NCBI RefSeq assembly: GCF_002355635.1 | Contig: NZ_AP017558.1 | Coordinates: 2,294,001-2,358,000, forward strand | Direction of reading: 5' to 3' | DNA from: Halopenitus persicus | Lineage (GTDB): Archaea > Halobacteriota > Halobacteria > Halobacteriales > Haloferacaceae | DNA length: 64,000 nucleotides | Part shown: one piece after another, positions 1 through 64,000 of the stretch | Layout: each line of letters starts with the position of its first letter | Position numbering within the stretch: the first letter of the stretch is position 1 | Notes under the pieces: generated by a model | What the model saw: the letters and a program-made list of their open reading frames with translations, nothing else | The model's database searches: none | What the model was told of the DNA's origin: nothing | Translations under genes and position numbers: made by a program

Positions 1-765
1 GACGTCGATACCGTGGTGTTGGCCTTCGAGCGAACCGACCGGGCGGAGTTCTTCGGCGCCCTGGACGCGTGTTTCGAACACGGCGTCGACGCGAAGGTCC
101 ATCGCGACCACGCGGACGCGGTGTTGACCGCCGGGGACGACGTCGGGACGCTCGTCGACGTGGAGATCGAGCCCTGGGACGTGCAGGATCACGTGCTCAA
201 GCGAGGGTTCGACGTCGGATTCTCGGTGGCAGGGTTGGTCGGGTTGCTGCCGGTCATTGCGGCCATCGTCGTCGCGATCAAACTGGATGATGGTGGGCCG
301 ATTCTGTATACCCAGGAGCGAACGGCGGTCTTCGGCGAGACGTTCGAGGTGTACAAGTTCCGGTCGATGGTGCCCGAGGGCGAGTCCGCGAAACCCGTCG
401 AGGACGACGAGAACGACCGTATCACCGACGTTGGACGGATCCTTCGGCGGACGCACCTCGACGAGATCCCGCAGCTCTGGTCGATCCTCGTCGGCGATAT
501 GAGTGTCGTCGGACCGCGGGCGGTCTGGACCGAGGAGGAGTCGTTGTTGGAGGCGCAGACCCGGTCGTGGCAGCAGCGGTGGTTCGTGAAACCCGGATTG
601 ACTGGCTTGGCGCAAGTGAACGACGTGAAGAGTACCGATCCACGAGAGAAGTTGCGGTACGACCTGCAGTACGTGCGGAAGCAGTCGTTCGAGTACGATA
701 TGAAGCTCGTTGTACGGCAGATCTGGAAGGTCGGTGGGGATGTCGTGGAGACGATTCGGACGTAA
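1..765 (+). CDS. Polyprenyl-phosphate sugar-1-phosphate transferase, C-terminal part
   Basis: The reading frame is open from base 1, so the gene begins upstream and only about 254 C-terminal residues are seen. This is the bacterial sugar transferase (PF02397, WbaP/PglC-like) catalytic domain: one hydrophobic segment near residues 70-93 (GLVGLLPVIAAIVVAIKL), then the motifs YKFRSM, LRRTHLDEIPQLW and VGDMSVVGPRA, and PGLTGLAQV near the end. The family moves a sugar 1-phosphate from a nucleotide sugar to a membrane polyprenyl phosphate, the first step of glycan assembly. The convergent AglB-like gene next door fits a surface-glycan locus. Sugar specificity cannot be read from sequence. Confidence 0.9.
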   Translation, partial: DVDTVVLAFERTDRAEFFGALDACFEHGVDAKVHRDHADAVLTAGDDVGTLVDVEIEPWDVQDHVLKRGFDVGFSVAGLVGLLPVIAAIVVAIKLDDGGPILYTQERTAVFGETFEVYKFRSMVPEGESAKPVEDDENDRITDVGRILRRTHLDEIPQLWSILVGDMSVVGPRAVWTEEESLLEAQTRSWQQRWFVKPGLTGLAQVNDVKSTDPREKLRYDLQYVRKQSFEYDMKLVVRQIWKVGGDVVETIRT

Positions 766-846
766 ACCGCATCTCGCGAAGTAGCTGCGACTGCCGACCG
801 GTGTGGTCGGCTGCGATTTACAAACAGACGTCGTCGAAGACCGCTC

Positions 847-3408
847 CTACGACCCCGCAGCAACCGCGACCTGCGTCCCGTTTTCCACTGCCGCGTTCGA
901 GACCTGCACCGACTGATTCCCGACCGTGTATTCTCCCGGATACGCGACTCGAACCGCGTACGTTCCGTTCTCGTTCGCCGTTCCCCGCTGTGCATACGCG
1001 AACTCCTCTCCGAACGTCGTCACGGTCGTACTCACGCGCACGTCCGTCCCCGGATCCCCCTGCCCGACGATCGACGCACCCGGAACCGGACGGAACACCT
1101 TGACGTTGCCACGTTCGGCCACGTGCACGAGCCGGAAGTGCCCCGACCCGTTCGCGACCGACGTCGCGCTCCCGTGCGCCTCGAACAGCTGTGCATAGGT
1201 CGTTCGCGGGTTCGCATCGACCTCCAGTCGTTCGATCGCGATGTAGCCGACGCGCCCCGAGAATCGGTTATAACTGCTATCCGGATTCGTGCTATTTACG
1301 AACGGTTCGTAGTTCGCCCGGGCATACCCATATCCGTTCCCCTCACCGCTCACCTGGTAGTTGTACATCCGCGCCCGTCCCCAGTTACTCAACACGTAGT
1401 TCGGCCCCTCACGCTGCTCCGCGTCCTCGTCGATCCACGCCGCCGCGTCCGCCTCGGCGTCGCTGATCGCCACGGTGTCCATTATTCCGGGCACGAGGAA
1501 CAGACTCAGGCTGCCGATCAACATCACCGACAGCGTGATCGTGCTCATCCGCCGGATCGTCATCGAGTCGGGCCACCACTGGAACCGCGTCCGAGATCCG
1601 GATTCGTCCGTCTCGTCCTCGACGCCACGAGCCAACCCTCTCGGCCGATCGTCATTCCCGGACTTCCGGACGATCGTCGGCGGCTCGATCAGCTCCACTT
1701 TCCCCAACAGCCAGACCGTTCCGACCGCGGCGAACACCGCGGTCACCGCGGTCGCCTCCCCGGCGAAACGGATCTGGAAGAACGCGAACCCCAGCAGGCC
1801 GCTCGCGTAGCTCACGAGCACCAACCACTCCGGACGATGCTCCTCGGCACACCGCCACCCGACCCAGATCAACGCCGGCAGCGCGAAGAAGAGGAACCAC
1901 CCGAAGTGGTCCACCGACCCGAAGAAGTAGCCGAAATCGCCCGAGACCAGCGACCGCGTCTCGGCGATCCCCTCACGCCCCAGCAAGCTGTTCAGAACTC
2001 GACGCTGCAACCGTGCGAAGTCATCGGGCCGAAACCGCGCGAACCCGGCCAGCAGCGGGACCACGCTCGCCGCCGCGGCCCCGAGATGCACGCCCGGGTG
2101 CAGCTCCAGCTTCTGGACCACGACCGCCGCGAGCACCACGAGCACCCCACCGATCGCCACCAACAGCGGCATGAAGACGACCATTGACTCCTGCCAGCCG
2201 TACCGCGTGTGCATTATGTATGCCAGCCCGAACCCGATCGCCAACGCTCCGATCACGGGCACCCCCGCGACCAGCGGGCTCCGATCGGTCCGAACGTCGG
2301 AGGCGGCCCGCAGCGTCACGTAGACCGCGAGCCCCACGAGCAGGATCGGCGACCCGCCCCACGAGTGGACCATCGCGGCGATGACGACGCCCATGCCCCC
2401 CGTCACCGCGATCGTCGCGGGTGACAGCAGATACGACCGCCACGCCCCGGCCGCGCGCCCCGAAAGCGATCGCGCGAGCCACAACACCCCCAGCACCGTC
2501 AGCGCCAGCCAGGCGTAATCCACGGTGTGGTGGTCGATGAAGCCGATTCCCGAATACAGCGCGTGCCCCGGAAACAGCGCGAACACGAGTACGGACGCCA
2601 GCGCCACGCGCTCGTCCGCGGTCGTCCAGATCGCGTACAGGTAGACGCACCCGCCCACGATCAGCGCCGAGACCACCGGAATCCACGCCAGGATCCCCGC
2701 CGCGGCCTCGGCCTCGCCGCCCCCGAAGACCTTGGTCGCCGCCCACCCGATCGTGTACGTCAGGGGATACCCCGAGGTCCGTCCCCCGAGCGCCTCCGAG
2801 AGCGCCTCGATCTCGAAGAGGCCGATATCGGCCGCCAGCAACCGCTCCGCCCAGTACAGGAAGTGGTAGGGATCGTTGCCCGGCAGGAAGACGCGCTCGC
2901 CCCTGAACACCGTCCCGATCGTCACGATCCGCATCACGAACAGGTACGCGAAGACCGCCAGCAGACCCGTGATCAGGTCCCGATGCAACCCCTCGCCGAC
3001 CCCCGCGATCCACCCTCGGAGCCGCGCCCCGGGCGCGAGGTCGGCGCTTTTCCGATCGCTGCCGCCAGCCCCACGTCCGCCAGTTCCGCTGCCGCCAGCC
3101 CCACGCTCGCCAGCACTGCCGCCACCGTCACCGCCGGTGCCGTCGCCGCTCTCGGCACCGCCGCCCGCCGCGACCGCCTCGTACGCTGCTCGAACCGCCT
3201 CTGGATCACTGACTCGATAGCCCTCGCCCTCGCTCTCGACGATCCCCCGCGAGACGAGCTCGCCGAACGTCCCGGAGTCCGCCGCCAGGTCGTCGAACGT
3301 CCAGGGCGTTTCGGTCGCCGCGTCCGTCTCGAGCGCGTCCGCGACCGCCTCGGCCAGTTCCGGTCGGTCCTCGAGAAGGTTGCGCGTGGCCGCGTGCGGA
3401 TCCGCCAT
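847..3408 (-). CDS. aglB: AglB/STT3-like oligosaccharyltransferase with an atypical catalytic motif
   Basis: 853 residues. An N-terminal soluble part (1-80) looks like a winged-helix fold, followed by a Gly/Ser-rich linker (about 81-120), about a dozen membrane helices, and a C-terminal outer domain of about 200 residues. STT3-type acidic motifs in the outer loops are visible: GNDPYHFLYW (about 183) and GFIDHHTVDYAW. In the family this enzyme moves a lipid-linked glycan to Asn in N-X-S/T sequons outside the cell. Where AglB proteins usually have WWDYG, this one has SNWGRARMYNY (674-684). The ATG at 3408 lies 28-30 bp after a TATA-like box, so the transcript is probably leaderless. It converges with the sugar transferase, 81 bp apart. 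Family assignment is firm; the acceptor is not known. Confidence 0.85.
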   Translation of the reverse strand: MADPHAATRNLLEDRPELAEAVADALETDAATETPWTFDDLAADSGTFGELVSRGIVESEGEGYRVSDPEAVRAAYEAVAAGGGAESGDGTGGDGGGSAGERGAGGSGTGGRGAGGSDRKSADLAPGARLRGWIAGVGEGLHRDLITGLLAVFAYLFVMRIVTIGTVFRGERVFLPGNDPYHFLYWAERLLAADIGLFEIEALSEALGGRTSGYPLTYTIGWAATKVFGGGEAEAAAGILAWIPVVSALIVGGCVYLYAIWTTADERVALASVLVFALFPGHALYSGIGFIDHHTVDYAWLALTVLGVLWLARSLSGRAAGAWRSYLLSPATIAVTGGMGVVIAAMVHSWGGSPILLVGLAVYVTLRAASDVRTDRSPLVAGVPVIGALAIGFGLAYIMHTRYGWQESMVVFMPLLVAIGGVLVVLAAVVVQKLELHPGVHLGAAAASVVPLLAGFARFRPDDFARLQRRVLNSLLGREGIAETRSLVSGDFGYFFGSVDHFGWFLFFALPALIWVGWRCAEEHRPEWLVLVSYASGLLGFAFFQIRFAGEATAVTAVFAAVGTVWLLGKVELIEPPTIVRKSGNDDRPRGLARGVEDETDESGSRTRFQWWPDSMTIRRMSTITLSVMLIGSLSLFLVPGIMDTVAISDAEADAAAWIDEDAEQREGPNYVLSNWGRARMYNYQVSGEGNGYGYARANYEPFVNSTNPDSSYNRFSGRVGYIAIERLEVDANPRTTYAQLFEAHGSATSVANGSGHFRLVHVAERGNVKVFRPVPGASIVGQGDPGTDVRVSTTVTTFGEEFAYAQRGTANENGTYAVRVAYPGEYTVGNQSVQVSNAAVENGTQVAVAAGS

Positions 3409-3751
3409 ATGTCGAAACCGTGTGCCGGCGACCGCTTAAAAGGCGTTGGTCCCCGGCGACGTCGTGGTGGGCGGAAGTGGTTGGGATCGATCGTCATTGG
3501 AAATTGCCTCGGGGGCAAGCGGTCCGGGACGCGGAGCGTCTCGTCATCAATCGGACTGTCCCACTCCTCTCCAGTGGAAAGTCGGTCACGATCCCGACCA
3601 CTCGCCCGCATGTTTTCGCGCCTTGACGCGAACGACGGTGGCGTCCTCGATCTCGGGTGTGATCCGAAGCACCGGCGGTCGTCAGTCACTATTACCGGGA
3701 AAAACCCGGAATGTACGGGAACTTTTCACGATCGGCACGCGTATTTGGGAT
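3409..3751. other. Gene-free stretch between aglB and the AbrB-like gene
   Basis: About 340 bp with no convincing gene. It holds the aglB promoter near its left end and a small hairpin (CCGGG, five A, CCCGG) at 3695-3709. The frame of the AbrB-like gene stays open upstream to a TTG at 3446 and has a GTG at 3659, but those residues do not resemble an antitoxin N-terminus. No remnant that I can name is visible. Confidence 0.5.
3435..3441 (-). promoter_or_regulatory. TATA-like box of the aglB-like gene
   Basis: On the minus strand TTTTAAG is centred about 29 bp before the ATG at 3408, the spacing expected for a leaderless haloarchaeal transcript. Confidence 0.5.
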
Positions 3752-4033
3752 ATAACCACGACGACCGATGACCGCGGTCGGCTGTACCTCCCGGCGGCGG
3801 TCCGCGAGGCACACGGCGAGCGCTACCGGATCGTCGACCTTCCCACCCACGTCGCGCTCTTCCCGGTGAGCGAGGATCCGCTCGCCGCGATCGAAGCCGA
3901 GGTCGGTGACGCCCTCGCGGGAGCCGACCTCGAGGAGCTCGAACGCGAGGCACGCGTGAAGGCCCGTCAGGGGATCGCCACGGAGCGACGCGCCGCGGAC
4001 TCGCGGACTCCAAGACGGGGTCGAACTAGCTGA
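3752..4033 (+). pseudogene. AbrB/VapB-type antitoxin with ATA where the start codon should be
   Basis: The frame encodes a swapped-hairpin AbrB domain (TTTTDDRGRLYLPAAVREAHGE-type start, then RYRIVDLP) and an acidic-to-basic helical tail (ADLEELEREARVKARQG), the layout of haloarchaeal VapB antitoxins. The residues that normally follow the initiator Met are preceded by ATA at 3752, one base away from ATG. No in-frame ATG exists; the nearest GTG is at 3659 and would add about 30 residues unlike the family. The expected PIN-domain toxin is absent: 46 bp after the stop an IS630-type element begins. I infer a decaying or orphan antitoxin, but ATA or GTG initiation is not excluded. Confidence 0.55.
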
Positions 4034-4090
4034 TAATGGTGGAATGGGTGGCGCTAGCGGGCTGTGAGATCTGCCCTTCTATAGTAGACA

Positions 4091-4582
4091 TTAGAAATAA
4101 TTGCTCACGTTTGGAAGCGACAGCTGGTCAAGAGCGGTATCGATCGCCGTCGTGAGTTCATCGAGCGAGTCAAAGAATCGGTTGCTCAGAGCGTCCTGGA
4201 GTTGTCGCCAGCACTCTTCGACAGGATTGAGTTCCGGCGAATACGCAGGTAACGTGACGAAGGCGAGGTCGTCACGGGCCGCTAGGTCCGTGACGGCCGA
4301 CGCCTGGAAGTACGGCGCTCCATCTAGCACGACGATCAAGTCTTCTTCAAATTCTTTGCATAACGCGAGAATGAAATGTTTCGCGTGATCGGCAGTGACG
4401 TACTCGGTGAACCGCGAGAAAAAGCAGTCACCGTTTTCGGTGACTGCGCCGAGTAGACACGTCCACTCACGTTGGCCAGAGAGTTCGACGCTCGGCCGCG
4501 TGCCGCGCGGAAACCACGCGGCACGCGGCTCGACCTGGACGGATTTCTTGGTCTGATCGATACAGACTACTGTGGCGTCCAT
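4091..4582 (-). CDS. IS630-type transposase, DDE catalytic half (ORF B)
   Basis: 163 residues containing the catalytic core: VVCIDQ (first Asp near residue 9), VVLDGAPYF (second Asp) and SPELNPVEECW (third acidic residue, Glu), which is the IS630 DDE pattern. It overlaps the upstream half by 16 bp in the -1 frame, just after a run of seven A on the coding strand, so the full enzyme is probably made by frameshifting. The ATG at 4582 would otherwise allow separate translation. All three acidic residues are present, so this half looks intact. Confidence 0.85.
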   Translation of the reverse strand: MDATVVCIDQTKKSVQVEPRAAWFPRGTRPSVELSGQREWTCLLGAVTENGDCFFSRFTEYVTADHAKHFILALCKEFEEDLIVVLDGAPYFQASAVTDLAARDDLAFVTLPAYSPELNPVEECWRQLQDALSNRFFDSLDELTTAIDTALDQLSLPNVSNYF

Positions 4583-5091
4583 CTCCGCTCGCTTTTTTTA
4601 ATCTCGTCGTGGAACTCCTCTTGGTCGGATTCCTCAGATTCAGCGGCTGTACGTCGAGGTTTTTGATAGCTGAGTCCAGCTTCTTTCAGTAACCGCCGAC
4701 AACTCGGGGCAGAGTACTCAACGCCGTAGGTTTCTTCGAGAAAATCTTGGACGAGCGCCGGCGTCCACGCCGGCGCGTCGATCCCGACTTCCTCGGGTGG
4801 TTCATGAACAGTTCGTTCGAACTCTTTTTGCTGTGATTCTGAGAGCTTTCGTTTTCTCCCAGATCGATGAGCATCAGACACAGCTTGCTCAAGCGGTTCG
4901 TCTGTATCAAGTCGCATCAACCAGCTGTAGATCGTTCTTCGCCCGGTGTCATGCCACTCTGCAAGTTCGGTCTGCGTGACACCGTCCTTGTACGCGATCG
5001 CAGCTAACAACCGTTGAGTCGGCTTGTTTCCGTCAACATTGTTGAGGGCGTCTTGGAGTTCTTCGACGGAGATCTCGTCGAGATGATCCAT
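4567..5091 (-). CDS. IS630-type transposase, helix-turn-helix half (ORF A)
   Basis: 174 residues from the ATG at 5091 (a TTG at 5106 is less likely). It holds the DNA-binding part: a first helix-turn-helix around TQTELAEWHDTGRRTIYSWL and a second homeodomain-like part ending in YSAPSCRRLLKEAGLSYQKP, as in IS630 N-terminal regions. The C-terminus runs through EEFHDEIKK, encoded by the seven-A run, where a -1 shift would join it to the catalytic half. It was probably one protein in function. Confidence 0.8.
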   Translation of the reverse strand: MDHLDEISVEELQDALNNVDGNKPTQRLLAAIAYKDGVTQTELAEWHDTGRRTIYSWLMRLDTDEPLEQAVSDAHRSGRKRKLSESQQKEFERTVHEPPEEVGIDAPAWTPALVQDFLEETYGVEYSAPSCRRLLKEAGLSYQKPRRTAAESEESDQEEFHDEIKKSERRWTPQ

Positions 5092-5165
5092 TGAGTATAG
5101 TAACAATCTTTGAGCGGAAAGTTCTAACGATTACTATACTATATTCGGAGTAACGGCCGCCGGTT

Positions 5166-5675
5166 TCACTCCTCGGCGGCCGCGTTGACGCCCTCGCGCA
5201 CCTTCACGGCCATCCCGGTCCCGAAGGCGCGCATCTCGGCGGCGGCCAGCTCGGCGCGCCCGACCGCCACCAGCTCGTCGGCGGGCGTCACCACGAGCAC
5301 CTCGTCGCCCGGTCGGACCGCGTCGTCGACTCCCTGGACGAACTTCGCGAACGCGTTCTTCCCGTCGCGCACGAAGGGCTCGCTCTCCTCCCCGACGGTC
5401 ACGCGGTACGCCGGGGGATCCAACGCCGCCGCGAGTCGCCGCCCGCCGGCGATACCCAGGGTGAACCGGCCGTCGGTCCCGTAGGAGACGAGCCGCTCGC
5501 CCGCGTCACCCCCCGAGGCGTCGACGTCGCCGGCCAGCACCTGTCGGGGCCGGCCGCCGCTCGAGCGCCGGATGGAGTGGGGTTCCTCCGGCGGAAACAA
5601 CGCCGCCCCCGCGCCCGCGCCGAACTGGTAGTCCGCGACCACCCGCAGGTCAGCCAGCCCCGTCGTATCGCTCAT
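5166..5675 (-). CDS. PUA-domain protein
   Basis: 169 residues from ATG at 5675. The C-terminal half (about 85-160) matches the PUA RNA-binding fold seen in archaeosine transglycosylases and pseudouridine synthases: FVRDGKNAFAKFV, RPGDEVLVVTPADELVAVGRAEL, then MRAFGTGMAVKVREG. The N-terminal half begins LADLRVVADYQFGAGAGAALFP, which resembles the region preceding the PUA domain in archaeal TGT-type proteins. No catalytic domain is present, so it is likely an RNA-binding partner in tRNA or rRNA modification. It stands alone, upstream of the IS element, with its own promoter region. Confidence 0.75.
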   Translation of the reverse strand: MSDTTGLADLRVVADYQFGAGAGAALFPPEEPHSIRRSSGGRPRQVLAGDVDASGGDAGERLVSYGTDGRFTLGIAGGRRLAAALDPPAYRVTVGEESEPFVRDGKNAFAKFVQGVDDAVRPGDEVLVVTPADELVAVGRAELAAAEMRAFGTGMAVKVREGVNAAAEE

Positions 5676-5857
5676 ACCCCAGCCTGGCCGGCGCGACGTA
5701 TAAAGAACTCGTGCGCCACGTCACTGGCGGCGGGATCCGCTGCGCTGAGCGGGCGGAGTGCCTCGATATCGTTGGATACCCCTGGGTATCGTGCCGACGA
5801 GACGCGTTACGTCCCGAATCATTCGTCCGGGGTCGATCATCGAACCGATACGTGTTG

Positions 5858-6619
5858 TTACACTAACTCGGACAGCTGTCGACGATCGATGCCCTCCGCA
5901 TCGAGCCGATCGTGAATAGTCCGAAGCAGTTCCACGGCGTTGGGACCATCGCCGTGGATGCAGATGCTGTCCGCTGGAAGATCGATCGTCGTTCCGTCGG
6001 CCGCCTCGACCGTTCCGTGCTCGGCGATGGACACCACGCGATCGGCCACGAGTTCGGGATCCCGTCGTTTTTTCCGTTGTTCCACGATGATCGTTCCGTC
6101 GGCTGCGTAATCGAGATCGACGTATCCCTCGAACACGGTGTCGAGCGCGTCGTATTCCCGTGCGACTGCGAGAATGTTCCGATCGGTTGCGAGATAGATG
6201 AGACTCGGATCGACCTCAAGGATCGCCTCTATGACGGCCCGTGTATGTTCCTCGCTTTCCGACAACATCGAGTACATCGCCCCGTGCGGTTTCACGTGCT
6301 GAACCTCGACTCCGTGGTGCTTGGCGACGCCTAACACGGCACCGAGCTGATAGATAACGTAATCGCGTACTTCCGCCGGCGTCGCGTCCATCGTTCGACG
6401 ACCGAAACCGATCTTATCAGGCAAGCCCGGGTGAACTCCAATGCCCACGTCGTGTTCGGCCGCCAATTCAATCGTCTCGAACAGCACGTGCGGATCGCCG
6501 GCATGGAAGCCACCGGCGACGTTGGCCGAGGTGATGTACGGCATCACCGCCTCATCATCTCCCATTCGATAGTTTCCGAAACTCTCCCCCATATCGCAGT
6601 TCAGATCGATTGCTGTCAT
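5858..6619 (-). CDS. pxpA: 5-oxoprolinase subunit A-like protein (LamB/YcsF family)
   Basis: 253 residues, the usual family length, with the signature DLNCDMGESFG (5-15), ANVAGGFHAGDP, GVHPGLPD and HVKPHGAMY. In bacteria PxpA works with PxpB and PxpC in ATP-dependent opening of 5-oxoproline to glutamate. PxpB and PxpC are not in this window. The next gene on the same strand is an amidase 168 bp upstream, so the pair may act on a cyclic amide, but that is inference. The start is the ATG at 6619, immediately before the conserved AIDLNCDMGE. Confidence 0.85.
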   Translation of the reverse strand: MTAIDLNCDMGESFGNYRMGDDEAVMPYITSANVAGGFHAGDPHVLFETIELAAEHDVGIGVHPGLPDKIGFGRRTMDATPAEVRDYVIYQLGAVLGVAKHHGVEVQHVKPHGAMYSMLSESEEHTRAVIEAILEVDPSLIYLATDRNILAVAREYDALDTVFEGYVDLDYAADGTIIVEQRKKRRDPELVADRVVSIAEHGTVEAADGTTIDLPADSICIHGDGPNAVELLRTIHDRLDAEGIDRRQLSELV

Positions 6620-6787
6620 CGTTGCGTACTGTGTCCTGGTATCTGCTGTCCCGTATTCGATCCGTCGGCAGTCATCCGTGTCCGGGCGAGGGAAGGTGGT
6701 CGGATCGTGGTGCGTCGATCACGGTTCCGTTGATCGAACACGATGCCACCGGTGAACGAGCCCCTTCTCGTCGACGATCGTCGGGAG

Positions 6788-8272
6788 CTACGTCGTCGTC
6801 GTTTCCGGCGGTCGTCGGTGGTCGGTGGCCTGTTCGAGCGCGTATCCGTATTGTATCAGCGATGCTTCATCGTAGGGCTTTCCGAGGAGTTCGATGCCGA
6901 CCGGAAGGTCGTCATCGGTGAACCCCGCAGGGACTGATATCGCCGAACAAAGCGATTGTGAGGCGATGATCGTGTTCGTGGCGAACGTCATCGTTTCGTA
7001 TTTCCCGTCCCTGATCTCCGATTCGGACGGCGGCGGGACTTGTACATCCGGGTAGACGATCGCATCCAGATCGTTTTCCGCGAAGACGTTCAGGATCTGC
7101 TGTTGAAACTCGTGTTGTGCATTGCGGGACTTCCAATACTCGATGCTATCATCCAGGGTGTCCGGACCCTCCTCCGCGAACGCGATGAAAAGGTCAAGCA
7201 ACGCGTGATACTGGCCGTTTTCGTACATCTCATCGACGGATGAAACGGGCGTCTCACGTTCCGAGAGGAACTCGTTGAGATCGTGTTTCGACTGCAACAC
7301 GTACAGCATCGTCTCGTTAAGATACTCATCGAGGTTCGGTATTTCGATCGGATCGACGAGCGTCGCACCAAGGTTCGAGATCGTCGTCAGCGCTCCTTCG
7401 ATCACGTCATTCACCCGTGTTGCGGTCTCGTTGTCCCCGAAGCCGTCCCGAAGAACCCCGATCCGTGCACCCCGTAGTCCGTCCTCGTTCAATGCGTTCG
7501 TGTATGACCCACCGTGGTCGCTCAATGCCGATTTTCCGGAGAGGCCATCCTTGCCGTCATACCCCACGAGCACGTCCAACATCTTTGCGGAATCCCGAAC
7601 GGTTCGGGTCATCGGCCCTGCCGTATCCTGTTGTGAGACCAGCGGACTCACTCCGGATCGGCTGATCAGTCCCGGCGTCACCCGCACCCCGACGAGATTA
7701 TCGAACGAAGCGGGGACACGAATGGATCCACCACAGTCGGTTCCGATCCCGACCGCACCAAGATTCGCGGCGACGGCGGCACCGGTTCCACTGCTTGACC
7801 CACCCGGATCGTGATCGAGGTCATAGGGGTTTTTCGTTCGTCCCGCGATCGACGAAAACCCGAACCACGACGTCGCCCAATCGGGCATATTGGTCTTCGC
7901 CAAAATCACTGCACCTGCATCACGCAACCGCTGTGTGACTGTCGATTCCGAGTCGGGATAGTATCCGTCGAATGCTTCGGATCCGTATGTCGTCGGCATA
8001 TCCGTGGTTTCGACGTGATCCTTGACGACGACGGGAATCCCATGAAGGGGGCCGACGAATTCACCCGTGGAGGCGAATTCTGCATCGAGTTCTTCGGCCC
8101 GCTGGCGGGCCGTCTCGTTGACCGTTCGAATCGCGTTCAATTCCGGTCCGTCGCGATCGAACCGCTCGATCCGGTCGAGATACCGATCGACGAGCTCCTC
8201 GCTGGTTAACTCGCCGGATTCGAACGCTCTGTGGATCTCCGTGAGCGTGACTTCCTCCACTGAATATGCCAT
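6788..8272 (-). CDS. Amidase of the amidase-signature family
   Basis: 494 residues. The Ser-cisSer-Lys triad is clear: Lys84 in GIPVVVKDHVE, cis-Ser159 in PGGSSSGTGA and nucleophile Ser183 in DCGGSIRVPAS, with exactly the family spacing (75 and 24). The enzyme hydrolyses a C-N amide bond; the substrate is not readable. It lacks partners of the GatCAB complex, so it is a stand-alone amidase rather than GatA. The neighbouring PxpA-like gene on the same strand suggests related amide catabolism. ATG 8272 follows a TATA-like box by 26 bp. Confidence 0.88.
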   Translation of the reverse strand: MAYSVEEVTLTEIHRAFESGELTSEELVDRYLDRIERFDRDGPELNAIRTVNETARQRAEELDAEFASTGEFVGPLHGIPVVVKDHVETTDMPTTYGSEAFDGYYPDSESTVTQRLRDAGAVILAKTNMPDWATSWFGFSSIAGRTKNPYDLDHDPGGSSSGTGAAVAANLGAVGIGTDCGGSIRVPASFDNLVGVRVTPGLISRSGVSPLVSQQDTAGPMTRTVRDSAKMLDVLVGYDGKDGLSGKSALSDHGGSYTNALNEDGLRGARIGVLRDGFGDNETATRVNDVIEGALTTISNLGATLVDPIEIPNLDEYLNETMLYVLQSKHDLNEFLSERETPVSSVDEMYENGQYHALLDLFIAFAEEGPDTLDDSIEYWKSRNAQHEFQQQILNVFAENDLDAIVYPDVQVPPPSESEIRDGKYETMTFATNTIIASQSLCSAISVPAGFTDDDLPVGIELLGKPYDEASLIQYGYALEQATDHRRPPETTTT

Positions 8273-8294
8273 ACTGAAACATCATCACAGCGGC

Positions 8295-8301
8295 GTATAA
8301 G
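8295..8301 (-). promoter_or_regulatory. TATA-like box of the amidase gene
   Basis: CTTATAC on the minus strand, centred 26 bp before ATG 8272; this spacing predicts a leaderless transcript and supports that start. Confidence 0.5.
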
Positions 8302-8536
8302 CGTATGTGATACAGAAATACGTACCGTTGACACGGCACCTCTGACCGTGAGTCTTCTTACCGTACCTCGATCGGAAACCGGTCTCGCGAGCGCGATCTT
8401 CCATCCAACGCATCCGGATCCCGTGGGTTCTTTGGTGTACCGGTCCCTCTTCGTATCGATCGTCGCCGATGGTTGCCTGCTCATACTCAACACGCGATCG
8501 ACGTGCCCGAACCCATCACCTCGCGGGCTCCGGACA

Positions 8537-9874
8537 GTGAACGCGAACGACCGGTCGATCACGGCGTTCACGATGGCCGCCCACGGGCTCGTCCACACCT
8601 ACGAGCTGTCGATCCCGATCCTGATGACGGTCTGGCTGACCGAGTTCTCGGTCACCGCCGCCGTCCTGGGCGCGGTCGTCACGGTCGGCTACGGCCTCTT
8701 CGGCGTGGGCGCGCTTCCCGGTGGACTCCTGGTCGACCGGCTGGGATCCAGGCGGCTGATAGTCGGCTGCCTGTTCGGGATGGGACTCTCCTTCTTCGGG
8801 CTCGCCCTGGCCCCCTCGCTGGCCGGAATCGCGGTCACGCTCGCGCTCTGGGGGATTGCCGCCAGCGTCTATCACCCGGCCGGGCTCGCGCTCATTAGCA
8901 ACGGCGTCGACCCTGACCGCCGCGGCGTGGCCTTCGGCTACCACGGGATGGCCGGCAACGCCGGGATCGCCTTCGGCCCGCTGGCCGCGGCGGTGCTGCT
9001 GCTCGTCGCAGATTGGCGGGTCGTCGCGGCTGCCCTCGGAGTGCTCTCGATCGCCGCCGGCGTCGTGGGGCTGTCCGCCGACTTCGATGAAACCGCCGGC
9101 GTCGAGGTGGTGAACGAAGCGACCGGAAACGGAGCGGATAGGGACGACGCGAGCCAGGACGACACCCGGGACGCAAGCCGGGACGAGGCCGAACCGGACA
9201 ACACCACGACCATCCGATCGCTGGGCGATTTCCTCCAAGGGAGTCGGCGGGTGTTCACCGCCGGATTCACGCTCGTCTTCCTCGTGGTGCTGTGTAACGG
9301 GCTCTTCTATCGCGGGATGTTGACCTTCCTCCCGGAGCTGCTCCGGGAGTTCCTCCTCGCCGCGATGGGCGACGTTCGGCTCGGACTCTTCGCTCCCGAC
9401 AGCCCCCTCGCCGAGGAGTTCGACGTCTCGCGGTACGTCTACGTGGGGCTGTTGACGGCCGGGATCGCCGGCCAGTACACCAGCGGCCGGCTCCTCGACC
9501 GGATCGAGCCCGAGCGCGGGCTCGCGACCGTGCTGTTCCTCCTGGCGATCATCGCGGGTGCGTTCGTCCCGCTGGCCGCGGCGGGGGTTCTCCCCCTGTT
9601 GGCGGTCAGCGCCGCGCTCGGGTTCGCGCTGTTCGGCATCCAGCCGTTCAGCCAGGCGACCGTTGCGGCCTACTCCCCGCCCGAATCGCGCGGGCTCTCG
9701 TTCGGGTTCACCTACCTCGGGATCTTCGGCATCGGCGCGCTGGGCGCGACGATCGTCGGCGTCGTCCTCACCTACGCGGCCGCCGATGCGGCCGTCTTCC
9801 TCGTGCTCGCGGCGGTTGCGCTCACCGGCTGCACGCTGGCGACCGTGCTCCGTCGTCGCGATCTCCGGCCCTGA
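8537..9874 (+). CDS. Major facilitator superfamily transporter
   Basis: 445 residues from the GTG at 8537, with 12 predicted membrane helices. The frame is open further upstream, but that part is not membrane-like, and the family-type start is AFTMAAHGLVHTYELSIPIL. The A-like loop motif between helices 2 and 3 reads GGLLVDRLGSRRLI. A hydrophilic central loop (about 185-235) with DRDDASQDDTRDASRDEAEPDN separates the two six-helix halves, as is typical. YHPAGLALISN in helix 5 resembles fosmidomycin-resistance-type members, but the substrate is unknown. Three 34-bp repeats follow the stop. Confidence 0.8.
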   Translation: MNANDRSITAFTMAAHGLVHTYELSIPILMTVWLTEFSVTAAVLGAVVTVGYGLFGVGALPGGLLVDRLGSRRLIVGCLFGMGLSFFGLALAPSLAGIAVTLALWGIAASVYHPAGLALISNGVDPDRRGVAFGYHGMAGNAGIAFGPLAAAVLLLVADWRVVAAALGVLSIAAGVVGLSADFDETAGVEVVNEATGNGADRDDASQDDTRDASRDEAEPDNTTTIRSLGDFLQGSRRVFTAGFTLVFLVVLCNGLFYRGMLTFLPELLREFLLAAMGDVRLGLFAPDSPLAEEFDVSRYVYVGLLTAGIAGQYTSGRLLDRIEPERGLATVLFLLAIIAGAFVPLAAAGVLPLLAVSAALGFALFGIQPFSQATVAAYSPPESRGLSFGFTYLGIFGIGALGATIVGVVLTYAAADAAVFLVLAAVALTGCTLATVLRRRDLRP

Positions 9875-9885
9875 CCGTTCGTCGC

Positions 9886-9987
9886 GGGAGCGCCGCTCGC
9901 CGCGGGCACCTCCTGTGACGGGAGCGCCGCTCGCCGCGGGCACCTCCTGTGACGGGAGCGCCGCTCGCCGCGGGCACCTCCTGTGAC
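9886..9987. repeat. 34-bp tandem repeat, three perfect copies
   Basis: Copies start at 9886, 9920 and 9954; the unit begins GGGAGCGCCGCTCGCCGCGG. It lies 12 bp after the MFS stop codon, between convergent genes. The unit can form a GC-rich hairpin (GCGCCG...), so it may act in termination, but no T-run follows. Confidence 0.9.
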
Positions 9988-10008
9988 GGCCCCGCCGACC
10001 GCGACCGC

Positions 10009-10194
10009 TCACTGCGGCAGCCTCGCGAGCCGACTCCGGATCCAGGCGAACGCCGCGAACAGCACCAGCCCCAGCGGCACCCCCACGACGAACCCGCCGA
10101 GGAACCGGCCGATCGCGAGCCCGAGCGCCATCCCCAGAATGAACGGCATCGCGAGCGCCTCGGCGATCTCCGCCGGCGGTCGGTCCGTGTTCAT
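10009..10194 (-). CDS. Small membrane protein of unknown function
   Basis: 61 residues from ATG 10194. A short polar N-terminus (NTDRPPAEIAEAL) is followed by two hydrophobic segments, about 16-30 and 34-52, and a basic tail (WIRSRLARLPQ), suggesting a two-helix hairpin with the basic end inside. It starts 22 bp after the NYN-domain gene and is on the same strand, so the two are probably co-transcribed. No family is recognised. Confidence 0.55.
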   Translation of the reverse strand: MNTDRPPAEIAEALAMPFILGMALGLAIGRFLGGFVVGVPLGLVLFAAFAWIRSRLARLPQ

Positions 10195-10216
10195 ACGCGC
10201 CCTTCACGTCCCCGAG

Positions 10217-10714
10217 CTAAAGAAGGAACGTGTCCTCGCGCGCGCCCAGGTCGATGAACGTATCGACGGCGTCGACCAACTCGTCGGCCGTCGAGGATTT
10301 GAAGCTCATCGCCTCCACGCGCACGCCCTCGTGCCGGAGGTGTGAACAGAGCCGCGAGAAGTCACCGTCGCCGGTGCACAGCACCACCACGTCGACGTGG
10401 CTCGCCAGCGTCACCGCATCCAGGCTCATTCCGACGTCCCAGTCGGCCTTCTTGCTCCCGTCCGGGAACGTCTTGATGTCCTTGATCTTCGTCTCGAAGC
10501 CGATGTCGCGCAGCGCCTCGAAGAAGCGCTCCTCCTCGGGCGACTCCGCGCGGATCACGTAGGCGATCGCCCGCACGAGCTGGCGGTCCTGGACCGCCTT
10601 CTCCAGCAGCGCGGAGTAGTCGATCTTCCGGGAGTAAACGCTCTGGGCCGTGTGGTACAGGTTCTGTGAGTCGGTCAACACGGCCACGCGCTGGCTCGGA
10701 TGGATCTCGGTCAT
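10217..10714 (-). CDS. NYN-domain (LabA/DUF88-type) putative ribonuclease
   Basis: 165 residues from ATG 10714 (MTEIHPSQRVAVL); the frame extends upstream but without family similarity. NYN/PIN-like nuclease signatures are present: LTDSQNLYHTA with the first Asp, KADWDVGMSLDA with the central acidic residues, and VVLCTGDGDFSRL, which carries the GDGDF motif. The family is a PIN-like metal-dependent RNase fold. It probably acts on RNA in the cytoplasm; targets are unknown. It forms a likely two-gene unit with the small membrane protein downstream. Confidence 0.82.
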   Translation of the reverse strand: MTEIHPSQRVAVLTDSQNLYHTAQSVYSRKIDYSALLEKAVQDRQLVRAIAYVIRAESPEEERFFEALRDIGFETKIKDIKTFPDGSKKADWDVGMSLDAVTLASHVDVVVLCTGDGDFSRLCSHLRHEGVRVEAMSFKSSTADELVDAVDTFIDLGAREDTFLL

Positions 10715-10889
10715 ACCCGCCGGTTCAGCCCCCTCGTTTAAGGTGGTTCCCACTCGTCCGGGTCGCGTGTCGATCGTCGCGGTCCGATGGTGCGCCACAG
10801 CGGACGATGACGACGACGTCGCCCAGCTGAATGGCGCAGCAAACCCACGGTGAGACGACATTCGCGTCCGGGTCGTCAGCCGGTCGTCT

Positions 10890-12197
10890 TCACAGTCCGT
10901 ACTGCTTCCGAACCACTCCGTCGAGGCCGCGATCCTCGAGCAGGTCCATCGGCGCCAGCATATCGAGCTGAACGACTCCCGGCAATCGGCCGATCTGTAC
11001 CCCGCCGGTGAACGTACACCGGGCGCGGACCTCGCCCTCGCTCATCCCCAGTAGCTTCGATGTGCGATCGAACGCGTTCTGGGTGGCGTCGTTGACCGTC
11101 GCACCCGAGCCGACCACCTGTATCGGCGCCATCTCGGTCTCGACGTCGACGTCGTGTTCGATGCCGAGCTCCAGTCCCGCATTGCGCTCGTCGTCGCTGT
11201 AGGGCTGGCTGATGAACGGAAGGTCCGCCTCGTTCGGGAGGAGGATCGGCCCGTCGATCTCGAGGCCCGTGATCACCTCGACGTCCATCGTGACGGTGCC
11301 GCTGACGTCGGTCGTGTGCAGCGAGAGTTCGCCGTCACCCTGGTTGGCGTGGAGGTCGCCAACGTAGATTCCGGCACCGTCGATCACGACGGGGCAGATC
11401 AGCGTTGCGCCCGCCCGGACCTCCGGGATGTCCATATGGCCATCCGTGCGTTTCTCCAAGTCCTTCTCGGTAGTGACCCCGTAGTCGTGGTCCGCCCCGA
11501 TGAGACTCTGTCCGAAGTCCCCGGCGTTGTGGGAGTCGGGAAGGGTGACCGACGGCGTCGTGCCGATGTTCCCGATGAACGGTCGCAGTCGACCGAGCGT
11601 CCCGGGCATCCCGTCGGGCTCGTAGAGCAGGATGGGGTGTTGACGGGAGTTCTGGGGGATATCCATTACCTCCTCGGCGTTCAGTGCGAGCTCGTGGGCA
11701 CCCTCCTCGTCCAACGTGACCCCGACGGCGTTCTCGTGGTCGAACGCGACGGTGTAGCCGTACTCGAAACCGAACGACGAGGCGTTGGCTCCGCACTCCG
11801 CACACCGGATGGCGTCCTCACCGGTGCCCTCGACGACCGAGTCCGGCCACGTCGTCCCGCACTCCGGACAGCGGTGGTCGACGAACGGGTCGTCCGTGAA
11901 CGCTCCCTCGCGTTCGGCCATCGATCCGGTACTCGTCGCCAGACTCGTCACCTGGACATCGCGAATGTGGATCGCGACGGCGTCGCCGACTTCGGCGCCC
12001 TCGACGCGGATCGGTCGCGTCACCTCGTGGCCGCCACGAAACGACGGCGTGATCATCGGACCCCAGCACCCCGGCGGTGTGTACGTCTCGATCGTCCCGC
12101 CGTCGGCGACGGTGCCGGCCCACTCCTGGTCGGGTCCGACGAGTCCGAGCGTGTACTGGTCGACGTACAGCTCTTCTCGTACTTCTTGCTGAGACAT
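10890..12197 (-). CDS. Acetamidase/formamidase family enzyme with a zinc-ribbon insertion
   Basis: 435 residues in the FmdA/AmdA family (PF03069): GPMITPSFRGGHEVTRPI, GDAVAIHIRDVQVTSL, LGRLRPFIGNIG, GDLHANQGDGEL and FTGGVQIGRLPGVVQ are visible. The family hydrolyses formamide or other short amides, releasing ammonia. Unusually, between residues 107 and 140 sits a four-Cys insert (Cys110, 113, 132, 135; CPECG...CAECG) that looks like a zinc ribbon. I chose ATG 12197 (MSQQEVREELYV) because a TATA-like TTTATGG is centred about 29 bp upstream; ATG 12206 is the alternative. It is monocistronic. Confidence 0.85.
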   Translation of the reverse strand: MSQQEVREELYVDQYTLGLVGPDQEWAGTVADGGTIETYTPPGCWGPMITPSFRGGHEVTRPIRVEGAEVGDAVAIHIRDVQVTSLATSTGSMAEREGAFTDDPFVDHRCPECGTTWPDSVVEGTGEDAIRCAECGANASSFGFEYGYTVAFDHENAVGVTLDEEGAHELALNAEEVMDIPQNSRQHPILLYEPDGMPGTLGRLRPFIGNIGTTPSVTLPDSHNAGDFGQSLIGADHDYGVTTEKDLEKRTDGHMDIPEVRAGATLICPVVIDGAGIYVGDLHANQGDGELSLHTTDVSGTVTMDVEVITGLEIDGPILLPNEADLPFISQPYSDDERNAGLELGIEHDVDVETEMAPIQVVGSGATVNDATQNAFDRTSKLLGMSEGEVRARCTFTGGVQIGRLPGVVQLDMLAPMDLLEDRGLDGVVRKQYGL

Positions 12198-12377
12198 ATC
12201 GTACATAGTTGGTGATCTATCACCATAAACCCGCCGTCGGTCGCTCCTCGACGCTTCCGGAGACGACACGTGAATCGGGTGGTAGAGTGCTCTTCCCACG
12301 GCGTTTATTTCACATCCTCATACCCGAATCACCCGTGAGAACGTGCGTGCAAATTGAAGGAGTATGCCACCGGCATC

Positions 12378-12407
12378 TATATGAGTATGAAAAAAGTATG
12401 AATAGAT
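12378..12407 (+). promoter_or_regulatory. Promoter and possible autoregulatory site of the mazEF-like pair
   Basis: CTATATG is centred about 27 bp before ATG 12408, fitting a leaderless transcript. Two direct repeats of AGTATGAA (12384-12391 and 12395-12402) lie between this box and the start, where an AbrB-type antitoxin could bind and repress. Confidence 0.45.
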
Positions 12408-12677
12408 ATGCCCGAACACAAACGGAAAGTCGGAGATCGGGGGCAGGTGACGATTCCGAAGGAACTGCGGGATCGTCGTGGCATCGAAGGCGGTGACGAA
12501 GTTGAATTCGTTGAAGTGAATGACGAGATTGTGATCAAACCGCCGACAGATGAGGAACGGCTTGCTGAAGGATACCGAAAGAGAGCCGAGCGGTCTCGTG
12601 AGTTGGCTGCAGAGATGGAAGACGCATCCGCAGAAGCAACCGGGCATCTCGGTGACGCACCCGGCTGGAGCAAGTGA
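12408..12677 (+). CDS. MazE/AbrB-type antitoxin
   Basis: 89 residues. An N-terminal AbrB swapped-hairpin domain (about 5-50) carries GDRGQVTIPKELRDRRGI and EVEFVEVNDEIVIKPP, followed by a charged helical tail (RLAEGYRKRAERSRELAAEME) that would bind the toxin. It starts 15 bp before the MazF-like gene. Members bind their own promoter and neutralise the toxin. Base composition is lower in GC than the surroundings and codon choice is relaxed, suggesting acquisition by transfer. Confidence 0.88.
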   Translation: MPEHKRKVGDRGQVTIPKELRDRRGIEGGDEVEFVEVNDEIVIKPPTDEERLAEGYRKRAERSRELAAEMEDASAEATGHLGDAPGWSK

Positions 12678-12692
12678 ATTCTGGAGTCACGT

Positions 12693-13043
12693 GTGCAGGT
12701 ACGCCGCGGCGACATTGTCATCGTTGAACTGAATCCCACGAAAGGGAGTGAGCAGCAAGGAAAGAGTCGGCCCTGTGTTGTCATCCAGAACGATGTTGGG
12801 AATCAGTACTCACCGACAACCATTATCGCTCCATTCACCACGCAGTACACGTCTGGAGACACGTACCCGTTCGAGGTGGAAGTGCTGGCTTCGGATACTG
12901 CCCTCGATCACGATTCAGTGGCTGATCTAAGCCAAATCCGGGTTGTCGACATCGACAAACGTGTCAAAAAGAACGTTGGATCTGTCCCGTCATCAGCTAT
13001 GGTGAAAATCAACTCGGCAATCAAAGATAGCCTCGATATTTGA
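12693..13043 (+). CDS. MazF/PemK-type endoribonuclease toxin
   Basis: 116 residues from the GTG at 12693 (MQVRRGDIVIVELNP). The PemK/MazF fold is shown by RRGDIVIVELNPTKGSEQQG, KSRPCVVIQND and TTIIAPFTTQ, and by VDLSQI-like ADLSQIRVVDIDKRV. MazF toxins cut mRNA at short sequences; the RGD and SEQQGKSRP segments hold the usual catalytic residues, so it looks intact. It follows the AbrB-type antitoxin with a 15-bp gap, the standard order. Its low GC resembles its partner and not the flanking genes. Confidence 0.88.
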   Translation: MQVRRGDIVIVELNPTKGSEQQGKSRPCVVIQNDVGNQYSPTTIIAPFTTQYTSGDTYPFEVEVLASDTALDHDSVADLSQIRVVDIDKRVKKNVGSVPSSAMVKINSAIKDSLDI

Positions 13044-13127
13044 GCAAAAAGTTCCGTCTGTGGATAGTCTGCATTGAACGATATGCCACTTGAGGGGATA
13101 TATAAACGCTCCGCCGTAGGATAGCGT

Positions 13128-14027
13128 ATGCAGACCCACATCGTCCCGGTCGGGTTCGACTACGACCGGCTGATCGCCCCGCTCGTGCGGGACCAGCTCG
13201 ACGTCGACCACGTGGTGTTGCTCGAGGGCGCCGTCGGCAGCGAGGCCAACGTCGAGTACTCCCGCCGGCTGGCCGAGAAGCTCGAGAAGGACTTCCGGAA
13301 CCTGCTGGGCGCCGAGACCGAGCGGTTCGTCGTCGCGGACGTCTACGACTACGACGCCGCCTTCGAACAGGCCTACGCGCTCATCAACGACGAGCTCGAC
13401 GCCGGCAGCGAGGTGTGGGTCAACGTCTCCGCGATGCCCCGGACGGTCTCGTTCGCCTTCGCGACCGCTGCCCACTCGATCATGGTCGAACGCGAGGGCG
13501 ACCGCGACCGCATCCACACCTACTACACCGTCCCCGAGAAGTACCTCGAGACCGAGCTGGCCGAGACGCTCCGAACCCAGTGTGACCTCCTGGAGGACCT
13601 GCAAACGGGCGCGATCGACGCCGACGACGAGCGCCTCGCCGACCACCTTGCGGCGGCCCGGGACCTCCTCGCGGAGTTCGACGAGCGGGGGACGACGATC
13701 GGCGCCAAGCAGTTCGGCGAGGACCACATTATCGAGCTGCCGGTCGCCTCCTTCTCGAACGTCAAACCCTTCGAGGAGCTGATCCTCTTCACCCTCGGGG
13801 AACACGGCGTCTTCGAGTCCGTCTCCGAGCTCGCGGAGACGCTCGCCCGCGAGCTGGGCGAGGAGTACACCGACTCCTTCCGCTCGAAGGTCATCTACAA
13901 CGTCGACCAGCTCGGCCCCGGTGGCAAGGGCTACATCGAACGCGAGGAGCACGGCAAGTCCTACCGGACCCGCCTGTCGCGGATCGGCGAGCTGTGGGTC
14001 CGGTCGCACGCCGACGAGTCGGAGTGA
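13128..14027 (+). CDS. HFX_2341-type regulator: CARF-like domain plus winged helix
   Basis: 299 residues. The N-terminal half (1-150) is a Rossmann-like domain beginning IVPVGFDYDRLIAPL and containing VWVNVSAMPRTVSFAFA (97-112), which resembles the ligand loop of CARF domains. The C-terminal part (about 200-295) is a winged helix (FEELILFTLGEHGVFESVSELAETL, then SFRSKVIYNVDQLGPGGKGYIE). This layout is that of CARF-HTH transcription factors such as Csa3, but there is no CRISPR or cas gene nearby. The start ATG 13128 follows a GATATATAAAC-like TATA box by about 28 bp. Function is probably ligand-dependent regulation; the ligand is unknown. Confidence 0.7.
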   Translation: MQTHIVPVGFDYDRLIAPLVRDQLDVDHVVLLEGAVGSEANVEYSRRLAEKLEKDFRNLLGAETERFVVADVYDYDAAFEQAYALINDELDAGSEVWVNVSAMPRTVSFAFATAAHSIMVEREGDRDRIHTYYTVPEKYLETELAETLRTQCDLLEDLQTGAIDADDERLADHLAAARDLLAEFDERGTTIGAKQFGEDHIIELPVASFSNVKPFEELILFTLGEHGVFESVSELAETLARELGEEYTDSFRSKVIYNVDQLGPGGKGYIEREEHGKSYRTRLSRIGELWVRSHADESE

Positions 14028-14087
14028 CCGATCGTCTCCTGCGCCGCCGCTCGTTCGGCGGCCGGGGACCGATACGCCGACGCCATT

Positions 14088-14939
14088 TCACCCGGTTCGA
14101 AACGAGTGGTCCAGCGACGGCGCGCTGTGGGTCAGCGACCCCATCGAGACGACGTCGACGCCGGTCGCGGCGTACTCGCGCACGGTCTCGAGGGTGATCC
14201 CGCCGCTAGCCTCCGTGATCACGTCCCCGAAGTTTTCCCTGCTCCCTGTGTCCGCCGTGTCCTCGAGATCGGCGAGCGCCGTGACCGCGCGCTCGACGGC
14301 CTCGGGCGCCATGTTGTCGAGAAGGACGACGTCCGCGCCCGTGAGAGCTGCCTCGCGCGCGGTCGCGACGTCCTCGGCCTCGACCTCGATCAGCGTCGCG
14401 AAGGAGGCCCGCTCGCGGACGCGCTCGATCGCTCCCTCGAGACCCAGCTCGGCGATGTGGTTGTCCTTCACCATCACCATGTGCGAGAGGTCGAGCCGAT
14501 GGGTGTCCCCGCCCCCGGCCGCGATCGCCCGTTTCTCGACGCCGCGGAGTCCCGGCGTCGTCTTCCGGGTCCCGGCGATCCGGACCGACTCCGAGACCTC
14601 CCGGGCGGCCGTGACCGCCCTGCGGGTTCGCGTCGCCACTCCCGACGCGTGCGCGACGACGTTTGTCGCGGCGCGCTCGCCGCGCAGGACGTCCCGGGCG
14701 GACCCCGACACGGACAGGACCACCGCGCCCGGCTCGACGGCGTCCCCGTCCGCGAGCCGGTCGGTCACGGCGACGCCCAGGTACTCGAAGACGGCTGCGG
14801 CCGCCTCGAGCCCCGCGACGACGCCAGCCTCCCGGGCCACGAGCCGGCCCGTCGTCTCGCCGGGCACGTGGTTCGTCACGTCGTGATGGCCGAGGTCCTC
14901 CCGCAGCCAGGCCTCGACCGTGGACCGCTCAATCGGCAT
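14088..14939 (-). CDS. nadC: Nicotinate-nucleotide pyrophosphorylase (carboxylating)
   Basis: 283 residues from ATG 14939. It converts quinolinate and PRPP to nicotinate mononucleotide, the third step of de novo NAD synthesis. Family motifs are intact: TRKTTPG (124-130), HRLDLSHMVMVKDNH (147-161), LIEVEAEDVATAREA, VVLLDNM and ITEASGGIT near the C-terminus. The start lies inside the last codons of nadB (11-bp overlap), and the gene order nadA-nadB-nadC on one strand indicates an operon. Confidence 0.95.
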   Translation of the reverse strand: MPIERSTVEAWLREDLGHHDVTNHVPGETTGRLVAREAGVVAGLEAAAAVFEYLGVAVTDRLADGDAVEPGAVVLSVSGSARDVLRGERAATNVVAHASGVATRTRRAVTAAREVSESVRIAGTRKTTPGLRGVEKRAIAAGGGDTHRLDLSHMVMVKDNHIAELGLEGAIERVRERASFATLIEVEAEDVATAREAALTGADVVLLDNMAPEAVERAVTALADLEDTADTGSRENFGDVITEASGGITLETVREYAATGVDVVSMGSLTHSAPSLDHSFRTG

Positions 14940-16536
14940 CGGCGGGCGTTCCCCCCTGCAGGCGGTGACAGCCACGGGACCGGTCGTTCGCCGCCGCGGC
15001 CCGCGCGACCAACAGCGCGGACACGCAGGCGCCGCGCAGCTCGTAGAGCGACCGGCTCGTCCGGGTTCGGGTGTATGCGTCGACCTCCCCCTTCAGCCGC
15101 CGGAGGGCGGCCCGGGCCCGCTCGATCCCCTCGGGATCGCGGACGATCCCGAGCTCCGACTCCATCACGCGGCGGAGCCGGACGGCCTTCTCGTCGGCGA
15201 AGCGGTCGGGCAGGTCGGGGTCACGGTCGGAGAGGTCGGGCGCAGCGATCGGCTCGGGACCGTTCTCGGCGCCCGCCCGTCCCGCGGCCGCGCCGGCGCG
15301 TCGTCCCCACACCAACCCCTCGAGGAGGCTCGTTGACGCGAGCCGGTTGGCCCCGTGGACCCCGGTCCGGGCGCACTCGCCGACCGCGTAGAGGCGGTCG
15401 AGCGACGTCCGGCCCGTGACGTCGACGTCGATCCCGCCGCAGAGGAAGTGCTCCGCCGGTGCGACCGGGATCCCCGACTCGGGATCGACCCCACGGTCCG
15501 CACAGGCGCTCGCGAGCCCGGGAAACTCGTCGGCGAAGTCGATCGGCGTGACGTCGAGGACCACCTCGCCGGTTCGCTCGCGCGCGTCGGCGACCGCCCG
15601 GGCGACCACGTCCCGCGGCGCGAGCTCGGCGTCCGGATGACGGTCGACCATGAACCGCTCGCCGGTCGCGTCACGCAACACCGCGCCCGCCCCACGAACC
15701 GCCTCGCTGAGGAGGAACGTCCCCCGGCTCTCGTCCTGCCCGCCTGGTTCGTCTCGTTCGTTCCGGCCGTCCTGCCCGCCTCGCCTGTCCTGCCCGTCCT
15801 GCCCGCCTCGCCTGTCCTGCCCGCCTCGCCTGTCCTGCCCGTCCCGCCCGCCCCCCGCGAACGCGGTCGGGTGGAACTGGACGTACTCCATGTCGGCGAC
15901 GTCGGCGCCGGCGAGCGCGGCCATCGCGATCCCGTCGCCCGTCGCGGTCCGTGGGTTCGTCGACCGGCGGTAGCAGGCGCCGATCCCGCCGGTCGCGAGG
16001 ACCGTGGCGCCCGCGAACCACGGGGTCACCGTTCCGTCCCGTTCGAGGAGCGCGCCGTGGACCCGCCCCTCGTGGGTACACAGCCCGAGGGCCGCGGTGT
16101 CCTCGAGGATCGTGATCGCCTCGTGGCCCCGCAGGTGCTCGAGAAACGGGACGAGCAGGTGCTTCCCGGTCGCGGCGTCGACGTGGCGGATCCGCGCCTC
16201 GCTATGGGCGGCCTCGCGCCCGTAGTCCGCGTCGAACGCGACGCCGAGCGTCTCGACCAGGACGTCCTGCACCGCGGCGTCCGCCTCCGAGACGAGTACG
16301 TCGACCGCCTCCGGGTCGGACGCGCCGTCGCCGGCCGCCAGCACGTCGCGTTTCAACGCCGCGGGATCGTCACGGGTGACTGCGATGCCCCCCTGTGCCC
16401 AGTAGCTCGTGGACTCCTCGGGCCGGCTCGCCTTCGTGGCGACGGTCACGTTCGCCCCCGCCCGCGCGCCGGCGAGCGCGGCAGCACAGCCCGCGATCCC
16501 GCTTCCGACGACGAGCAGGTCGGTGGTCTCGTCCAT
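14929..16536 (-). CDS. nadB: L-aspartate oxidase with a repetitive insertion
   Basis: 535 residues. It oxidises L-aspartate to iminoaspartate with FAD, the first step of quinolinate synthesis. Visible are the FAD-binding start LLVVGSGIAGCAAALAGARAG, STSYWAQGGIA (42-51), the VLATGGIGACYR segment and YVQFHPTAF (219-226). Residues 228-271 form a Gly/Gln/Asp/Arg-rich repeat (GGQDRR and variants), encoded by a G-poor/C-rich minisatellite, between FHPTAF and FLLSEAVRG, which are normally only a few residues apart. The rest of the enzyme looks complete. It lies 6 bp after nadA. Confidence 0.93.
   Translation of the reverse strand: MDETTDLLVVGSGIAGCAAALAGARAGANVTVATKASRPEESTSYWAQGGIAVTRDDPAALKRDVLAAGDGASDPEAVDVLVSEADAAVQDVLVETLGVAFDADYGREAAHSEARIRHVDAATGKHLLVPFLEHLRGHEAITILEDTAALGLCTHEGRVHGALLERDGTVTPWFAGATVLATGGIGACYRRSTNPRTATGDGIAMAALAGADVADMEYVQFHPTAFAGGGRDGQDRRGGQDRRGGQDGQDRRGGQDGRNERDEPGGQDESRGTFLLSEAVRGAGAVLRDATGERFMVDRHPDAELAPRDVVARAVADARERTGEVVLDVTPIDFADEFPGLASACADRGVDPESGIPVAPAEHFLCGGIDVDVTGRTSLDRLYAVGECARTGVHGANRLASTSLLEGLVWGRRAGAAAGRAGAENGPEPIAAPDLSDRDPDLPDRFADEKAVRLRRVMESELGIVRDPEGIERARAALRRLKGEVDAYTRTRTSRSLYELRGACVSALLVARAAAANDRSRGCHRLQGGTPADAD
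15724..15855. repeat. Minisatellite inside nadB
   Basis: Degenerate short repeats of the type CCTGCCCGCCTCGCCTGTCC code for GGQDRR-like hexapeptides in nadB. The repeat keeps the nadB frame open, so it lengthens a loop instead of breaking the gene. Confidence 0.8.
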
Positions 16537-16542
16537 CGTCGA

Positions 16543-17676
16543 TCAGAGCTCCAGCATCCGGTCGATCGCCAGCGACGCGAGCTCGGCCTCGCGGTCGGCG
16601 ACCTCGATCACGTTCCGCGGCTCGTCCTCGAGGAGCCCCTCGAGCACCCAGGTCAGGTAGTTCGGGTCGACCTGACGCATCGCGTTACAGTCCATGCAGG
16701 CGTCCCCGCACAGCGGCACCACGTTCACGTCCGGGTGCCACCGGTCGAGGTGGTTCGCGAGGTGGATCTCCGTGCCGATCGCCCACGTCTCGCCGGGGTC
16801 GGCCGCGGCGACCGCCTCGCGGATCGTCGCCGTCGACCCCACGACGTCGGCCGCCTCGACGACCTCTCGGCGGCACTCGGGGTGGACGATGACGTTCGCC
16901 TCCGGGTGGCGGTCGCGGACGGCCGCGACGTGGTCGGCCGTGAACCGCTCGTGAACCTGGCAGTAGCCGTCCCACAGGACGATCGACGCGTCGGCCACCG
17001 CCTCGGCGTCCGCGCCCGCCGGGTCCCAGGGGTCCCACTCGACGATCTCGTCGGCCATCCCGAGCCGGTGGGCCGTGTTCTCCCCGAGGTGCTTATCCGG
17101 GAGGAACAGGACCGTGTCGCCGCGATCGAGGGCGTACTCGAAGGCCTCGTGTGCGTTCGAGGAGGTGCAGACGAGCCCGCCCTGCTCGGCGCAGAACGCC
17201 TTCAGGTCCGCGTAGCTGTTCATGTACGTGACCGGGACGATCTCCGCGTCCGGCGCGGCCGCGGTCAGCTCCGCCCAGGCGTCGTCCACCTGCAGCGCCT
17301 CGGCCATCCCGGCCATCGGACACGACGCCTCCATACTGGGGAGGATCACCGTCTGGTCGTCGTCGGTGATGACGTCGGCCGACTCGGCCATGAACGTGAC
17401 GCCACAGAAGACGACGTACTCGGCGTCGGCCGCGGCGGCGCGCTCGCTCAACCCGTAGGAGTCGCCGACGAAGTCGGCGTGCTCCACGATCTCGCGGCGC
17501 TGGTAGTTGTGGCCGAGGATCACCACGTCATCGCCCAGCGCCTCGCGCGCCGCGTCGATCCGCTCCGTTCGCTCGGCCTCGGTCAGATCCCGATATCGCG
17601 GCGGCAACCGCTCGAGATCGTCGTATTTGAAGAGACTGAGATCCGTTTCGAGGGATGTCGATTTGAGTTCTGGCAT
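16543..17676 (-). CDS. nadA: Quinolinate synthase, iron-sulfur enzyme
   Basis: 377 residues from ATG 17676. It condenses iminoaspartate with dihydroxyacetone phosphate to quinolinate. Family motifs include [50 protein letters not shown] and [12 protein letters not shown]. Cys91, Cys170 and one of Cys323/327/330 would hold the [4Fe-4S] cluster. A TTG at 17712 would extend the N-terminus by 12 residues, but the AT-rich promoter palindrome at 17721-17734 places transcription start near 17700, after that TTG, so I prefer the ATG. First gene of nadA-nadB-nadC. Confidence 0.94.
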
Positions 17677-17717
17677 GGGTTGTGGTTCGTGTAGTGTCTC
17701 AACCGTCGACAACGACT

Positions 17718-17740
17718 ATTGATAAAATTTTATCTTCAAT
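17718..17740 (-). promoter_or_regulatory. Palindromic promoter region of nadABC
   Basis: A perfect 14-bp palindrome GATAAAATTTTATC (17721-17734) contains the TATA-like box of nadA, with ATTGA/TCAAT arms outside it. A repressor binding here would block the basal factors. A second perfect palindrome, CCACGATCGTGG, lies at 17793-17804 between nadA and the divergent gene. Confidence 0.45.
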
Positions 17741-17897
17741 CTTGAATTCGAACTCGCATTTTGATTCGATATGGCTATGGAAGATATCTAATCCACGATC
17801 GTGGGTTAATAATGTCTTTAAAGGTTCGATATCCGCGGCCGTGAACCGATCGTGTCTCCACGCACCACTTATATACTATCACGTTCATAGATACCAT

Positions 17898-18293
17898 ATG
17901 ACGCGATTACTTCTGGGGTTGCTTGGCGCCCTCCTCGCGGTCCTGCCGGACCGAACGCTCACCGTCTACGAGTCCGTCGCCCTCGAGTCGGCCGGCGAGG
18001 CGACCCCGAAGCCCTGGCTCGAATCGGCGATCCGGGTCGAGGGGATCGCATACCTCGCGATCGCCCTCATCGGCGGCCGGCCCTACCGATGGTTGGCGAC
18101 GCTCGTCGGCGTGATCGGTGCCGTCGTCATCGCCGTCCCGCGACGCTACCTCGGTGCCGGCGCGTCGGTCGCCTACGACCGACCCGGGGACCTCGAGTGG
18201 TCAGATCGGTTCGTCTCCGTGGTTCGCGCGATCGGAGCGGGCTGCGTGCTGTTCGCGATCGGCGTTCGGCGGCGGCGAGACGGGGACACATGA
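17898..18293 (+). CDS. Small membrane protein of unknown function
   Basis: 131 residues from ATG 17898, chosen because TTATATA (17869-17875) is centred 26 bp upstream. Hydrophobic segments lie at about 2-17, 48-60, 64-82 and 103-121; a basic tail (RRRRDGDT) follows. It is divergent from nadA across a 220-bp AT-rich region with palindromes. I recognise no family and can only say that it is probably a three- or four-helix membrane protein. Confidence 0.6.
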   Translation: MTRLLLGLLGALLAVLPDRTLTVYESVALESAGEATPKPWLESAIRVEGIAYLAIALIGGRPYRWLATLVGVIGAVVIAVPRRYLGAGASVAYDRPGDLEWSDRFVSVVRAIGAGCVLFAIGVRRRRDGDT

Positions 18294-18360
18294 GCTGTCT
18301 TGCCGTCGGGATTGAGGGTGTCCGTTCCTACCCCTACTCAGGCCTTTTATCCGTTCGCCG

Positions 18361-18804
18361 TCACTCCTCACCAACCAGTGACGGAAGGCGTGTCTCGAAC
18401 AGACGGTCAAGAGCCGTCCAGAGTATCTCCGTCGGGATGATCTGCTCGAACGCGGCGGCCTCACGAGCCGGCCGGTTCATTCCCTCGGTTCGGTATTGAA
18501 AGTGGACGCTGCCGAGATCCGGATGATCCCGGTCACGATGCCAGCCACAATTGAATCCCGTGTTCGGGTCCGCATAGTGGATGCGATAGTACGGCGTCTC
18601 GGATTTGAACCGCCATTCGACGTCAAGGGTGGGAGTAGCCGGTCCCGTCGGTGGTGAGATTCTATCGGGATCGATCCGCGCTCGAATCGATCGTTTGCGA
18701 ATGCTGTCCGGTTCGTACGTGACGGTAGTGACCACCGGATATCGTTGCAGGACGTCCTTTAACCCCCGATAGGTCGAGCTGTCGATCGTTCCTGGCAAGC
18801 CCAT
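18361..18804 (-). CDS. TumE-like putative toxin
   Basis: 147 residues from ATG 18804. The middle carries VEWRFKSETPYYRIHYADP and GWHRDRDHPDLGSVHFQY, a His/Asp-rich beta region that resembles TumE (DUF6516) toxins of small HTH-paired modules, which share a strand rich in aromatic and His residues. It follows an HTH-domain gene on the same strand with only 5 bp between them. The toxin reading is inference from family resemblance and from the pairing; the alternative is an uncharacterised protein co-regulated with the HTH protein. Confidence 0.5.
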   Translation of the reverse strand: MGLPGTIDSSTYRGLKDVLQRYPVVTTVTYEPDSIRKRSIRARIDPDRISPPTGPATPTLDVEWRFKSETPYYRIHYADPNTGFNCGWHRDRDHPDLGSVHFQYRTEGMNRPAREAAAFEQIIPTEILWTALDRLFETRLPSLVGEE

Positions 18805-18809
18805 CGTCG

Positions 18810-19334
18810 TCACACCGGCACGACGTCCCGATCGCTCGCCCAGTCGTACTCGTTGAGGGCAGCACGAACGATGGGGATCCGGTCGTCGAGATGCTCCCAA
18901 TCGGCGGCGACCTCACGCCGCTCCTCGACCTCGTCGGGGTCGTCCACGTCCGCGATGCTTGCCCGAAGCTCGCCCGGCGTCTCCACGTCGTAGGTCGTTT
19001 TCCACGCCGCGATCTCGGACTGCATCGACTCGAGGACGTCGGTCAGCTCTTCACGGTCGTGTTCACGCTGTAGCGCCGCGACCTCGCGGTAGGTCGCCAT
19101 CAACCGATCGACGCAGTATAGCGAACGATCCGCCCGTTCGATCCGACGAAGAACGTCGTCCTCGACGAGCTGGTCGAGGTATTTTTGAGCGGTTTTCACG
19201 GAGACGCCGGTCTCCTCGGCGACCCACGCTGGGCTCCGTGGTGTTCGAAGCGTCCGTGCGGCGGCTCGTACCCGGTCACCCCGGGTCATCGCGTCGCGAG
19301 CGTGATCGTCGCTCGGTTCGGTGTTATCGGACAT
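18810..19334 (-). CDS. Winged-helix DNA-binding protein, likely antitoxin or repressor
   Basis: 174 residues from ATG 19334. The winged helix (about 20-80) reads RVRAAARTLRTPRSPAWVAEE, then GVSVKTAQKYLDQLVEDDVLRRI, and RSLYCVDRLMATYREVAAL follows; the C-terminal half is a charged helical region (REELTDVLESMQSEIAAW). The pair HTH then TumE-like, with a 5-bp gap, is the arrangement of a toxin-antitoxin unit in which the first gene represses its own promoter. An A/T-rich segment with TATA-like sequences lies just upstream (about 19345-19385). Confidence 0.65.
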   Translation of the reverse strand: MSDNTEPSDDHARDAMTRGDRVRAAARTLRTPRSPAWVAEETGVSVKTAQKYLDQLVEDDVLRRIERADRSLYCVDRLMATYREVAALQREHDREELTDVLESMQSEIAAWKTTYDVETPGELRASIADVDDPDEVEERREVAADWEHLDDRIPIVRAALNEYDWASDRDVVPV

Positions 19335-19811
19335 ACGATCGAATAGACTGTTATTGAATATATATCTATTGTACTGAATATTAGTAACCGACGATCGAGG
19401 ACTCGGGATCTCCAAACGCATACTGCCTCCCTCGAAGCCGGAACGTATAAGAAACAGAAGCCCACACTCACACCCGTGCCGACCGCCGCGTCCATCCGGA
19501 GCACGACCTCGCCGCCAGCGACGCGGCTTTTCTCGAAAAAACGCGCGTGAAACGCCCACCGGCGGGAGTGGCGACCCCGTCCCGGGCGGCCTCCGACCAC
19601 TCCACACAGCGACGCGTTTGCGGTCGCGTCGGCGATCGTCGGATCGACGATCGCCGACCGATACCATCCGACCGATTCCGTCCAACCGACTCGAACACGA
19701 CCGGCCCGAACACGACCCGAACACGAAAGACGACCCGAACACGACAGACGACCCGAACACGACAGACGACCCGAACCACGACCATAACACGACCTACCAC
19801 CCGATCCCACG
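19335..19811. other. Gene-free stretch upstream of dapA
   Basis: About 477 bp between divergent genes. The left part (19340-19390) is AT-rich and should hold the promoter of the HTH/TumE-like pair. The right part holds an 18-bp tandem array just before dapA. The frames open here read as biased low-complexity sequence (Arg/Ser or Asp/Asn/Thr repeats) and are not credible genes. Confidence 0.6.
19716..19780. repeat. 18-bp tandem repeat upstream of dapA
   Basis: Copies of CCCGAACACGACAGACGA start at 19716 (one mismatch), 19734 and 19752, with a partial copy at 19770, ending about 30 bp before the dapA start. The array sits where the dapA promoter should be. Confidence 0.85.
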
Positions 19812-20747
19812 ATGACCACCACGACACCCTTCGAGGGCGTGATGCCCGCGATGACGACCCCCTTCGACGAATCGAACGAGATCGACCACGACCAGCTGGC
19901 CGCCAACGCGCAGTACCTGGAGGCCGCCGGCGTCGACGGGCTGGTGCCCGTCGGCTCGACCGGCGAGTCGGCCACGCTCACCCACGACGAGCACGTCGAC
20001 GTGATCGAGACGGTTTCGGAGGCCGTCGACGACGTCCCCGTGATCGCGGGGACCGGCTCGAACAACACTGCGGAGGCGCTTTCCCTGTCCCGGCGTGCGG
20101 CCGACGCCGACGCGGACGGCCTCCTGCTCATCTCGCCGTACTACAACATGCCCGAGCCCGAGGGATTCTACGAACACTACACCGCGATCGCCGACGCGGT
20201 CGACCTGCCGCAGATCGTCTACAACGTTCCCTCCCGAACCGGCCGGTCGATCCCGGTCGACGTCACCGCCCGCCTCGCCGAACACGAGAACATCGTCGGC
20301 TACAAGGCGGCCTCGGGCGACCTCGGGCTGATAAGCGAGGTCATCGAGCGGACCGCCGACGAGGAGTTCGCGGTCCTCTCGGGCGATGACGGGATCACCC
20401 TGCCGATCCTCTCGATCGGCGGAACCGGCACGATAAGCGTCGTCGCGAACGTCGAGCCCGAGCGCACCTGCGCGATGGTCGGCGCGGCGCTCGCGGGGGA
20501 TTACGAGCGCGCCCGCGCGATCCACCACGAGCTCTCGCCGCTGTGTCGTGAGCTCTTCGTCGAGACGAACCCCATCCCGGTCAAGGAGGCGATGTCCATC
20601 CGCGACCGCGGCCGGCCGGACGTCCGGTCGCCGCTCACCCGTCTCTCCGCGGAGCATCGCGACTCGCTCGCCGATCTGCTCGCGGAGTACGAGACGGCCG
20701 TCCCCGGCGAGAGCGGGTCCCTGCCGACCGAGGAGGCGTCGCGATGA
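19812..20747 (+). CDS. dapA: 4-hydroxy-tetrahydrodipicolinate synthase
   Basis: 311 residues. It condenses pyruvate with aspartate semialdehyde, the first committed step of lysine/diaminopimelate synthesis. Active-site residues are in place: the Schiff-base Lys165 (VGYKAASGD), Tyr137 in YNVPSRTG, and the GSTGES loop (48-53). First gene of the six-gene dap operon; its stop overlaps the dapB start by 4 bp (ATGA). Confidence 0.95.
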   Translation: MTTTTPFEGVMPAMTTPFDESNEIDHDQLAANAQYLEAAGVDGLVPVGSTGESATLTHDEHVDVIETVSEAVDDVPVIAGTGSNNTAEALSLSRRAADADADGLLLISPYYNMPEPEGFYEHYTAIADAVDLPQIVYNVPSRTGRSIPVDVTARLAEHENIVGYKAASGDLGLISEVIERTADEEFAVLSGDDGITLPILSIGGTGTISVVANVEPERTCAMVGAALAGDYERARAIHHELSPLCRELFVETNPIPVKEAMSIRDRGRPDVRSPLTRLSAEHRDSLADLLAEYETAVPGESGSLPTEEASR

Positions 20748-21544
20748 CCGAGGGCACCGCGAACGATGCTCCCCTTCGCGTCGCCGTCACCGGCGCCGGC
20801 GGCCGGATGGGCCGCGAGGTGATCGAGGCGGCCGTCGACCGCGAGGGGCTGGCGGTCGCGCTGGCGGTCAATCGCACCGAAACCGAGCCCGTGGCCGGCG
20901 TCGCCGTCGACCCCGCGGACGAGTTTGCCGACCGACTCCCGGCTGTCGAGCCGGACGTCGTCGTCGACTTCACCGGTCCCGACTCGGCGGTCGCATACGC
21001 CGAGGCCTGCGCCGCCGCCGGCGTCCCGCTGGTCACCGGGACCACCGGCTTCGACGACGCCCAGCTGGGGACACTCCGCGACGCGGCCGACGCGATCCCC
21101 GTGTTGAAGGCGGCCAACTTCTCGCGGGGCATCGCCGCGCTGCGCCGCGCGGTCCGTGAGGCGGCCGCGGCCCTGCCCGCCGCCGACGTCGAGGTGACCG
21201 AGACCCACCACAACGGGAAACGCGACGCGCCCTCGGGCACCGCGAACACGCTCCTCGAGGACGTCGAGGACGTCCGCGCGGACCTCTCCCCGGACGGCCG
21301 AGTCCACGGACGCGAGGGCGACGCGCCCCGCCAGCCGGGCGAGATCGGCGTGCACGCCCGGCGGGCGGGCGACGTCACCGGCGAGCACGAGGTGCTTCTC
21401 GCGGGCAATCACGAGGTCCTCGAGCTCACCCACCGGGCCGGCGACCGCGGCGTGTTCGCCGCCGGCGCGCTCGACGCTGCGGTCTGGCTGGCCGACCGGC
21501 CGGCCGGCTGGTACGACTTCGGCGACGTCATCGACGACGCGTGA
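20744..21544 (+). CDS. dapB: 4-hydroxy-tetrahydrodipicolinate reductase
   Basis: 266 residues. It reduces the DapA product using NAD(P)H to tetrahydrodipicolinate. An N-terminal Rossmann motif VTGAGGRMGREV (15-26) and the catalytic region TETHHNGKRDAPSGTA with the conserved His-His and Lys are clear; FAAGALDAAVWL closes the C-terminal domain. It starts within the dapA stop codon (ATGA), implying coupled translation. Confidence 0.95.
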   Translation: MTEGTANDAPLRVAVTGAGGRMGREVIEAAVDREGLAVALAVNRTETEPVAGVAVDPADEFADRLPAVEPDVVVDFTGPDSAVAYAEACAAAGVPLVTGTTGFDDAQLGTLRDAADAIPVLKAANFSRGIAALRRAVREAAAALPAADVEVTETHHNGKRDAPSGTANTLLEDVEDVRADLSPDGRVHGREGDAPRQPGEIGVHARRAGDVTGEHEVLLAGNHEVLELTHRAGDRGVFAAGALDAAVWLADRPAGWYDFGDVIDDA

Positions 21545-21570
21545 GTTCGCGACCGCTCCCGGAACCGACG

Positions 21571-21580
21571 GGTAAAAACC
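21571..21580 (+). promoter_or_regulatory. TATA-like box before dapD
   Basis: GGTAAAAACC is centred about 28 bp before the dapD ATG in the only real gap of the operon (58 bp), so dapD and the genes after it may have an internal leaderless promoter. Confidence 0.4.
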
Positions 21581-21602
21581 CCCACTCCACCATTCATCGA
21601 CA

Positions 21603-22442
21603 ATGACACTCAAAGCAGACGTCAACGACCTGTGGCGACGCTCCGAACAGGGACTCTCGGCAGATCAGACGACCGCGGACGACGAGGCGGTCCTCGACGA
21701 CTTCCTCGATGCCCTCGAGGCCGGGGACGTTCGCGCGGCCGAGAAGACCGGCACCGAGGTAACCTCCTGGGAGGCGAACGCCTGGGTGAAGCGGGGGATC
21801 CTCCTCAACTTCGGGCTCCGCGAGACCGAGGGGCGAAGCTACGGCGACGTCACCTACCACGACGTCCTCCCGCTGCGGGAGACCGCGGATCTGGGCGAGC
21901 GCGGGACCCGAAACACGCCGGACGGCACCGCGATCCGGCGGGGTGCGCATCTCGGGAGCGACTGCATCATGATGAGCCCCTCGTTCGTCAACGTCGGCGC
22001 CCACGTCGGCGACGGGACGCTCGTCGACTCCTGTGACACGGTCGGCTCCTGCGCGCAGATCGGCGAAAACGTCAAGCTCGGCGCGAACACGCTGATCGGC
22101 GGCGTGCTCGAGCCGGTCGAGGACGCACCCGTGGTCATCGAGGATGACGTCTCCCTGGGCGCGGGCTGCCGGGTCACCTCCGGGTTCCGCGTCGGCGAGC
22201 ACTCGATCGTCGGCGAGAACACGCTGCTTACCCCGCGGATCCCCGTCTACGACCTCGTCGAGGAGGAGGTCATCTTCGGCCACCTCCCCGCGAACCGCCG
22301 CGCGTTCACCCGGATGGTCGAGTCCTCCGTGAGCGACCACGACCTCTTCGAGGGCGGCGCCTACAAGCCCGCCGTCGTCGCGACCGACGTCGAGGACGAG
22401 ACCCTCGAGGCCACCCAGCGGGAGGAGGCACTCCGGGAATGA
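21603..22442 (+). CDS. dapD: Tetrahydrodipicolinate N-succinyltransferase
   Basis: 279 residues. The left-handed beta-helix of hexapeptide repeats is visible from about residue 115 on (GAHLGSDCIMMSPSFVNVGA, HVGDGTLVDSCDTVGSC, QIGENVKLGANTLIGGVLEP). It succinylates tetrahydrodipicolinate using succinyl-CoA and thereby sets the pathway to the succinylase branch. The stop overlaps lysA by 4 bp (ATGA). Confidence 0.93.
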   Translation: MTLKADVNDLWRRSEQGLSADQTTADDEAVLDDFLDALEAGDVRAAEKTGTEVTSWEANAWVKRGILLNFGLRETEGRSYGDVTYHDVLPLRETADLGERGTRNTPDGTAIRRGAHLGSDCIMMSPSFVNVGAHVGDGTLVDSCDTVGSCAQIGENVKLGANTLIGGVLEPVEDAPVVIEDDVSLGAGCRVTSGFRVGEHSIVGENTLLTPRIPVYDLVEEEVIFGHLPANRRAFTRMVESSVSDHDLFEGGAYKPAVVATDVEDETLEATQREEALRE

Positions 22443-24034
22443 GCGACCCCGTTTCCGGGGACGCACCGCCGGCCGCGGGGGCGGGCGAGGCCGACGGCAC
22501 GACCGACGCCGGCGACACGGGCGAGTCGAGCGCGACCGAGCCCGCCGAGCCGCGAAACCCCGCGATACGCCGACTCGCGGACTGGGACCCGGATCGTCTC
22601 GAAGCCCTCGCCGACCGGTACGGAACGCCCCTGTACGTGATCGACCGGGACCGCGTCCGGGAGAACTGCGCCCGGCTCCGGGACGCCTTCCCCGACGCCG
22701 ACGTCAGGTACGCCGTGAAGGCCCACACCGGCCAGGCGGTCCTCCGAACCGTCGAGCGCGCCGGTCTCGCGGCCGAGTGCGCCTCCGCGGGCGAACTCGA
22801 GCGCGCGCTCGCGGCCGGCTTCCCCGGCGACCGGATCCACTACACTGCCGTCAACCCGCCGGCACGTGACCTCGACCGCGTCGTCGACCGCTGGCGCGAG
22901 CACCCCGGGATCACGATCACCGCCGGCGCGGTCGACACCCTCGACCGGCTGGCCGAGCGCGGCTTCGACGGCCGGGTCTGCATCCGGGTGACCCCCGGCG
23001 TCGACGCGGGTCACCACGAGAAGGTCCGCACCGGCGCGCACGCCAAGTTCGGCGTCCCGTACGACCGCGCCGCGAGCGTCGTCCGTGAGACGGCCGATCG
23101 TTTCGACGTCGTCGGGATCCACGCCCACGCCGGCTCCGGAATCGACGCCGAGGGACTCGACCGCCACCGCGAGCTCGTTTCGCGGATGGGCGCGTTGGCG
23201 CGCCGGCTCGTCGCCCCCGAATCGGGAGGCGAGGAGGACGGCGATGCGGACCCGGTCGCCCTCGAATACGTCGACGTCGGCGGCGGCTTCGGCGTCCCCT
23301 ACCGCGACGAGGAACCCCCGCTCGATCTCCCAGCCGTCGCCGACGCGACGCGGAAGGCGTTCGAGACGGCGATCGACGACGTTCGAACGGATCACGAGGC
23401 GGCGGCCGAGATCGACCTCGCGGTCGAACCCGGTCGCTACGTGGTCGCCGACGCCGGCGTCCTCCTGACGCGGGTCAACACCGTCAAGCCGACCCCGGAG
23501 ACCACGGTCGCCGGCGTCGACGCCGGGATGACCGACCTGCTCCGCCCCGCGATGTACGACGCGTTCCACCCGATCCGAAACTGCTCGGTCGAGACCGGCT
23601 CCGCGACGGAAACCGGCACTGCAACCGAGACCGACGACGACGGACGCGACGACCGCGAGACCGTTCCGGTCACGGTCGCCGGCCCCATTTGTGAGAGCGC
23701 GGACGTGTTCTGTGAAAACCGGCCGCTGCCGGCCCCGGAGCGCGGCGACCTCCTCGCGGTCGGGATCGCGGGCGCGTACGGCTACGAGATGGCCAGCCAG
23801 TACAACTCCCGGCCGCGACCGGCCGAAGTCGCGATCGGCGCCGAGGCGGCCGAAACCGCCGGCACCGGTGCAGACTCGAACACGGCGGGCTCCGAACCGA
23901 TCCTCGTTCGCGACCGCGAGACGATCGCGGACGTGACCGCCGTCGAACGCCGGGCGGGCTACGAGGGACTCGCAGCGCTCGCGGACCCGGCGGGCCCTGC
24001 TCACGGCGCGAGCGCCACGGAGGACGACCGATGA
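22439..24034 (+). CDS. lysA: Diaminopimelate decarboxylase
   Basis: 531 residues, about 100 longer than typical. It decarboxylates meso-diaminopimelate to L-lysine with PLP. Lys94 in VRYAVKAHTGQAV is the Schiff-base lysine; HAHAGSGI, EPGRYVVADAG and CESADVFCENRPLP are the fold III decarboxylase motifs. The extra length is a low-complexity Gly/Ala/Glu N-terminus (1-38) and short acidic or Thr-rich insertions, for example ETGTATETDDDGRDD. It overlaps both neighbours by 4 bp. Confidence 0.94.
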   Translation: MSDPVSGDAPPAAGAGEADGTTDAGDTGESSATEPAEPRNPAIRRLADWDPDRLEALADRYGTPLYVIDRDRVRENCARLRDAFPDADVRYAVKAHTGQAVLRTVERAGLAAECASAGELERALAAGFPGDRIHYTAVNPPARDLDRVVDRWREHPGITITAGAVDTLDRLAERGFDGRVCIRVTPGVDAGHHEKVRTGAHAKFGVPYDRAASVVRETADRFDVVGIHAHAGSGIDAEGLDRHRELVSRMGALARRLVAPESGGEEDGDADPVALEYVDVGGGFGVPYRDEEPPLDLPAVADATRKAFETAIDDVRTDHEAAAEIDLAVEPGRYVVADAGVLLTRVNTVKPTPETTVAGVDAGMTDLLRPAMYDAFHPIRNCSVETGSATETGTATETDDDGRDDRETVPVTVAGPICESADVFCENRPLPAPERGDLLAVGIAGAYGYEMASQYNSRPRPAEVAIGAEAAETAGTGADSNTAGSEPILVRDRETIADVTAVERRAGYEGLAALADPAGPAHGASATEDDR

Positions 24035-25161
24035 CCGACGCGGGAACGGTCCCGTTCCGGAAGTACCACGGCACCGGAAACGACTTCATCGTCGTCGACG
24101 AGGCCGACGCCGAGCGGGCCGAACTCACCGAACTCGCGGACCGCCGCACGTTCGCGATCGCTCATTGCGACCGCGAGACCGGCGCCACCTCGCCGGGGAA
24201 GGGCCGTCGCGGAGCCGACGGCGTGCTGTTCCTCGGGATCGAGGACGCGGTCGATCCGACCCGCGTCACGATGTCGCTCGTCCAGCCGGACGGCTCGACG
24301 GCCGCGATGTGTGGTAACGGGGCGCGCGTCGTCGCCGCCTGGGCACGCGACCGCACCGGCGAGACCGAGTTCGTGATCGAGACGCCCGCCGGCGACCGGC
24401 GCGCGACGATCGACGCGAACGGTCGGGACGTCACGATCGAGATGGGAATTCCGCGGTTCGACCCCGACGGCGTCCCCGTCGATCGCTCGCTCGCGGCCGA
24501 TCCCGCGGTCCGGAACGGCGACGCCGACGCACCCCTGCTCGAGACCGAGATCGAGGGGCTGACCGTCTCGGCGGTGAACACCGGCGTCCCGCACGCGGTG
24601 GCGTTCCTTGAGGGCGACCGCAACGGCGACGATGCCGGCACCACCGACGACGTGAACCTCGATGACGTGGACATCGACGACGTCGACCTCGAGGCGGTCG
24701 CCGAGCCCGTACGCCACGCCGACGTCTTCCCCGAGGGCGCGAACGTGAACCTCGCCCAGCGCGTCGAGTACGTCCCCGACGACGGGTCGGCTGACGACCG
24801 CGAGTTCGACGGGCTCGTCCCCACGTACCGCCAGCGCACCTTCGAACGGGGCGTGGAGGGCGAGACTCGCTCCTGTGGCACCGGCGCAGTCGCGATCGCG
24901 GCGGTCGCGCGTCGGACCGGGCGCGTCGACGCCGAGACCGTTCGCTCACGTCCGCCGGGTGGGGAACTCGAGATCACGGTTCCCGAGGAGGGCCCCGCGA
25001 CCCTCTCCGGGCCGGTCGCCGAGGAGGGCGCCGGCGAACTCCGGTCGGACCCCGACGTCGATCCGGACCGGGCCGCCAGCGCCATGCCCGCGGTCGATCC
25101 GGGCGGCGAGTCGGGCATCGACTCGGCCAGCGACCCTGATTCCGAACCCAACTCACGATGA
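24031..25161 (+). CDS. dapF: Diaminopimelate epimerase
   Basis: 376 residues (family usually about 275-290). It converts LL- to meso-diaminopimelate with two active-site cysteines, here Cys94 (MCGNGARV) and Cys282 (GETRSCGTGAVA). GTGNDFIVVD marks the N-terminal domain. Extra length comes from an acidic insertion (NGDDAGTTDDVNLDDVDIDD) and a low-complexity tail after residue 325. ATGA overlaps join it to lysA and dapE. Confidence 0.94.
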   Translation: MTDAGTVPFRKYHGTGNDFIVVDEADAERAELTELADRRTFAIAHCDRETGATSPGKGRRGADGVLFLGIEDAVDPTRVTMSLVQPDGSTAAMCGNGARVVAAWARDRTGETEFVIETPAGDRRATIDANGRDVTIEMGIPRFDPDGVPVDRSLAADPAVRNGDADAPLLETEIEGLTVSAVNTGVPHAVAFLEGDRNGDDAGTTDDVNLDDVDIDDVDLEAVAEPVRHADVFPEGANVNLAQRVEYVPDDGSADDREFDGLVPTYRQRTFERGVEGETRSCGTGAVAIAAVARRTGRVDAETVRSRPPGGELEITVPEEGPATLSGPVAEEGAGELRSDPDVDPDRAASAMPAVDPGGESGIDSASDPDSEPNSR

Positions 25162-26432
25162 CCGAACCAACCACGCCAGCCCCCGGTACCGCCGCCGACC
25201 GGTTCGACCCGGTCGCGTTCCTCGAGGCGGCGGTCCGTCATCCCTCCCACGAAGACGTCGACGATATGCGCGCGTTCCTCGTCGAGACGCTGGCCGACTA
25301 CGGCGTCGAGGCGACCGTCGACGACGCCGGCAACGTCCTCGCGAGCAAACACGGAGCCGCTCCCGACGCCGGCCCACACGTGGTCTGTAACACCCACATC
25401 GACACGGTGACGCCGCACGTCCCGTTCGAGCGCGATCGGGATGCAACGGTCGAGGGCGAATCCGGCGTCGACGTGATTCGTGGTCGCGGATCCTGTGACG
25501 CCAAGGGGCCGCTCGCGGCGCTGCTCGTCGGCTTTCTCGCGACCGACCCCGACCGCGGGCGGCTCACCCTCGCGATCACGCCCGACGAGGAGGTTCACTC
25601 CCTCGGGGCCGCCGCGCTCACCGGCGGGCTCGAGAGGGCCGCGGACGACTCCCGGGGCTCCGTGAACGAACTCGACGGCGACCTGTATCTCGTCGGCGAG
25701 CCGACCGGCCTCGACGTCTGTACGGCGGCAAAGGGCCGGTTCGAGGGAACGATCGAGCTGTCCGGCGAGACGGCTCACGCCGCCGAGGACGCGGGCGCCA
25801 ACGCGGTGGCGGCGGCGGAGCAAGCGTTGGCCGCCGTCCGCGGGTTCGACGCGGACCGCGCCCCGCACGCGCAGCTCGGCCCGGCGCGGCTCACGCCGAC
25901 CGTGATCGAGGGCGGCGGCGCGACCAACCAGGTCCCCGACCGGTGTGCGATCGTCGTCGACCGGCGGTCGATCCCCCCCGAAACGGCCGCGGGATTCCGC
26001 GAGTCCCTCGAGCGCGACGTCCGGACGACCGTCTCCGAGGACGTCGGCGTGGCGTTCGATCTCACCGACCGCGAGTCGCCGTTCCTCGAGGCCTTCGCGA
26101 CCGATCCCGACCACGAGCTCGTCCGCCTGCTCGCCGACTCGGTCGCGGCGACGCGTCCGGAGGCCGTGGCCGACCGCGACCGTGAAGGTCGCTCCGGCCA
26201 CGAGGCCCACCGCGGCGGCGCCGTCCGCCCCTTCTCGGCCGCGACCGAGGCCTCCTACTTCGCGCCAGCCCCAACCGTGGTCTTCGGGCCGGGCGACCTG
26301 GCGGACGCCGACGGCGCGGTGGCCCACGCCGACCGCGAGTACGTCCGCGTGCGTGAGGTCGAGTGGGCGGGCGATGCGGTCAAGCGAACGTTGTCGGGAC
26401 TGCTCGAGGGGGGGTCGTCCGTGCCAGTATAA
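25158..26432 (+). CDS. dapE: Succinyl-diaminopimelate desuccinylase-like M20 peptidase
   Basis: 424 residues. M20 metallopeptidase signatures are present: VVCNTHIDTV, GSCDAKGPLAALLVG, ITPDEEVHSLG and YLVGEPTGLDV. In this operon it should remove the succinyl group from N-succinyl-LL-diaminopimelate, completing the succinylase route. Last gene of the run and overlapping dapF by 4 bp. M20 enzymes are easily misassigned (ArgE, carboxypeptidase), and the call rests on gene context as much as sequence. Confidence 0.88.
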   Translation: MTEPTTPAPGTAADRFDPVAFLEAAVRHPSHEDVDDMRAFLVETLADYGVEATVDDAGNVLASKHGAAPDAGPHVVCNTHIDTVTPHVPFERDRDATVEGESGVDVIRGRGSCDAKGPLAALLVGFLATDPDRGRLTLAITPDEEVHSLGAAALTGGLERAADDSRGSVNELDGDLYLVGEPTGLDVCTAAKGRFEGTIELSGETAHAAEDAGANAVAAAEQALAAVRGFDADRAPHAQLGPARLTPTVIEGGGATNQVPDRCAIVVDRRSIPPETAAGFRESLERDVRTTVSEDVGVAFDLTDRESPFLEAFATDPDHELVRLLADSVAATRPEAVADRDREGRSGHEAHRGGAVRPFSAATEASYFAPAPTVVFGPGDLADADGAVAHADREYVRVREVEWAGDAVKRTLSGLLEGGSSVPV

Positions 26433-26551
26433 AAGCGGACAGGTCGATCGAACGATGCTGCCGAGGTCGGCGTCGACCGATGCCATCGAGTCGGGCCGAA
26501 CGAATGAGGCCGCCGAGTGCGGCGATCGCTCCGACTCGGGTTTAAATATCT

Positions 26552-27562
26552 TTACGCCGCGAACTTCCGCTCGAGGAACGCGACGAGCAGGTTCGCCGCC
26601 AGCCGCGAGGTGTTCCCGGCCGGGTCGTAGTCCGGAGCGACCTCCATCAGGTCGACCGCGCCGACGGCGTCGTGGTCGCCGAGGACCTCCATCGCGGTCA
26701 GCGCCTGCGAGGCCGAGAGGCCCGCCGGCTCGGGGGTGCCCGTTCCGGGCGCCACGCTCGGGTCGACGGAGTCGATGTCGAAGGTGACGTAGACCGCGTC
26801 GGTCCCGTCGGCGGCGGCCGCGACCGCGTCGCGGATCACGGCGTCCATCCCGCGCTCCTCGACCTCGGGCATCGCGAACAGGTTGAGCCCGGTCTCCTCG
26901 GCGAACTCGAAGAATGCGGGCGACTCGTAGCCGCGAATGGCGACCTGACTCACGTTCTCGTAGCTCGTGTACTGCGAGTCCGCCATCAGGTTCGTGCTCG
27001 AGCCGTGGAACTCGCGGCCGAAGATCGGGCTCTCGGAGACGGTGTCGGTGTGGGCGTCGATCTGGACGAGGCCGACGCTGTCGTGGCCCGCGCCCTCGGC
27101 GAAGCCGCGGAAGGCGGGATAGGTGCAGTAGTGGTCCCCGCCGATCAGGACCGGAAACGCGCGCTCCGCGACGGTCGCGACGTGGGCCGTGATGCTCTCG
27201 GCGGTCGTTTCCTGATCCATCGGAAACACCGGCACGTCGCCACAGTCGGCGACCGAGAGCGCGTCGAAGTCGACGTCCTCGCCCGTCCGCATGTTCGTCA
27301 GGCCGCCCTTGTATCCGGAGAGGTAGTCCCACCAGCCGCTGGCCTCCCGAACCGCACGCGGTCCGTACCGCGTTCCCGGCCGGTTGCTGACCGCCGAGTC
27401 GTACGGCACGCCGAGGACGCCGGCGTCGTAGCCCGCGACGTCCTCCACGTTTCGGTGGTCGGCCTTCAGAAAGGTCGGAATGCCCGCATACGCGAACTCG
27501 ATCGACGAGGCGGGGTGCTCGCTGCGGAAGCGGCCTGCAGGGGTCCCGGGCCCGTCGGTCAT
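26552..27562 (-). CDS. speB: Agmatinase-type ureohydrolase
   Basis: 336 residues from ATG 27562; the open frame upstream is not protein-like. Binuclear manganese sites are complete: VLIGGDHYCTYP, QIDAHTDT and TFDIDSVDPSVAPGTGTPEP. The family cleaves agmatine or another guanidino compound to urea and an amine. It is divergent from an NrpR-type nitrogen regulator (227-bp gap), which suggests a role in nitrogen supply. Exact substrate (agmatine versus guanidinobutyrate or similar) cannot be decided here. Confidence 0.85.
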   Translation of the reverse strand: MTDGPGTPAGRFRSEHPASSIEFAYAGIPTFLKADHRNVEDVAGYDAGVLGVPYDSAVSNRPGTRYGPRAVREASGWWDYLSGYKGGLTNMRTGEDVDFDALSVADCGDVPVFPMDQETTAESITAHVATVAERAFPVLIGGDHYCTYPAFRGFAEGAGHDSVGLVQIDAHTDTVSESPIFGREFHGSSTNLMADSQYTSYENVSQVAIRGYESPAFFEFAEETGLNLFAMPEVEERGMDAVIRDAVAAAADGTDAVYVTFDIDSVDPSVAPGTGTPEPAGLSASQALTAMEVLGDHDAVGAVDLMEVAPDYDPAGNTSRLAANLLVAFLERKFAA

Positions 27563-27789
27563 GCGGATCCCCCCGAAACGGGTCGGGTCGGACCACGCGC
27601 TGCCGGCCGGATCGGTCGGTGGTGGCGTTGCATCCCGCTCGCGTCGGGTCGGTCCGCCGTGGGATCGGCGGTCCCGTGTGCGTTTGCGCGCATTGGTGGA
27701 AGTACAATGCCACCATCCGTGTGGGTGGCGCATAAAGCTTCCTGGTGGGCCGTCCGAGACCGTCGGTGTCTTGTAGGACGTGGCCGTGG

Positions 27790-28941
27790 ATGACGACGAT
27801 GGAGCCCGACCTCGACAGGCGGACCTACGACCTGCTCTGGCTCGTGGATCGCCACGAGCCGGTCGGGAGCATCCGGCTCGTCGAACTGATGCGCCAGCAC
27901 GGCTACTCGATCACCGGCCGGACGATCCGGCTCACGCTCGCCGACCTCGACGAGGCGGGGCTCACCGAGAAGGTTCCCGGAAAGGGTCGGCGACTCACTG
28001 CGGCGGGGCACGCCGAGCTCGACCGTGGGAACGTCAGCAACCGGCTCGACCGCGTTCGGTCGCGCATCGCGACACTGCGGAGCCGGGTGACCTACGACCC
28101 GCTCGAGGACGCGGGGACCCTCATCGTCTCGAGCGCGCTCGTCGATGCGGTCGATCTCGAGCCGGCGCTCGAGACGGTTCGAGCGTTGCACGCGAGCCCG
28201 TTTGGTCCCTTTCCCGCGGCGGTCGAGCCGGCCGGTCCCGACGGCTCGGACGATGACGACGCCGATCGTTACCGGATCCTTGCCCCCTCGAGTCTCACCC
28301 TCGACGGGACCCTCGTTTCACACGGGATCGAAACCGACCTGCGAACCGCTGGGGTTGCGGCCTACACGCGGTCATCGACCCGACCCGACGACGTCGATGC
28401 GGACGATGCCGAAACCGAGGCGGACAATGCTGAGGCGGACGATCCCGAGAATGACGCGGACGATGCCGAAGCGGACGATCGCCGAGGCGGAACGATCGAC
28501 CGATACGTCGACGTGATCAGCGGCGAGGACGCCTCGGTGGACGTCCTCTCGCTGTTCGTGGAGGCGGACCGCAGCGACGTGGCGCCGATCCTGGAGGGAG
28601 CCGACCGGGGAGTCGTCGTGGTCGACTACCGCGAATTCCCGCTCACGCGCTTCGAGGAGGCCCGCGATCTCGCCCTCGCGACGCGTGACGCGCTCGGCGG
28701 CGTGATCGACGTCCGCCGTCCCCGCGAAGGCGGTCCCTTCCCTCTCGGACCGCCGGGCTGGGAGTTCGCGGCCGCGACCTACGGCGGAACCGGCGAGCTC
28801 GCCATCGCGGCGCTGTCCGAACGCGAACTCTCGACCGACTGGGAGACCTTGTACGGCACCGTCGACCGGGAGCGGCTCGGCCCGATCGACCAGTTCGGTC
28901 CCGACGGGGTGCTCGACGTCGGCGGTTCCGAACCGCGGTGA
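27790..28941 (+). CDS. NrpR-type nitrogen regulator, single effector domain
   Basis: 383 residues from ATG 27790. An N-terminal winged helix (about 5-70; RRTYDLLWLVDRHEPVGSIR, then GYSITGRTIRLTLADLDEAGL) is followed by one NrpR effector domain with LDGTLVSHGIETDLRTAGV and VVVDYREFPLTRFEEAR. NrpR proteins in methanogens repress nitrogen genes unless 2-oxoglutarate is bound. A 30-residue Asp/Ala/Glu insertion (about 200-235) interrupts the effector domain. Neighbours are a divergent ureohydrolase and a symporter, both plausible targets. Confidence 0.8.
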   Translation: MTTMEPDLDRRTYDLLWLVDRHEPVGSIRLVELMRQHGYSITGRTIRLTLADLDEAGLTEKVPGKGRRLTAAGHAELDRGNVSNRLDRVRSRIATLRSRVTYDPLEDAGTLIVSSALVDAVDLEPALETVRALHASPFGPFPAAVEPAGPDGSDDDDADRYRILAPSSLTLDGTLVSHGIETDLRTAGVAAYTRSSTRPDDVDADDAETEADNAEADDPENDADDAEADDRRGGTIDRYVDVISGEDASVDVLSLFVEADRSDVAPILEGADRGVVVVDYREFPLTRFEEARDLALATRDALGGVIDVRRPREGGPFPLGPPGWEFAAATYGGTGELAIAALSERELSTDWETLYGTVDRERLGPIDQFGPDGVLDVGGSEPR

Positions 28942-29030
28942 CGTCGACCCGGAACGAAGGCTGCCGGAACACCGATCGATTCACGGTGTCGCCGTTCTCG
29001 TCGCCGTATCACCGACGTCGCCGGCGTGAA

Positions 29031-29150
29031 CCGACGAGCGTATCGTATACCATCAACGAGCGCGTCGTACCATCAACGAGCGTGTCGTACTATCTACGAG
29101 CGCGTCGTGCCATCGACGAGCGCGTTTTGCCATCGATGAGCGTATCGTGA
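29031..29150. repeat. 20-bp tandem repeat, six diverged copies
   Basis: Six units of exactly 20 bp (29031, 29051, 29071, 29091, 29111, 29131), consensus CATCAACGAGCGCGTCGTAC. Copies differ by a few substitutions but never in length. The array lies between the NrpR-type gene and the symporter, about 55 bp before the symporter start. Confidence 0.9.
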
Positions 29151-29204
29151 CGAACCCGTCACGGAGCGAAACGCTTACAACGCATATGGTGGCAAGGACT
29201 TTCC

Positions 29205-30638
29205 ATGTCATTGGTCGGCATTGACTTCGGCATCATCGTGCTCTACATGATCGGCCTGCTGGGCGTCGGCTACTGGGGATACCGGCGGTCGGACACCCTC
29301 GACGATTACCTGGTCGCCGGGCGGGACATCCCGATCTGGATGTACGTGCCGGTGATGTCCGCGGTCATCCTCGGCGGCGCGTCGACGATCGGCGGCGGCG
29401 GACTGGGGTATCAACACGGCGTCTCGGGCGCGTGGCTCGTCGTCTGGCTCGGGCTGGGGGTCGCGGCGGTCGGGTTCCTGATCTCGACCGAGCTCGCGAA
29501 CCTCAAGGCGTACACGCTGGGGGAGATCCTCGAGCGGCGCTTCGACACGTACTCGGCGACCGTCGGCGCTGTCGTCGCCGGCATCTACGCGCTGACGATC
29601 GCGATCACGCAGGTGATCTCGATCGGCACGGTCCTGACGGCGCTGCTCGACTACGAGTTGAACGCGATGATCCTCGTGGCCGGGGTCATCGTCATCGGAT
29701 ACACCGCGCTCGGCGGGATGTTCTCGGTCACGATCACCGACTTCGTCCAGTGGATCATCATGACGGTCGGCGTCTTCCTGTTCGCGCTCCCACTCGGCCT
29801 GCTCGAGGTCGGCGGGATCTCGGGGCTGACCGCCGAGCTCGACCCCTCCTACTTCAGCCCGACCGGCATCGGGATCGAGACGGTGATCAGCTACTTCCTG
29901 CTCTACTTCCTGGGGATCATGATCGGACAGGACATCTGGCAGCGCGTCTTCACCGCCGACAGCCCCGAGACGGCCCGGATCGGGAACATCGCCACGGGCG
30001 CGTACGCGGTCGTCTACGGGATCGCGACCGCGGTGCTCGGGATGATCGCGCTGGTGCTGTTCCCCGCGCTCGAGAACCCGGACCTCGCGCTGCCGCAGCT
30101 GGTCCTCGAGACGGTTCCCACCGGCCTCTCGGGGCTCATCCTCGCCGGTTTCATCTCGGCGATGATGTCCACCGCCGACTCGGCGCTGCTGGCCTCGAGC
30201 ACGCTGTTCACCAACGACGTCTACAAGCGGTTCATCGACCCCGACGCCAGCGAGCAGCGGTACACGTGGGTCTCCCGGGTCGGGATCCTCGTCCTCGGCG
30301 TCGGGATGATCGGCGTGGCGATCCTCATCGGTGACGTCGTCAACGCGCTCACGCTCGCGTACAACCTGCTGACGGGCGCGATCTTCGTGCCCCTGATGGC
30401 GGCGTTCTTCTGGCGCGGCGGGACCTGGCAGGGTGCCATCACGGCCATCCTCGGCAGCTCCGTCGTCGTCGTGGCGACGATGGCCGTCTACGGCTTCGGC
30501 TCGAACCGGCCGATCATCTACGGGCTCGTCGCCAGCCTCGTGCTCTTCGTGGGCGTCAGCCTGGTCACCGGCCCGCCGCCGCGCGAGAAGCTCGAGGCCT
30601 GGCTCGAGAGCATCTCCGACGAACCGTCGCTCGAGTAA
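29205..30638 (+). CDS. Sodium:solute symporter family transporter
   Basis: 477 residues with about 13 hydrophobic segments. The SSS fold is recognisable from DYLVAGRDIPIWMYVPVMSA, GASTIGGGGLGYQHG, YTALGGMFSVTITDFVQ (the sodium-site region) and ISAMMSTADSALLASSTL. Family members take up sugars, amino acids, urea, pantothenate and similar solutes with sodium. With an NrpR-type regulator and a ureohydrolase nearby, a nitrogenous solute is a reasonable guess but unproved. Confidence 0.85.
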   Translation: MSLVGIDFGIIVLYMIGLLGVGYWGYRRSDTLDDYLVAGRDIPIWMYVPVMSAVILGGASTIGGGGLGYQHGVSGAWLVVWLGLGVAAVGFLISTELANLKAYTLGEILERRFDTYSATVGAVVAGIYALTIAITQVISIGTVLTALLDYELNAMILVAGVIVIGYTALGGMFSVTITDFVQWIIMTVGVFLFALPLGLLEVGGISGLTAELDPSYFSPTGIGIETVISYFLLYFLGIMIGQDIWQRVFTADSPETARIGNIATGAYAVVYGIATAVLGMIALVLFPALENPDLALPQLVLETVPTGLSGLILAGFISAMMSTADSALLASSTLFTNDVYKRFIDPDASEQRYTWVSRVGILVLGVGMIGVAILIGDVVNALTLAYNLLTGAIFVPLMAAFFWRGGTWQGAITAILGSSVVVVATMAVYGFGSNRPIIYGLVASLVLFVGVSLVTGPPPREKLEAWLESISDEPSLE

Positions 30639-30723
30639 CCGCGTCTCGATAACGCCGGGAACATCCACCGGCCGTCCGCACGATCCGGACGTTTCTCACA
30701 CGGGGCCCTCCAAAGGGGCGCGT

Positions 30724-31401
30724 ATGACCGACCGATCCGACGCATATCGCGACCTCTCACAGCCCATCGAGGCCGGCATGCCGACTTTTCCCGGCGACCC
30801 GCCGGTCGAACTCGCGCCGACCGCGACGATCGACGCGGACGGGGCGGCCGTCCACGAGCTCCACTGTGGCAGCCACACCGGCACCCACATCGACGCGCCG
30901 AGCCACACCGAACCCGGCGGGCAGGACCTCGACGATCGCCCGATCGGCGAGTACGTCTTCGACGCCCGGTTCCTCGACGTCACGCCCTGTACGGATCGCG
31001 GCGAAATCGGGGTCGACGCCCTTCCGGGTCACGCCGCCCTCGACGACGCCGATATCCTCGTGGTCCGAACCGGCTGGGACGCCCACTGGAACGACGATCG
31101 CTACCGCGACCATCCCTACCTGTCGTCGTCGGCAGCGCGGCGGCTCCGGGAGGCCGGGTGCGGCGTCGCGGTCGATGCGCTCAATCCGGACCCAACGTCC
31201 TCCGAGAACGCCGATGCGGACGAGCCGGAGGGCCTACCGGTCCACCACGCGCTCCTCGGCGCCGATCTCCCGATCCTCGAGAACCTCACGAACCTGTCGG
31301 GGCTCCCCGACAGGTTCACCCTGTACGCGTTCCCGCTTCCGCTGAGAGAGTGCGACGGCGCACCCGTGCGTGCGGTCGCGTTCGTGGACCGGGCACCGTA
31401 G
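30724..31401 (+). CDS. Cyclase family protein (kynurenine formamidase-like)
   Basis: 225 residues. The family metal motif HTGTHIDAPSH is at 51-61, with DLSQPIEAGMPTFPGDPP at the start and ILVVRTGWDAHW in the middle. The family (PF04199) includes kynurenine formamidase and several metal-dependent hydrolases. It follows the symporter by 85 bp on the same strand and may act on the imported compound. Its TAG stop is the first part of a 23-bp tandem array. Confidence 0.82.
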   Translation: MTDRSDAYRDLSQPIEAGMPTFPGDPPVELAPTATIDADGAAVHELHCGSHTGTHIDAPSHTEPGGQDLDDRPIGEYVFDARFLDVTPCTDRGEIGVDALPGHAALDDADILVVRTGWDAHWNDDRYRDHPYLSSSAARRLREAGCGVAVDALNPDPTSSENADADEPEGLPVHHALLGADLPILENLTNLSGLPDRFTLYAFPLPLRECDGAPVRAVAFVDRAP

Positions 31402-31579
31402 GCTGATCGTCGAACGTCCCGTAGGCCGATCGTCGAACGTCCCGTAGGCCGATCGTCGAACGTCCCGTAGGCCGATCGTCGAACGTCCCGTAGGCCGATC
31501 GTCGAACGTCCCGTAGGCCGATCGTCGAACGTCCCGTAGGCCGATCGTCGAACGTCCCGTAGGCCGATCGTCGAACGTC
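31396..31579. repeat. 23-bp tandem repeat, eight copies, starting in the cyclase stop codon
   Basis: Copies begin every 23 bp from 31396 to 31557. The unit starts CCGTAGGCCGATCGTCGAAC. The first copy overlaps the last two codons of the cyclase (CCG TAG) and differs by one base (CTGATCG for CCGATCG); the other seven are identical. The extremely uniform copies indicate recent expansion. Confidence 0.95.
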
Positions 31580-31644
31580 CGCGTCACGGGATCGTACGGT
31601 ACCCTCGGATCTCTCCCGTAGCGACGTCATCCTGACGAACGGTA

Positions 31645-31651
31645 GCTATAT
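31645..31651 (+). promoter_or_regulatory. TATA-like box of the DapB-like dehydrogenase
   Basis: GCTATAT is centred 28 bp before the GTG at 31676, which favours that codon as start over the in-frame GTG at 31652. Confidence 0.45.
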
Positions 31652-31675
31652 GTGACGGATCGACGATGGCCATGT

Positions 31676-32743
31676 GTGTTCGAACGCGAACAACCGGTAC
31701 GCGTAGTGCAATGTGGCATCGGTGCGATGGGACAGGAGATGCTCCGGATGCTGGCCGACGACCCCGGCGTGGTCGTCGTCGGAGCAGTCGACACCGACCC
31801 CGGAAAGGTCGGGCGAGACGCCGGCGACGTCGCCGGCATCGACGACGTGGGCGTCGACGTGGTCGACGATCTGACCGCGACGCTGGCGGCCACCGAACCC
31901 GACGCCGTTTGTTTGGCGACTGCGGACGCCGCGGCCGAAGCGATGCTGGACGATCTCCTGGCCTGCCTGCGCGCCGGGGCGGACGTCGTGTCCTCGAACG
32001 GCGGATTCTTCTACCCGTATCACACCCATCCGGTGCTCGCACGGAAGGTCGACCGCGTGGCGAAAAAGAACGACGCGTCGGTACTCTGTACCGGCCTCAA
32101 CCCCGGGTTCGCACTCGATACCCTGGTGGTCGCGCTGACGGCCGTCTCGGAGTCCATCGACGGTATCGAGGCCAGTCGCACCGTCGACTTCTCGCCGTAC
32201 GGTGCCGGCGTGCTCGAGCCGGGGGGATTCGGGTTGGAGCCCGACGAGTGGGAGCGCCGGCGCGACGCCGACGAGTTGGCGGGCCACGAGTCCTTCGCGG
32301 CGCAGATTCGGACGATCGCCGACGGCGTCGGTCTCGAACTCGACGAGGTAGTCGAACGGGAGTTCGATCCGTTCATCGCCGACGAGCGTCGTCCCGTCTC
32401 GAGCGCCTATCCCGACGTCGAGGCCGGAGCGGTGGCCGGGTTCCGACAGACGTATGCGGGCGTCGTCGACGGCGACGACGTCGTGACGCTCTCGTTGGCC
32501 GCCGTCGTCGACCCCGAGGCATCGGAGCTCGAGGGCGGCGACCGCATCGCCGTTCGGGGCGTCCCCGACACGACCGTCACGACCGAGGAGCCCTTCGAGC
32601 CGGGTCCGACGACGTGGGCGACGGTCGTCAACGCGCTACCAAGCGTTCTGAACGCCGATCCGGGCCTCAAAACGATGCTGGACCTGCCGGTGCCGTCGGC
32701 ATCGCTCGGCGACGTGCGGAAGTTCGTCAGCTCCGACCGCTGA
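31676..32743 (+). CDS. NAD(P)-dependent dehydrogenase, DapB-like/diaminopentanoate dehydrogenase type
   Basis: 355 residues. An N-terminal Rossmann domain VQCGIGAMGQEMLRML (11-26) is followed by a DapB-type C-terminal domain (LCTGLNPGFALDTLVVAL, then TVDFSPYGAG). The length and motif order match the 2,4-diaminopentanoate dehydrogenase-like family rather than true DapB, which is encoded at 20744. Such enzymes act on amino or diamino acids; the substrate here is unknown. It stands between the cyclase array and the ECF transporter. Confidence 0.7.
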   Translation: MFEREQPVRVVQCGIGAMGQEMLRMLADDPGVVVVGAVDTDPGKVGRDAGDVAGIDDVGVDVVDDLTATLAATEPDAVCLATADAAAEAMLDDLLACLRAGADVVSSNGGFFYPYHTHPVLARKVDRVAKKNDASVLCTGLNPGFALDTLVVALTAVSESIDGIEASRTVDFSPYGAGVLEPGGFGLEPDEWERRRDADELAGHESFAAQIRTIADGVGLELDEVVEREFDPFIADERRPVSSAYPDVEAGAVAGFRQTYAGVVDGDDVVTLSLAAVVDPEASELEGGDRIAVRGVPDTTVTTEEPFEPGPTTWATVVNALPSVLNADPGLKTMLDLPVPSASLGDVRKFVSSDR

Positions 32744-32860
32744 CGAATCCGACCGACACGTGTGGGAATCCCCGTCGCCGACGGAGACCGGCCGTCCAGG
32801 ATCCGGGACGCGTGCCGTCCACCGATCAGCTTATGGTTCTTCCTCGTAACCTCTCGGCCG

Positions 32861-33667
32861 ATGCGCGAAATATTCACGATGTGGCGTGACACGCGGATGA
32901 TCATGCTCGTCGCCGTGGTCGCGGCGGTGTACGCGGCGGTACTCATCCCGTTCCAGACCTTTCAGATCATTCCCGGCATCACCAGCATTCGGCCGGCGAA
33001 CGTCTTCCCCGTCATCTTCGGGATCATGTTCGGTCCCGCGGCGGCGTGGGGGTCGGCTATCGGGAACCTGATCGGCGACATCTTCGGCGGGACCTTCGGC
33101 CCCGGCAGCGTCGGCGGGTTCGTCGGGAACTTCACGTTCGGCCTGATCGGCTACAAGCTGTGGGGCAACCTCACCCCGCTGTCCTCGCGGGTCGAGCCCG
33201 ACTTCCGCGAGAACGCCGGCGTCCAGCTGGTCGAGTACGCCGTCATCGCGATCGCCGCCTCCGCGGCGTGTGCGGTCATCATCGCGTGGGTCGTCGACCT
33301 TCTGGGGCTCGTTCCCTTCGCGGTCCTCGGACCGACGATCCTGATCAACAACTCGATCGCCGCGATCGTGCTCGGTCCGCCGCTTTTGTACCTGACGTAC
33401 CCGCGGCTCAAGGAGATGGGACTGCTCTATCCCGACCTGCTCCGTTCGGAGGACCTCTCCAGCGCCGGGTCGAACCTGAACCCCATCGCGGCGTGGGGAC
33501 TGGTCGTCGTGCCGCTGGTCTGGCTCGGCGTCGGGTTCCTCCTCAGCACGGGCGCCGGCGCCGGCCTCACGAGCGTCACCGCGCTCGGCGCGGTCGGCAT
33601 TCTGGTCCTCGCCGCCTGCGCGGTCATCGTGGGCGAGCGGCTCTCGACGATCGTCGGTCGCGTCTGA
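32861..33667 (+). CDS. ECF transporter substrate-binding S component
   Basis: 268 residues from ATG 32861 with about six membrane helices. The stretch IRPANVFPVIFGIMFGPAAA and GNLIGDIFGGTFGPGSVGGF matches ECF S components of the QueT/HmpT-like group, which bind vitamins or their precursors. It is followed on the same strand by the fused ATPase and the T component, making a complete importer. No S-component signature that fixes the ligand is visible. Confidence 0.82.
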   Translation: MREIFTMWRDTRMIMLVAVVAAVYAAVLIPFQTFQIIPGITSIRPANVFPVIFGIMFGPAAAWGSAIGNLIGDIFGGTFGPGSVGGFVGNFTFGLIGYKLWGNLTPLSSRVEPDFRENAGVQLVEYAVIAIAASAACAVIIAWVVDLLGLVPFAVLGPTILINNSIAAIVLGPPLLYLTYPRLKEMGLLYPDLLRSEDLSSAGSNLNPIAAWGLVVVPLVWLGVGFLLSTGAGAGLTSVTALGAVGILVLAACAVIVGERLSTIVGRV

Positions 33668-33789
33668 TCCGGGCTTTGACGGACGTTGCCGTCGAGCCCC
33701 GCTGACCGCCGACCGTGGTCGGCGCCGGCCCGACGATCGATCCGAGTCGAAACAGCTACCCGGGCGGCCTCGTTTTGGACAGATATCCA

Positions 33790-35793
33790 ATGACGGACGA
33801 GGAAGACGGTATCGCGGCCCGGCTCCGAAACGTGGTCTTCTCCTACGACCGGGACGAGACGCTTCCCGACCCCGAGACCCTCGACACCACCGACGTCGAC
33901 CCCGACGAGCGCGAGGGGCCCGTTCTCCGGGGCGTCGATCTCGACGTCCCGGCCGGCTCCTTCACGGTCGTGATGGGCGCCTCCGGCGGCGGGAAATCCA
34001 CGCTGCTCCGGACGCTCAACGCGATCATTCCGGACTTCATCACCGGCTCCTTCGCCGGGGAGGTCGACGTGCTCGAACGCGACGCCACCGCCACGCGCGT
34101 CAGCGAGATGGCGACCGACGTCGGAATGTTGCTCCAGGATTACGAGGCGCAGCTGTTCGGCACCAGCGTCGCGGCCGAGGTGGCCTTCGGTCCCGAGAAC
34201 ATCGCGGTCCCGCCCGCGGAGATCGACGACCGGATCGACGACACGCTCCGGCTCGCCGGCCTGGAGTCGCTCGACCGCCGGCGAGAACCCTCCGGGCTCT
34301 CGGGCGGACAGAAACAGCGGCTCGTCTTCGCGGGCGTGGCCGCGATGCACCCGCGGCTGCTGGTCCTCGACGAACCGACGAGCGACCTCGACCCCTCCGG
34401 AACCCGGGAGCTCCTCTCGGCGATCGGCTCGCTGGCCGGCGCGAACCTCGACCGGAGCCCCGGCGCGTCCGCGACGGCCGTCGCTGCGGACGCGGACTGG
34501 GACGGTCCCGAAACGATCGTGATGGTAACTCACAAGATCGAGGAGGCGCTGCTGGCCGACCACGCGGTCCTCCTGCAGGGCGGAACCGTCTATCGGGAGG
34601 GGCCGGCCCGCGAGGTGTTCACCGACGTCGAGTCGCTCCGCGAGTCCCGCGTGGCGGTCCCGCCGCTCGTGGAGGCGTTCGACCGCCTCGGCCTCCCGAA
34701 CGCGGACCTGCCGCTGATCCCCCAGGAGGTTCCCGGCGCCGCCGCCGACCACGGGCTGACGTGGACGCCGCCGGCCCGGATTGACGGGAAGACGCCGACA
34801 TCCGGATCGTCGGGCACGACCGACGCGCCGAGTGCTGCGAGCTCCACGGACGCTCCCGGCGCGCCCGCCGGCACGGGGACGAATCTCGGCGATCCGGTCT
34901 TCGAGCTCGAGGACGTGGTCTTCGAGTACGGAACCGACCGGGGACCGGTCCGTGCAGTCGACGGGATCTCGTTGACGGTCCGGGAGGGAGAGGTGATCGC
35001 GCTCGTGGGCCACAACGGTTCGGGGAAGACGACGCTCGCGAAACACCTCAACGGGCTCCACGAGCCCGACGCCGGCAGCGTCCGATACGACGGCCGGGAG
35101 GTCGCTGACTACTCGATGTCAGGGATCGGCCGCGACGTCGGGTACGTCTTCCAGAACCCCGACCACCAGATCTTCGCGGACACGGTGCGCGAGGAGGTCG
35201 CGTTCGGCCCGGAGAACTTCGGGCTCGAGGGCGAGGAGCTCGACCGGCGCGTGCGCGAGGCGCTCGAGACCGTCGAGCTCGACGGGCTCGAGGACGCCGA
35301 CCCCTTCGCGTTCTCGAAGGGACAGCGCCAGCGGGTCGCGCTCGCGGGGATCCTCGCGACCGACCCCGAGGTGATCGTCTTCGACGAGCCGACGACCGGC
35401 CTCGACGCGACCCAGCAGGAGCAGTTCATGCAGCTCGTCGCCAAGCTCAACCGCGAGGAGGCGGTCACCGTGGTGATGGTCACCCACTCGATGGACACGG
35501 TCGCGCGGTATGCACCGCGCACTGCCGTGCTTAAAAATGGGCGGGTCGTCTTCGACGGGAGCACGCGCGAGCTGTTCGCCGACGCCGACCTGCTGGCTGA
35601 CAACGACCTCCAGCCCCCCCACGTCGTCGAAGCGTCACACGAGTTGGCGGCCGCGGCCGGGATCGACGACGCGCTGCCCGCCCTGTCGATCGACGAGCTC
35701 GTGGCCGGGTTGGAAACCGACACGGCCGCTGATGCCGCCGAGGAGTCGGAGGCGGACGCGGAGGAGGAGGCGGACGCGGAGGTGGACCGATGA
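33790..35793 (+). CDS. ecfA: ECF transporter ATPase with two fused ABC domains
   Basis: 667 residues from ATG 33790. Two complete nucleotide-binding domains: Walker A GASGGGKST (63-71), signature LSGGQKQR and Walker B LLVLDEPTSDLD in the first; Walker A GHNGSGKTT (407-415), signature FSKGQRQR and VIVFDEPTTGLD in the second. A Ser/Ala/Asp-rich linker (about 335-370) joins them. In most organisms these are two proteins, EcfA1 and EcfA2. The stop overlaps the T component by 4 bp (ATGA). Confidence 0.92.
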   Translation: MTDEEDGIAARLRNVVFSYDRDETLPDPETLDTTDVDPDEREGPVLRGVDLDVPAGSFTVVMGASGGGKSTLLRTLNAIIPDFITGSFAGEVDVLERDATATRVSEMATDVGMLLQDYEAQLFGTSVAAEVAFGPENIAVPPAEIDDRIDDTLRLAGLESLDRRREPSGLSGGQKQRLVFAGVAAMHPRLLVLDEPTSDLDPSGTRELLSAIGSLAGANLDRSPGASATAVAADADWDGPETIVMVTHKIEEALLADHAVLLQGGTVYREGPAREVFTDVESLRESRVAVPPLVEAFDRLGLPNADLPLIPQEVPGAAADHGLTWTPPARIDGKTPTSGSSGTTDAPSAASSTDAPGAPAGTGTNLGDPVFELEDVVFEYGTDRGPVRAVDGISLTVREGEVIALVGHNGSGKTTLAKHLNGLHEPDAGSVRYDGREVADYSMSGIGRDVGYVFQNPDHQIFADTVREEVAFGPENFGLEGEELDRRVREALETVELDGLEDADPFAFSKGQRQRVALAGILATDPEVIVFDEPTTGLDATQQEQFMQLVAKLNREEAVTVVMVTHSMDTVARYAPRTAVLKNGRVVFDGSTRELFADADLLADNDLQPPHVVEASHELAAAAGIDDALPALSIDELVAGLETDTAADAAEESEADAEEEADAEVDR

Positions 35794-36572
35794 GCGCGAC
35801 CTCGCTGTACGTCGACCGCGGGACGTGGATCCATCGGCTGGACGCGCGCAGCACCCTCGCGTTCGTGCTCGCGATCTTCGTCTCGGGATACATCTTCGAC
35901 GACCCGCGGTTCGCGGCGGTCCCGCTCGTGGTCGCCTTCGTCTCCCTGATCGCCGTCGGCGGCTGGCCAAACTTCAAGCGGCTCTCGCCGATCGTCGCCG
36001 CGCTGTTCGTCGTCGGGCTCGTCGTCTGGCCGCTGTTCACCGGCCCGGGCGGCCCGACCGTGATCGACCTCGGCCCGCTCGTGCTCTCCGAGCGCGAGCT
36101 GCTGTTCGCGCTGGGTCGCTCCGAGCGCATCGCCGTTTTCATCGTCGGCGGACTGCTGTTCGTGACGACGACCTCGAACGAGGAGATCGTCAGCGGGATG
36201 CGCCAGCTCGGGATCCCGTTCGCGTTCTGTTTCGCCGTCGGAACGGCGCTCCGGCTGTTCCCCACGTTCATCGACGCCGCCGGAACGGTCAAGCAGGCCC
36301 AGGAGGCGCGCGGGCTGGACCTTTCGGACGGCAACCTGATCGAGCGGCTTCGCAGCTTCGTCCCCCTGCTCGTGCCGGTCTTCATGACCGCCTTCCGGAA
36401 CGTCAACACCCAGTCGATGGCGCTCGAGGCTCGCGGCTTCGACACCCGCCGCGACCGGACCTTCTACGGCGCGAGTTCGATGGGCGGCATCGACTGGGCG
36501 GTCACGGTCGCCTCGCTCGTGGTGATCGTCGGCGTCGTCGGGCTGCGGCTCGCCGGGTACGGCACTTTATAA
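35790..36572 (+). CDS. ecfT: ECF transporter transmembrane T component
   Basis: 260 residues with five or six hydrophobic segments. The coupling-helix motifs of EcfT/CbiQ are visible as AQEARGLDLS and LEARGFDTRRDRTFY (both contain A-R-G). It links the ATPase to the S component. Translationally coupled to the ATPase by an ATGA overlap. An adjacent convergent small gene ends 1 bp after its stop. Confidence 0.9.
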   Translation: MSATSLYVDRGTWIHRLDARSTLAFVLAIFVSGYIFDDPRFAAVPLVVAFVSLIAVGGWPNFKRLSPIVAALFVVGLVVWPLFTGPGGPTVIDLGPLVLSERELLFALGRSERIAVFIVGGLLFVTTTSNEEIVSGMRQLGIPFAFCFAVGTALRLFPTFIDAAGTVKQAQEARGLDLSDGNLIERLRSFVPLLVPVFMTAFRNVNTQSMALEARGFDTRRDRTFYGASSMGGIDWAVTVASLVVIVGVVGLRLAGYGTL

Positions 36573-36573
36573 A

Positions 36574-36882
36574 TCACTTAAATACATCATCCTCGGTTTC
36601 TTCGTCTCCTCCATCTTTTCCGACTTCTCCCCCACCTCCGGCTTCTCCCCCACCTCCGGCTTCCTCGTCTTCTCCCTCAGTCGACGATTTCCTGGGGAGC
36701 TCCCGTCGCCGCGAGAGATACACCGGGATCACGATCAGGCCGCCGGTCGGGATCAGGATCCCCAGCCAGTACGTCTCGGGGTTCTCCAGTCCGAGTCGAC
36801 GGGCATCGAGATAGACGATCGCCGCGATCGGGATCTGCACGACCAGGAGGGCGAGGAGGACGAAGACCACGAGCTCGGGCAT
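36574..36882 (-). CDS. Small membrane protein with Gly/Glu-rich tail
   Basis: 102 residues from ATG 36882. Two hydrophobic segments (about 4-24 and 40-56, GILIPTGGLIVIPVYL) are followed by a short basic stretch and a repetitive acidic tail (GGGGEAGGGGEV, then EDEE and DEETEDD). The gene's stop almost touches the convergent ecfT stop. No family name can be given; it resembles the two-helix PLDc_N-type small proteins common in haloarchaea. Confidence 0.6.
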   Translation of the reverse strand: MPELVVFVLLALLVVQIPIAAIVYLDARRLGLENPETYWLGILIPTGGLIVIPVYLSRRRELPRKSSTEGEDEEAGGGGEAGGGGEVGKDGGDEETEDDVFK

Positions 36883-36963
36883 TCTATGTCGGACGACGGC
36901 CCCCGGCGCAAAAACGGTAGCTCCCGGATTTATAAGCAATACCGGCGAGTCGAACGCCGGTAG

Positions 36964-38205
36964 TTAAAAGCTACTCCCCTCGTGCCGCCAGTCGGTGGCG
37001 TACTCGCGCTGGGACTCGATCATCTCGTCGATCGTGACGTCGAGGGTCTCGAGCTTCCGTTCGGCGACCTCGCGGTCGAGGCGGTCCGGGATCGCGTAGG
37101 CGCCGGGCGTGAGATCGCGGTTCTCGACGATCAGGTCGTAGGCGGCGACGAACATCATCGAGTGGGTCGTGTCGATCACCTCGGCGGGGTGACCCTGGCT
37201 GTACGGCCCGGTGAGGTTCACGAGCCGGCCGTCCGCCAGCAGGTTGATGTCGCGACCGTCGGGCATGTGGTACCGGGTGACGCCCTCCTTCGGGGTCGAG
37301 GTGTCGCTTGCGAGCCCCGCGAGCGCGTCGACGTCGATCTCGACGTCGAAGTGGCCGGCGTTGGCGAGCTGGACGCCGTCGGCCATCGCCTCGAAGTGCT
37401 CCTTCCGGATGACGTCGCGGTTGCCGGTCGTGGTGATGAACAGGTCGCCGACGTCGGTGGCCTCGGCCATCGACATCACGCGGTGGCCGTCCATGTGCGC
37501 CTCCAGCGCCTTTCGGGGGTCGACCTCGGTGACGATCGTCTGTGCGCCCATCCCGCGGGCCTTGCGCGCGATCCCGCGGCCGCAGTAGCCGTAGCCGGCC
37601 ACGACGACGTCCTTGCCCGAGAGGATCGTGTTCGAGGTGATCGCGATGTTCGTGAGCGCGGACTCGCCGGTCCCGTGGACGTTGTCGAAGAAATGTTTCA
37701 TCGGCGTGTCGTTGACGGTGTAGACCGGGAACTCCAACACGCCCTCCTCCTCCATCGCCTCGACGCGGGTGATCCCGGCGGTCGTCTGCTCGCCGCCGCC
37801 GATCACGTCCGCCGCGACGTCGGGGTGGTCGGCGTGGGCCTTCGAGATGAGCTCACAGCCGTCGTCGAGGATGAAGTCGGGCTCGTTCTCGAGCAGCTCG
37901 TGCTGTTGGTCGTCGAACTCCTCGTCGGTCATTCCCTCCCAGGCGAAGGCGGTGACGCCCTCGATCGCGTCGAGCGCCTCCACGACGTCGCCGTGGGTCG
38001 ACTGGGGCTCGCTCGGCGTGAAGAACACGTCCGCGCCCGCGGCGTGCAGCGTCTCGACCAGGATCCCGCTTTTCGCCTCGAGGTGCGTCGCGACGGCCAC
38101 GGTGTGGCCCGCGAGGGGCTCGTCGTCGCCGTACTCGTCCTGGAACGATCGGAGGATAGGACAGTAGTCGCGCGCCCACGTCAACGGGTCCGTCTGCTGG
38201 CTCAT
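36964..38205 (-). CDS. ahcY: Adenosylhomocysteinase
   Basis: 413 residues from ATG 38205. It splits S-adenosylhomocysteine to adenosine and homocysteine, removing the inhibitor left by methyltransferases. NAD-binding VVVAGYGYCGRGIARKARG, substrate-side VYTVNDTPMKHFFDN and GTGESALTNI, and C-terminal LTGPYSQGHPAEVIDTTHSMMF are typical. Placed close to five SAM-dependent corrin methyltransferases, although on the opposite strand. Confidence 0.95.
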   Translation of the reverse strand: MSQQTDPLTWARDYCPILRSFQDEYGDDEPLAGHTVAVATHLEAKSGILVETLHAAGADVFFTPSEPQSTHGDVVEALDAIEGVTAFAWEGMTDEEFDDQQHELLENEPDFILDDGCELISKAHADHPDVAADVIGGGEQTTAGITRVEAMEEEGVLEFPVYTVNDTPMKHFFDNVHGTGESALTNIAITSNTILSGKDVVVAGYGYCGRGIARKARGMGAQTIVTEVDPRKALEAHMDGHRVMSMAEATDVGDLFITTTGNRDVIRKEHFEAMADGVQLANAGHFDVEIDVDALAGLASDTSTPKEGVTRYHMPDGRDINLLADGRLVNLTGPYSQGHPAEVIDTTHSMMFVAAYDLIVENRDLTPGAYAIPDRLDREVAERKLETLDVTIDEMIESQREYATDWRHEGSSF

Positions 38206-38260
38206 ATCCGGCCCATTCGCGCCGGCGGTCAAATAGCTGGCCACTTCGGGCGGGAGCGAC

Positions 38261-38320
38261 CGACTCGGTTCCGGAATGATCGACTCGGTTCCGGAATGAT
38301 CGGCTCAGTTCCGGAATGAC
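38261..38320. repeat. 20-bp tandem repeat, three copies
   Basis: Units of exactly 20 bp at 38261, 38281 and 38301 (CGACTCGGTTCCGGAATGAT; the third copy differs at three positions), between the start of ahcY and the stop of the regulator gene. Confidence 0.92.
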
Positions 38321-38323
38321 CGG

Positions 38324-39139
38324 CTACTCCTCGGCGGCGTCGACGACCTCGTAGCTCACGTTGCCCTCGCGGAGCTCGTCCGTGTGCGCCGACAGCCGGG
38401 TCGCGGTGGCGAGCAACAGCACGTCGATCCCCTTGGTGGCGGCCTCCTGGACCGCCGCCGCGCTTCCGAACCGGACGTCCGGTTCCAGGTCCGCGTCGGT
38501 CGCGGCGACCAACGCTTCGACGCCCGCGACCGCCAGCAGGTCGTGGTCGGCGGCGAGCTCCCGGAGCCGGTCCGGATCCACGGTCCGGCTCCCGCCGTCG
38601 CGGACGTGCGGGATCGACACCGCGGTGACGGCGCCGAGGTCGTACTCGACGACGCCCTGGAAGTTGGTGATCCCGACGTCGCCGCCGGCGTCCGCGTCGG
38701 TCACGGCGACCGCGGTCGCGCCGCCGGTGTCGCCGGCCATCGCCCGGAGCACGCCGTCGCGCATCGTCAGCGAGACGGTCTCGCCCTCCGCGACGTCGGT
38801 CGTGGCGATCGCGGTCTCCACCTCGACCTGCCCGATCACGTCCTCCGAGACGTGCTGGATGAACCCCCGAAGCTCCTCGGTCTGGGAGATCAGCCAGTCG
38901 ACGCCCTCCTTGGTCACCTCGTAGCGCCCCCGGCCGTGTTTCTCCACGTAGTCCTGTTCGATCAGGTCCCCGAGGTAGTCGCTGACCGCCTGGGCGGTGA
39001 TGCCGATCGCGTCGGCGACCTCCCGCTGGTTGACCGCCGGCTGGCGCTCGGCGATCTCCACCAGGATCTGATACCGGGTGGCGTTGCGCTTGCTCCGGAG
39101 CACGCCGAACTCCTCGGATTCCGCCGCGTGTTCCGCCAT
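38324..39139 (-). CDS. Winged-helix transcriptional regulator next to the cobalamin genes
   Basis: 271 residues from ATG 39139. An N-terminal MarR/ArsR-like winged helix (about 10-80: RNATRYQILVEIAERQPAVN, then REVADAIGITAQAVSDYLGD, IEQDYVEKHGRGRYEVT) is followed by an effector-like domain (about 110-265) with Rossmann-type segments (LLAVAGVEALVAATDAD, GIDVLLLATATRL). It is divergent from cbiT across 148 bp holding inverted repeats, so it may control the cobalamin operon. A TATA-like box (39163-39171) lies 28 bp upstream of the start. Confidence 0.75.
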   Translation of the reverse strand: MAEHAAESEEFGVLRSKRNATRYQILVEIAERQPAVNQREVADAIGITAQAVSDYLGDLIEQDYVEKHGRGRYEVTKEGVDWLISQTEELRGFIQHVSEDVIGQVEVETAIATTDVAEGETVSLTMRDGVLRAMAGDTGGATAVAVTDADAGGDVGITNFQGVVEYDLGAVTAVSIPHVRDGGSRTVDPDRLRELAADHDLLAVAGVEALVAATDADLEPDVRFGSAAAVQEAATKGIDVLLLATATRLSAHTDELREGNVSYEVVDAAEE

Positions 39140-39222
39140 CGTCGGATCTGCGGGCGGTGAACGCAAATATCTTTGGTCTATCCCGTCCGAGATTGTGCTC
39201 TTCGCCCGCTCTCGCGCCATTT

Positions 39223-39263
39223 GAACAACTGAATTAGTTCTAAAACAACCAAAATTGTTTTAC
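39223..39263 (+). promoter_or_regulatory. Inverted repeats and TATA-like box before cbiT
   Basis: Two inverted repeats: AACT/AGTT arms within GAACAACTGAATTAGTTC (39223-39240) and perfect 8-bp arms TAAAACAA (39241-39248) and TTGTTTTA (39255-39262) with a 6-bp spacer. The second overlaps the putative TATA element GTTTTAC, 28 bp before ATG 39288. A repressor bound here would cover the cbiT core promoter. Confidence 0.5.
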
Positions 39264-39287
39264 GGTCCACCCGAGTTGTTTCCATCG

Positions 39288-39956
39288 ATGGCACAGGTCT
39301 CGCTCCCACACGACGCGAAGGCCGGCCCGACGAAACCCGCGGTTCGGGCCGTCCTGCTGTCGAAACTCGATCTCGATCCGACCGACCACCTCGTGGAGGT
39401 CGGATCCTGCACCGGCGCCGTCACCGTCGAGGCGGCACGCCGGGCGGGTCGGGTGACGGCGATCGAACGCAAGCCCGAACGGGCGGCGGTCACGCGGAAG
39501 AACCTCGCGGCGAACGGTATCGAGGCCGCGGCGAACGACACCGAAGTCGCAGCGAACGACACCGAGACGGGGACGGTCAGCGCGGACGCCGGCGACGGTA
39601 CCACGGACGTCGGCGAGGGCACCGCGGACGCGACCGTCGAGATCCGGGAAACGGAGGCGCCCGCCGGGCTCCCGGCCGACGCCGACGTCCTGTTTCTCGG
39701 CGGCAGCCGGAACTACGAGGCGGTGCTCGACCACGCCGTCGAGACCGGCGTCGATCGCGTGGTGATGAACGTCTCCCGGCTGGAGGTCGCCGGCGCGGCC
39801 GCGACCGCCTTCCGGGACCGGGGGCTCCTCGAGGACGTCCTGCAGTTCCAGGTGAGCCACGGCTACGAGCTGGCCGGCGCGACGAGCTTCGACTCGGACA
39901 ATCCGGTGTATATGCTGATCGGCGGGACGGGTGGCGACGCGGAGGCCGACCGATGA
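39288..39956 (+). CDS. cbiT: Cobalt-precorrin-6B/7 methyltransferase-decarboxylase subunit
   Basis: 222 residues from ATG 39288. A SAM-binding Rossmann domain with LVEVGSCTGAVTVEAARR (CbiT usually has DIGCGTGAVT), then RVTAIERKPERAAVTRKNL and DVLFLGGSRNYEAVL. It methylates C15 and decarboxylates the acetate side chain at C12 of the corrin precursor. A Thr/Asp/Ala-rich insertion (about 80-118) lengthens it. First gene of the cobalamin run; overlaps cbiL by 4 bp. Confidence 0.88.
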   Translation: MAQVSLPHDAKAGPTKPAVRAVLLSKLDLDPTDHLVEVGSCTGAVTVEAARRAGRVTAIERKPERAAVTRKNLAANGIEAAANDTEVAANDTETGTVSADAGDGTTDVGEGTADATVEIRETEAPAGLPADADVLFLGGSRNYEAVLDHAVETGVDRVVMNVSRLEVAGAAATAFRDRGLLEDVLQFQVSHGYELAGATSFDSDNPVYMLIGGTGGDAEADR

Positions 39957-40885
39957 CCCTCTACGGCGTCGGGCTCGGTCCCGGCGAGGGCGACCTCGTG
40001 ACGGTTCGCGGCCGGGACGTCCTCGACCGTGCGGACGTGGTCTACTCGCCCGGCCGGCTCTCGCGGTCGGTCGCGACCGAACACGTTCCCGAGTCCCGGA
40101 TCGGCGATCTCGACTTCCCGATGACCCGCGACGAGGACGAACTCCGGACGGCCTGGCGTGAGGCCGCCGCCGAGATCGCCCCGCGTGCTCGCGAGGGGAC
40201 GGCCGCGTTCGTCACGCTCGGCGACCCCAACGTCTATTCCACGTTCGGGCACCTCCGGCGGACGCTCGCGGCGTTCCACCCCGACGTCAACCTCGAGGTG
40301 GTTCCCGGCGTGAGCGCCGTCACCGCCTTCACGACCGCGCTCGGGGTCGAGGTCGCCGCGGGCTCGAGCCTGACGCTCCGCGAGGCGCCCCGGGGCACGG
40401 CGCCGACCGGCCCCGACCGGATGGTGCTGTTCAAGGTCACCGACGTCCCGGCGACCCACGACGAACTGGTCGATGCGGGCTACGACGTCGTCTACGGCCG
40501 CCGACTCTTCATGGAGCAGGGGGAGACGGTCGTGACCGACGATCCCGCGGCGCTGGCCGACCGCGATTACTACACGCTCGCGTACGCGGAGCGACGCGAC
40601 GTCGATTTCGACCGGCCGGCGACCGCGGCCTTCGAATCGGCGTCCGATGCGGCCTCCGAATCGACCGGCGACGCGGCCACCGACGCGACTGGGACCGCCG
40701 CCGACGGCGGGGTCCGATTTTCCGGGGCCCTCGACCGCGCGTCCGACGAGCACCGCGCGTCCGACGAGCACCACGCGTCCGCAGAGCTGGCCGAGAGCGA
40801 GGCCTGCGGCGACCGACCGCTTGAACCGCCGGAAACGACCCCGGGAACTGCGAATCTCGAGGAAACCGGAGGCGGTCGCCGATGA
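39953..40885 (+). CDS. cbiL: Cobalt-factor II C20-methyltransferase
   Basis: 310 residues. Tetrapyrrole methylase fold: LYGVGLGPGEGDLVTVRG at the start, FVTLGDPNVYSTFGHL and VEVVPGVSAVTAF-like LEVVPGVSAVTAFTTAL. It adds the C20 methyl group using SAM. The core ends near residue 225; the remaining 85 residues are a low-complexity tail rich in Ala, Asp, Glu and His with duplicated RASDEH units (18-bp repeats). ATGA overlaps on both sides. Confidence 0.9.
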   Translation: MTLYGVGLGPGEGDLVTVRGRDVLDRADVVYSPGRLSRSVATEHVPESRIGDLDFPMTRDEDELRTAWREAAAEIAPRAREGTAAFVTLGDPNVYSTFGHLRRTLAAFHPDVNLEVVPGVSAVTAFTTALGVEVAAGSSLTLREAPRGTAPTGPDRMVLFKVTDVPATHDELVDAGYDVVYGRRLFMEQGETVVTDDPAALADRDYYTLAYAERRDVDFDRPATAAFESASDAASESTGDAATDATGTAADGGVRFSGALDRASDEHRASDEHHASAELAESEACGDRPLEPPETTPGTANLEETGGGRR

Positions 40886-41877
40886 CCGACCCACAGGCGG
40901 CCATCGACGCCCAAACCGGCGATGCAGGCGGTTCCGGGACGGGACCTGACGCCGAATCCAGGGACCCGCGAATCCACGAGCGGACCGCGGGCGAGGTCGG
41001 GGACCTCGACGAGGTGATCCCCTTCATCGGGGCCGGTCCCGGCGACCCGGGGCTGCTCACCGTGACCGGTCGCGAGCTCCTCGAGGCGGCGGATCTGGTC
41101 GTCCACGCGGGGTCGCTCGTCAACAGCGAGCTGCTCGAGGCGTACTGCGCCGACGCCGAGCTGGTCTCGAGCGTCGGCAAGGACCTCGAGGAGCTGATCC
41201 CGCTGATGCGGGACGCCCACGAGGGGGGCCGGAACGTGGTCCGACTCCACAGCGGCGACCCCGCGATCTACGGCGCGGCGCTCGAGCAGATGGACGCGCT
41301 CGAGCACGAGGGCGTTTCGACCTCCATCGTGCCGGGGGTCACGTCGGCGTTCGCCGCCAGCGCGACCCTCCGAACCCAGCTCACGCTCAACGGCGTGGCC
41401 AACCACGTCGCGTTCACGCGTCCGCAGGGGAAGACGCTCGACCCCGCGGATGACCACATCGGGGAGTTCGTGGGGATGGGCGACGTGACGACCTGCATCT
41501 ACCTCGGCACCCACGCGATCGCCGAGACGATGGACCGCTTGCTGGCCGAGGGCCACGATCCCGACACGCCGGTGGCGGTCGTCTACCACGCCTCCTGGCC
41601 CGACGAGGACGTGATCGAGGGCACGATCGCGACGATCGGCGAGACGGTCGCGGACGCGGGCTATCGCGCCTCCGCGCTCGTGGTCATCGGCGACGCCGCC
41701 CGGAAGACCGGCTACGAGCGGTCCTACCTCTACGGCGACTGGGCGAACCGCGGCGCCGACGGGGACGAGGTCTCCGAGTCCGACGCGAGCGAGGCCTCCG
41801 AGGCCGACGGCGATGCGACTCCCCAGGCCGACGCGAGCGAGGCTCCCGGGACCGACGTGGGCGGGGCGGACGACTAA
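40882..41877 (+). CDS. cbiF: Cobalt-precorrin-4 C11-methyltransferase
   Basis: 331 residues. Tetrapyrrole methylase with VIPFIGAGPGDPGLLTVTG, VVHAGSLVNSELL, RLHSGDPAIYGAALEQMDAL and SIVPGVTSAFAASAT; TRPQGKTL is characteristic of CbiF/CobM. It methylates C11. A 50-residue polar N-terminal extension and a 25-residue Ser/Glu/Ala tail flank the core. It overlaps cbiL by 4 bp and is followed by cbiG after 26 bp. Confidence 0.92.
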   Translation: MTDPQAAIDAQTGDAGGSGTGPDAESRDPRIHERTAGEVGDLDEVIPFIGAGPGDPGLLTVTGRELLEAADLVVHAGSLVNSELLEAYCADAELVSSVGKDLEELIPLMRDAHEGGRNVVRLHSGDPAIYGAALEQMDALEHEGVSTSIVPGVTSAFAASATLRTQLTLNGVANHVAFTRPQGKTLDPADDHIGEFVGMGDVTTCIYLGTHAIAETMDRLLAEGHDPDTPVAVVYHASWPDEDVIEGTIATIGETVADAGYRASALVVIGDAARKTGYERSYLYGDWANRGADGDEVSESDASEASEADGDATPQADASEAPGTDVGGADD

Positions 41878-41903
41878 CGACGACTGATCCGACTGATTCA
41901 CCG

Positions 41904-43004
41904 ATGAGCACGGACATCGACGCTGACACGACGACGGACGACGCATCGACCGACGCGAACGCCGACGCAGCGACCGACGCGAACGCCGACGCAGCGACCG
42001 ACGCGAACGCCGACGACTCCGGCGGCCACTGCTCGACGCCCGATTCGGACGGCGAGGTCGCCGAGGAGCTCGCGATCATCAGCTTCGAGCGCAAGCTCGA
42101 GACCGCCGAGGAGATCGTCGCGGAGCTCGCGGACGATTACGACCGGATCGACGTCATCGAGTACCACGGTGACGTCTTCGCGGAGCACTGGGGCGAGTAC
42201 GACTGCTTCCTGGGGCTGATGGCCTCCGGCATCGCGATGCGCAAGACTGCGCCCCTACTCGACGACAAGTGGGACGACCCCGCGATCGTCGTCGTCGACG
42301 AGGAACTCACCTGGGCGATCCCGATCACGGGCGGCCACCACGGCGCGAACCAGGTCGCCCACGACCTCTCGCGGCTGGGCGCGGTCCCGGCGATGACCAC
42401 CGCCAGCGAGGCCGCCGGCAAGCAGGGCGTCGAGAGCAAGGCGAAGGCGCTGGATAGCCACGTCGTCAACGGCGACTCGACGGTGGCGACGAACCTGGCC
42501 GTCCTGAACGACGAACTGGGACCGGTCGCCCGCCTGGACGGACCGGCTGCGGTCCTCGTCGACGACGACGTGACCGTCCTCAAGCGAAACGGCGGGAACG
42601 ACGGCGGTGGCGACGACGGCGATGACGAGAGTGCGACCGATCGCGTCGTCCTCGGCACCGGGACCGTCTCGGGCGTCCGGGCGGAGCAGGTCCTCGACGC
42701 CTGGGAGACCGCACTCGACGATCTCGAGCTGACCGTCGACGACGTCGACTTCGTCGCGACCGGAACCCGAAAGGAGGACGAGGAAGGTCTCTACGAGGCC
42801 GCGCAGGCGATCGACGCCGGCGTCGTCCTCTTCGAGAAGGAGACGCTCCTCGAGTTCGAGGGCCCGTCGCCGTCCCGCTCGAAGGAGCTGATCGGCTGGC
42901 CGGGGATCGCCGAGGCGTCCGCGATCGCCGGCGGCCGCGAGCACGAGCTCGCGCGCGAGAAGGAGCGGTTCGACGACGCCGTGACCGTGGCCGTGGGGCG
43001 ATAG
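41904..43004 (+). CDS. cbiG: Cobalt-precorrin-5A hydrolase
   Basis: 366 residues. N-terminal domain: CFLGLMASGIAMRKTAPLL and PAIVVVDEELTWAIPITGGH, the CbiG signature; the C-terminal domain (from about 250) has VLGTGTVSGVRAEQVLDAW and FVATGTRKEDEEGLYEAAQ. It opens the delta-lactone ring and releases acetaldehyde. The first 45 residues are a repeat (DANADAAT three times, encoded by 24-bp repeats) followed by SGGHCSTPDSDG. Confidence 0.92.
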   Translation: MSTDIDADTTTDDASTDANADAATDANADAATDANADDSGGHCSTPDSDGEVAEELAIISFERKLETAEEIVAELADDYDRIDVIEYHGDVFAEHWGEYDCFLGLMASGIAMRKTAPLLDDKWDDPAIVVVDEELTWAIPITGGHHGANQVAHDLSRLGAVPAMTTASEAAGKQGVESKAKALDSHVVNGDSTVATNLAVLNDELGPVARLDGPAAVLVDDDVTVLKRNGGNDGGGDDGDDESATDRVVLGTGTVSGVRAEQVLDAWETALDDLELTVDDVDFVATGTRKEDEEGLYEAAQAIDAGVVLFEKETLLEFEGPSPSRSKELIGWPGIAEASAIAGGREHELAREKERFDDAVTVAVGR

Positions 43005-43005
43005 G

Positions 43006-43923
43006 ATGGCGGGAACCGACTCCGATACCACGGACTACGGAACCCTCTACGTCGTGGGGATCGGTCCCGGGCTCCCGCACGCGATGACCCAGCGAGCTCG
43101 CGACGTGATCGCCACTGCCGACTGCGTGATCGCCTCGAACCTCTACCAGGAGTTCCTGCGGCGCGACGGAACGCTGCCGCCCGAGAGCGCGGCGGTCGAG
43201 GAGGCGGCCGAGACGTCGGATTCCGCAGCCACGGACGGCGGTGCTCAGACCGACGACGGGACCGTCCTGGAGCGCCCCGACGGAACCCGGCAGACGCTCG
43301 TCCGGTCCTCGATGGGCCGGCAGGTCGAGCTGGCCCGAGAGGCCTTCGAGCGCGTTCGGGCCGGCGAGGACGTCGCGCACGTCTCCGGAGGCGACCCCAA
43401 CGTCTACGGGAAAAGCGATCTCCTGTATACGATGGCCGACGCCGATGACGCCCGCGACGTGCCGATCGAGATCGTTCCCGGCGTCACCGCGGCGCTCGGC
43501 TGTGCGGCCAACCTGGGCGCGCCGCTGTCGAACGACTTCTGTACCGTCTCGCTGTCGGACAAGTGGCGCGGCTGGGAGGAGATCGAGGAGAAGCTGCGCG
43601 CGGCCGCGATCAGCGGCTTCGTGATCGTCCTGTACAACTGCTGGCGCGATTACGAGCGCGCGATCGAGGTGATCCGCGAGGAGCGGTCCGACGACGTGCC
43701 GGTCGGCATCGTCAACGACGCCGGCCGCGGCGACGCGGGGCGCAACCTCGAGGACGAAACGCACACCATCACCACCCTCGGCGAGGCGACCGACCACGAC
43801 GACGAGGTCGGCGGGATGGGGACCTCCATCCTCGTCGGCACCCACGAGACGACCGTCTGGGAGAACGACCAGGGCGAACACCTCGTCACCCCACGCGGCG
43901 GGCGTGACGTCGACGACTTCTAA
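43006..43923 (+). CDS. cbiH: Cobalt-factor III C17-methyltransferase, first copy
   Basis: 305 residues. Tetrapyrrole methylase: LYVVGIGPGLPHAMTQRARD, HVSGGDPNVYGKSDLL, IEIVPGVTAALGCAANLGAP and TVSLSDKWRGWEEIEEKL, the region used by CbiH/CobJ enzymes. It adds the C17 methyl with ring contraction. One base separates it from cbiG and two from a second CbiH-like gene, so the operon carries two paralogues in tandem. Confidence 0.87.
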   Translation: MAGTDSDTTDYGTLYVVGIGPGLPHAMTQRARDVIATADCVIASNLYQEFLRRDGTLPPESAAVEEAAETSDSAATDGGAQTDDGTVLERPDGTRQTLVRSSMGRQVELAREAFERVRAGEDVAHVSGGDPNVYGKSDLLYTMADADDARDVPIEIVPGVTAALGCAANLGAPLSNDFCTVSLSDKWRGWEEIEEKLRAAAISGFVIVLYNCWRDYERAIEVIREERSDDVPVGIVNDAGRGDAGRNLEDETHTITTLGEATDHDDEVGGMGTSILVGTHETTVWENDQGEHLVTPRGGRDVDDF

Positions 43924-43925
43924 CT

Positions 43926-44963
43926 ATGAGCACGAACGACACCACCGACGACGCCGATTCGACGGACCGAACCGACACCAGCAACACCACCGGTTCCACC
44001 GACCTCGACGCCGGATCGTCCTCGAAATGCGGCGCGTCGACCGCCGGCTCGACGGCCGATTCGGCCTCCACCGCGGACTCGGGATCGACGACGGATTCGG
44101 CCTCGAAGTGCGGTGGATCGAACGGTGCAGCGACGAAACGGGAGGCGACCGACGAGCGGGTCGGCTCGAGCGCCGACGACTTCGCGGCCGACCCCGGCCG
44201 GCTCGTGGCGGTCGGGCTCGGCCCCGGCCAGCCGGACGGGATGACAGCGCGAGCCCGCGCGGCCCTCTCCGCGGCCGACCACATCGTCGGCTACACGACC
44301 TACATCGAGCTCCTTCCGGAGGACGTCGTCGAGTCCGCGGAGGAGCTCTACGACACGCCGATGTGCGGGGAGGTCTCGCGAACCGAGGAGGCGATCGACC
44401 GGGCGCTTGCCGGCAACGACGTCGCGATCATCGGCAGCGGCGACCCGAACGTCTACGCGCTCGCGGGGCTGGCGTTGGAGATCCTCGAGTCGAAGGGCGC
44501 GACCGCCGAGGCGGTCGACTTCGAGGTCGTCCCCGGCGTGCCCGCGGCCCAGTCCTGTGGCGCCCGGCTCGGCGCGCCGCTGGTCAACGACACCGTCAGC
44601 GTGTCGCTGTCGGACCACCTGACGCCGATGGACGAGATCGAGTCGCGGCTCCACGCGGTCGCGCCCGAGGGATTCACGATCGCGATCTACAACCCCTGGA
44701 GCCGGAAGCGGCGGGAGAACTTCGAGACGTGCTGTGACATCCTGTTGGAACACCGCGACCCGGAGACGCCGGTCGGGATCGTTCACGGCGCCGGCCGCGA
44801 GGACGAGCGCGTCGAGATCGTCGAGCTGGGCGAACTCGAGGACCTCGGCGAGACCGACCTGATCGACATGACGACGACGATCCTGGTCGGCAACGCGGAG
44901 ACGTACGTCTGGGACGATCGGATGGTGACCCCCCGGGGCTACGAGTCCAAGTATGACTACTGA
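43926..44963 (+). CDS. cobJ: C17-methyltransferase, second CbiH/CobJ-like copy
   Basis: 345 residues. The methylase core (from about 95) has LVAVGLGPGQPDGMTARAR, IIGSGDPNVYALAGLALEIL, FEVVPGVPAAQSCGARLGAP and VSLSDHLTPMDEIESRL with FTIAIYNPWSRKRRENF, closer to classical CobJ/CbiH than the first copy. The N-terminus is a Ser/Thr/Asp-rich tail containing two SKCG motifs (SSSKCGAS and SASKCGGS). Overlaps the ferredoxin gene by 11 bp. Confidence 0.87.
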   Translation: MSTNDTTDDADSTDRTDTSNTTGSTDLDAGSSSKCGASTAGSTADSASTADSGSTTDSASKCGGSNGAATKREATDERVGSSADDFAADPGRLVAVGLGPGQPDGMTARARAALSAADHIVGYTTYIELLPEDVVESAEELYDTPMCGEVSRTEEAIDRALAGNDVAIIGSGDPNVYALAGLALEILESKGATAEAVDFEVVPGVPAAQSCGARLGAPLVNDTVSVSLSDHLTPMDEIESRLHAVAPEGFTIAIYNPWSRKRRENFETCCDILLEHRDPETPVGIVHGAGREDERVEIVELGELEDLGETDLIDMTTTILVGNAETYVWDDRMVTPRGYESKYDY

Positions 44964-45345
44964 GTCGACACGGGGAGACGGGGCCTACCGCGTGACCCTC
45001 GACCGGGACGCCTGCGACGGCGTCTTCGCCTGCCTCGTCCGCGACGACCGCTTTCGAGAGGCGGCGGACGGGCTGGCGACGATCGGGGAGGAAGAACCCG
45101 GCGACGACGCGCTCGGTAGCGCCTCCGCAGGCGCGGACACGATCGTCGCCCGGTTCGCGGACGATCGGCTGGCGGATGCCGAGGCGGCCGCCGCGGCCTG
45201 TCCGGTGAACGCGATCACGGTCGACGCGACCGACGATCCTGCGGTCCACGCGACCGACGATCCTGCGGTCGACGCAGCCGATGGTCCCGCGGTTGACGTG
45301 ACGGACGCTCCCGCAGCCGGGTCGGAGGTGTCCACCGATGAGTGA
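44953..45345 (+). CDS. Single-cluster ferredoxin, probably [3Fe-4S]
   Basis: 130 residues. The cluster pattern is C-X5-C (CDGVFAC, near 19-25) and a distant CP in AAACPVNAITV (about 79); the second Cys of a CxxCxxC motif is missing, as in [3Fe-4S] ferredoxins. It likely delivers electrons to a corrin-ring or cobalt reduction step. The C-terminal 45 residues repeat DDPAV-type units (about 21-bp repeats) and are probably disordered. Overlaps both neighbours. Confidence 0.8.
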   Translation: MTTESTRGDGAYRVTLDRDACDGVFACLVRDDRFREAADGLATIGEEEPGDDALGSASAGADTIVARFADDRLADAEAAAAACPVNAITVDATDDPAVHATDDPAVDAADGPAVDVTDAPAAGSEVSTDE

Positions 45346-46078
45346 CGCGGCTCCGGACCACGACGTGGGGATCGAGCCCGCCGCTGATCTGCTCGATGCA
45401 ACCCCGGAGACGGCGTACTTCTGGGGACGCGTCGCCGGCGACGGCGAGGTGACGACGGACGGCGTCACGACCCGTGCCGGCGACGCCACCGCCGCCGAGG
45501 CGCTCGCGGCGATCGCGGGAACGAGCCGGGCCGGCACCGACCACCGGGTCGAGGCCCGCGAGTCGGCACACGACGCCTCGATCGTCCGGTTCGAGGACGA
45601 GTACGAGATCCAGGTGATCGGCGCGCCGGCCGAGCGCGCGAGCGCGGCCTTCGGCCTCCCCATCGACGGCCAGCCGGGGGGCTACCGCTTCGACGCGTTT
45701 CGCGAGCACCGCGCACGACTGATCCGCGGGCTGCTCGAGGCCTGCGGGACGGTGTGCTTTCGGGAGTCGACCGGCTCGGTCGGCGTCTCGTTCGTTCACG
45801 ACGACCGCGCGCTGCTCGAGACGGTCCGTTCGCAACTGTCTGCGGCCACGCCGCACGTGCCGACCGACGACCTCGCGGAGACGTCGTCGGGCGGCTACTG
45901 GTTCGGGCTGGCGGACGACGCCGACGTCGCCGAGTTCGCCGAGTGGGTCTACGCCGGCAGCGAGGACTCCGGGCTCTACGCGGCCGACCGACGGGCGAAA
46001 CTCCGCCGGAGCGTCGAGCGCGCGACCGGCGCCGACGTGGGCGCGCTGGACGATGTGAGTGCGCCGGAGGACGAGTGA
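45338..46078 (+). CDS. Cobalamin-operon protein with LAGLIDADG-like fold
   Basis: 246 residues, function unknown. Two segments resemble LAGLIDADG half-domains: TAYFWGRVAGDGEV (about 25-38) and LIRGLLEACGTVCF (about 128-141) followed by VGVSFVHDDRALLETVRSQL; the end, YWFGLADDADVAEFAEWVY and LYAADRRAKLRRSVE, resembles the closing strand-helix of such domains. The first motif keeps Asp, but the second has Cys-Gly where Asp-Gly is expected, so nuclease activity is doubtful. It sits with 8- and 1-bp overlaps between a ferredoxin and cbiX, so a role in cobalamin synthesis or its control is likely. Confidence 0.6.
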   Translation: MSDAAPDHDVGIEPAADLLDATPETAYFWGRVAGDGEVTTDGVTTRAGDATAAEALAAIAGTSRAGTDHRVEARESAHDASIVRFEDEYEIQVIGAPAERASAAFGLPIDGQPGGYRFDAFREHRARLIRGLLEACGTVCFRESTGSVGVSFVHDDRALLETVRSQLSAATPHVPTDDLAETSSGGYWFGLADDADVAEFAEWVYAGSEDSGLYAADRRAKLRRSVERATGADVGALDDVSAPEDE

Positions 46079-47319
46079 TGGCCGGAGCCGAATCGCCGGT
46101 GACGGGAGATACCGTTCCGACCGCGCTCGACGACGAGGCCGTCCTGTTGGTCGGCCACGGGTCGCGTCGGGAGCGGTCGAACGAGCAGGTCCGCGAGTTG
46201 GCGGCCGGCCTGGAACGGCGGCTCGGGATCCCGGTCGACGCCGGGTTCATCGAGCTGGCGTCGCCGTCGATCGACGAGGCGATCGCCGGGCTCGCCGGCG
46301 CCGTCTCGCGGGTCACCGTCGTGCAGCTGTCGCTGTTCGCCGCGAGCCACGTGAAGGCCGACGTGCCGCTGGCGGTCCGGGAGGCTCGCTCGGCGCACCC
46401 GGAGCTGACGATCCACAACGGCTCGCATCTGGGCATCCATCCGGCCATCGTCGACCTGCTCGACGATCGGGCGGCGGCGGTCGAAGCCGAGTTGGGCGTC
46501 GACCGGACGGCCGACGAGGTCGCGGTCGTCGTCTGTGCCCGCGGGTCCAGCGACCCGGACGCGAACGGCGACGTCCACAAGCTCGCCCGGCTGCTCCGGG
46601 AGGGGCGCGCCTTCGACCGCGTCGCGGCGTCGTTCATCGGCGTGACCGAGCCGCGGCTCGCGGAGACGCTCCACCGGCTCGCCGCCGGACGGCCCGACGC
46701 CGTGGTCGTGCTGCCGTACATGCTCGGCGACGGCGTCCTGACCGAGCGGATCCGCGACGGGGCCGCGACCTTCGACGCGGAGTACCCCTACGTCGCCGCC
46801 GCCGCGGGGGACCCGCTCGGGACCGACGACCGACTGTTGGACGTGCTCGGCGACCGCTGGCAGGCGGCCCGGACCGACAGCGTCGAGATGTCCTGTGACA
46901 CCTGCAAGTACAAGGTAGAGCTGGACGGCTACGAGGAGGACGTCGGCGGCGCCCGGGCGATGCTGCGGGCGATGACCCACCGCGACTCCCACGCGGACCG
47001 GGACGACGTTGACGCGGAACCGCATACACACGACGCGCCGGAGCACCACGTCGCGGTCTGTACGAACCGCACCTGCGCGGCGGACGGCTCCGCGGCGGTC
47101 CTCGAGCGTCTGCGGCAGGCGGCCCGCGACTCGGACGCCTGTGAGGCGCGCATCACGCGGTCGTCCTGTCTCGGTCGCTGCGGCGACGGACCGATGGTCG
47201 CCGTCTATCCGGACGGCGTCTGGTACGGCGACGTCGCGGAGGCGGATGCCGAACGCATCGTCTCGTCACATCTCGACCGGGGGCGGATCGTCTCCGAGCT
47301 CGTCGACGTCACGTTGTGA
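46078..47319 (+). CDS. cbiX: Sirohydrochlorin cobaltochelatase fused to a [2Fe-2S] domain
   Basis: 413 residues from ATG 46078, which shares its A with the preceding stop. Two CbiX-like halves: VLLVGHGSRRERSNEQVREL with the metal-binding His, and VVVCARGSSDPDANGD. Then a Cys pair (SCDTCKYKV), a His/Asp-rich linker (DSHADRDDVDAEPHTHDA), and a thioredoxin-like [2Fe-2S] domain from about 325 (VCTNRTC, later SSCLGRCGDG). It inserts cobalt into sirohydrochlorin early in the pathway. The linker may hold spare cobalt. Confidence 0.9.
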   Translation: MAGAESPVTGDTVPTALDDEAVLLVGHGSRRERSNEQVRELAAGLERRLGIPVDAGFIELASPSIDEAIAGLAGAVSRVTVVQLSLFAASHVKADVPLAVREARSAHPELTIHNGSHLGIHPAIVDLLDDRAAAVEAELGVDRTADEVAVVVCARGSSDPDANGDVHKLARLLREGRAFDRVAASFIGVTEPRLAETLHRLAAGRPDAVVVLPYMLGDGVLTERIRDGAATFDAEYPYVAAAAGDPLGTDDRLLDVLGDRWQAARTDSVEMSCDTCKYKVELDGYEEDVGGARAMLRAMTHRDSHADRDDVDAEPHTHDAPEHHVAVCTNRTCAADGSAAVLERLRQAARDSDACEARITRSSCLGRCGDGPMVAVYPDGVWYGDVAEADAERIVSSHLDRGRIVSELVDVTL

Positions 47320-47425
47320 CCGTTACCGTATACGTACCGACTACTAACCACGTATCCACCACTCAACGACGCACCGACCGCTGAACGACCCATCAACCGA
47401 CCCTGAGACACCACACCATTCACCC

Positions 47426-47797
47426 ATGAGCTGCCACGAACTCGAAGCGCTCCGACTCGCGTTGTTGAACGTCCTCGGAACCGGGGATCGAGCCGCCCGC
47501 GAACACGCCGAGGCCGAACTCGAGGGCCACCTCGAGGGGCCGATCGAGGCCCTCGCGAACGCCGGGACGCTCGACGCGATCGAGCGCCACCTCGACGCCG
47601 CGCTCGTCGACCTGGAGGCCGAGGTCGCCGCGACCGACCCGGACGACCCCGAATACGACTACCTTCGCGGCCGCCTGGTCGCGGTCCGCGACGCCGAACG
47701 CGCGGTACACCGCCTGACCGACCAGGGCGAGAGCGTGCTCGCGGGGCTGGCCGACGCCCACGACGTGCTCCACGAGACGTTCCCGGCTGAGGAGTAG
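47426..47797 (+). CDS. DUF3209 family protein
   Basis: 123 residues beginning MSCHELEALRLALLNVLG, the start of DUF3209, a small helical family found in haloarchaeal cobalamin clusters. Long amphipathic helices and no membrane segment. Function unknown; position 106 bp after cbiX on the same strand suggests association with cobalt chelation. It ends the first cobalamin block. Confidence 0.8.
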   Translation: MSCHELEALRLALLNVLGTGDRAAREHAEAELEGHLEGPIEALANAGTLDAIERHLDAALVDLEAEVAATDPDDPEYDYLRGRLVAVRDAERAVHRLTDQGESVLAGLADAHDVLHETFPAEE

Positions 47798-47875
47798 GAC
47801 GCGGTCCCGGCGTTGCGGACGTGCGTCCTCGCCGGTGAGGGGCAGGTTTTTGTGCCGATCGATCCCCGTACGAAC

Positions 47876-49318
47876 GTGCCTGCCATCCACACGCTCTCCG
47901 CGACGCGTCTCGCGCGTGACATCCGAACCGGCGACCGCTCGCCCGTCGACGTCGTCGACGCGGTGCTCGACCGCATCGCGGCGCGAAACGACCGGACGAA
48001 CGCCTTCGTGACCGTCACCGAGGACTCCGCCCGCGAGGCCGCGTGGGAGGCCGAGCGGGCCATCGAGCGCGGCGACGACCTCGGTCCGCTCCACGGCGTG
48101 CCGGTCGCGATCAAGGACCTCGACGACGTCGCCGGCGTCCGCACGACCTTCGGGTCGAAGCTGTTCGCTGACCACGTCGCCGAGGCCGACGACGAGTTCG
48201 TGCGCCGGCTCCGGGACGCCGGGGCGATCGTGGTCGGCAAGACGAACACCCCGGAGTTCGGACTGGGCTGTACCACGGACAACCGCGTCGTCGGCCCGAC
48301 CGGCACGCCGTTCGACCCGGACCGGATCGCCGGCGGGTCCTCCGGTGGCGCCGGCGCCGCGCTTGGCGACCGCCTCGTACCGATCGCACAGGGGTCGGAC
48401 ACCGGCGGGTCGATCCGGACGCCGTCATCGTGTTGTCACGTGTTCGGGCTCAAGCCGTCGTTCGGACGCGTGCCCCGCGTGGACCGTCCCAACGCCTTCG
48501 CGGACCACACGCCCTTCTCCCACACCGGACCGATGGCCCGGTCGGTCGCGGACGCGGCGCTGATGCTCCAGGTGATGGCGGGACCGGACCCGGGCGACCC
48601 GTTCAGCCTCCCGGCCGACGGGACGGACTACCTGGCTGCGACCGAGCGTCCCGTGAACGACCTCTGCGTCGCCTACAGCTCCGACCTGGGCACGTATCCC
48701 GTCGAGCCGACGGTTCGGGAAATCGTCGACGACGCCGTCGGCGCCCTCGACGACGCGGGCGCGACGGTCGAGCGGGCGGACCCCGACCTCGGGTACGACC
48801 GGGCGGAGATCCTCGAGGCGTACTACACGATGGCGAAGGTCCTCTGGGAGTCGCTGTTCGACGGCCTCGAACGCGACCACGGACTCGACCCGCGCGGGGC
48901 GGACCGCGACCGCCTTCGCCCGGTCACCGTCGAGACGATCCTCGAGGCGTCCGACGTCTCCACCCGGGAGTACGAACGGGCCCAGGTCGTCCGGACCGGC
49001 GTCTACGACGGCATCGTCGACCTGCTGCGGGAGTACGACCTCCTCGTGACGCCGACGCTGGGCGTCGTTCCCTTCGAACACGGCGAACATCCCGAGACGG
49101 TCGACGGAACGCCGGTCGACCGGCTGCGCGGCTGGCTGCTCACGCAGCCGTTCAACCTCTCGGGCCACCCCGTCGGGGCGGTTCCGGCCGGCCTCACCGA
49201 CGAGGGGCTCCCCGTCGGGATGCAGGTCGTGGGGCGCCGCCACGCGGACGACGTCGTGCTGGCGGCCAGCGCCGCGATCGAGCGGGAGCGACCGTGGCAC
49301 GACGCGTATCCGGCGTGA
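47876..49318 (+). CDS. Amidase of the amidase-signature family (second copy)
   Basis: 480 residues from GTG 47876 (MPAIHTLSATRLARDI). Triad: Lys80 in GVPVAIKDLDDV, cis-Ser155 in AGGSSGGAGAAL and Ser179 in SDTGGSIRTPSS, with the standard 75 and 24 spacings. Hydrolyses an unidentified amide. It is not GatA (no GatC/GatB nearby) and is only distantly similar to the amidase at 6788. Whether it belongs to the cobalamin block (for example amide side chains) is open; no evidence for it beyond position. Confidence 0.87.
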   Translation: MPAIHTLSATRLARDIRTGDRSPVDVVDAVLDRIAARNDRTNAFVTVTEDSAREAAWEAERAIERGDDLGPLHGVPVAIKDLDDVAGVRTTFGSKLFADHVAEADDEFVRRLRDAGAIVVGKTNTPEFGLGCTTDNRVVGPTGTPFDPDRIAGGSSGGAGAALGDRLVPIAQGSDTGGSIRTPSSCCHVFGLKPSFGRVPRVDRPNAFADHTPFSHTGPMARSVADAALMLQVMAGPDPGDPFSLPADGTDYLAATERPVNDLCVAYSSDLGTYPVEPTVREIVDDAVGALDDAGATVERADPDLGYDRAEILEAYYTMAKVLWESLFDGLERDHGLDPRGADRDRLRPVTVETILEASDVSTREYERAQVVRTGVYDGIVDLLREYDLLVTPTLGVVPFEHGEHPETVDGTPVDRLRGWLLTQPFNLSGHPVGAVPAGLTDEGLPVGMQVVGRRHADDVVLAASAAIERERPWHDAYPA

Positions 49319-49433
49319 CGGTCCTATAACCGTATCTCGGACCATCCGATCGCAGCGGTTCCGACCGGGAAAGCGGCTCACCGTCAACTGATGGCGTAGT
49401 TCAATACCGAACCGGCAACGTCTAGGCCATGTG

Positions 49434-49442
49434 ATTATAAAC
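49434..49442 (+). promoter_or_regulatory. TATA-like box upstream of the Bat-like gene
   Basis: ATTATAAAC. Transcription would begin near 49465, giving a leader of about 110 nt that contains all five copies of the 20-bp repeat, including four mini-ORFs. Confidence 0.5.
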
Positions 49443-49492
49443 CCCATCCAACCGAGTTCGACTCCCGGAACCGACCGGGTCACACACAATTC

Positions 49493-49590
49493 ATGACAGC
49501 GACCACCGAATTATGACGGCGACCACCGAACTATGACGGCGACCACCGAACCATGACGGCGACCACCGAACCATGACGGCGACCACGGCA
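49493..49590 (+). repeat. 20-bp tandem repeat, five copies, each with an ATG
   Basis: Units start at 49493, 49513, 49533, 49553 and 49573, consensus ATGACGGCGACCACCGAACC. The fifth is the start of the Bat-like gene. Each of the first four encodes MTATTEL or MTATTEP plus TGA, with the stop overlapping the next ATG (ATGA). Confidence 0.97.
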
Positions 49591-52491
49591 TCCCTCGAGT
49601 CGGCCCGCGTGGTCGTCGTCGCCGCCGCGGCGCTCGACGGGTACGCCAACGCGCTCGCGGCGGCGGGCGCGGACGTGCGCAGACCGGATACCGCGGCTGC
49701 AGCGCTCGAGACCGTCCGGTCGGAGCCGGTCGACTGTCTCGTCAGCGGGGTCGACCTTCCGGACGCGACGGCGGTCGACCTCCTCGCGAACGTCCGGGAC
49801 GAATCGCCGACGCTGCCCGTAATCGTCGCTGCCGCCGACGGCGACGAGACGGTCGCGAGCGAGCTGATCGGCGCCGGCGTCACGGACTACCTCGCGCTCC
49901 CCGAGTCGATGGAGGGATCCGTCGAACCGGGCGAAGCCGCCGTCGAGGAACTGCTGGACCGCACCGAACGCGCCATCTCGACGGCCCGGCGGACCGAGAC
50001 GCGCCGCGAGCGGGCCCGGCGGTTCGACGCTGTTTTCGAAGACACGCGTACCGCGACGTGGGTGCTTGACGCCGACGGAACCCTCCAGCGCGCCAACCGA
50101 ACCGCGCGGGACCTGATCGACGCCGACGCCGGGCCCCTCGTCGGCGAGCCGTTCTGGACGCTTCCCTGGTGGTCGGCCGCCGAGGGGACGATGGCCGACG
50201 TCCGGCGGCTCGTCGAGACCGCCCGCGAGGGGTCGTTCGGCAACGCGGTCGTCTCGCGGTCGGCGTCGCTCGAGGACCCGGCGGTCATCGACCTGTCGAT
50301 CCGGCCCGTCCGGAACGACCGCGGAACCGTCACCTCGATCGTCGTCGAGGGCGTCGACGTCACCGACCGCGTCGCGCTCGAGCGTGACCTCCGCCGGTCC
50401 GAGGAGCTCCACCGCGTCACGCTCAACAACATGACCGACACCGTCCTCATCACCGACGAGGCGGGCGAGTACACCTACGTCTGCCCGAACGTCCACTTCA
50501 TCTTCGGGTACACCGCCGCGGAGATCGAGGATCTGGGGACGATCGACGACCTCCTCGGCGCGGACCTCTTCGACCGCGAGGAGCTGGCCGAGACGGGCGT
50601 CCTGAAGAACATCGAGTGCACCGCCACCGACAAGGCGGGCCGGGAGCACACCCTGTTGGTCAACGTCCGCGAGGTCGATATCCAGGGCGGAACGCTGCTG
50701 TACAGCTGTCGGGACGTCACGAAGCGGAAGCAGCGCGAGGAGGCGCTGGCGACCCTGCAGGAGACCGCACGCGATTTCCTCTACGCGGAGACCCACGAGG
50801 AGATCGCGAGCCACGTCGTCGACGACACGACGGGCGTGCTCGACCTGGACGCGAGCGCGGTCTACCTCTTCGACGCCGACGCCACCGAGCTCCGGCCGGC
50901 CGCGCGCTCGGCCCGGATGCGGGCGGTGCACGGACCCCTTCCGGCCGTCGGCGCCGACGGGACGACGCTGGTCGGCCACAGCTTCGTCGCTGACGAGCCC
51001 CTGTTCGTCGACGACGTCCACGACGACGACCGGCTCGCGAACCGGGCGACCGACCTCCGCAGCGTCGCCTACATCCCCCTCGGCGACCACGGCGTCTTTA
51101 TGGCCGGGTCCACGGCGGTCGGCGCCTTCGACGACGTCACGCGGGAGCTTGCGGACCTGCTCGCCGCGACCGCCGAGGCGGCGCTCGACCGCGTGTCCCG
51201 CGAATCCCGGCTCCGCGAGCAGGACCGCACGCTCCAGCGCCGCAACGAGGAGCTGACCGATCTGAACCGGGTCAACGAGACGATCCGGGCGATCGACCGC
51301 GCGGTCGTCCGGGCGGAGACGGGCGAGGAGATCGACCACTCGGTCTGTGAACTCCTCAGCGCCGACGACCGGTTCCGGTTCGCGTGGATCGGCACGGTCG
51401 ACCGACGGACCGGGACCGTCGAGCCCCGGGCGTGGGCGGGGGAGGAACACGGCTACCTCGACGCGCGACCGTTCACGGTCGGCGCCGCGGACGGCGACCC
51501 GACCGGACGGACGGCGGCGACCGGGGAGACGACGGTCGTCGAGAACGTCGCCGACGGACTTCGCGATGAAGCGTGGCGCACGGAGGCCCTCTCCAGGGAG
51601 TACCTCTCGGCGGTGAGCATCCCGCTCGTGTACAACGACCTCTCGCACGGGGTGCTCACGGTCTACGCGGCGACCCGTGACGCCTTCGACGACACGACCC
51701 GGGCGGTCCTCGACGAGCTCGGGGAGACGATCGCCGCCGGACTCAGCGCCAACGAGCGCAAGAAGGCCCTGCTCACGACCTCGATGACCCGCGTCGAGTT
51801 CGCGGTCGACGACCCGACGTTCGTCCTCTCGCGGCTCGCCCGCCGGGCCGACTGCACGATCGCCTACCACGGCGGCGTTCGACAGACCGACGAGGGGCGG
51901 TACGTGTTCGTCACCGTCGAGGACGCGCCGATCGACGCGGTCGCGGAGGCGGCCGCCGGCCTGGTCGCGATCGACGAAGTTCGGCGGATCAGCGCGAACG
52001 GATCGAGCGGCGGTGACGGCGCTCCCGGGGACGGCGACGGCGGCGTGTTGCGGCTCCGGCTCACCCGGCCCTTCCTCGCGCTGGAACTCGCCGACCACGG
52101 CGCCGTCTTCCGGGAGGCGACCGCCGATCCCGACGGGGCGACGCTCGTCGTCGAGGTCCCGGACGGGATCGACCTCCGGAAGGTCACCGAGCTCGTCCGC
52201 GAGGCCTTCTCCGACGTCGAGCTCCGGTCGAAGCGGACCCTGGATCGGGCGCCCGACCACGACCGGTCCGCGCGGGTCCTCGCGGACGTGACCGACCGCC
52301 AGCTGGAAGTCGTCCGGACGGCCTACTACAGCGGCTTCTTCGAGTCGCCACGGGAGCACACCGGCGAGGAGGTCGCGGAAACGCTGGACATCTCCCCGCC
52401 CGCGTTCTACCGGCACGTCCGGACGGTCCAGCGGAAGGTGTTCGGCGCGCTCTTCGAGGACGGGGGCGTACCGCTCGCCGTCCGGGAGTGA
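49573..52491 (+). CDS. Bat-like multi-sensor transcriptional regulator (receiver-like, PAS, GAF, HTH-10)
   Basis: 972 residues. In order: receiver-like domain (about 10-115), PAS (about 150-255, WVLDADGTLQRANRTARDL), PAS (about 275-385, VLITDEAGEYTYVCPN), GAF (about 400-545), GAF (about 575-725), bacterio-opsin-activator domain (about 730-900), and HTH-10 (about 905-960, TDRQLEVVRTAYYSGFFESP and SPPAFYRHVRTVQRKVF). The receiver-like part has VDCLVSGVDLPD where the phosphoacceptor Asp is expected. It probably integrates redox or light signals and controls transcription. Targets unknown. Confidence 0.85.
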   Translation: MTATTASLESARVVVVAAAALDGYANALAAAGADVRRPDTAAAALETVRSEPVDCLVSGVDLPDATAVDLLANVRDESPTLPVIVAAADGDETVASELIGAGVTDYLALPESMEGSVEPGEAAVEELLDRTERAISTARRTETRRERARRFDAVFEDTRTATWVLDADGTLQRANRTARDLIDADAGPLVGEPFWTLPWWSAAEGTMADVRRLVETAREGSFGNAVVSRSASLEDPAVIDLSIRPVRNDRGTVTSIVVEGVDVTDRVALERDLRRSEELHRVTLNNMTDTVLITDEAGEYTYVCPNVHFIFGYTAAEIEDLGTIDDLLGADLFDREELAETGVLKNIECTATDKAGREHTLLVNVREVDIQGGTLLYSCRDVTKRKQREEALATLQETARDFLYAETHEEIASHVVDDTTGVLDLDASAVYLFDADATELRPAARSARMRAVHGPLPAVGADGTTLVGHSFVADEPLFVDDVHDDDRLANRATDLRSVAYIPLGDHGVFMAGSTAVGAFDDVTRELADLLAATAEAALDRVSRESRLREQDRTLQRRNEELTDLNRVNETIRAIDRAVVRAETGEEIDHSVCELLSADDRFRFAWIGTVDRRTGTVEPRAWAGEEHGYLDARPFTVGAADGDPTGRTAATGETTVVENVADGLRDEAWRTEALSREYLSAVSIPLVYNDLSHGVLTVYAATRDAFDDTTRAVLDELGETIAAGLSANERKKALLTTSMTRVEFAVDDPTFVLSRLARRADCTIAYHGGVRQTDEGRYVFVTVEDAPIDAVAEAAAGLVAIDEVRRISANGSSGGDGAPGDGDGGVLRLRLTRPFLALELADHGAVFREATADPDGATLVVEVPDGIDLRKVTELVREAFSDVELRSKRTLDRAPDHDRSARVLADVTDRQLEVVRTAYYSGFFESPREHTGEEVAETLDISPPAFYRHVRTVQRKVFGALFEDGGVPLAVRE

Positions 52492-52528
52492 CCCGTCGCG
52501 ACGTGAGCCGTCCAGGAGTGACCCGTCG
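52477..52528. repeat. 30-bp duplication across the Bat-like stop codon
   Basis: The block GCCGTCCGGGAGTGACCCGT, containing the TGA stop, recurs 30 bp later at 52507 with one mismatch. It is a partial tandem duplication of the gene end. Confidence 0.8.
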
Positions 52529-52664
52529 CCGAACGGCCGATCCGTGGGTGGTTCAATAACGAACCCCTATGGAGAACCGACGTTCTGTGGTTAACGATCA
52601 CCCATTCCCTTATACGCCTATTATCCCCTGATAGAGCGCGCCGCGGGACGGCGCTCACGAACCC

Positions 52665-52808
52665 ATGAAGGACGCAACCCTCTCTACCGACGACCGAACG
52701 CAGTACGAATGCTTCCAGTGCGGAACCACCGTGGTGGCCGCCGAGCCGCCGGGCGAGTGCACGGAGTGTGGCGGCGAGCTTCGCAACCGCGGCACACCCA
52801 TCGAATAA
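52665..52808 (+). CDS. Small rubrerythrin-like zinc-ribbon protein
   Basis: 47 residues: [20 protein letters not shown], then [17 protein letters not shown]. Two CxxC knuckles (YECFQCG and ECTECGG) form a rubredoxin/zinc-ribbon-like site. Such short proteins (DUF7129-like) are common in haloarchaea. Its TAA stop overlaps the gdhB start (TAATG), so the two are translationally coupled. A TATA-like box (CTTATACG, about 52609) lies about 50 bp upstream. Possible metal or redox regulator of GdhB; this is inference. Confidence 0.8.
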
Positions 52809-54133
52809 TGGCGGCGGAATCGGAGCCGGAGCGCGGCGTCGAGGCCGACTCCGGCGCCGACGCTGCCGTCGCCGCCGACGCCGATTCGGAACCCGAATCG
52901 GCCCTCGAGACCGCGCGCCGCCAGCTACATCGCGCAGCCGACCGGATCGACATCGACCCGAACATCGTCGCGCGGCTCGCCCATCCCAAGGCGGTCCACG
53001 AAGTGACCGTCCCGGTCGAGCGCGACGACGGAACCGTCGAGGTCTTCACCGGCTACCGTGCCCGCCACGACAGCGTGCGCGGCCCGTATAAGGGCGGTCT
53101 GCGATACCACCCCGAGGTCACCCGCGACGAGTGCGTCGGGCTCGGGATGTGGATGACCTGGAAGTGCGCCGTGATGGACCTGCCATTCGGCGGGGCGAAG
53201 GGCGGCGTCGCGGTGAATCCCAAGGATCTGAGCACCGCCGAGACGGAGCGGTTGACCCGTCGGTTCGCCGAGGAGATCCGGGACTCGATCGGACCGACCG
53301 TCGACATCCCGGCTCCCGACATGGGGACCGACCCGCAGACCATGGCGTGGCTGATGGACGCCTACTCGATGCAGGAGGGCGAGACCGTCCCCGGCGTCGT
53401 CACGGGCAAACCGCCCGTGATCGGCGGGAGCGAGGGCCGCGCCGAGGCCCCCGGACGCAGCGTCGCCATCATCGCCCGGGAGGCGATCGACTACCACGGG
53501 ATGGACGTCCGCGAGACCGACGTCGCGATCCAGGGCTACGGGAGCGTCGGGTCGAACGCGGCCCGGCTGCTCGACGACTGGGGCGCCAACGTGGTCGCCG
53601 TGAGCGACGTCAACGGCGGGCTCTACGACCCGAACGGGCTCGACACGCACGCGATCCCGTCACACGACGAGGAGCCCGAAGCGGTGCTGGATCAGCCGGC
53701 GCCCGAGACGGTCTCCAACGGGGAGCTGCTCGAGCTCGACGTCGACGTCGTGATCCCGGCCGCGATCGGGAACGTCCTCACCGCCGAGAACGCCGGCCGG
53801 ATCCGGGCGGATCTCGTCGTCGAGGGCGCCAACGGCCCCACGACGAGCGCCGCCGACCGGATCATCGCGGACCGGGGGATCCCGGTCGTCCCCGACATCC
53901 TCGCGAACGCCGGCGGCGTCACCGTCTCCTACTTCGAGTGGCTCCAGGACATCAACCGCCGGTCGTGGTCGCTCGAGCGCGTCCGCGAGGAGCTCGAATC
54001 GGAGATGCTGGACGCCTGGGACGCCGTCCGGCGCGAGCGCGAGGCGCGCGAAGTCACTTGGCGGGACGCCGCCTACGTGGTCGCGCTCTCCCGGGTCGCC
54101 GAGGCCCACGACGTCCGGGGACTCTGGCCCTAG
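52808..54133 (+). CDS. gdhB: Glutamate dehydrogenase
   Basis: 441 residues from ATG 52808. It interconverts glutamate and 2-oxoglutarate plus ammonia. Catalytic and substrate motifs: [38 protein letters not shown] (the lysines at the active site), [18 protein letters not shown], and the Rossmann motif [17 protein letters not shown]. The first 35 residues are an acidic extension. Coenzyme choice cannot be read reliably. Start fixed by the TAATG overlap with the zinc-ribbon gene. Confidence 0.94.
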
Positions 54134-54156
54134 CCGGGAGTACCCCGCCGGGGTGA

Positions 54157-54237
54157 CCCGGTCGACCGACACCACCGAGGTATCCCGGTCGACCGACACC
54201 ACCGAGGTATCCCGGTCGACCGACACCATCGAGGACC
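54157..54237. repeat. 27-bp tandem repeat, three copies, after gdhB
   Basis: Copies at 54157, 54184 and 54211; the unit starts CCCGGTCGACCGACACCACC. Because 27 is a multiple of three, the frame of the following methyltransferase stays open through it, back to a GTG at 54153 (STDTTEVSR repeats). Confidence 0.93.
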
Positions 54238-54293
54238 CCTGCCGACCCGGCCGATCGACACCTCCGTATTCCCGCCGTCCGAACACTTCGCCG

Positions 54294-54953
54294 ATGACCG
54301 ACCGGACCATTCGATCGAAGTGGGAGGAGCGGTTCCGCGAGGAGTCGTACCCCACGGACCCCGATCCCTCCCCGGTGTTGCGTCGATATCTGTCCGCGGC
54401 GCCCGACGGCCGGGCGCTCGACGTCGCCACCGGAACCGGTCGCAACGCGCTCGCCCTCGCCGAGTCGGGATACACCGTCGACGCGGTCGATCTGGCGCGG
54501 GCCGGCCTCGAGACCGCCCGCGCGAACGCGGTCGACCGGGGCGTCGACGACCGGATCAACTGGGTACAGGCCGACCTCTCGACGTACGGGCTTCCGGCCG
54601 AGCGGTACGCGCTGGTCACGGTGAGCTTTTTCCGGTGTCTCGACCGCTTCGCGGACCTGACCGAGGCGATCGCCCCGGGCGGCTACCTCTTCGTCGAACA
54701 CCACCTGCGGTCGACCGATCCGACCCCGGGCGGCTCGAGCGATCCGCGCTACCGGCTGGCCGCGAACGAGCTGCTCCGGGCGTCCCTCGGGTTGACGATC
54801 CTGCAGTACGACGAGGGGAGAGAGCACCCGCCGGACGGACAATCACGGGCGACCGCCCGGGTGGTCGCGCGGAAGTCGACCGGCTCGCGGCAGTCGTATC
54901 CGCCACGGGACACCGGGCTCGACGAGGAACCCGAGGAAGGAGACGACCGATGA
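54294..54953 (+). CDS. Class I SAM-dependent methyltransferase
   Basis: 219 residues from ATG 54294 (MTDRTIRSKWEERFREE). SAM-binding motif ALDVATGTGRNALALAESG (about 42-60), motif II VDAVDLARAGLETAR and WVQADLSTYGLP. The TehB/SAM-methyltransferase-25-like fold suggests a small-molecule substrate. The frame is open to a GTG at 54153, adding a repetitive STDTTEVSR segment; I regard that as non-native. The ATGA at its end starts a chain of mini-ORFs. Confidence 0.8.
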   Translation: MTDRTIRSKWEERFREESYPTDPDPSPVLRRYLSAAPDGRALDVATGTGRNALALAESGYTVDAVDLARAGLETARANAVDRGVDDRINWVQADLSTYGLPAERYALVTVSFFRCLDRFADLTEAIAPGGYLFVEHHLRSTDPTPGGSSDPRYRLAANELLRASLGLTILQYDEGREHPPDGQSRATARVVARKSTGSRQSYPPRDTGLDEEPEEGDDR

Positions 54954-55067
54954 ACGCGACGCCCGACCGATGAACGCGACGCCCGACCGATGAGACCAAC
55001 CGGCGAACACGTTCCCCCGAGACGGTATCGGCGGCGACAACGAACGCCGGATCGATACCTCCCGTGA
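54950..55067 (+). other. Chain of three mini-ORFs bridging two genes
   Basis: Starting in the methyltransferase stop (ATGA), there are 54950-54973 and 54970-54993, both encoding MNATPDR and stop (20-bp repeat), then 54990-55067 encoding 25 residues (MRPTGEHVPPRRYRRRQRTP, then DRYLP). Each start overlaps the previous stop by 4 bp, and the last stop overlaps the GTG of the next gene (GTGA). Confidence 0.75.
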
Positions 55068-56320
55068 CCGGACGATCGAGCGGTTTACGCCGGTGGACAT
55101 ATCGGTTCGTCCTCGCGAGCGCCGGCTCGTTCGTTGCCTTCCAGGCGCTTGCACTCTCGGACGTCGATCCGGCGACCGCCGCCCTGGTCGGCGTGCTCGG
55201 GTTCGTCTGTCCGATGGTCTTCGGTATGGGCTACCTCCTGTTTCCGTCGTTCGTCGGCGAGACGCTCATCGACCGGCGGTTCGCCGGGGTTCACTTCGGC
55301 CTCGCATACGCGGGCCTCGGGCTGCTCGCGTTCGGGCGGCTCTCCGGGCGTCCGGATGGTCCCGCCGCCCTCGCCGGCGTCGGCCTCTGGTCGCTCGGCG
55401 CGGTCGTCTTCCTCGCCGCCATCTCGGCGACCGTCGTCGTCGCGGTTCGCGGGTCGCCGGAGACCGCCCGACGGGCGCTGGCCGGCGGCGATCAAGCGGC
55501 ACGCGTCGCGACCGCGACGATCCCGGTCGCCGCCGCGTTCCTCCTTTTCGGAACCGTCGCCCTCGTGGCCGCGACGGTCCCTCCGGAGGCGGCTCCGGCC
55601 GCGATGACCCCGATCACGGCGCTTTCGACCGCAGTCGTTCCGGACGTCGTCGGCGTCGTCACGCTCCCCCGGGCCGTGCACCTCATCGCGATCGGGTTCG
55701 GCGCGCTCCCGGTGTACGCGGTCGGGATCCGGCTACTTCCCGGCTTCTTTCATACCGGGGTTCCCGGACCGCTCGCCGCGGTCGTCCTTCCCGCGGGCGT
55801 GGTCGCGCCCGCTCTCCTCGGGGCGGCGCGCTGGGTCGACCCCTGGTTCGGCCTCGGCGCCGCGGCCGCCGTGATCGCGATGGTCGGCTATCTCGCGATC
55901 GTGGCGGTCGTCATCGGGCGGGCGGACCGGCGTCGCGTCGGCGCATTCGGCGTCCTGCTCGGCGCGATCGCAGGGGTTGCGGCCGTCTTGGCCGCGGCGA
56001 CGGTCGCGTTCGGTGGCCTCGTCGTGGTCACTCCCGGAACCGCCCTCGCGATCCACCGCGCGCTCGTGCTCGGCGGCTTCTTTCCGCTGACGATCGCCGG
56101 ATACGCCTTCCTGTTTTTCCCGGTCGCGTCCGGGCGATACCCCGGCGCGAGCGCGCGCACTGCCCGCACGACCGTCGTGCTCCTCGCCGCCGGCGCCGGA
56201 TGTCAGGCGATCGGGCTCCTCCTCGGGACGTTTCCGGTTCGGTGCCTCGGCGGCGCCCTCTCGATCCTCGGCGGATTCGGATACGCGTTCCTGCTCGGCG
56301 CTCGATTTCTGCAGGACTGA
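55064..56320 (+). CDS. Polytopic membrane protein of unknown function
   Basis: 418 residues from GTG 55064, with about 12 hydrophobic segments and little else. Conserved-looking His residues occur in helices (FGLAYAGLGLLAFG region, PRAVHLIAIGFGALPVYAVG, HRALVLGGFFPLTIAGYAFL), which recalls heme-binding membrane proteins of the NnrS or heme-copper-oxidase-like type; this is a weak resemblance only. Start fixed by overlap with the preceding mini-ORF. The next gene is convergent. Confidence 0.6.
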   Translation: MTGRSSGLRRWTYRFVLASAGSFVAFQALALSDVDPATAALVGVLGFVCPMVFGMGYLLFPSFVGETLIDRRFAGVHFGLAYAGLGLLAFGRLSGRPDGPAALAGVGLWSLGAVVFLAAISATVVVAVRGSPETARRALAGGDQAARVATATIPVAAAFLLFGTVALVAATVPPEAAPAAMTPITALSTAVVPDVVGVVTLPRAVHLIAIGFGALPVYAVGIRLLPGFFHTGVPGPLAAVVLPAGVVAPALLGAARWVDPWFGLGAAAAVIAMVGYLAIVAVVIGRADRRRVGAFGVLLGAIAGVAAVLAAATVAFGGLVVVTPGTALAIHRALVLGGFFPLTIAGYAFLFFPVASGRYPGASARTARTTVVLLAAGAGCQAIGLLLGTFPVRCLGGALSILGGFGYAFLLGARFLQD

Positions 56321-56340
56321 GCTCGACTCCCGTCGCCGCC

Positions 56341-56667
56341 TCACTCCTCGACGATCTCGCGCGTCCCGAACTCCCGGCCGAGCAGTTCGGGCACGTCACC
56401 GGGCGTCACGTCCGCGTACCAGCGACCGCGCGGATGGATCGCGACCGCCGCCCCGTCGGCGCTGCAGAGCCCGAGACAGCTCGTCTCGGCGACGTAGACG
56501 TCCGACCAGAACAGGTCCCGGTCGCGCAGCCACGTCCGGACGGCGTCCAGAACCGCCTCGCCGCCCGCGCCGGCACAACAGGCGTACTCCGAATCGCGGT
56601 CGTGCGTGCAGACCAGCACGTGGTCCGTGAAGCCGCGCTCGCGGACCGCGTCGGTCCGGTCGCGCAT
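56341..56667 (-). CDS. [2Fe-2S] thioredoxin-like ferredoxin of the cobalt locus
   Basis: 108 residues from ATG 56667. The [2Fe-2S] thioredoxin-like fold is marked by LVCTHDRDSEYACCAGAGG and, 40 residues on, ETSCLGLCSADGAAVAIHP. It is similar in layout to the C-terminal domain of CbiX in this window. Its ATG overlaps the cbtA stop (TGATG), so it is the third gene of cbtB-cbtA-ferredoxin. It probably serves as an electron donor in cobalt or corrin reduction. Confidence 0.82.
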   Translation of the reverse strand: MRDRTDAVRERGFTDHVLVCTHDRDSEYACCAGAGGEAVLDAVRTWLRDRDLFWSDVYVAETSCLGLCSADGAAVAIHPRGRWYADVTPGDVPELLGREFGTREIVEE

Positions 56668-57656
56668 CAGTCCGCGCTCCGCGGGCGGTTCGACGCCGCT
56701 CCGCCGTCGTTCGCGAGGGCGGCCGCGTCCATCGGCCGGTCGCTTCGGCGCTGCCCGCGTCGCAGCCACGCGTGCGCGCCGGCCAGCGTCGCCCACAGCA
56801 GAAGCTGTCCGAAGACGGTCATCCCGACGAGACCGGTCGAGAGGGTCGCGGGGAGCGCGCTCCCGGCCGAAGCCGTCGGCGCGAGGGACGCCGCGACGAC
56901 CAGGAGTCCGAACGGCGCCAGCGCGCCGAGCGCAGCAAGCGCCGTCGATCGGCCGCCGCCCGCGTCGTCAGCAGCTCCGTCGTCGGGGCGCAGCCGCGCG
57001 AAGGCCCACAGCGCGAGCAGGCCGCAGACCGCACCCAGAACCATCATCCCGCCGTAGAGCTCGAGGCGCGTCGCGACCGGGAGGGCCGACTCGGCGCCCG
57101 GCGGCCGTGGCGGCAGGACGAGCCAGGGCGCCCCCGAGACGGCGATGAACCCGAGCCCGGCCAGGACGGCCTGGCGAAGTCCCGATCCCGGCGCGCCCGG
57201 AAGCAGCGGTTCCAGGAGGTAGAACCCGGCGCCGAAGACCACGGCTCCCAGGAGCACCCCCCAGAGCACGCTCGAGGCGACGCTCACGGCGGTCGTGACC
57301 GTTCCGGAGACCGCAGTGTCGTGGGCGTGGCTACCGGCATCGGCGTGAGAGTGGCCGCCACCATCCTCGGCGTGGCTACCGGCATCGGCGTGAGAGTGGC
57401 CGCCACCATCCTCGGCGTGGCCACCATCGTCTCCGTGAGCATGGCCGTCGTCCTCGGCGTGAGCGTGGTCGCCATCGTCCTCGGCGTGATCGGTCGCCGT
57501 CGCGTCCGCGCCAGCCGTCTCGATCGCGGCGTCGCCGTGGCCGAGTTCGTCGGCGAACGCGACCGTCGGCGCGGCGACGATCGCGACGAAGAGCCCGAAG
57601 ACGAGTCCGGCGACGGCGCCCGCCTTCACGCCGCGGACGAGGTACTCGGCGAGCAT
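56667..57656 (-). CDS. cbtA: CbtA-type cobalt transporter subunit
   Basis: 329 residues with five or more hydrophobic segments (CbtA). The start MLAEYLVRGVKAGAVAGLVF is typical of the family. A long loop after the first helix (about 55-112) is a His/Asp/Glu/Gly-rich repeat (GGGHSHADAGSHAED, duplicated as 45-bp DNA repeats) that should bind metal. It lies 2 bp after cbtB. Together the two are predicted to take up cobalt for the cobalamin pathway. Confidence 0.87.
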   Translation of the reverse strand: MLAEYLVRGVKAGAVAGLVFGLFVAIVAAPTVAFADELGHGDAAIETAGADATATDHAEDDGDHAHAEDDGHAHGDDGGHAEDGGGHSHADAGSHAEDGGGHSHADAGSHAHDTAVSGTVTTAVSVASSVLWGVLLGAVVFGAGFYLLEPLLPGAPGSGLRQAVLAGLGFIAVSGAPWLVLPPRPPGAESALPVATRLELYGGMMVLGAVCGLLALWAFARLRPDDGAADDAGGGRSTALAALGALAPFGLLVVAASLAPTASAGSALPATLSTGLVGMTVFGQLLLWATLAGAHAWLRRGQRRSDRPMDAAALANDGGAASNRPRSAD

Positions 57657-57658
57657 CC

Positions 57659-57895
57659 TCAGTGGCAGGTGACGCCGGCGGCGTGTCGGAAGTGGTGCAG
57701 CGAGTCGTGGACCATCGGTTCCTGCACGAACAGCAGCGCGAACCCGAGCGCGGCGACGATCGCGACCGCGGCGAGCGCCCGCGTCGGCGTCACCTCGCTG
57801 CGCGCGTGCTCGACCCGTCCGTGAACGGTGTTCCTCGCGCCCCCGGCCGGGGTCGTCGGTGCGGCGTCGGTCGTGACGTCCGTCGCGGTCGTCAT
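57659..57895 (-). CDS. cbtB: CbtB-type cobalt transporter subunit
   Basis: 78 residues from ATG 57895. One membrane helix (about 38-56, TRALAAVAIVAALGFALLFV) followed by the CbtB end QEPMVHDSLHHFRHAAGVTC with its cluster of His residues likely to bind cobalt. First gene of the cbtB-cbtA-ferredoxin unit. Two palindromes flank its putative TATA box. Confidence 0.87.
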   Translation of the reverse strand: MTTATDVTTDAAPTTPAGGARNTVHGRVEHARSEVTPTRALAAVAIVAALGFALLFVQEPMVHDSLHHFRHAAGVTCH

Positions 57896-57906
57896 TGTAA
57901 ATACAA

Positions 57907-57939
57907 CTTGTACAAGATAAAGTAAAGTTGTAAAACTTT
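57907..57939 (-). promoter_or_regulatory. Palindromes at the cbtB promoter
   Basis: CTTGTACAAG (57907-57916, perfect) lies between the start and a TATA-like CTTTATC (57916-57922); AAAGTTGTAAAACTTT (57924-57939, six-base arms) lies just upstream of it. They frame the core promoter and look like operator sites. Confidence 0.5.
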
Positions 57940-58064
57940 CGGGTGGACGCGGCGGCGCCGTGGACTCGGCCACGCGATGGGTTTTCCGTCCCGCCGTCGC
58001 CGACCTTATAAATGCCGTCGACCGGGAGCCGTGATCACTTATAAAACACGGCTCCTCCCCGTCG

Positions 58065-60584
58065 CTACCCCTTATAAACGTCCGCGACCGTCCCGTCGAT
58101 CCGTTCCGCCGACAGCGCCGACAGCGGGACCCGCTCGCCGCCGGTCGCCTCGAGGAGGGGGCCGATGAGGCTCGACCGGTCCCGGTCCGACCGGCGGCCG
58201 TTCCCGTCGCGTTCCGATTCCGTCGGTTCGTTCGCGCCGGCGTCGACCACCAACACGTGTGCGCCCGTCTCGGCGAGCTCGCGGGCCGCGGCTCGCGTCT
58301 CCGCGCTCGGGCTTCCGTCCGCGACGTTCGCGCGTCCGTCGGTGACGACCACGACGACGCCGGCCGCGGGGTCGGCGCGCCGAACGACCTCCCCCGCGGT
58401 GCGGAGCCCGGCGGGCAGCGGCGTCCGGTCGCCCGTCGGGAGGTCCTTTAAATGACGGGCCGCCATCCCCACGCTGTCGGTCGGCGGGAGCAACACGTCG
58501 GCGTCGGTGCCGGCGAACGCGACGAACGCCACCTCCTCGCGGCCCTCGTAGGCGTCCCGCAGCAGCTCCAGCACGACGCCCTTGGCCGCGCGCATCGCCG
58601 GCCGCATCGAGGCGCTGGCGTCGACGACGAAGGTCACGAGCGCGTCGGCGTCCCCGCGCCGCACCGACCGCCGGAGGTCACGGGACTCGATCGACGTCGA
58701 TCCCCGGCGCGTCGCCGCCCGGAGGGACGCTCCGACGTCGACGTTCGCGCTCGCCGCGGTCGCGTCGGCGTGCTCCGACCGGATTCGCGGGCCGGCGACG
58801 TCGCCGTCCGTCGTCGGGGGCGTCGCCGGTCCCGTTCGGGAACCGGACCCGGCGCTCGCGTCGGCGTCAGAGTCCTCGACGTCCCCGGAATCCGGGATCG
58901 AGATCTCGGGGGCGCGCCCCCGACCGATCGCCGCACGCGACTGGCCGGGCACGATCGGGGATCGTTCCTCCTCCTTTTCCTCCGCCTCCTCTCCGGCGCT
59001 TCCGTGGCCGTCGTTCGCCTCGTCCCCGCTCCCTCTGTCCGTATCGCTCGCGTCGGCCGCGTGCTCACCGTCCGATTCCGACCCGCCGTCCCGTTGCGAC
59101 TCGCCGCTGTGACCGGAATCGTCGGGGCCCATCTCGGCCCCGGTCCCGGCGGCCGCGTCCGCGAGCGGTTCGTCCGGCGCGTCGGCCGGTCCGCGGTCGG
59201 CGGCGTCGGGACCGTCATCTCCCTCGTCGGTCGACCCACGTCCGGCGGTCTCCCGCTCGGCGCCGGAGCCCTCCGCCTCGGCAGGTCGATTTCCGTCACC
59301 CTCGCCGGTCTCGCCTTCGCCCTCGCCGGCCCCGTTTTCCCTTCCACTCTCGCCGGCCTCGCTTTCATCCCTTCCCTCGTCAGTCCCCTCCGCGTCCTCC
59401 GAGGTCTCCTCGTCGCCGTCGGACTCGAAGTGCTCGTCGATGAGGGCCTCCGGATCGGGGGCCGAATCGAACGGATCCGACCGCAGCCGATGGGGGAGCG
59501 CGAACGCCGCCGCCTCGCGGACGTCGGACTCGAGCACGCGCCCGCGGTCCGCGAGGGCGGCGAACGTGCGCGCGGCGCGGGCGATCGCAATGTCGCCGCG
59601 GTGTCCCTCGACGCCGGCGTCGCGGCACAGCTCGGCGATCTCCTCGCGGAACGACCGCGGCAGCGTGACCTCCGGGAGTCGGCGACGGGCTCGACGGAGG
59701 CGCCGGCCGGAAGCGTCCGCGTCGGCGTCGTCCGCGTCGGCGTCGTTCGCGTCGGCGTCGTCCGCGCCCGCGTTCTCGATGTCGTCCGTGCTCGCGTTCT
59801 CGATCCCGTTCCCGTCCTCGATCGGCGTTTCGGTCCCCGCATCGCCCAGCGCGCGGTCGATGATCGCCACCCGGTCGTCGATCGAGTCACAGCCCGTCAC
59901 GGCGGTTTGGAGGGCGAAGCGGTCGCGCAGTTGCGGCCGGAGGTCGCCCTCCTCGGGGTTCATCGTACCCACGAGGGTGAACGACGCCGGGTGGGCGACG
60001 CTCACGCCGTCGCGTTCGACCCGGTTGACGCCGCTCGCGGCCGCGTCCAACAGCGTGTCCACCAGGTGGTCCCCGAGGAGGTTCACCTCGTCGACGTAGA
60101 GGATCCCCCGGTTGGCCCGCGCGAGCACGCCGGGATCGAACTCGTACTCTCCCGCGAGCGCGTCGGCCACCGAGAGCGTCCCGACCACGCGCTCGCGGGT
60201 CGCGCTCAGCGGGAGCGTGACCACCGGCACCGCGCGCTCGGTCGCCGTGAGGTCTGCCCGCGGACGCGACCGGCAGTCCGCACACTGCCGACCGGGGTCG
60301 TCCGGCGGACAGCCGTACGGGCAGCCCTCGACCACGCGCTGTGTCGGCAGCAGGTCCGCGAGGCCCCGGACCGCGGTTGACTTCGCCGTCCCCTTCGCGC
60401 CGCGTATCAGGAGCCCGTCGAGGTCGTCGTTCGCCGCGACGGCGAGCAGCCCGCGCTTGAGGTCCTCCTGGCCGACGATCTCGTCGAACGGGAGCGAGCC
60501 GCGGCGATGACCTCCGTGATCGCCCCCTCGATCGTGCGAAGCCTTTTTGTCCGCCCCTAATTCAATCACACTTGTCTTAGACAC
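58065..60584 (-). CDS. ChlI/ChlD-type AAA+ and VWA chelatase subunit (fused)
   Basis: 839 residues from GTG 60584 (a GTG at 60569 better fits leaderless spacing). AAA+ part: Walker A GAKGTAKST (62-70), a four-Cys segment CPYGCPPDDPGRQCADC, GILYVDEVNLLGDH (Walker B) and GTMNPEEGDLRPQLRDRFAL. A 250-residue acidic, Gly/Glu/Asp-rich linker (about 340-590) leads to a VWA domain with the MIDAS motif VDASASM (about 652). In cobalamin loci this BchI/BchD-like protein powers CobN. Divergent from cobN across a shared promoter. An AAA+ plus VWA fusion is usual in haloarchaea. Confidence 0.87.
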   Translation of the reverse strand: MSKTSVIELGADKKASHDRGGDHGGHRRGSLPFDEIVGQEDLKRGLLAVAANDDLDGLLIRGAKGTAKSTAVRGLADLLPTQRVVEGCPYGCPPDDPGRQCADCRSRPRADLTATERAVPVVTLPLSATRERVVGTLSVADALAGEYEFDPGVLARANRGILYVDEVNLLGDHLVDTLLDAAASGVNRVERDGVSVAHPASFTLVGTMNPEEGDLRPQLRDRFALQTAVTGCDSIDDRVAIIDRALGDAGTETPIEDGNGIENASTDDIENAGADDADANDADADDADADASGRRLRRARRRLPEVTLPRSFREEIAELCRDAGVEGHRGDIAIARAARTFAALADRGRVLESDVREAAAFALPHRLRSDPFDSAPDPEALIDEHFESDGDEETSEDAEGTDEGRDESEAGESGRENGAGEGEGETGEGDGNRPAEAEGSGAERETAGRGSTDEGDDGPDAADRGPADAPDEPLADAAAGTGAEMGPDDSGHSGESQRDGGSESDGEHAADASDTDRGSGDEANDGHGSAGEEAEEKEEERSPIVPGQSRAAIGRGRAPEISIPDSGDVEDSDADASAGSGSRTGPATPPTTDGDVAGPRIRSEHADATAASANVDVGASLRAATRRGSTSIESRDLRRSVRRGDADALVTFVVDASASMRPAMRAAKGVVLELLRDAYEGREEVAFVAFAGTDADVLLPPTDSVGMAARHLKDLPTGDRTPLPAGLRTAGEVVRRADPAAGVVVVVTDGRANVADGSPSAETRAAARELAETGAHVLVVDAGANEPTESERDGNGRRSDRDRSSLIGPLLEATGGERVPLSALSAERIDGTVADVYKG

Positions 60585-60603
60585 AAGGAGATTTAATAAC
60601 GTT
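60569..60603. promoter_or_regulatory. Shared divergent promoter of the chelatase subunit and cobN
   Basis: A perfect palindrome TGTCTTAGACA (60573-60583), within a larger CTTGT/ACAAG repeat (60571-60587), overlaps the TATA position for cobN and lies just before the GTG at 60569. TTTAATAA (60592-60599) can serve as the chelatase TATA box on the other strand. Confidence 0.5.
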
Positions 60604-63600
60604 ATGCCAACGATCGGGATCTACACCGCGACCGAGAACGAACTGGGGGCGATCCAGCGCGCGGCGCCCGACGTGGACGCCGATCTGGTCGTCCGGTCGG
60701 CGAGCGACCTCGACGACGAGACGGACGCCGCCGCGTTCGTGGACGAACTGACCGACGCGACCGCCGTGATCTGCTGGCTGCACGGCTCCGAGGCGAGCAT
60801 GCCGGGCTACGAGCCGGCGGTCGACCGCCTGGTCGAGGCGGGCGTCCCGCTGGTGGTGAAATCGACCGGCGACGCCTACGCGCTCGAGGACACGACCGTG
60901 GATCCGACGGTTCGGGACCGCGTCTACGAGTACCTCGACCGGGGCGGGACCGTCAACGTCGCTAACTGCCTTCGCTTCCTCGCGCACGAATACGGCTCGG
61001 GGGGAGCTGAGGAACTCTCCTACGACGACCCCGTCGACCTGCCGACCGAGGGCGTCTATCACCCCGACCATCCCGGCGCGAGCTACGAGGAGTTGCTGGC
61101 GACCCTCGACCCCGACGCGCCGACGGTCGCGGTGTGGTTCTACGAGTCCCACTGGACCCACGAGAACCTCCGGTACGTCGACGCGCAGGTGCGCGCGATC
61201 GAGGCGCAGGGGGCGAACGCGCTGCCCGTCTTCTGCAACCCGGCCTCCGAGGAGGACGGCGGCTGGGACGCCGAGCGCGTCACCGACGAGTGGCTCACCG
61301 ACGCGGCGGGGGAGCCGATCGTCGACGCCGTCTGCTCGTCGTTCATGTTCTCCCTCTCGATGGACGAACGGGGCCGCGAGGCGAGCGACGAGGGCGACGC
61401 CGCGGAGGACGTCTTCCTCGACCGCCTCGGCGTGCCCGTCATCCAGACCGTCACGACGATGCGCTCGCGGTCGCGGTACGCGGCCAGCGACACGGGCGTG
61501 ATGGGATTCGAGCTCGCCCTCTCGGTCGCGCTCCCGGAGTTCGACGGCAACGTGATCACCCACCCGATAAGCGGGAAGGAGCGCACCGACGACGACGCCG
61601 GCATCGGCACCGCGCCGAAGCAGCACTTCCCGATCGACGACCGGGTCGACCACGCCGCTCGGCTCGCGGTCAACTGGGCTCGACTCCGACACACGCCGAA
61701 CGCCGACAAGCGCGTCGCGGTCGTCCTGCACAACTACCCGCCGAGCGACGACGGAATCGGGACCGCCTTCGGGCTCGATACCCCCGAGAGCACGGTCAAC
61801 CTCCTGGAGGAACTGGCGGATCGGGGGTACGACCTCGGCGACGACGCGGGAGCCGGGAGCGGCTCGGCCATTGCGGGCCCGCCCGTCGACGGCGCCGCCC
61901 TCATCGACCGGCTGACGAGCCAGCTGACGCTCGACGACCGGTGGGTCGCCCCCGAGGACGTCCGTGCGGCGAGCGTCGACGTCGTCGAGCCCGACCGGTA
62001 CCGCGACTGGTTCGACGCGCTCGATCCGGCGCTTCGCGAGAACGTGATCGAGGAGTGGGGCGACCCGCCGGACCGCCCGTTCGCGATCCCCGGCGTCGAG
62101 TTCGGGAACGTGCTCGTGACCGTCCAGCCGCCCCGCGGGTTCGGGATGGATCCCGCGAAGGTCTACCACGACTCCGACCTCCAGCCGCCGCACGACTACG
62201 TGGCCTTCTACGGCTGGCTTCGGAACGCCTTCGAGGCCGACGCCGTCGTCCACCTCGGAACCCACGGGAGCCTCGAGTGGCTCCCCGGAAAGACGGTCGG
62301 GCTCGACGGCACAAGCGCGCCGGACGGGCTGGTGGACGACCTCCCGAACGTCTACCCCTACGTGATCAACAACCCCGGCGAGGGGACCCAGGCGAAGCGG
62401 CGCTCGTACGCGGCGATCGTCGACCACCTCACGCCGGTGATGGGCAACGCCGGCACCTACGACGACCTCGCCGAGCTGGAGGACCTCGCCGACCGCTACC
62501 GGGAGGCCGGGATGGAGGACGCACGGACCGACGACGGCGAGCACCTCGAACGGCTCCTGCGCGAGACGGTCGACGACCTCGACCTCGCGGTCGAGCTCGG
62601 CATCGAGGGAACGATCGACGAGCGCGCGGACGTCCGTGGCCCCGAGGAAGCCGGCACCACTCTCGCGGAGGGGGACGTCGAGGGCGACGTCGTCGGCGTC
62701 GACGAGCTGGTCGAACGCGTTCACGAGTATCTCACCGACGTCAAGACGACCCAGATCCGGTACGGCCTCCACACGATGGGCGAGCCGCCCGCGGACGACC
62801 GGCTCGTGCAGTACCTCGTGGCGCTCACGCGCCTCGAGAACCCCGGCGGTCCGAGCCTCAGGGAGAGCGTCGCGGGCGTCCTCGGCGTCGACTACGACCG
62901 GATGGTGAACGAGCCCGGCGTCCACGACGCGGACCTGGGGATGACGCTGTCGGCGGCGGCCGACGTCGTCCACGAGACGAGCCTGGAGCTCGTGGCGACC
63001 CTCGCCGAGCACGACTTCGACGTGCCGGCCTCGGAGGTCGACGACCCCGACAGCGAGGTGAATATGAACCTCCTCGTGGTCGACCTCGACCCCATCGGGG
63101 ACGCCCGCGCGGAGCCCGGCGCCCACGAGGACCTCCGGGCGGCGCTCGCGTTCGTCTGCGAGGAGGCCGCCCCGCGCGTCCGCGGCGCCAGCGAGGAGAT
63201 CCCCCGAACGGCCGACGCGCTGGCAGGGGAGTACGTCCCGCCGGGCGGCAGCGGTGCGCCCACCCGCGGCGGCGTCGACCTCCTGCCGACCGGACGGAAC
63301 TTCTACACGCTCGATCCCCGGAAGGTCCCGGCCAGGAGCGCCTGGGAGGTCGGCCGGGAGGTCGCGGCGGGGGTCGCGGAACGCCACCGCGAGGATCGCG
63401 GCGAGTACCCCGAGGAGATCGGCGTCGTCGCCTGGGGGACCCCGACCGTCCGCACCCGCGGGGAGACGATCGCGCAGGTGCTCGCGCTGATGGGCGTCGA
63501 GCCCGAGTGGACCGACGCCGGACGGGTGGACGGCGTGGAGCCGGTCCCGCTCGATGAGCTCGGCCGGCCCCGGATCGACGTGACGACGCGCGTCTCGGGG

Positions 63601-64000
63601 CTCTTCCGCGACGCGTTCCCGCAGGCGGCCGGCGTCATCCACGACGCGGTCGAGGCGGTCGTCGCGCTCGACGAGCCGCACGACCGAAACTACGTGAAAA
63701 AGCACGTCGAGGAGGAGGCCGACCGCCTTCGCGAGGCCGGCCTCGAGGACCCCGAGGCGGCCGCGACCCATCGCGTGTTCACGACGAAGCCGGGCGGCTA
63801 CGGCGCGGGCACGAACAAGGCCGTCGACGAGGGCAACTGGGACGATCGCTCGGACCTCGCCGACGTTTACACCCAGTGGGGCGGCTACGCGCTGGGGTCG
63901 CGGGGCCGGGTGACCGAGGCCCACGACGCCTTCGAGCGCCGACTCGGGAACGTCGAGGCGACCGTGAAGATCGAGGACACCGCCGAGCAGGACGAGTTCG
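60604..64000 (+). CDS. cobN: Cobaltochelatase large subunit, partial
   Basis: 1,132 residues from ATG 60604 are seen; the frame is open to the window end, so the C-terminus lies outside. CobN/ChlH-type features: VPVIQTVTTMRSRSRYAAS, HTPNADKRVAVVLHNYPPSD, DAVVHLGTHGSLEWLPGKTV, VINNPGEGTQAKRRSYAAIV, LLPTGRNFYTLDPRKVPA, and VFTTKPGGYGAGTNKAVDEG. It inserts cobalt into the corrin ring (late, aerobic-type chelation), driven by the divergent AAA+/VWA subunit. Confidence 0.93.
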   Translation, partial: MPTIGIYTATENELGAIQRAAPDVDADLVVRSASDLDDETDAAAFVDELTDATAVICWLHGSEASMPGYEPAVDRLVEAGVPLVVKSTGDAYALEDTTVDPTVRDRVYEYLDRGGTVNVANCLRFLAHEYGSGGAEELSYDDPVDLPTEGVYHPDHPGASYEELLATLDPDAPTVAVWFYESHWTHENLRYVDAQVRAIEAQGANALPVFCNPASEEDGGWDAERVTDEWLTDAAGEPIVDAVCSSFMFSLSMDERGREASDEGDAAEDVFLDRLGVPVIQTVTTMRSRSRYAASDTGVMGFELALSVALPEFDGNVITHPISGKERTDDDAGIGTAPKQHFPIDDRVDHAARLAVNWARLRHTPNADKRVAVVLHNYPPSDDGIGTAFGLDTPESTVNLLEELADRGYDLGDDAGAGSGSAIAGPPVDGAALIDRLTSQLTLDDRWVAPEDVRAASVDVVEPDRYRDWFDALDPALRENVIEEWGDPPDRPFAIPGVEFGNVLVTVQPPRGFGMDPAKVYHDSDLQPPHDYVAFYGWLRNAFEADAVVHLGTHGSLEWLPGKTVGLDGTSAPDGLVDDLPNVYPYVINNPGEGTQAKRRSYAAIVDHLTPVMGNAGTYDDLAELEDLADRYREAGMEDARTDDGEHLERLLRETVDDLDLAVELGIEGTIDERADVRGPEEAGTTLAEGDVEGDVVGVDELVERVHEYLTDVKTTQIRYGLHTMGEPPADDRLVQYLVALTRLENPGGPSLRESVAGVLGVDYDRMVNEPGVHDADLGMTLSAAADVVHETSLELVATLAEHDFDVPASEVDDPDSEVNMNLLVVDLDPIGDARAEPGAHEDLRAALAFVCEEAAPRVRGASEEIPRTADALAGEYVPPGGSGAPTRGGVDLLPTGRNFYTLDPRKVPARSAWEVGREVAAGVAERHREDRGEYPEEIGVVAWGTPTVRTRGETIAQVLALMGVEPEWTDAGRVDGVEPVPLDELGRPRIDVTTRVSGLFRDAFPQAAGVIHDAVEAVVALDEPHDRNYVKKHVEEEADRLREAGLEDPEAAATHRVFTTKPGGYGAGTNKAVDEGNWDDRSDLADVYTQWGGYALGSRGRVTEAHDAFERRLGNVEATVKIEDTAEQDEF

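Follow-up and report, generated by a model that had tools for sequence, protein, structure and literature searches.

Tandem duplication of an ATGA start codon as the probable source of a mini-ORF chain before a Bat-type regulator in Halopenitus persicus

Four near-identical mini-ORFs precede the gene for a Bat-type sensor/regulator in Halopenitus persicus, each of them closing inside the start of the next. The closest match for this arrangement is most likely the known termination-reinitiation at ATGA overlaps, here produced by tandem duplication and filtered by phase, and we put the probability that the array combines these three elements (duplication, hand-on of ribosomes at ATGA and a reading-frame phase filter) at roughly two in three.

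Results

Direct reading of the window (the whole stretch of DNA that was analysed, 64,000 nucleotides) places ATGs at 49493, 49513, 49533, 49553 and 49573, exactly 20 bp apart and in frames 2, 1, 0, 2 and 1, with five 20-bp units spanning 49493-49592 and each opening with ATGA. At all four mini-ORF junctions, the TGA of one ORF shares its ATGA with the ATG that follows (4-nt overlap). The locus comprises the following features.

49435..49441, + strand: TATA box TTATAAA, inferred promoter, identical in congener G002
49493..49586, + strand: 20-bp tandem array, 4.7 copies, 95% match, score 160 (TRF)
49493..49516, + strand: mini-ORF 1, MTATTEL and stop, TGA overlapping ATG 49513
49513..49536, + strand: mini-ORF 2, MTATTEL and stop, TGA overlapping ATG 49533
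49533..49556, + strand: mini-ORF 3, MTATTEP and stop, TGA overlapping ATG 49553
49553..49576, + strand: mini-ORF 4, MTATTEP and stop, TGA overlapping ATG 49573
49573..52491, + strand: 972-aa Bat-type sensor/regulator, with Pfam receiver-like, PAS, GAF, BAT and HTH_10 domains

The initial annotation of this locus had listed four 8-codon ORFs (7 sense codons plus TGA; MTATTEL twice and MTATTEP twice), exact 20-bp spacing, passage through all three frames and ATGA stop/start overlaps, and each of these is present on direct reading; the last ATG (49573) does open a 972-residue ORF, for which the label of Bat-like regulator is right in view of the Pfam domains. The TRF score of the array is far above chance. 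Units 3 and 4 are identical and the units overall are near-identical; that they are not all identical argues against an assembly artefact. The units hold no TATA-like sequence, the Shine-Dalgarno motifs GGAG, GAGG and AGGT are absent from 49431-49640 (units included), and a genome pattern search for the 20-bp unit elsewhere returned only weak matches with 3 mismatches. The ATGA overlap in the chain follows automatically from a 3n+2 period together with an A after ATG, so that the chain is a matter of arithmetic for which special design is not needed; this arithmetic holds unless the first ORF meets an earlier stop before the next ATG.

Pfam identifies the products of the neighbouring genes as an amidase and a Glu/Leu/Phe/Val dehydrogenase. 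Two other genomes of the genus encode orthologs of the regulator with 85-91% identity, and many across the family encode orthologs with 57-72%. In a comparison of one genome per species, the congeners G001 and G002 have one start and no uORF at the corresponding place, G002 with a nearly identical leader in which TTATAAA lies 63 nt from the lone ATG, vs. the 58 nt that separate box and first ATG at this locus. This single start behind the TATA box in the congeners indicates that the array is a lineage-specific expansion, and, with the first ATG at about the ancestral position, the extra units probably lie downstream of it and within the expected transcript. Transcription is predicted to start at ~49462-49468, 5' of all five ATGs. 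The earlier proposal that the leader would contain all of the mini-ORFs is backed indirectly, by a conserved TATA box and a conserved spacing that put them in the predicted transcript. Stretches of DNA are often duplicated locally in tandem in this genome: a 464-kb sample holds 85 tandem arrays with identities of 90% or more, or one every 5.5 kb or so, mostly with periods of 12-45 bp (the genome was sampled as 400 kb in stretches plus pattern searches). Young arrays in the window include those at 31396-31580, 9885-9989 and 57324-57425, and coding (3n) and non-coding periods are both represented.

A second chain is found in the same window.

54944..54993, + strand: second 20-bp ATGA array, CGACCGATGAACGCGACGCC, 2.5 copies (TRF)
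54950..55067, + strand: second chain, from a methyltransferase to a 418-aa ORF, with ATGA/GTGA stop-start overlaps

Here the methyltransferase stop lies in the ATGA at 54950 and is followed by two copies of MNATPDR plus stop and then by a 25-aa ORF, the TGA of which lies within the GTGA at 55064 that opens the ORF of a 418-aa membrane protein. A homolog of this membrane protein (36% identity) in another haloarchaeal family has an ATGA chain upstream in two species (loci L380 and L381), with 23-bp units, 8-aa mini-ORFs and a unit order that differs between the species. A third period-20 ATGA array (38261-38319) lies past the 3' end of an ORF on the reverse strand and belongs to the non-start class.

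For the phase survey across haloarchaea, three ATGAs at fixed periods of 19, 20, 22 and 23 were searched for in 170 genomes of the family, and periods 22 and 23 were searched again in a 392-genome sample of the order, giving two periods per class (20 and 23 for 3n+2; 19 and 22 for 3n+1). Matches were kept as tandem when their units were at least 65-70% identical, and start calls were heuristic, relying on a codon log-odds model trained on this genome and on manual inspection. Variable-gap ATGA searches revealed many periods but were too noisy to be used alone. Gene starts showed a strong bias to the 3n+2 class, as evidenced by: 1) the codon-model score, by which 22/49 of the 3n+2 arrays vs. 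1/23 of the 3n+1 arrays ended at a coding-like ORF start (p = 4e-4); 2) inspection of N-termini, after which ~21/49 vs. 0/23 ended at a true gene start (Fisher p = 6e-5); 3) an automatic rule that steps through overlapping stops and starts, beginning at the first ATG, until it reaches a long coding ORF, with 27/50 vs. 1/23 (p = 2.4e-5); these counts ignore kinship between loci, L380 and L381 being orthologous. Diverged copies that still share ATGA were not counted as evidence, because ATGA is a requirement of the search itself. Two 3n+1 start candidates were rejected on finding that their Pfam domains begin at residue 34, which puts the true start downstream of the array. L254 and L324 (3n+2) and L299 and L295 (3n+1) had seemed to be start arrays by ORF length, and were dropped from the strict count with true starts further downstream.

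Pfam domains were present in 15 of the 20 scanned start genes of 3n+2 arrays, comprising UbiD, siroheme-synthase-type NAD-binding, CDC48-like AAA, sodium:solute symporter, DUF424, NurA, transglutaminase, UDG, solute-binding protein, FolD, TruB, class-V aminotransferase, ETF (EtfB-like), MFS and FAA hydrolase. About half of the start arrays open where an upstream gene has its stop codon, which means that mini-ORFs have been inserted between two coupled genes. From locus to locus the mini-ORF peptides are unrelated, which makes a function of the peptide as such improbable.

At the level of the class, the strong 3n+2 bias suggests that ribosomes initiate within the arrays and that termination-reinitiation delivers them to the gene, since phase would not matter if the upstream ATGs were unused; in 3n+1 arrays, each mini-ORF leads to the next copy but one, and some ribosomes would thus run through the start of the gene. 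An untranslated, neutral minisatellite, with ribosome entry only at the last ATG or transcription from inside the array and with a chain that is coincidental, would be in keeping with the abundance of tandem arrays and with the automatic ATGA overlaps of period 20. Nevertheless, this explanation predicts no phase bias at gene starts, and the conserved TATA box together with units that are free of TATA-like sequence predicts a start 5' of the array, making it an unlikely one. The phase bias is a property of the array class and not of the regulator locus singly; by extension from this class, the data support coupling of the mini-ORFs to the regulator, which the initial annotation had put forward and which gains indirect backing from the near-confinement of start arrays to 3n+2 and from the Haloferax volcanii literature.

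As a control, ATGB (period 20, at least 4 copies) yielded about a dozen arrays, and at no true gene start did any of them form a clean chain. Start arrays made up 5/8 of the ATGA set vs. 0/11 of the ATGB set (p = 0.005), a comparison of small numbers that is supporting only and that is weakened if the irregular ATGB array L409 is scored as a start array. Two other ATGB arrays, L407 and L410, were rejected as start arrays, their true starts likely being ~35 codons downstream.

Arrays with the same spacing also occur in other settings. Many of the family's genomes have conserved, 20-bp-spaced TCGAAATGA repeats in head-to-head arrangement with an orc1/cdc6-like gene.

L270, ~1996-2130: TCGAAATGA array with orc1/cdc6-like neighbour; similar in L206-L232

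These are probably replication-origin repeats, and the orc1/cdc6-linked array was left out of the phase test for this reason. Its adjacency to orc1/cdc6, along with a period of 20 bp that approximates two helical turns, could be taken to mean that the units before the regulator gene serve as operators or iterons, with the Bat protein as one candidate for the regulator that binds them. We consider this very improbable because the regulator array has no adjacent orc1/cdc6, its motif is not dispersed in the genome (the weak matches with 3 mismatches aside), and binding sites would not give a phase bias at gene starts; replication-origin or operator repeats were accordingly rejected for this locus. 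Five ATGAs at 20-nt spacing were also looked for in bacterial and archaeal genomes, as a qualitative scan only, with no 3n+1 counterpart. Among the matches listed, the bacterial contigs L142, L120, L129, L110 and L097 have five or six ATGAs leading into a coding ORF, with a HemL-like gene after the chain in L142 (Marisediminicola senii) and a ThiE-like gene in L120 (gene names judged by eye). Many Sporosarcina genomes (L087, L099, L123 and others) carry 20-nt-spaced ATGA arrays that recur at 100-bp intervals.

Discussion

We surmise that ~20 bp spanning the start codon of the Bat-type regulator were duplicated in tandem, duplications of 15-30 bp being common in this genome. With a period of 20 (3x6+2) and an A after each ATG, every extra start gives a 7-codon ORF ending in the next ATGA, and a ribosome starting at any upstream copy would end with the next ATG in reinitiation position. 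Published Haloferax data and the phase bias suggest that ribosomes could then be passed along the chain to the regulator's own ATG. Selection would act mainly as a phase filter, in which 3n+2 start arrays are kept as the gene stays translated, whereas 3n+1 start arrays would divert ribosomes and then be lost. With four links added, the regulator might be made in somewhat smaller amounts, in unchanged amounts or, if every copy acts as an entry site, in larger ones.

Ribosomes may enter at the first ATG, at every ATG or mostly at the last one. According to published work, 5'-UTR initiation in H. volcanii involves no scanning from the 5' end, and entry may therefore be at the last ATG, with the mini-ORFs little used. 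The lack of Shine-Dalgarno motifs at the junctions is not disqualifying, because the contribution of this motif to reinitiation has been published to differ from gene to gene and is not required. Haloarchaeal 5'-UTR initiation that is SD-independent and non-scanning would also allow internal ATGs of equal context to serve, and, given that the units are near-identical, one may speculate that each copy, with the same -12 to +8 context, is an independent entry point and that coupling funnels all of the ribosomes to the gene, thereby raising expression. The ribosome footprint is ~25-30 nt, however, and initiating ribosomes 20 nt apart would collide, rendering this scheme quite unlikely.

The initial annotation had also suggested that the chain could meter ribosomes onto the regulator and that copy number could tune its expression, neither of which draws support from the present results. 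Tuning is possible, but the mixed target genes rather suggest tolerance, and an identical architecture before unrelated housekeeping genes fits a generic mutation filtered by phase. In the adaptive form of the idea, unit number would set regulator output, with a fixed fraction of ribosomes per link, as a selected and graded contingency locus. That the target gene is a regulator, that the identical copies 3 and 4 fit a recent change in copy number, and that coupling survives any copy number, so that gain or loss of units would shift output gradually and not on/off, are all compatible with this idea; we nonetheless find it doubtful, since arrays of this type also stand before FolD, TruB, EtfB-like and UbiD genes, as a generic mutational process predicts, and since the congeners are single-copy in a comparison limited to one genome per species. 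Doubtful, too, is the broader proposal that 3n+2 start arrays are a recurrent, self-assembling and mutation-adjustable rheostat in haloarchaea and scattered bacteria. If true, output would be altered by gain or loss of coupled mini-ORFs with the reading frame never broken.

Under the favored reading of tandem duplication, ATGA hand-on and phase filtering, start arrays represent natural experiments on termination-reinitiation, with 2 to 6 near-identical coupled ORFs placed before real genes, and give a direct route to per-step reinitiation efficiency. That 3n+1 arrays are almost missing from gene starts speaks, on comparative grounds, for translation of ORFs of 7 to 8 codons in haloarchaea and for the passing on of their ribosomes. 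Duplicating a start codon in tandem usually does damage, but the A so frequently found after ATG can make it harmless. Mini-ORF chains are likely overlooked by annotation pipelines geared to long ORFs alone.

In the subset of open-access literature searched, coupled starts duplicated in tandem were not described, which is weak evidence. Bacterial tandem-repeat contingency loci and VNTRs are classically coding repeats that shift the frame on or off. Similar to these loci, the number of repeats at the 5' end of the gene could change by slippage or recombination; unlike the classical contingency repeats, the regulator is readable at every copy number. An on/off phase-variable repeat was thus rejected, given that the units are closed 7-codon ORFs and that the regulator gene begins at the last ATG, its own, however many units there are.

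The array shares with termination-reinitiation in H. volcanii and E. coli the ATGA (-4 nt) overlap, coupling in those systems needing an overlap or a very short distance, and with the H. volcanii work also the haloarchaeal host group. In H. volcanii, 9/9 tested gene pairs that overlap or are closely spaced were strictly coupled (Huber et al. 2019, PMC6728339), coupling was lost at a distance of 22-23 nt (Huber et al. 2023, PMC10666635), and in E. coli the final 15 nt of the upstream gene are enough for coupling (PMC10666635). This strict coupling in H. volcanii (PMC6728339, PMC10666635) upholds the premise of the initial annotation that ATGA overlaps couple translation in archaea. The H. volcanii and E. 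coli cases concern full-length genes, whereas serial, near-identical 7-codon ORFs here precede a single gene. As in prokaryotic leader uORFs (e.g., the iraD uORF, PMC5574718), a short leader ORF appears coupled to the main ORF; in contrast to leader-peptide uORFs, the array has no conserved peptide and several identical uORFs in series, and the orthologs have no uORF. A regulatory leader peptide or attenuator uORF was ruled against on this basis, with G001 and G002 devoid of a uORF and the peptides of other chains unrelated. Lastly, the coding sequences of prokaryotes, archaea included, are enriched for A at the fourth site (Abrahams and Hurst 2017, PMC5850271), and the ATGA start holds an out-of-frame TGA in that case as it does here; while the TGA in that study was linked to the catching of frameshifts, in the present array it is the stop of a mini-ORF following a 3n+2 duplication of the start.
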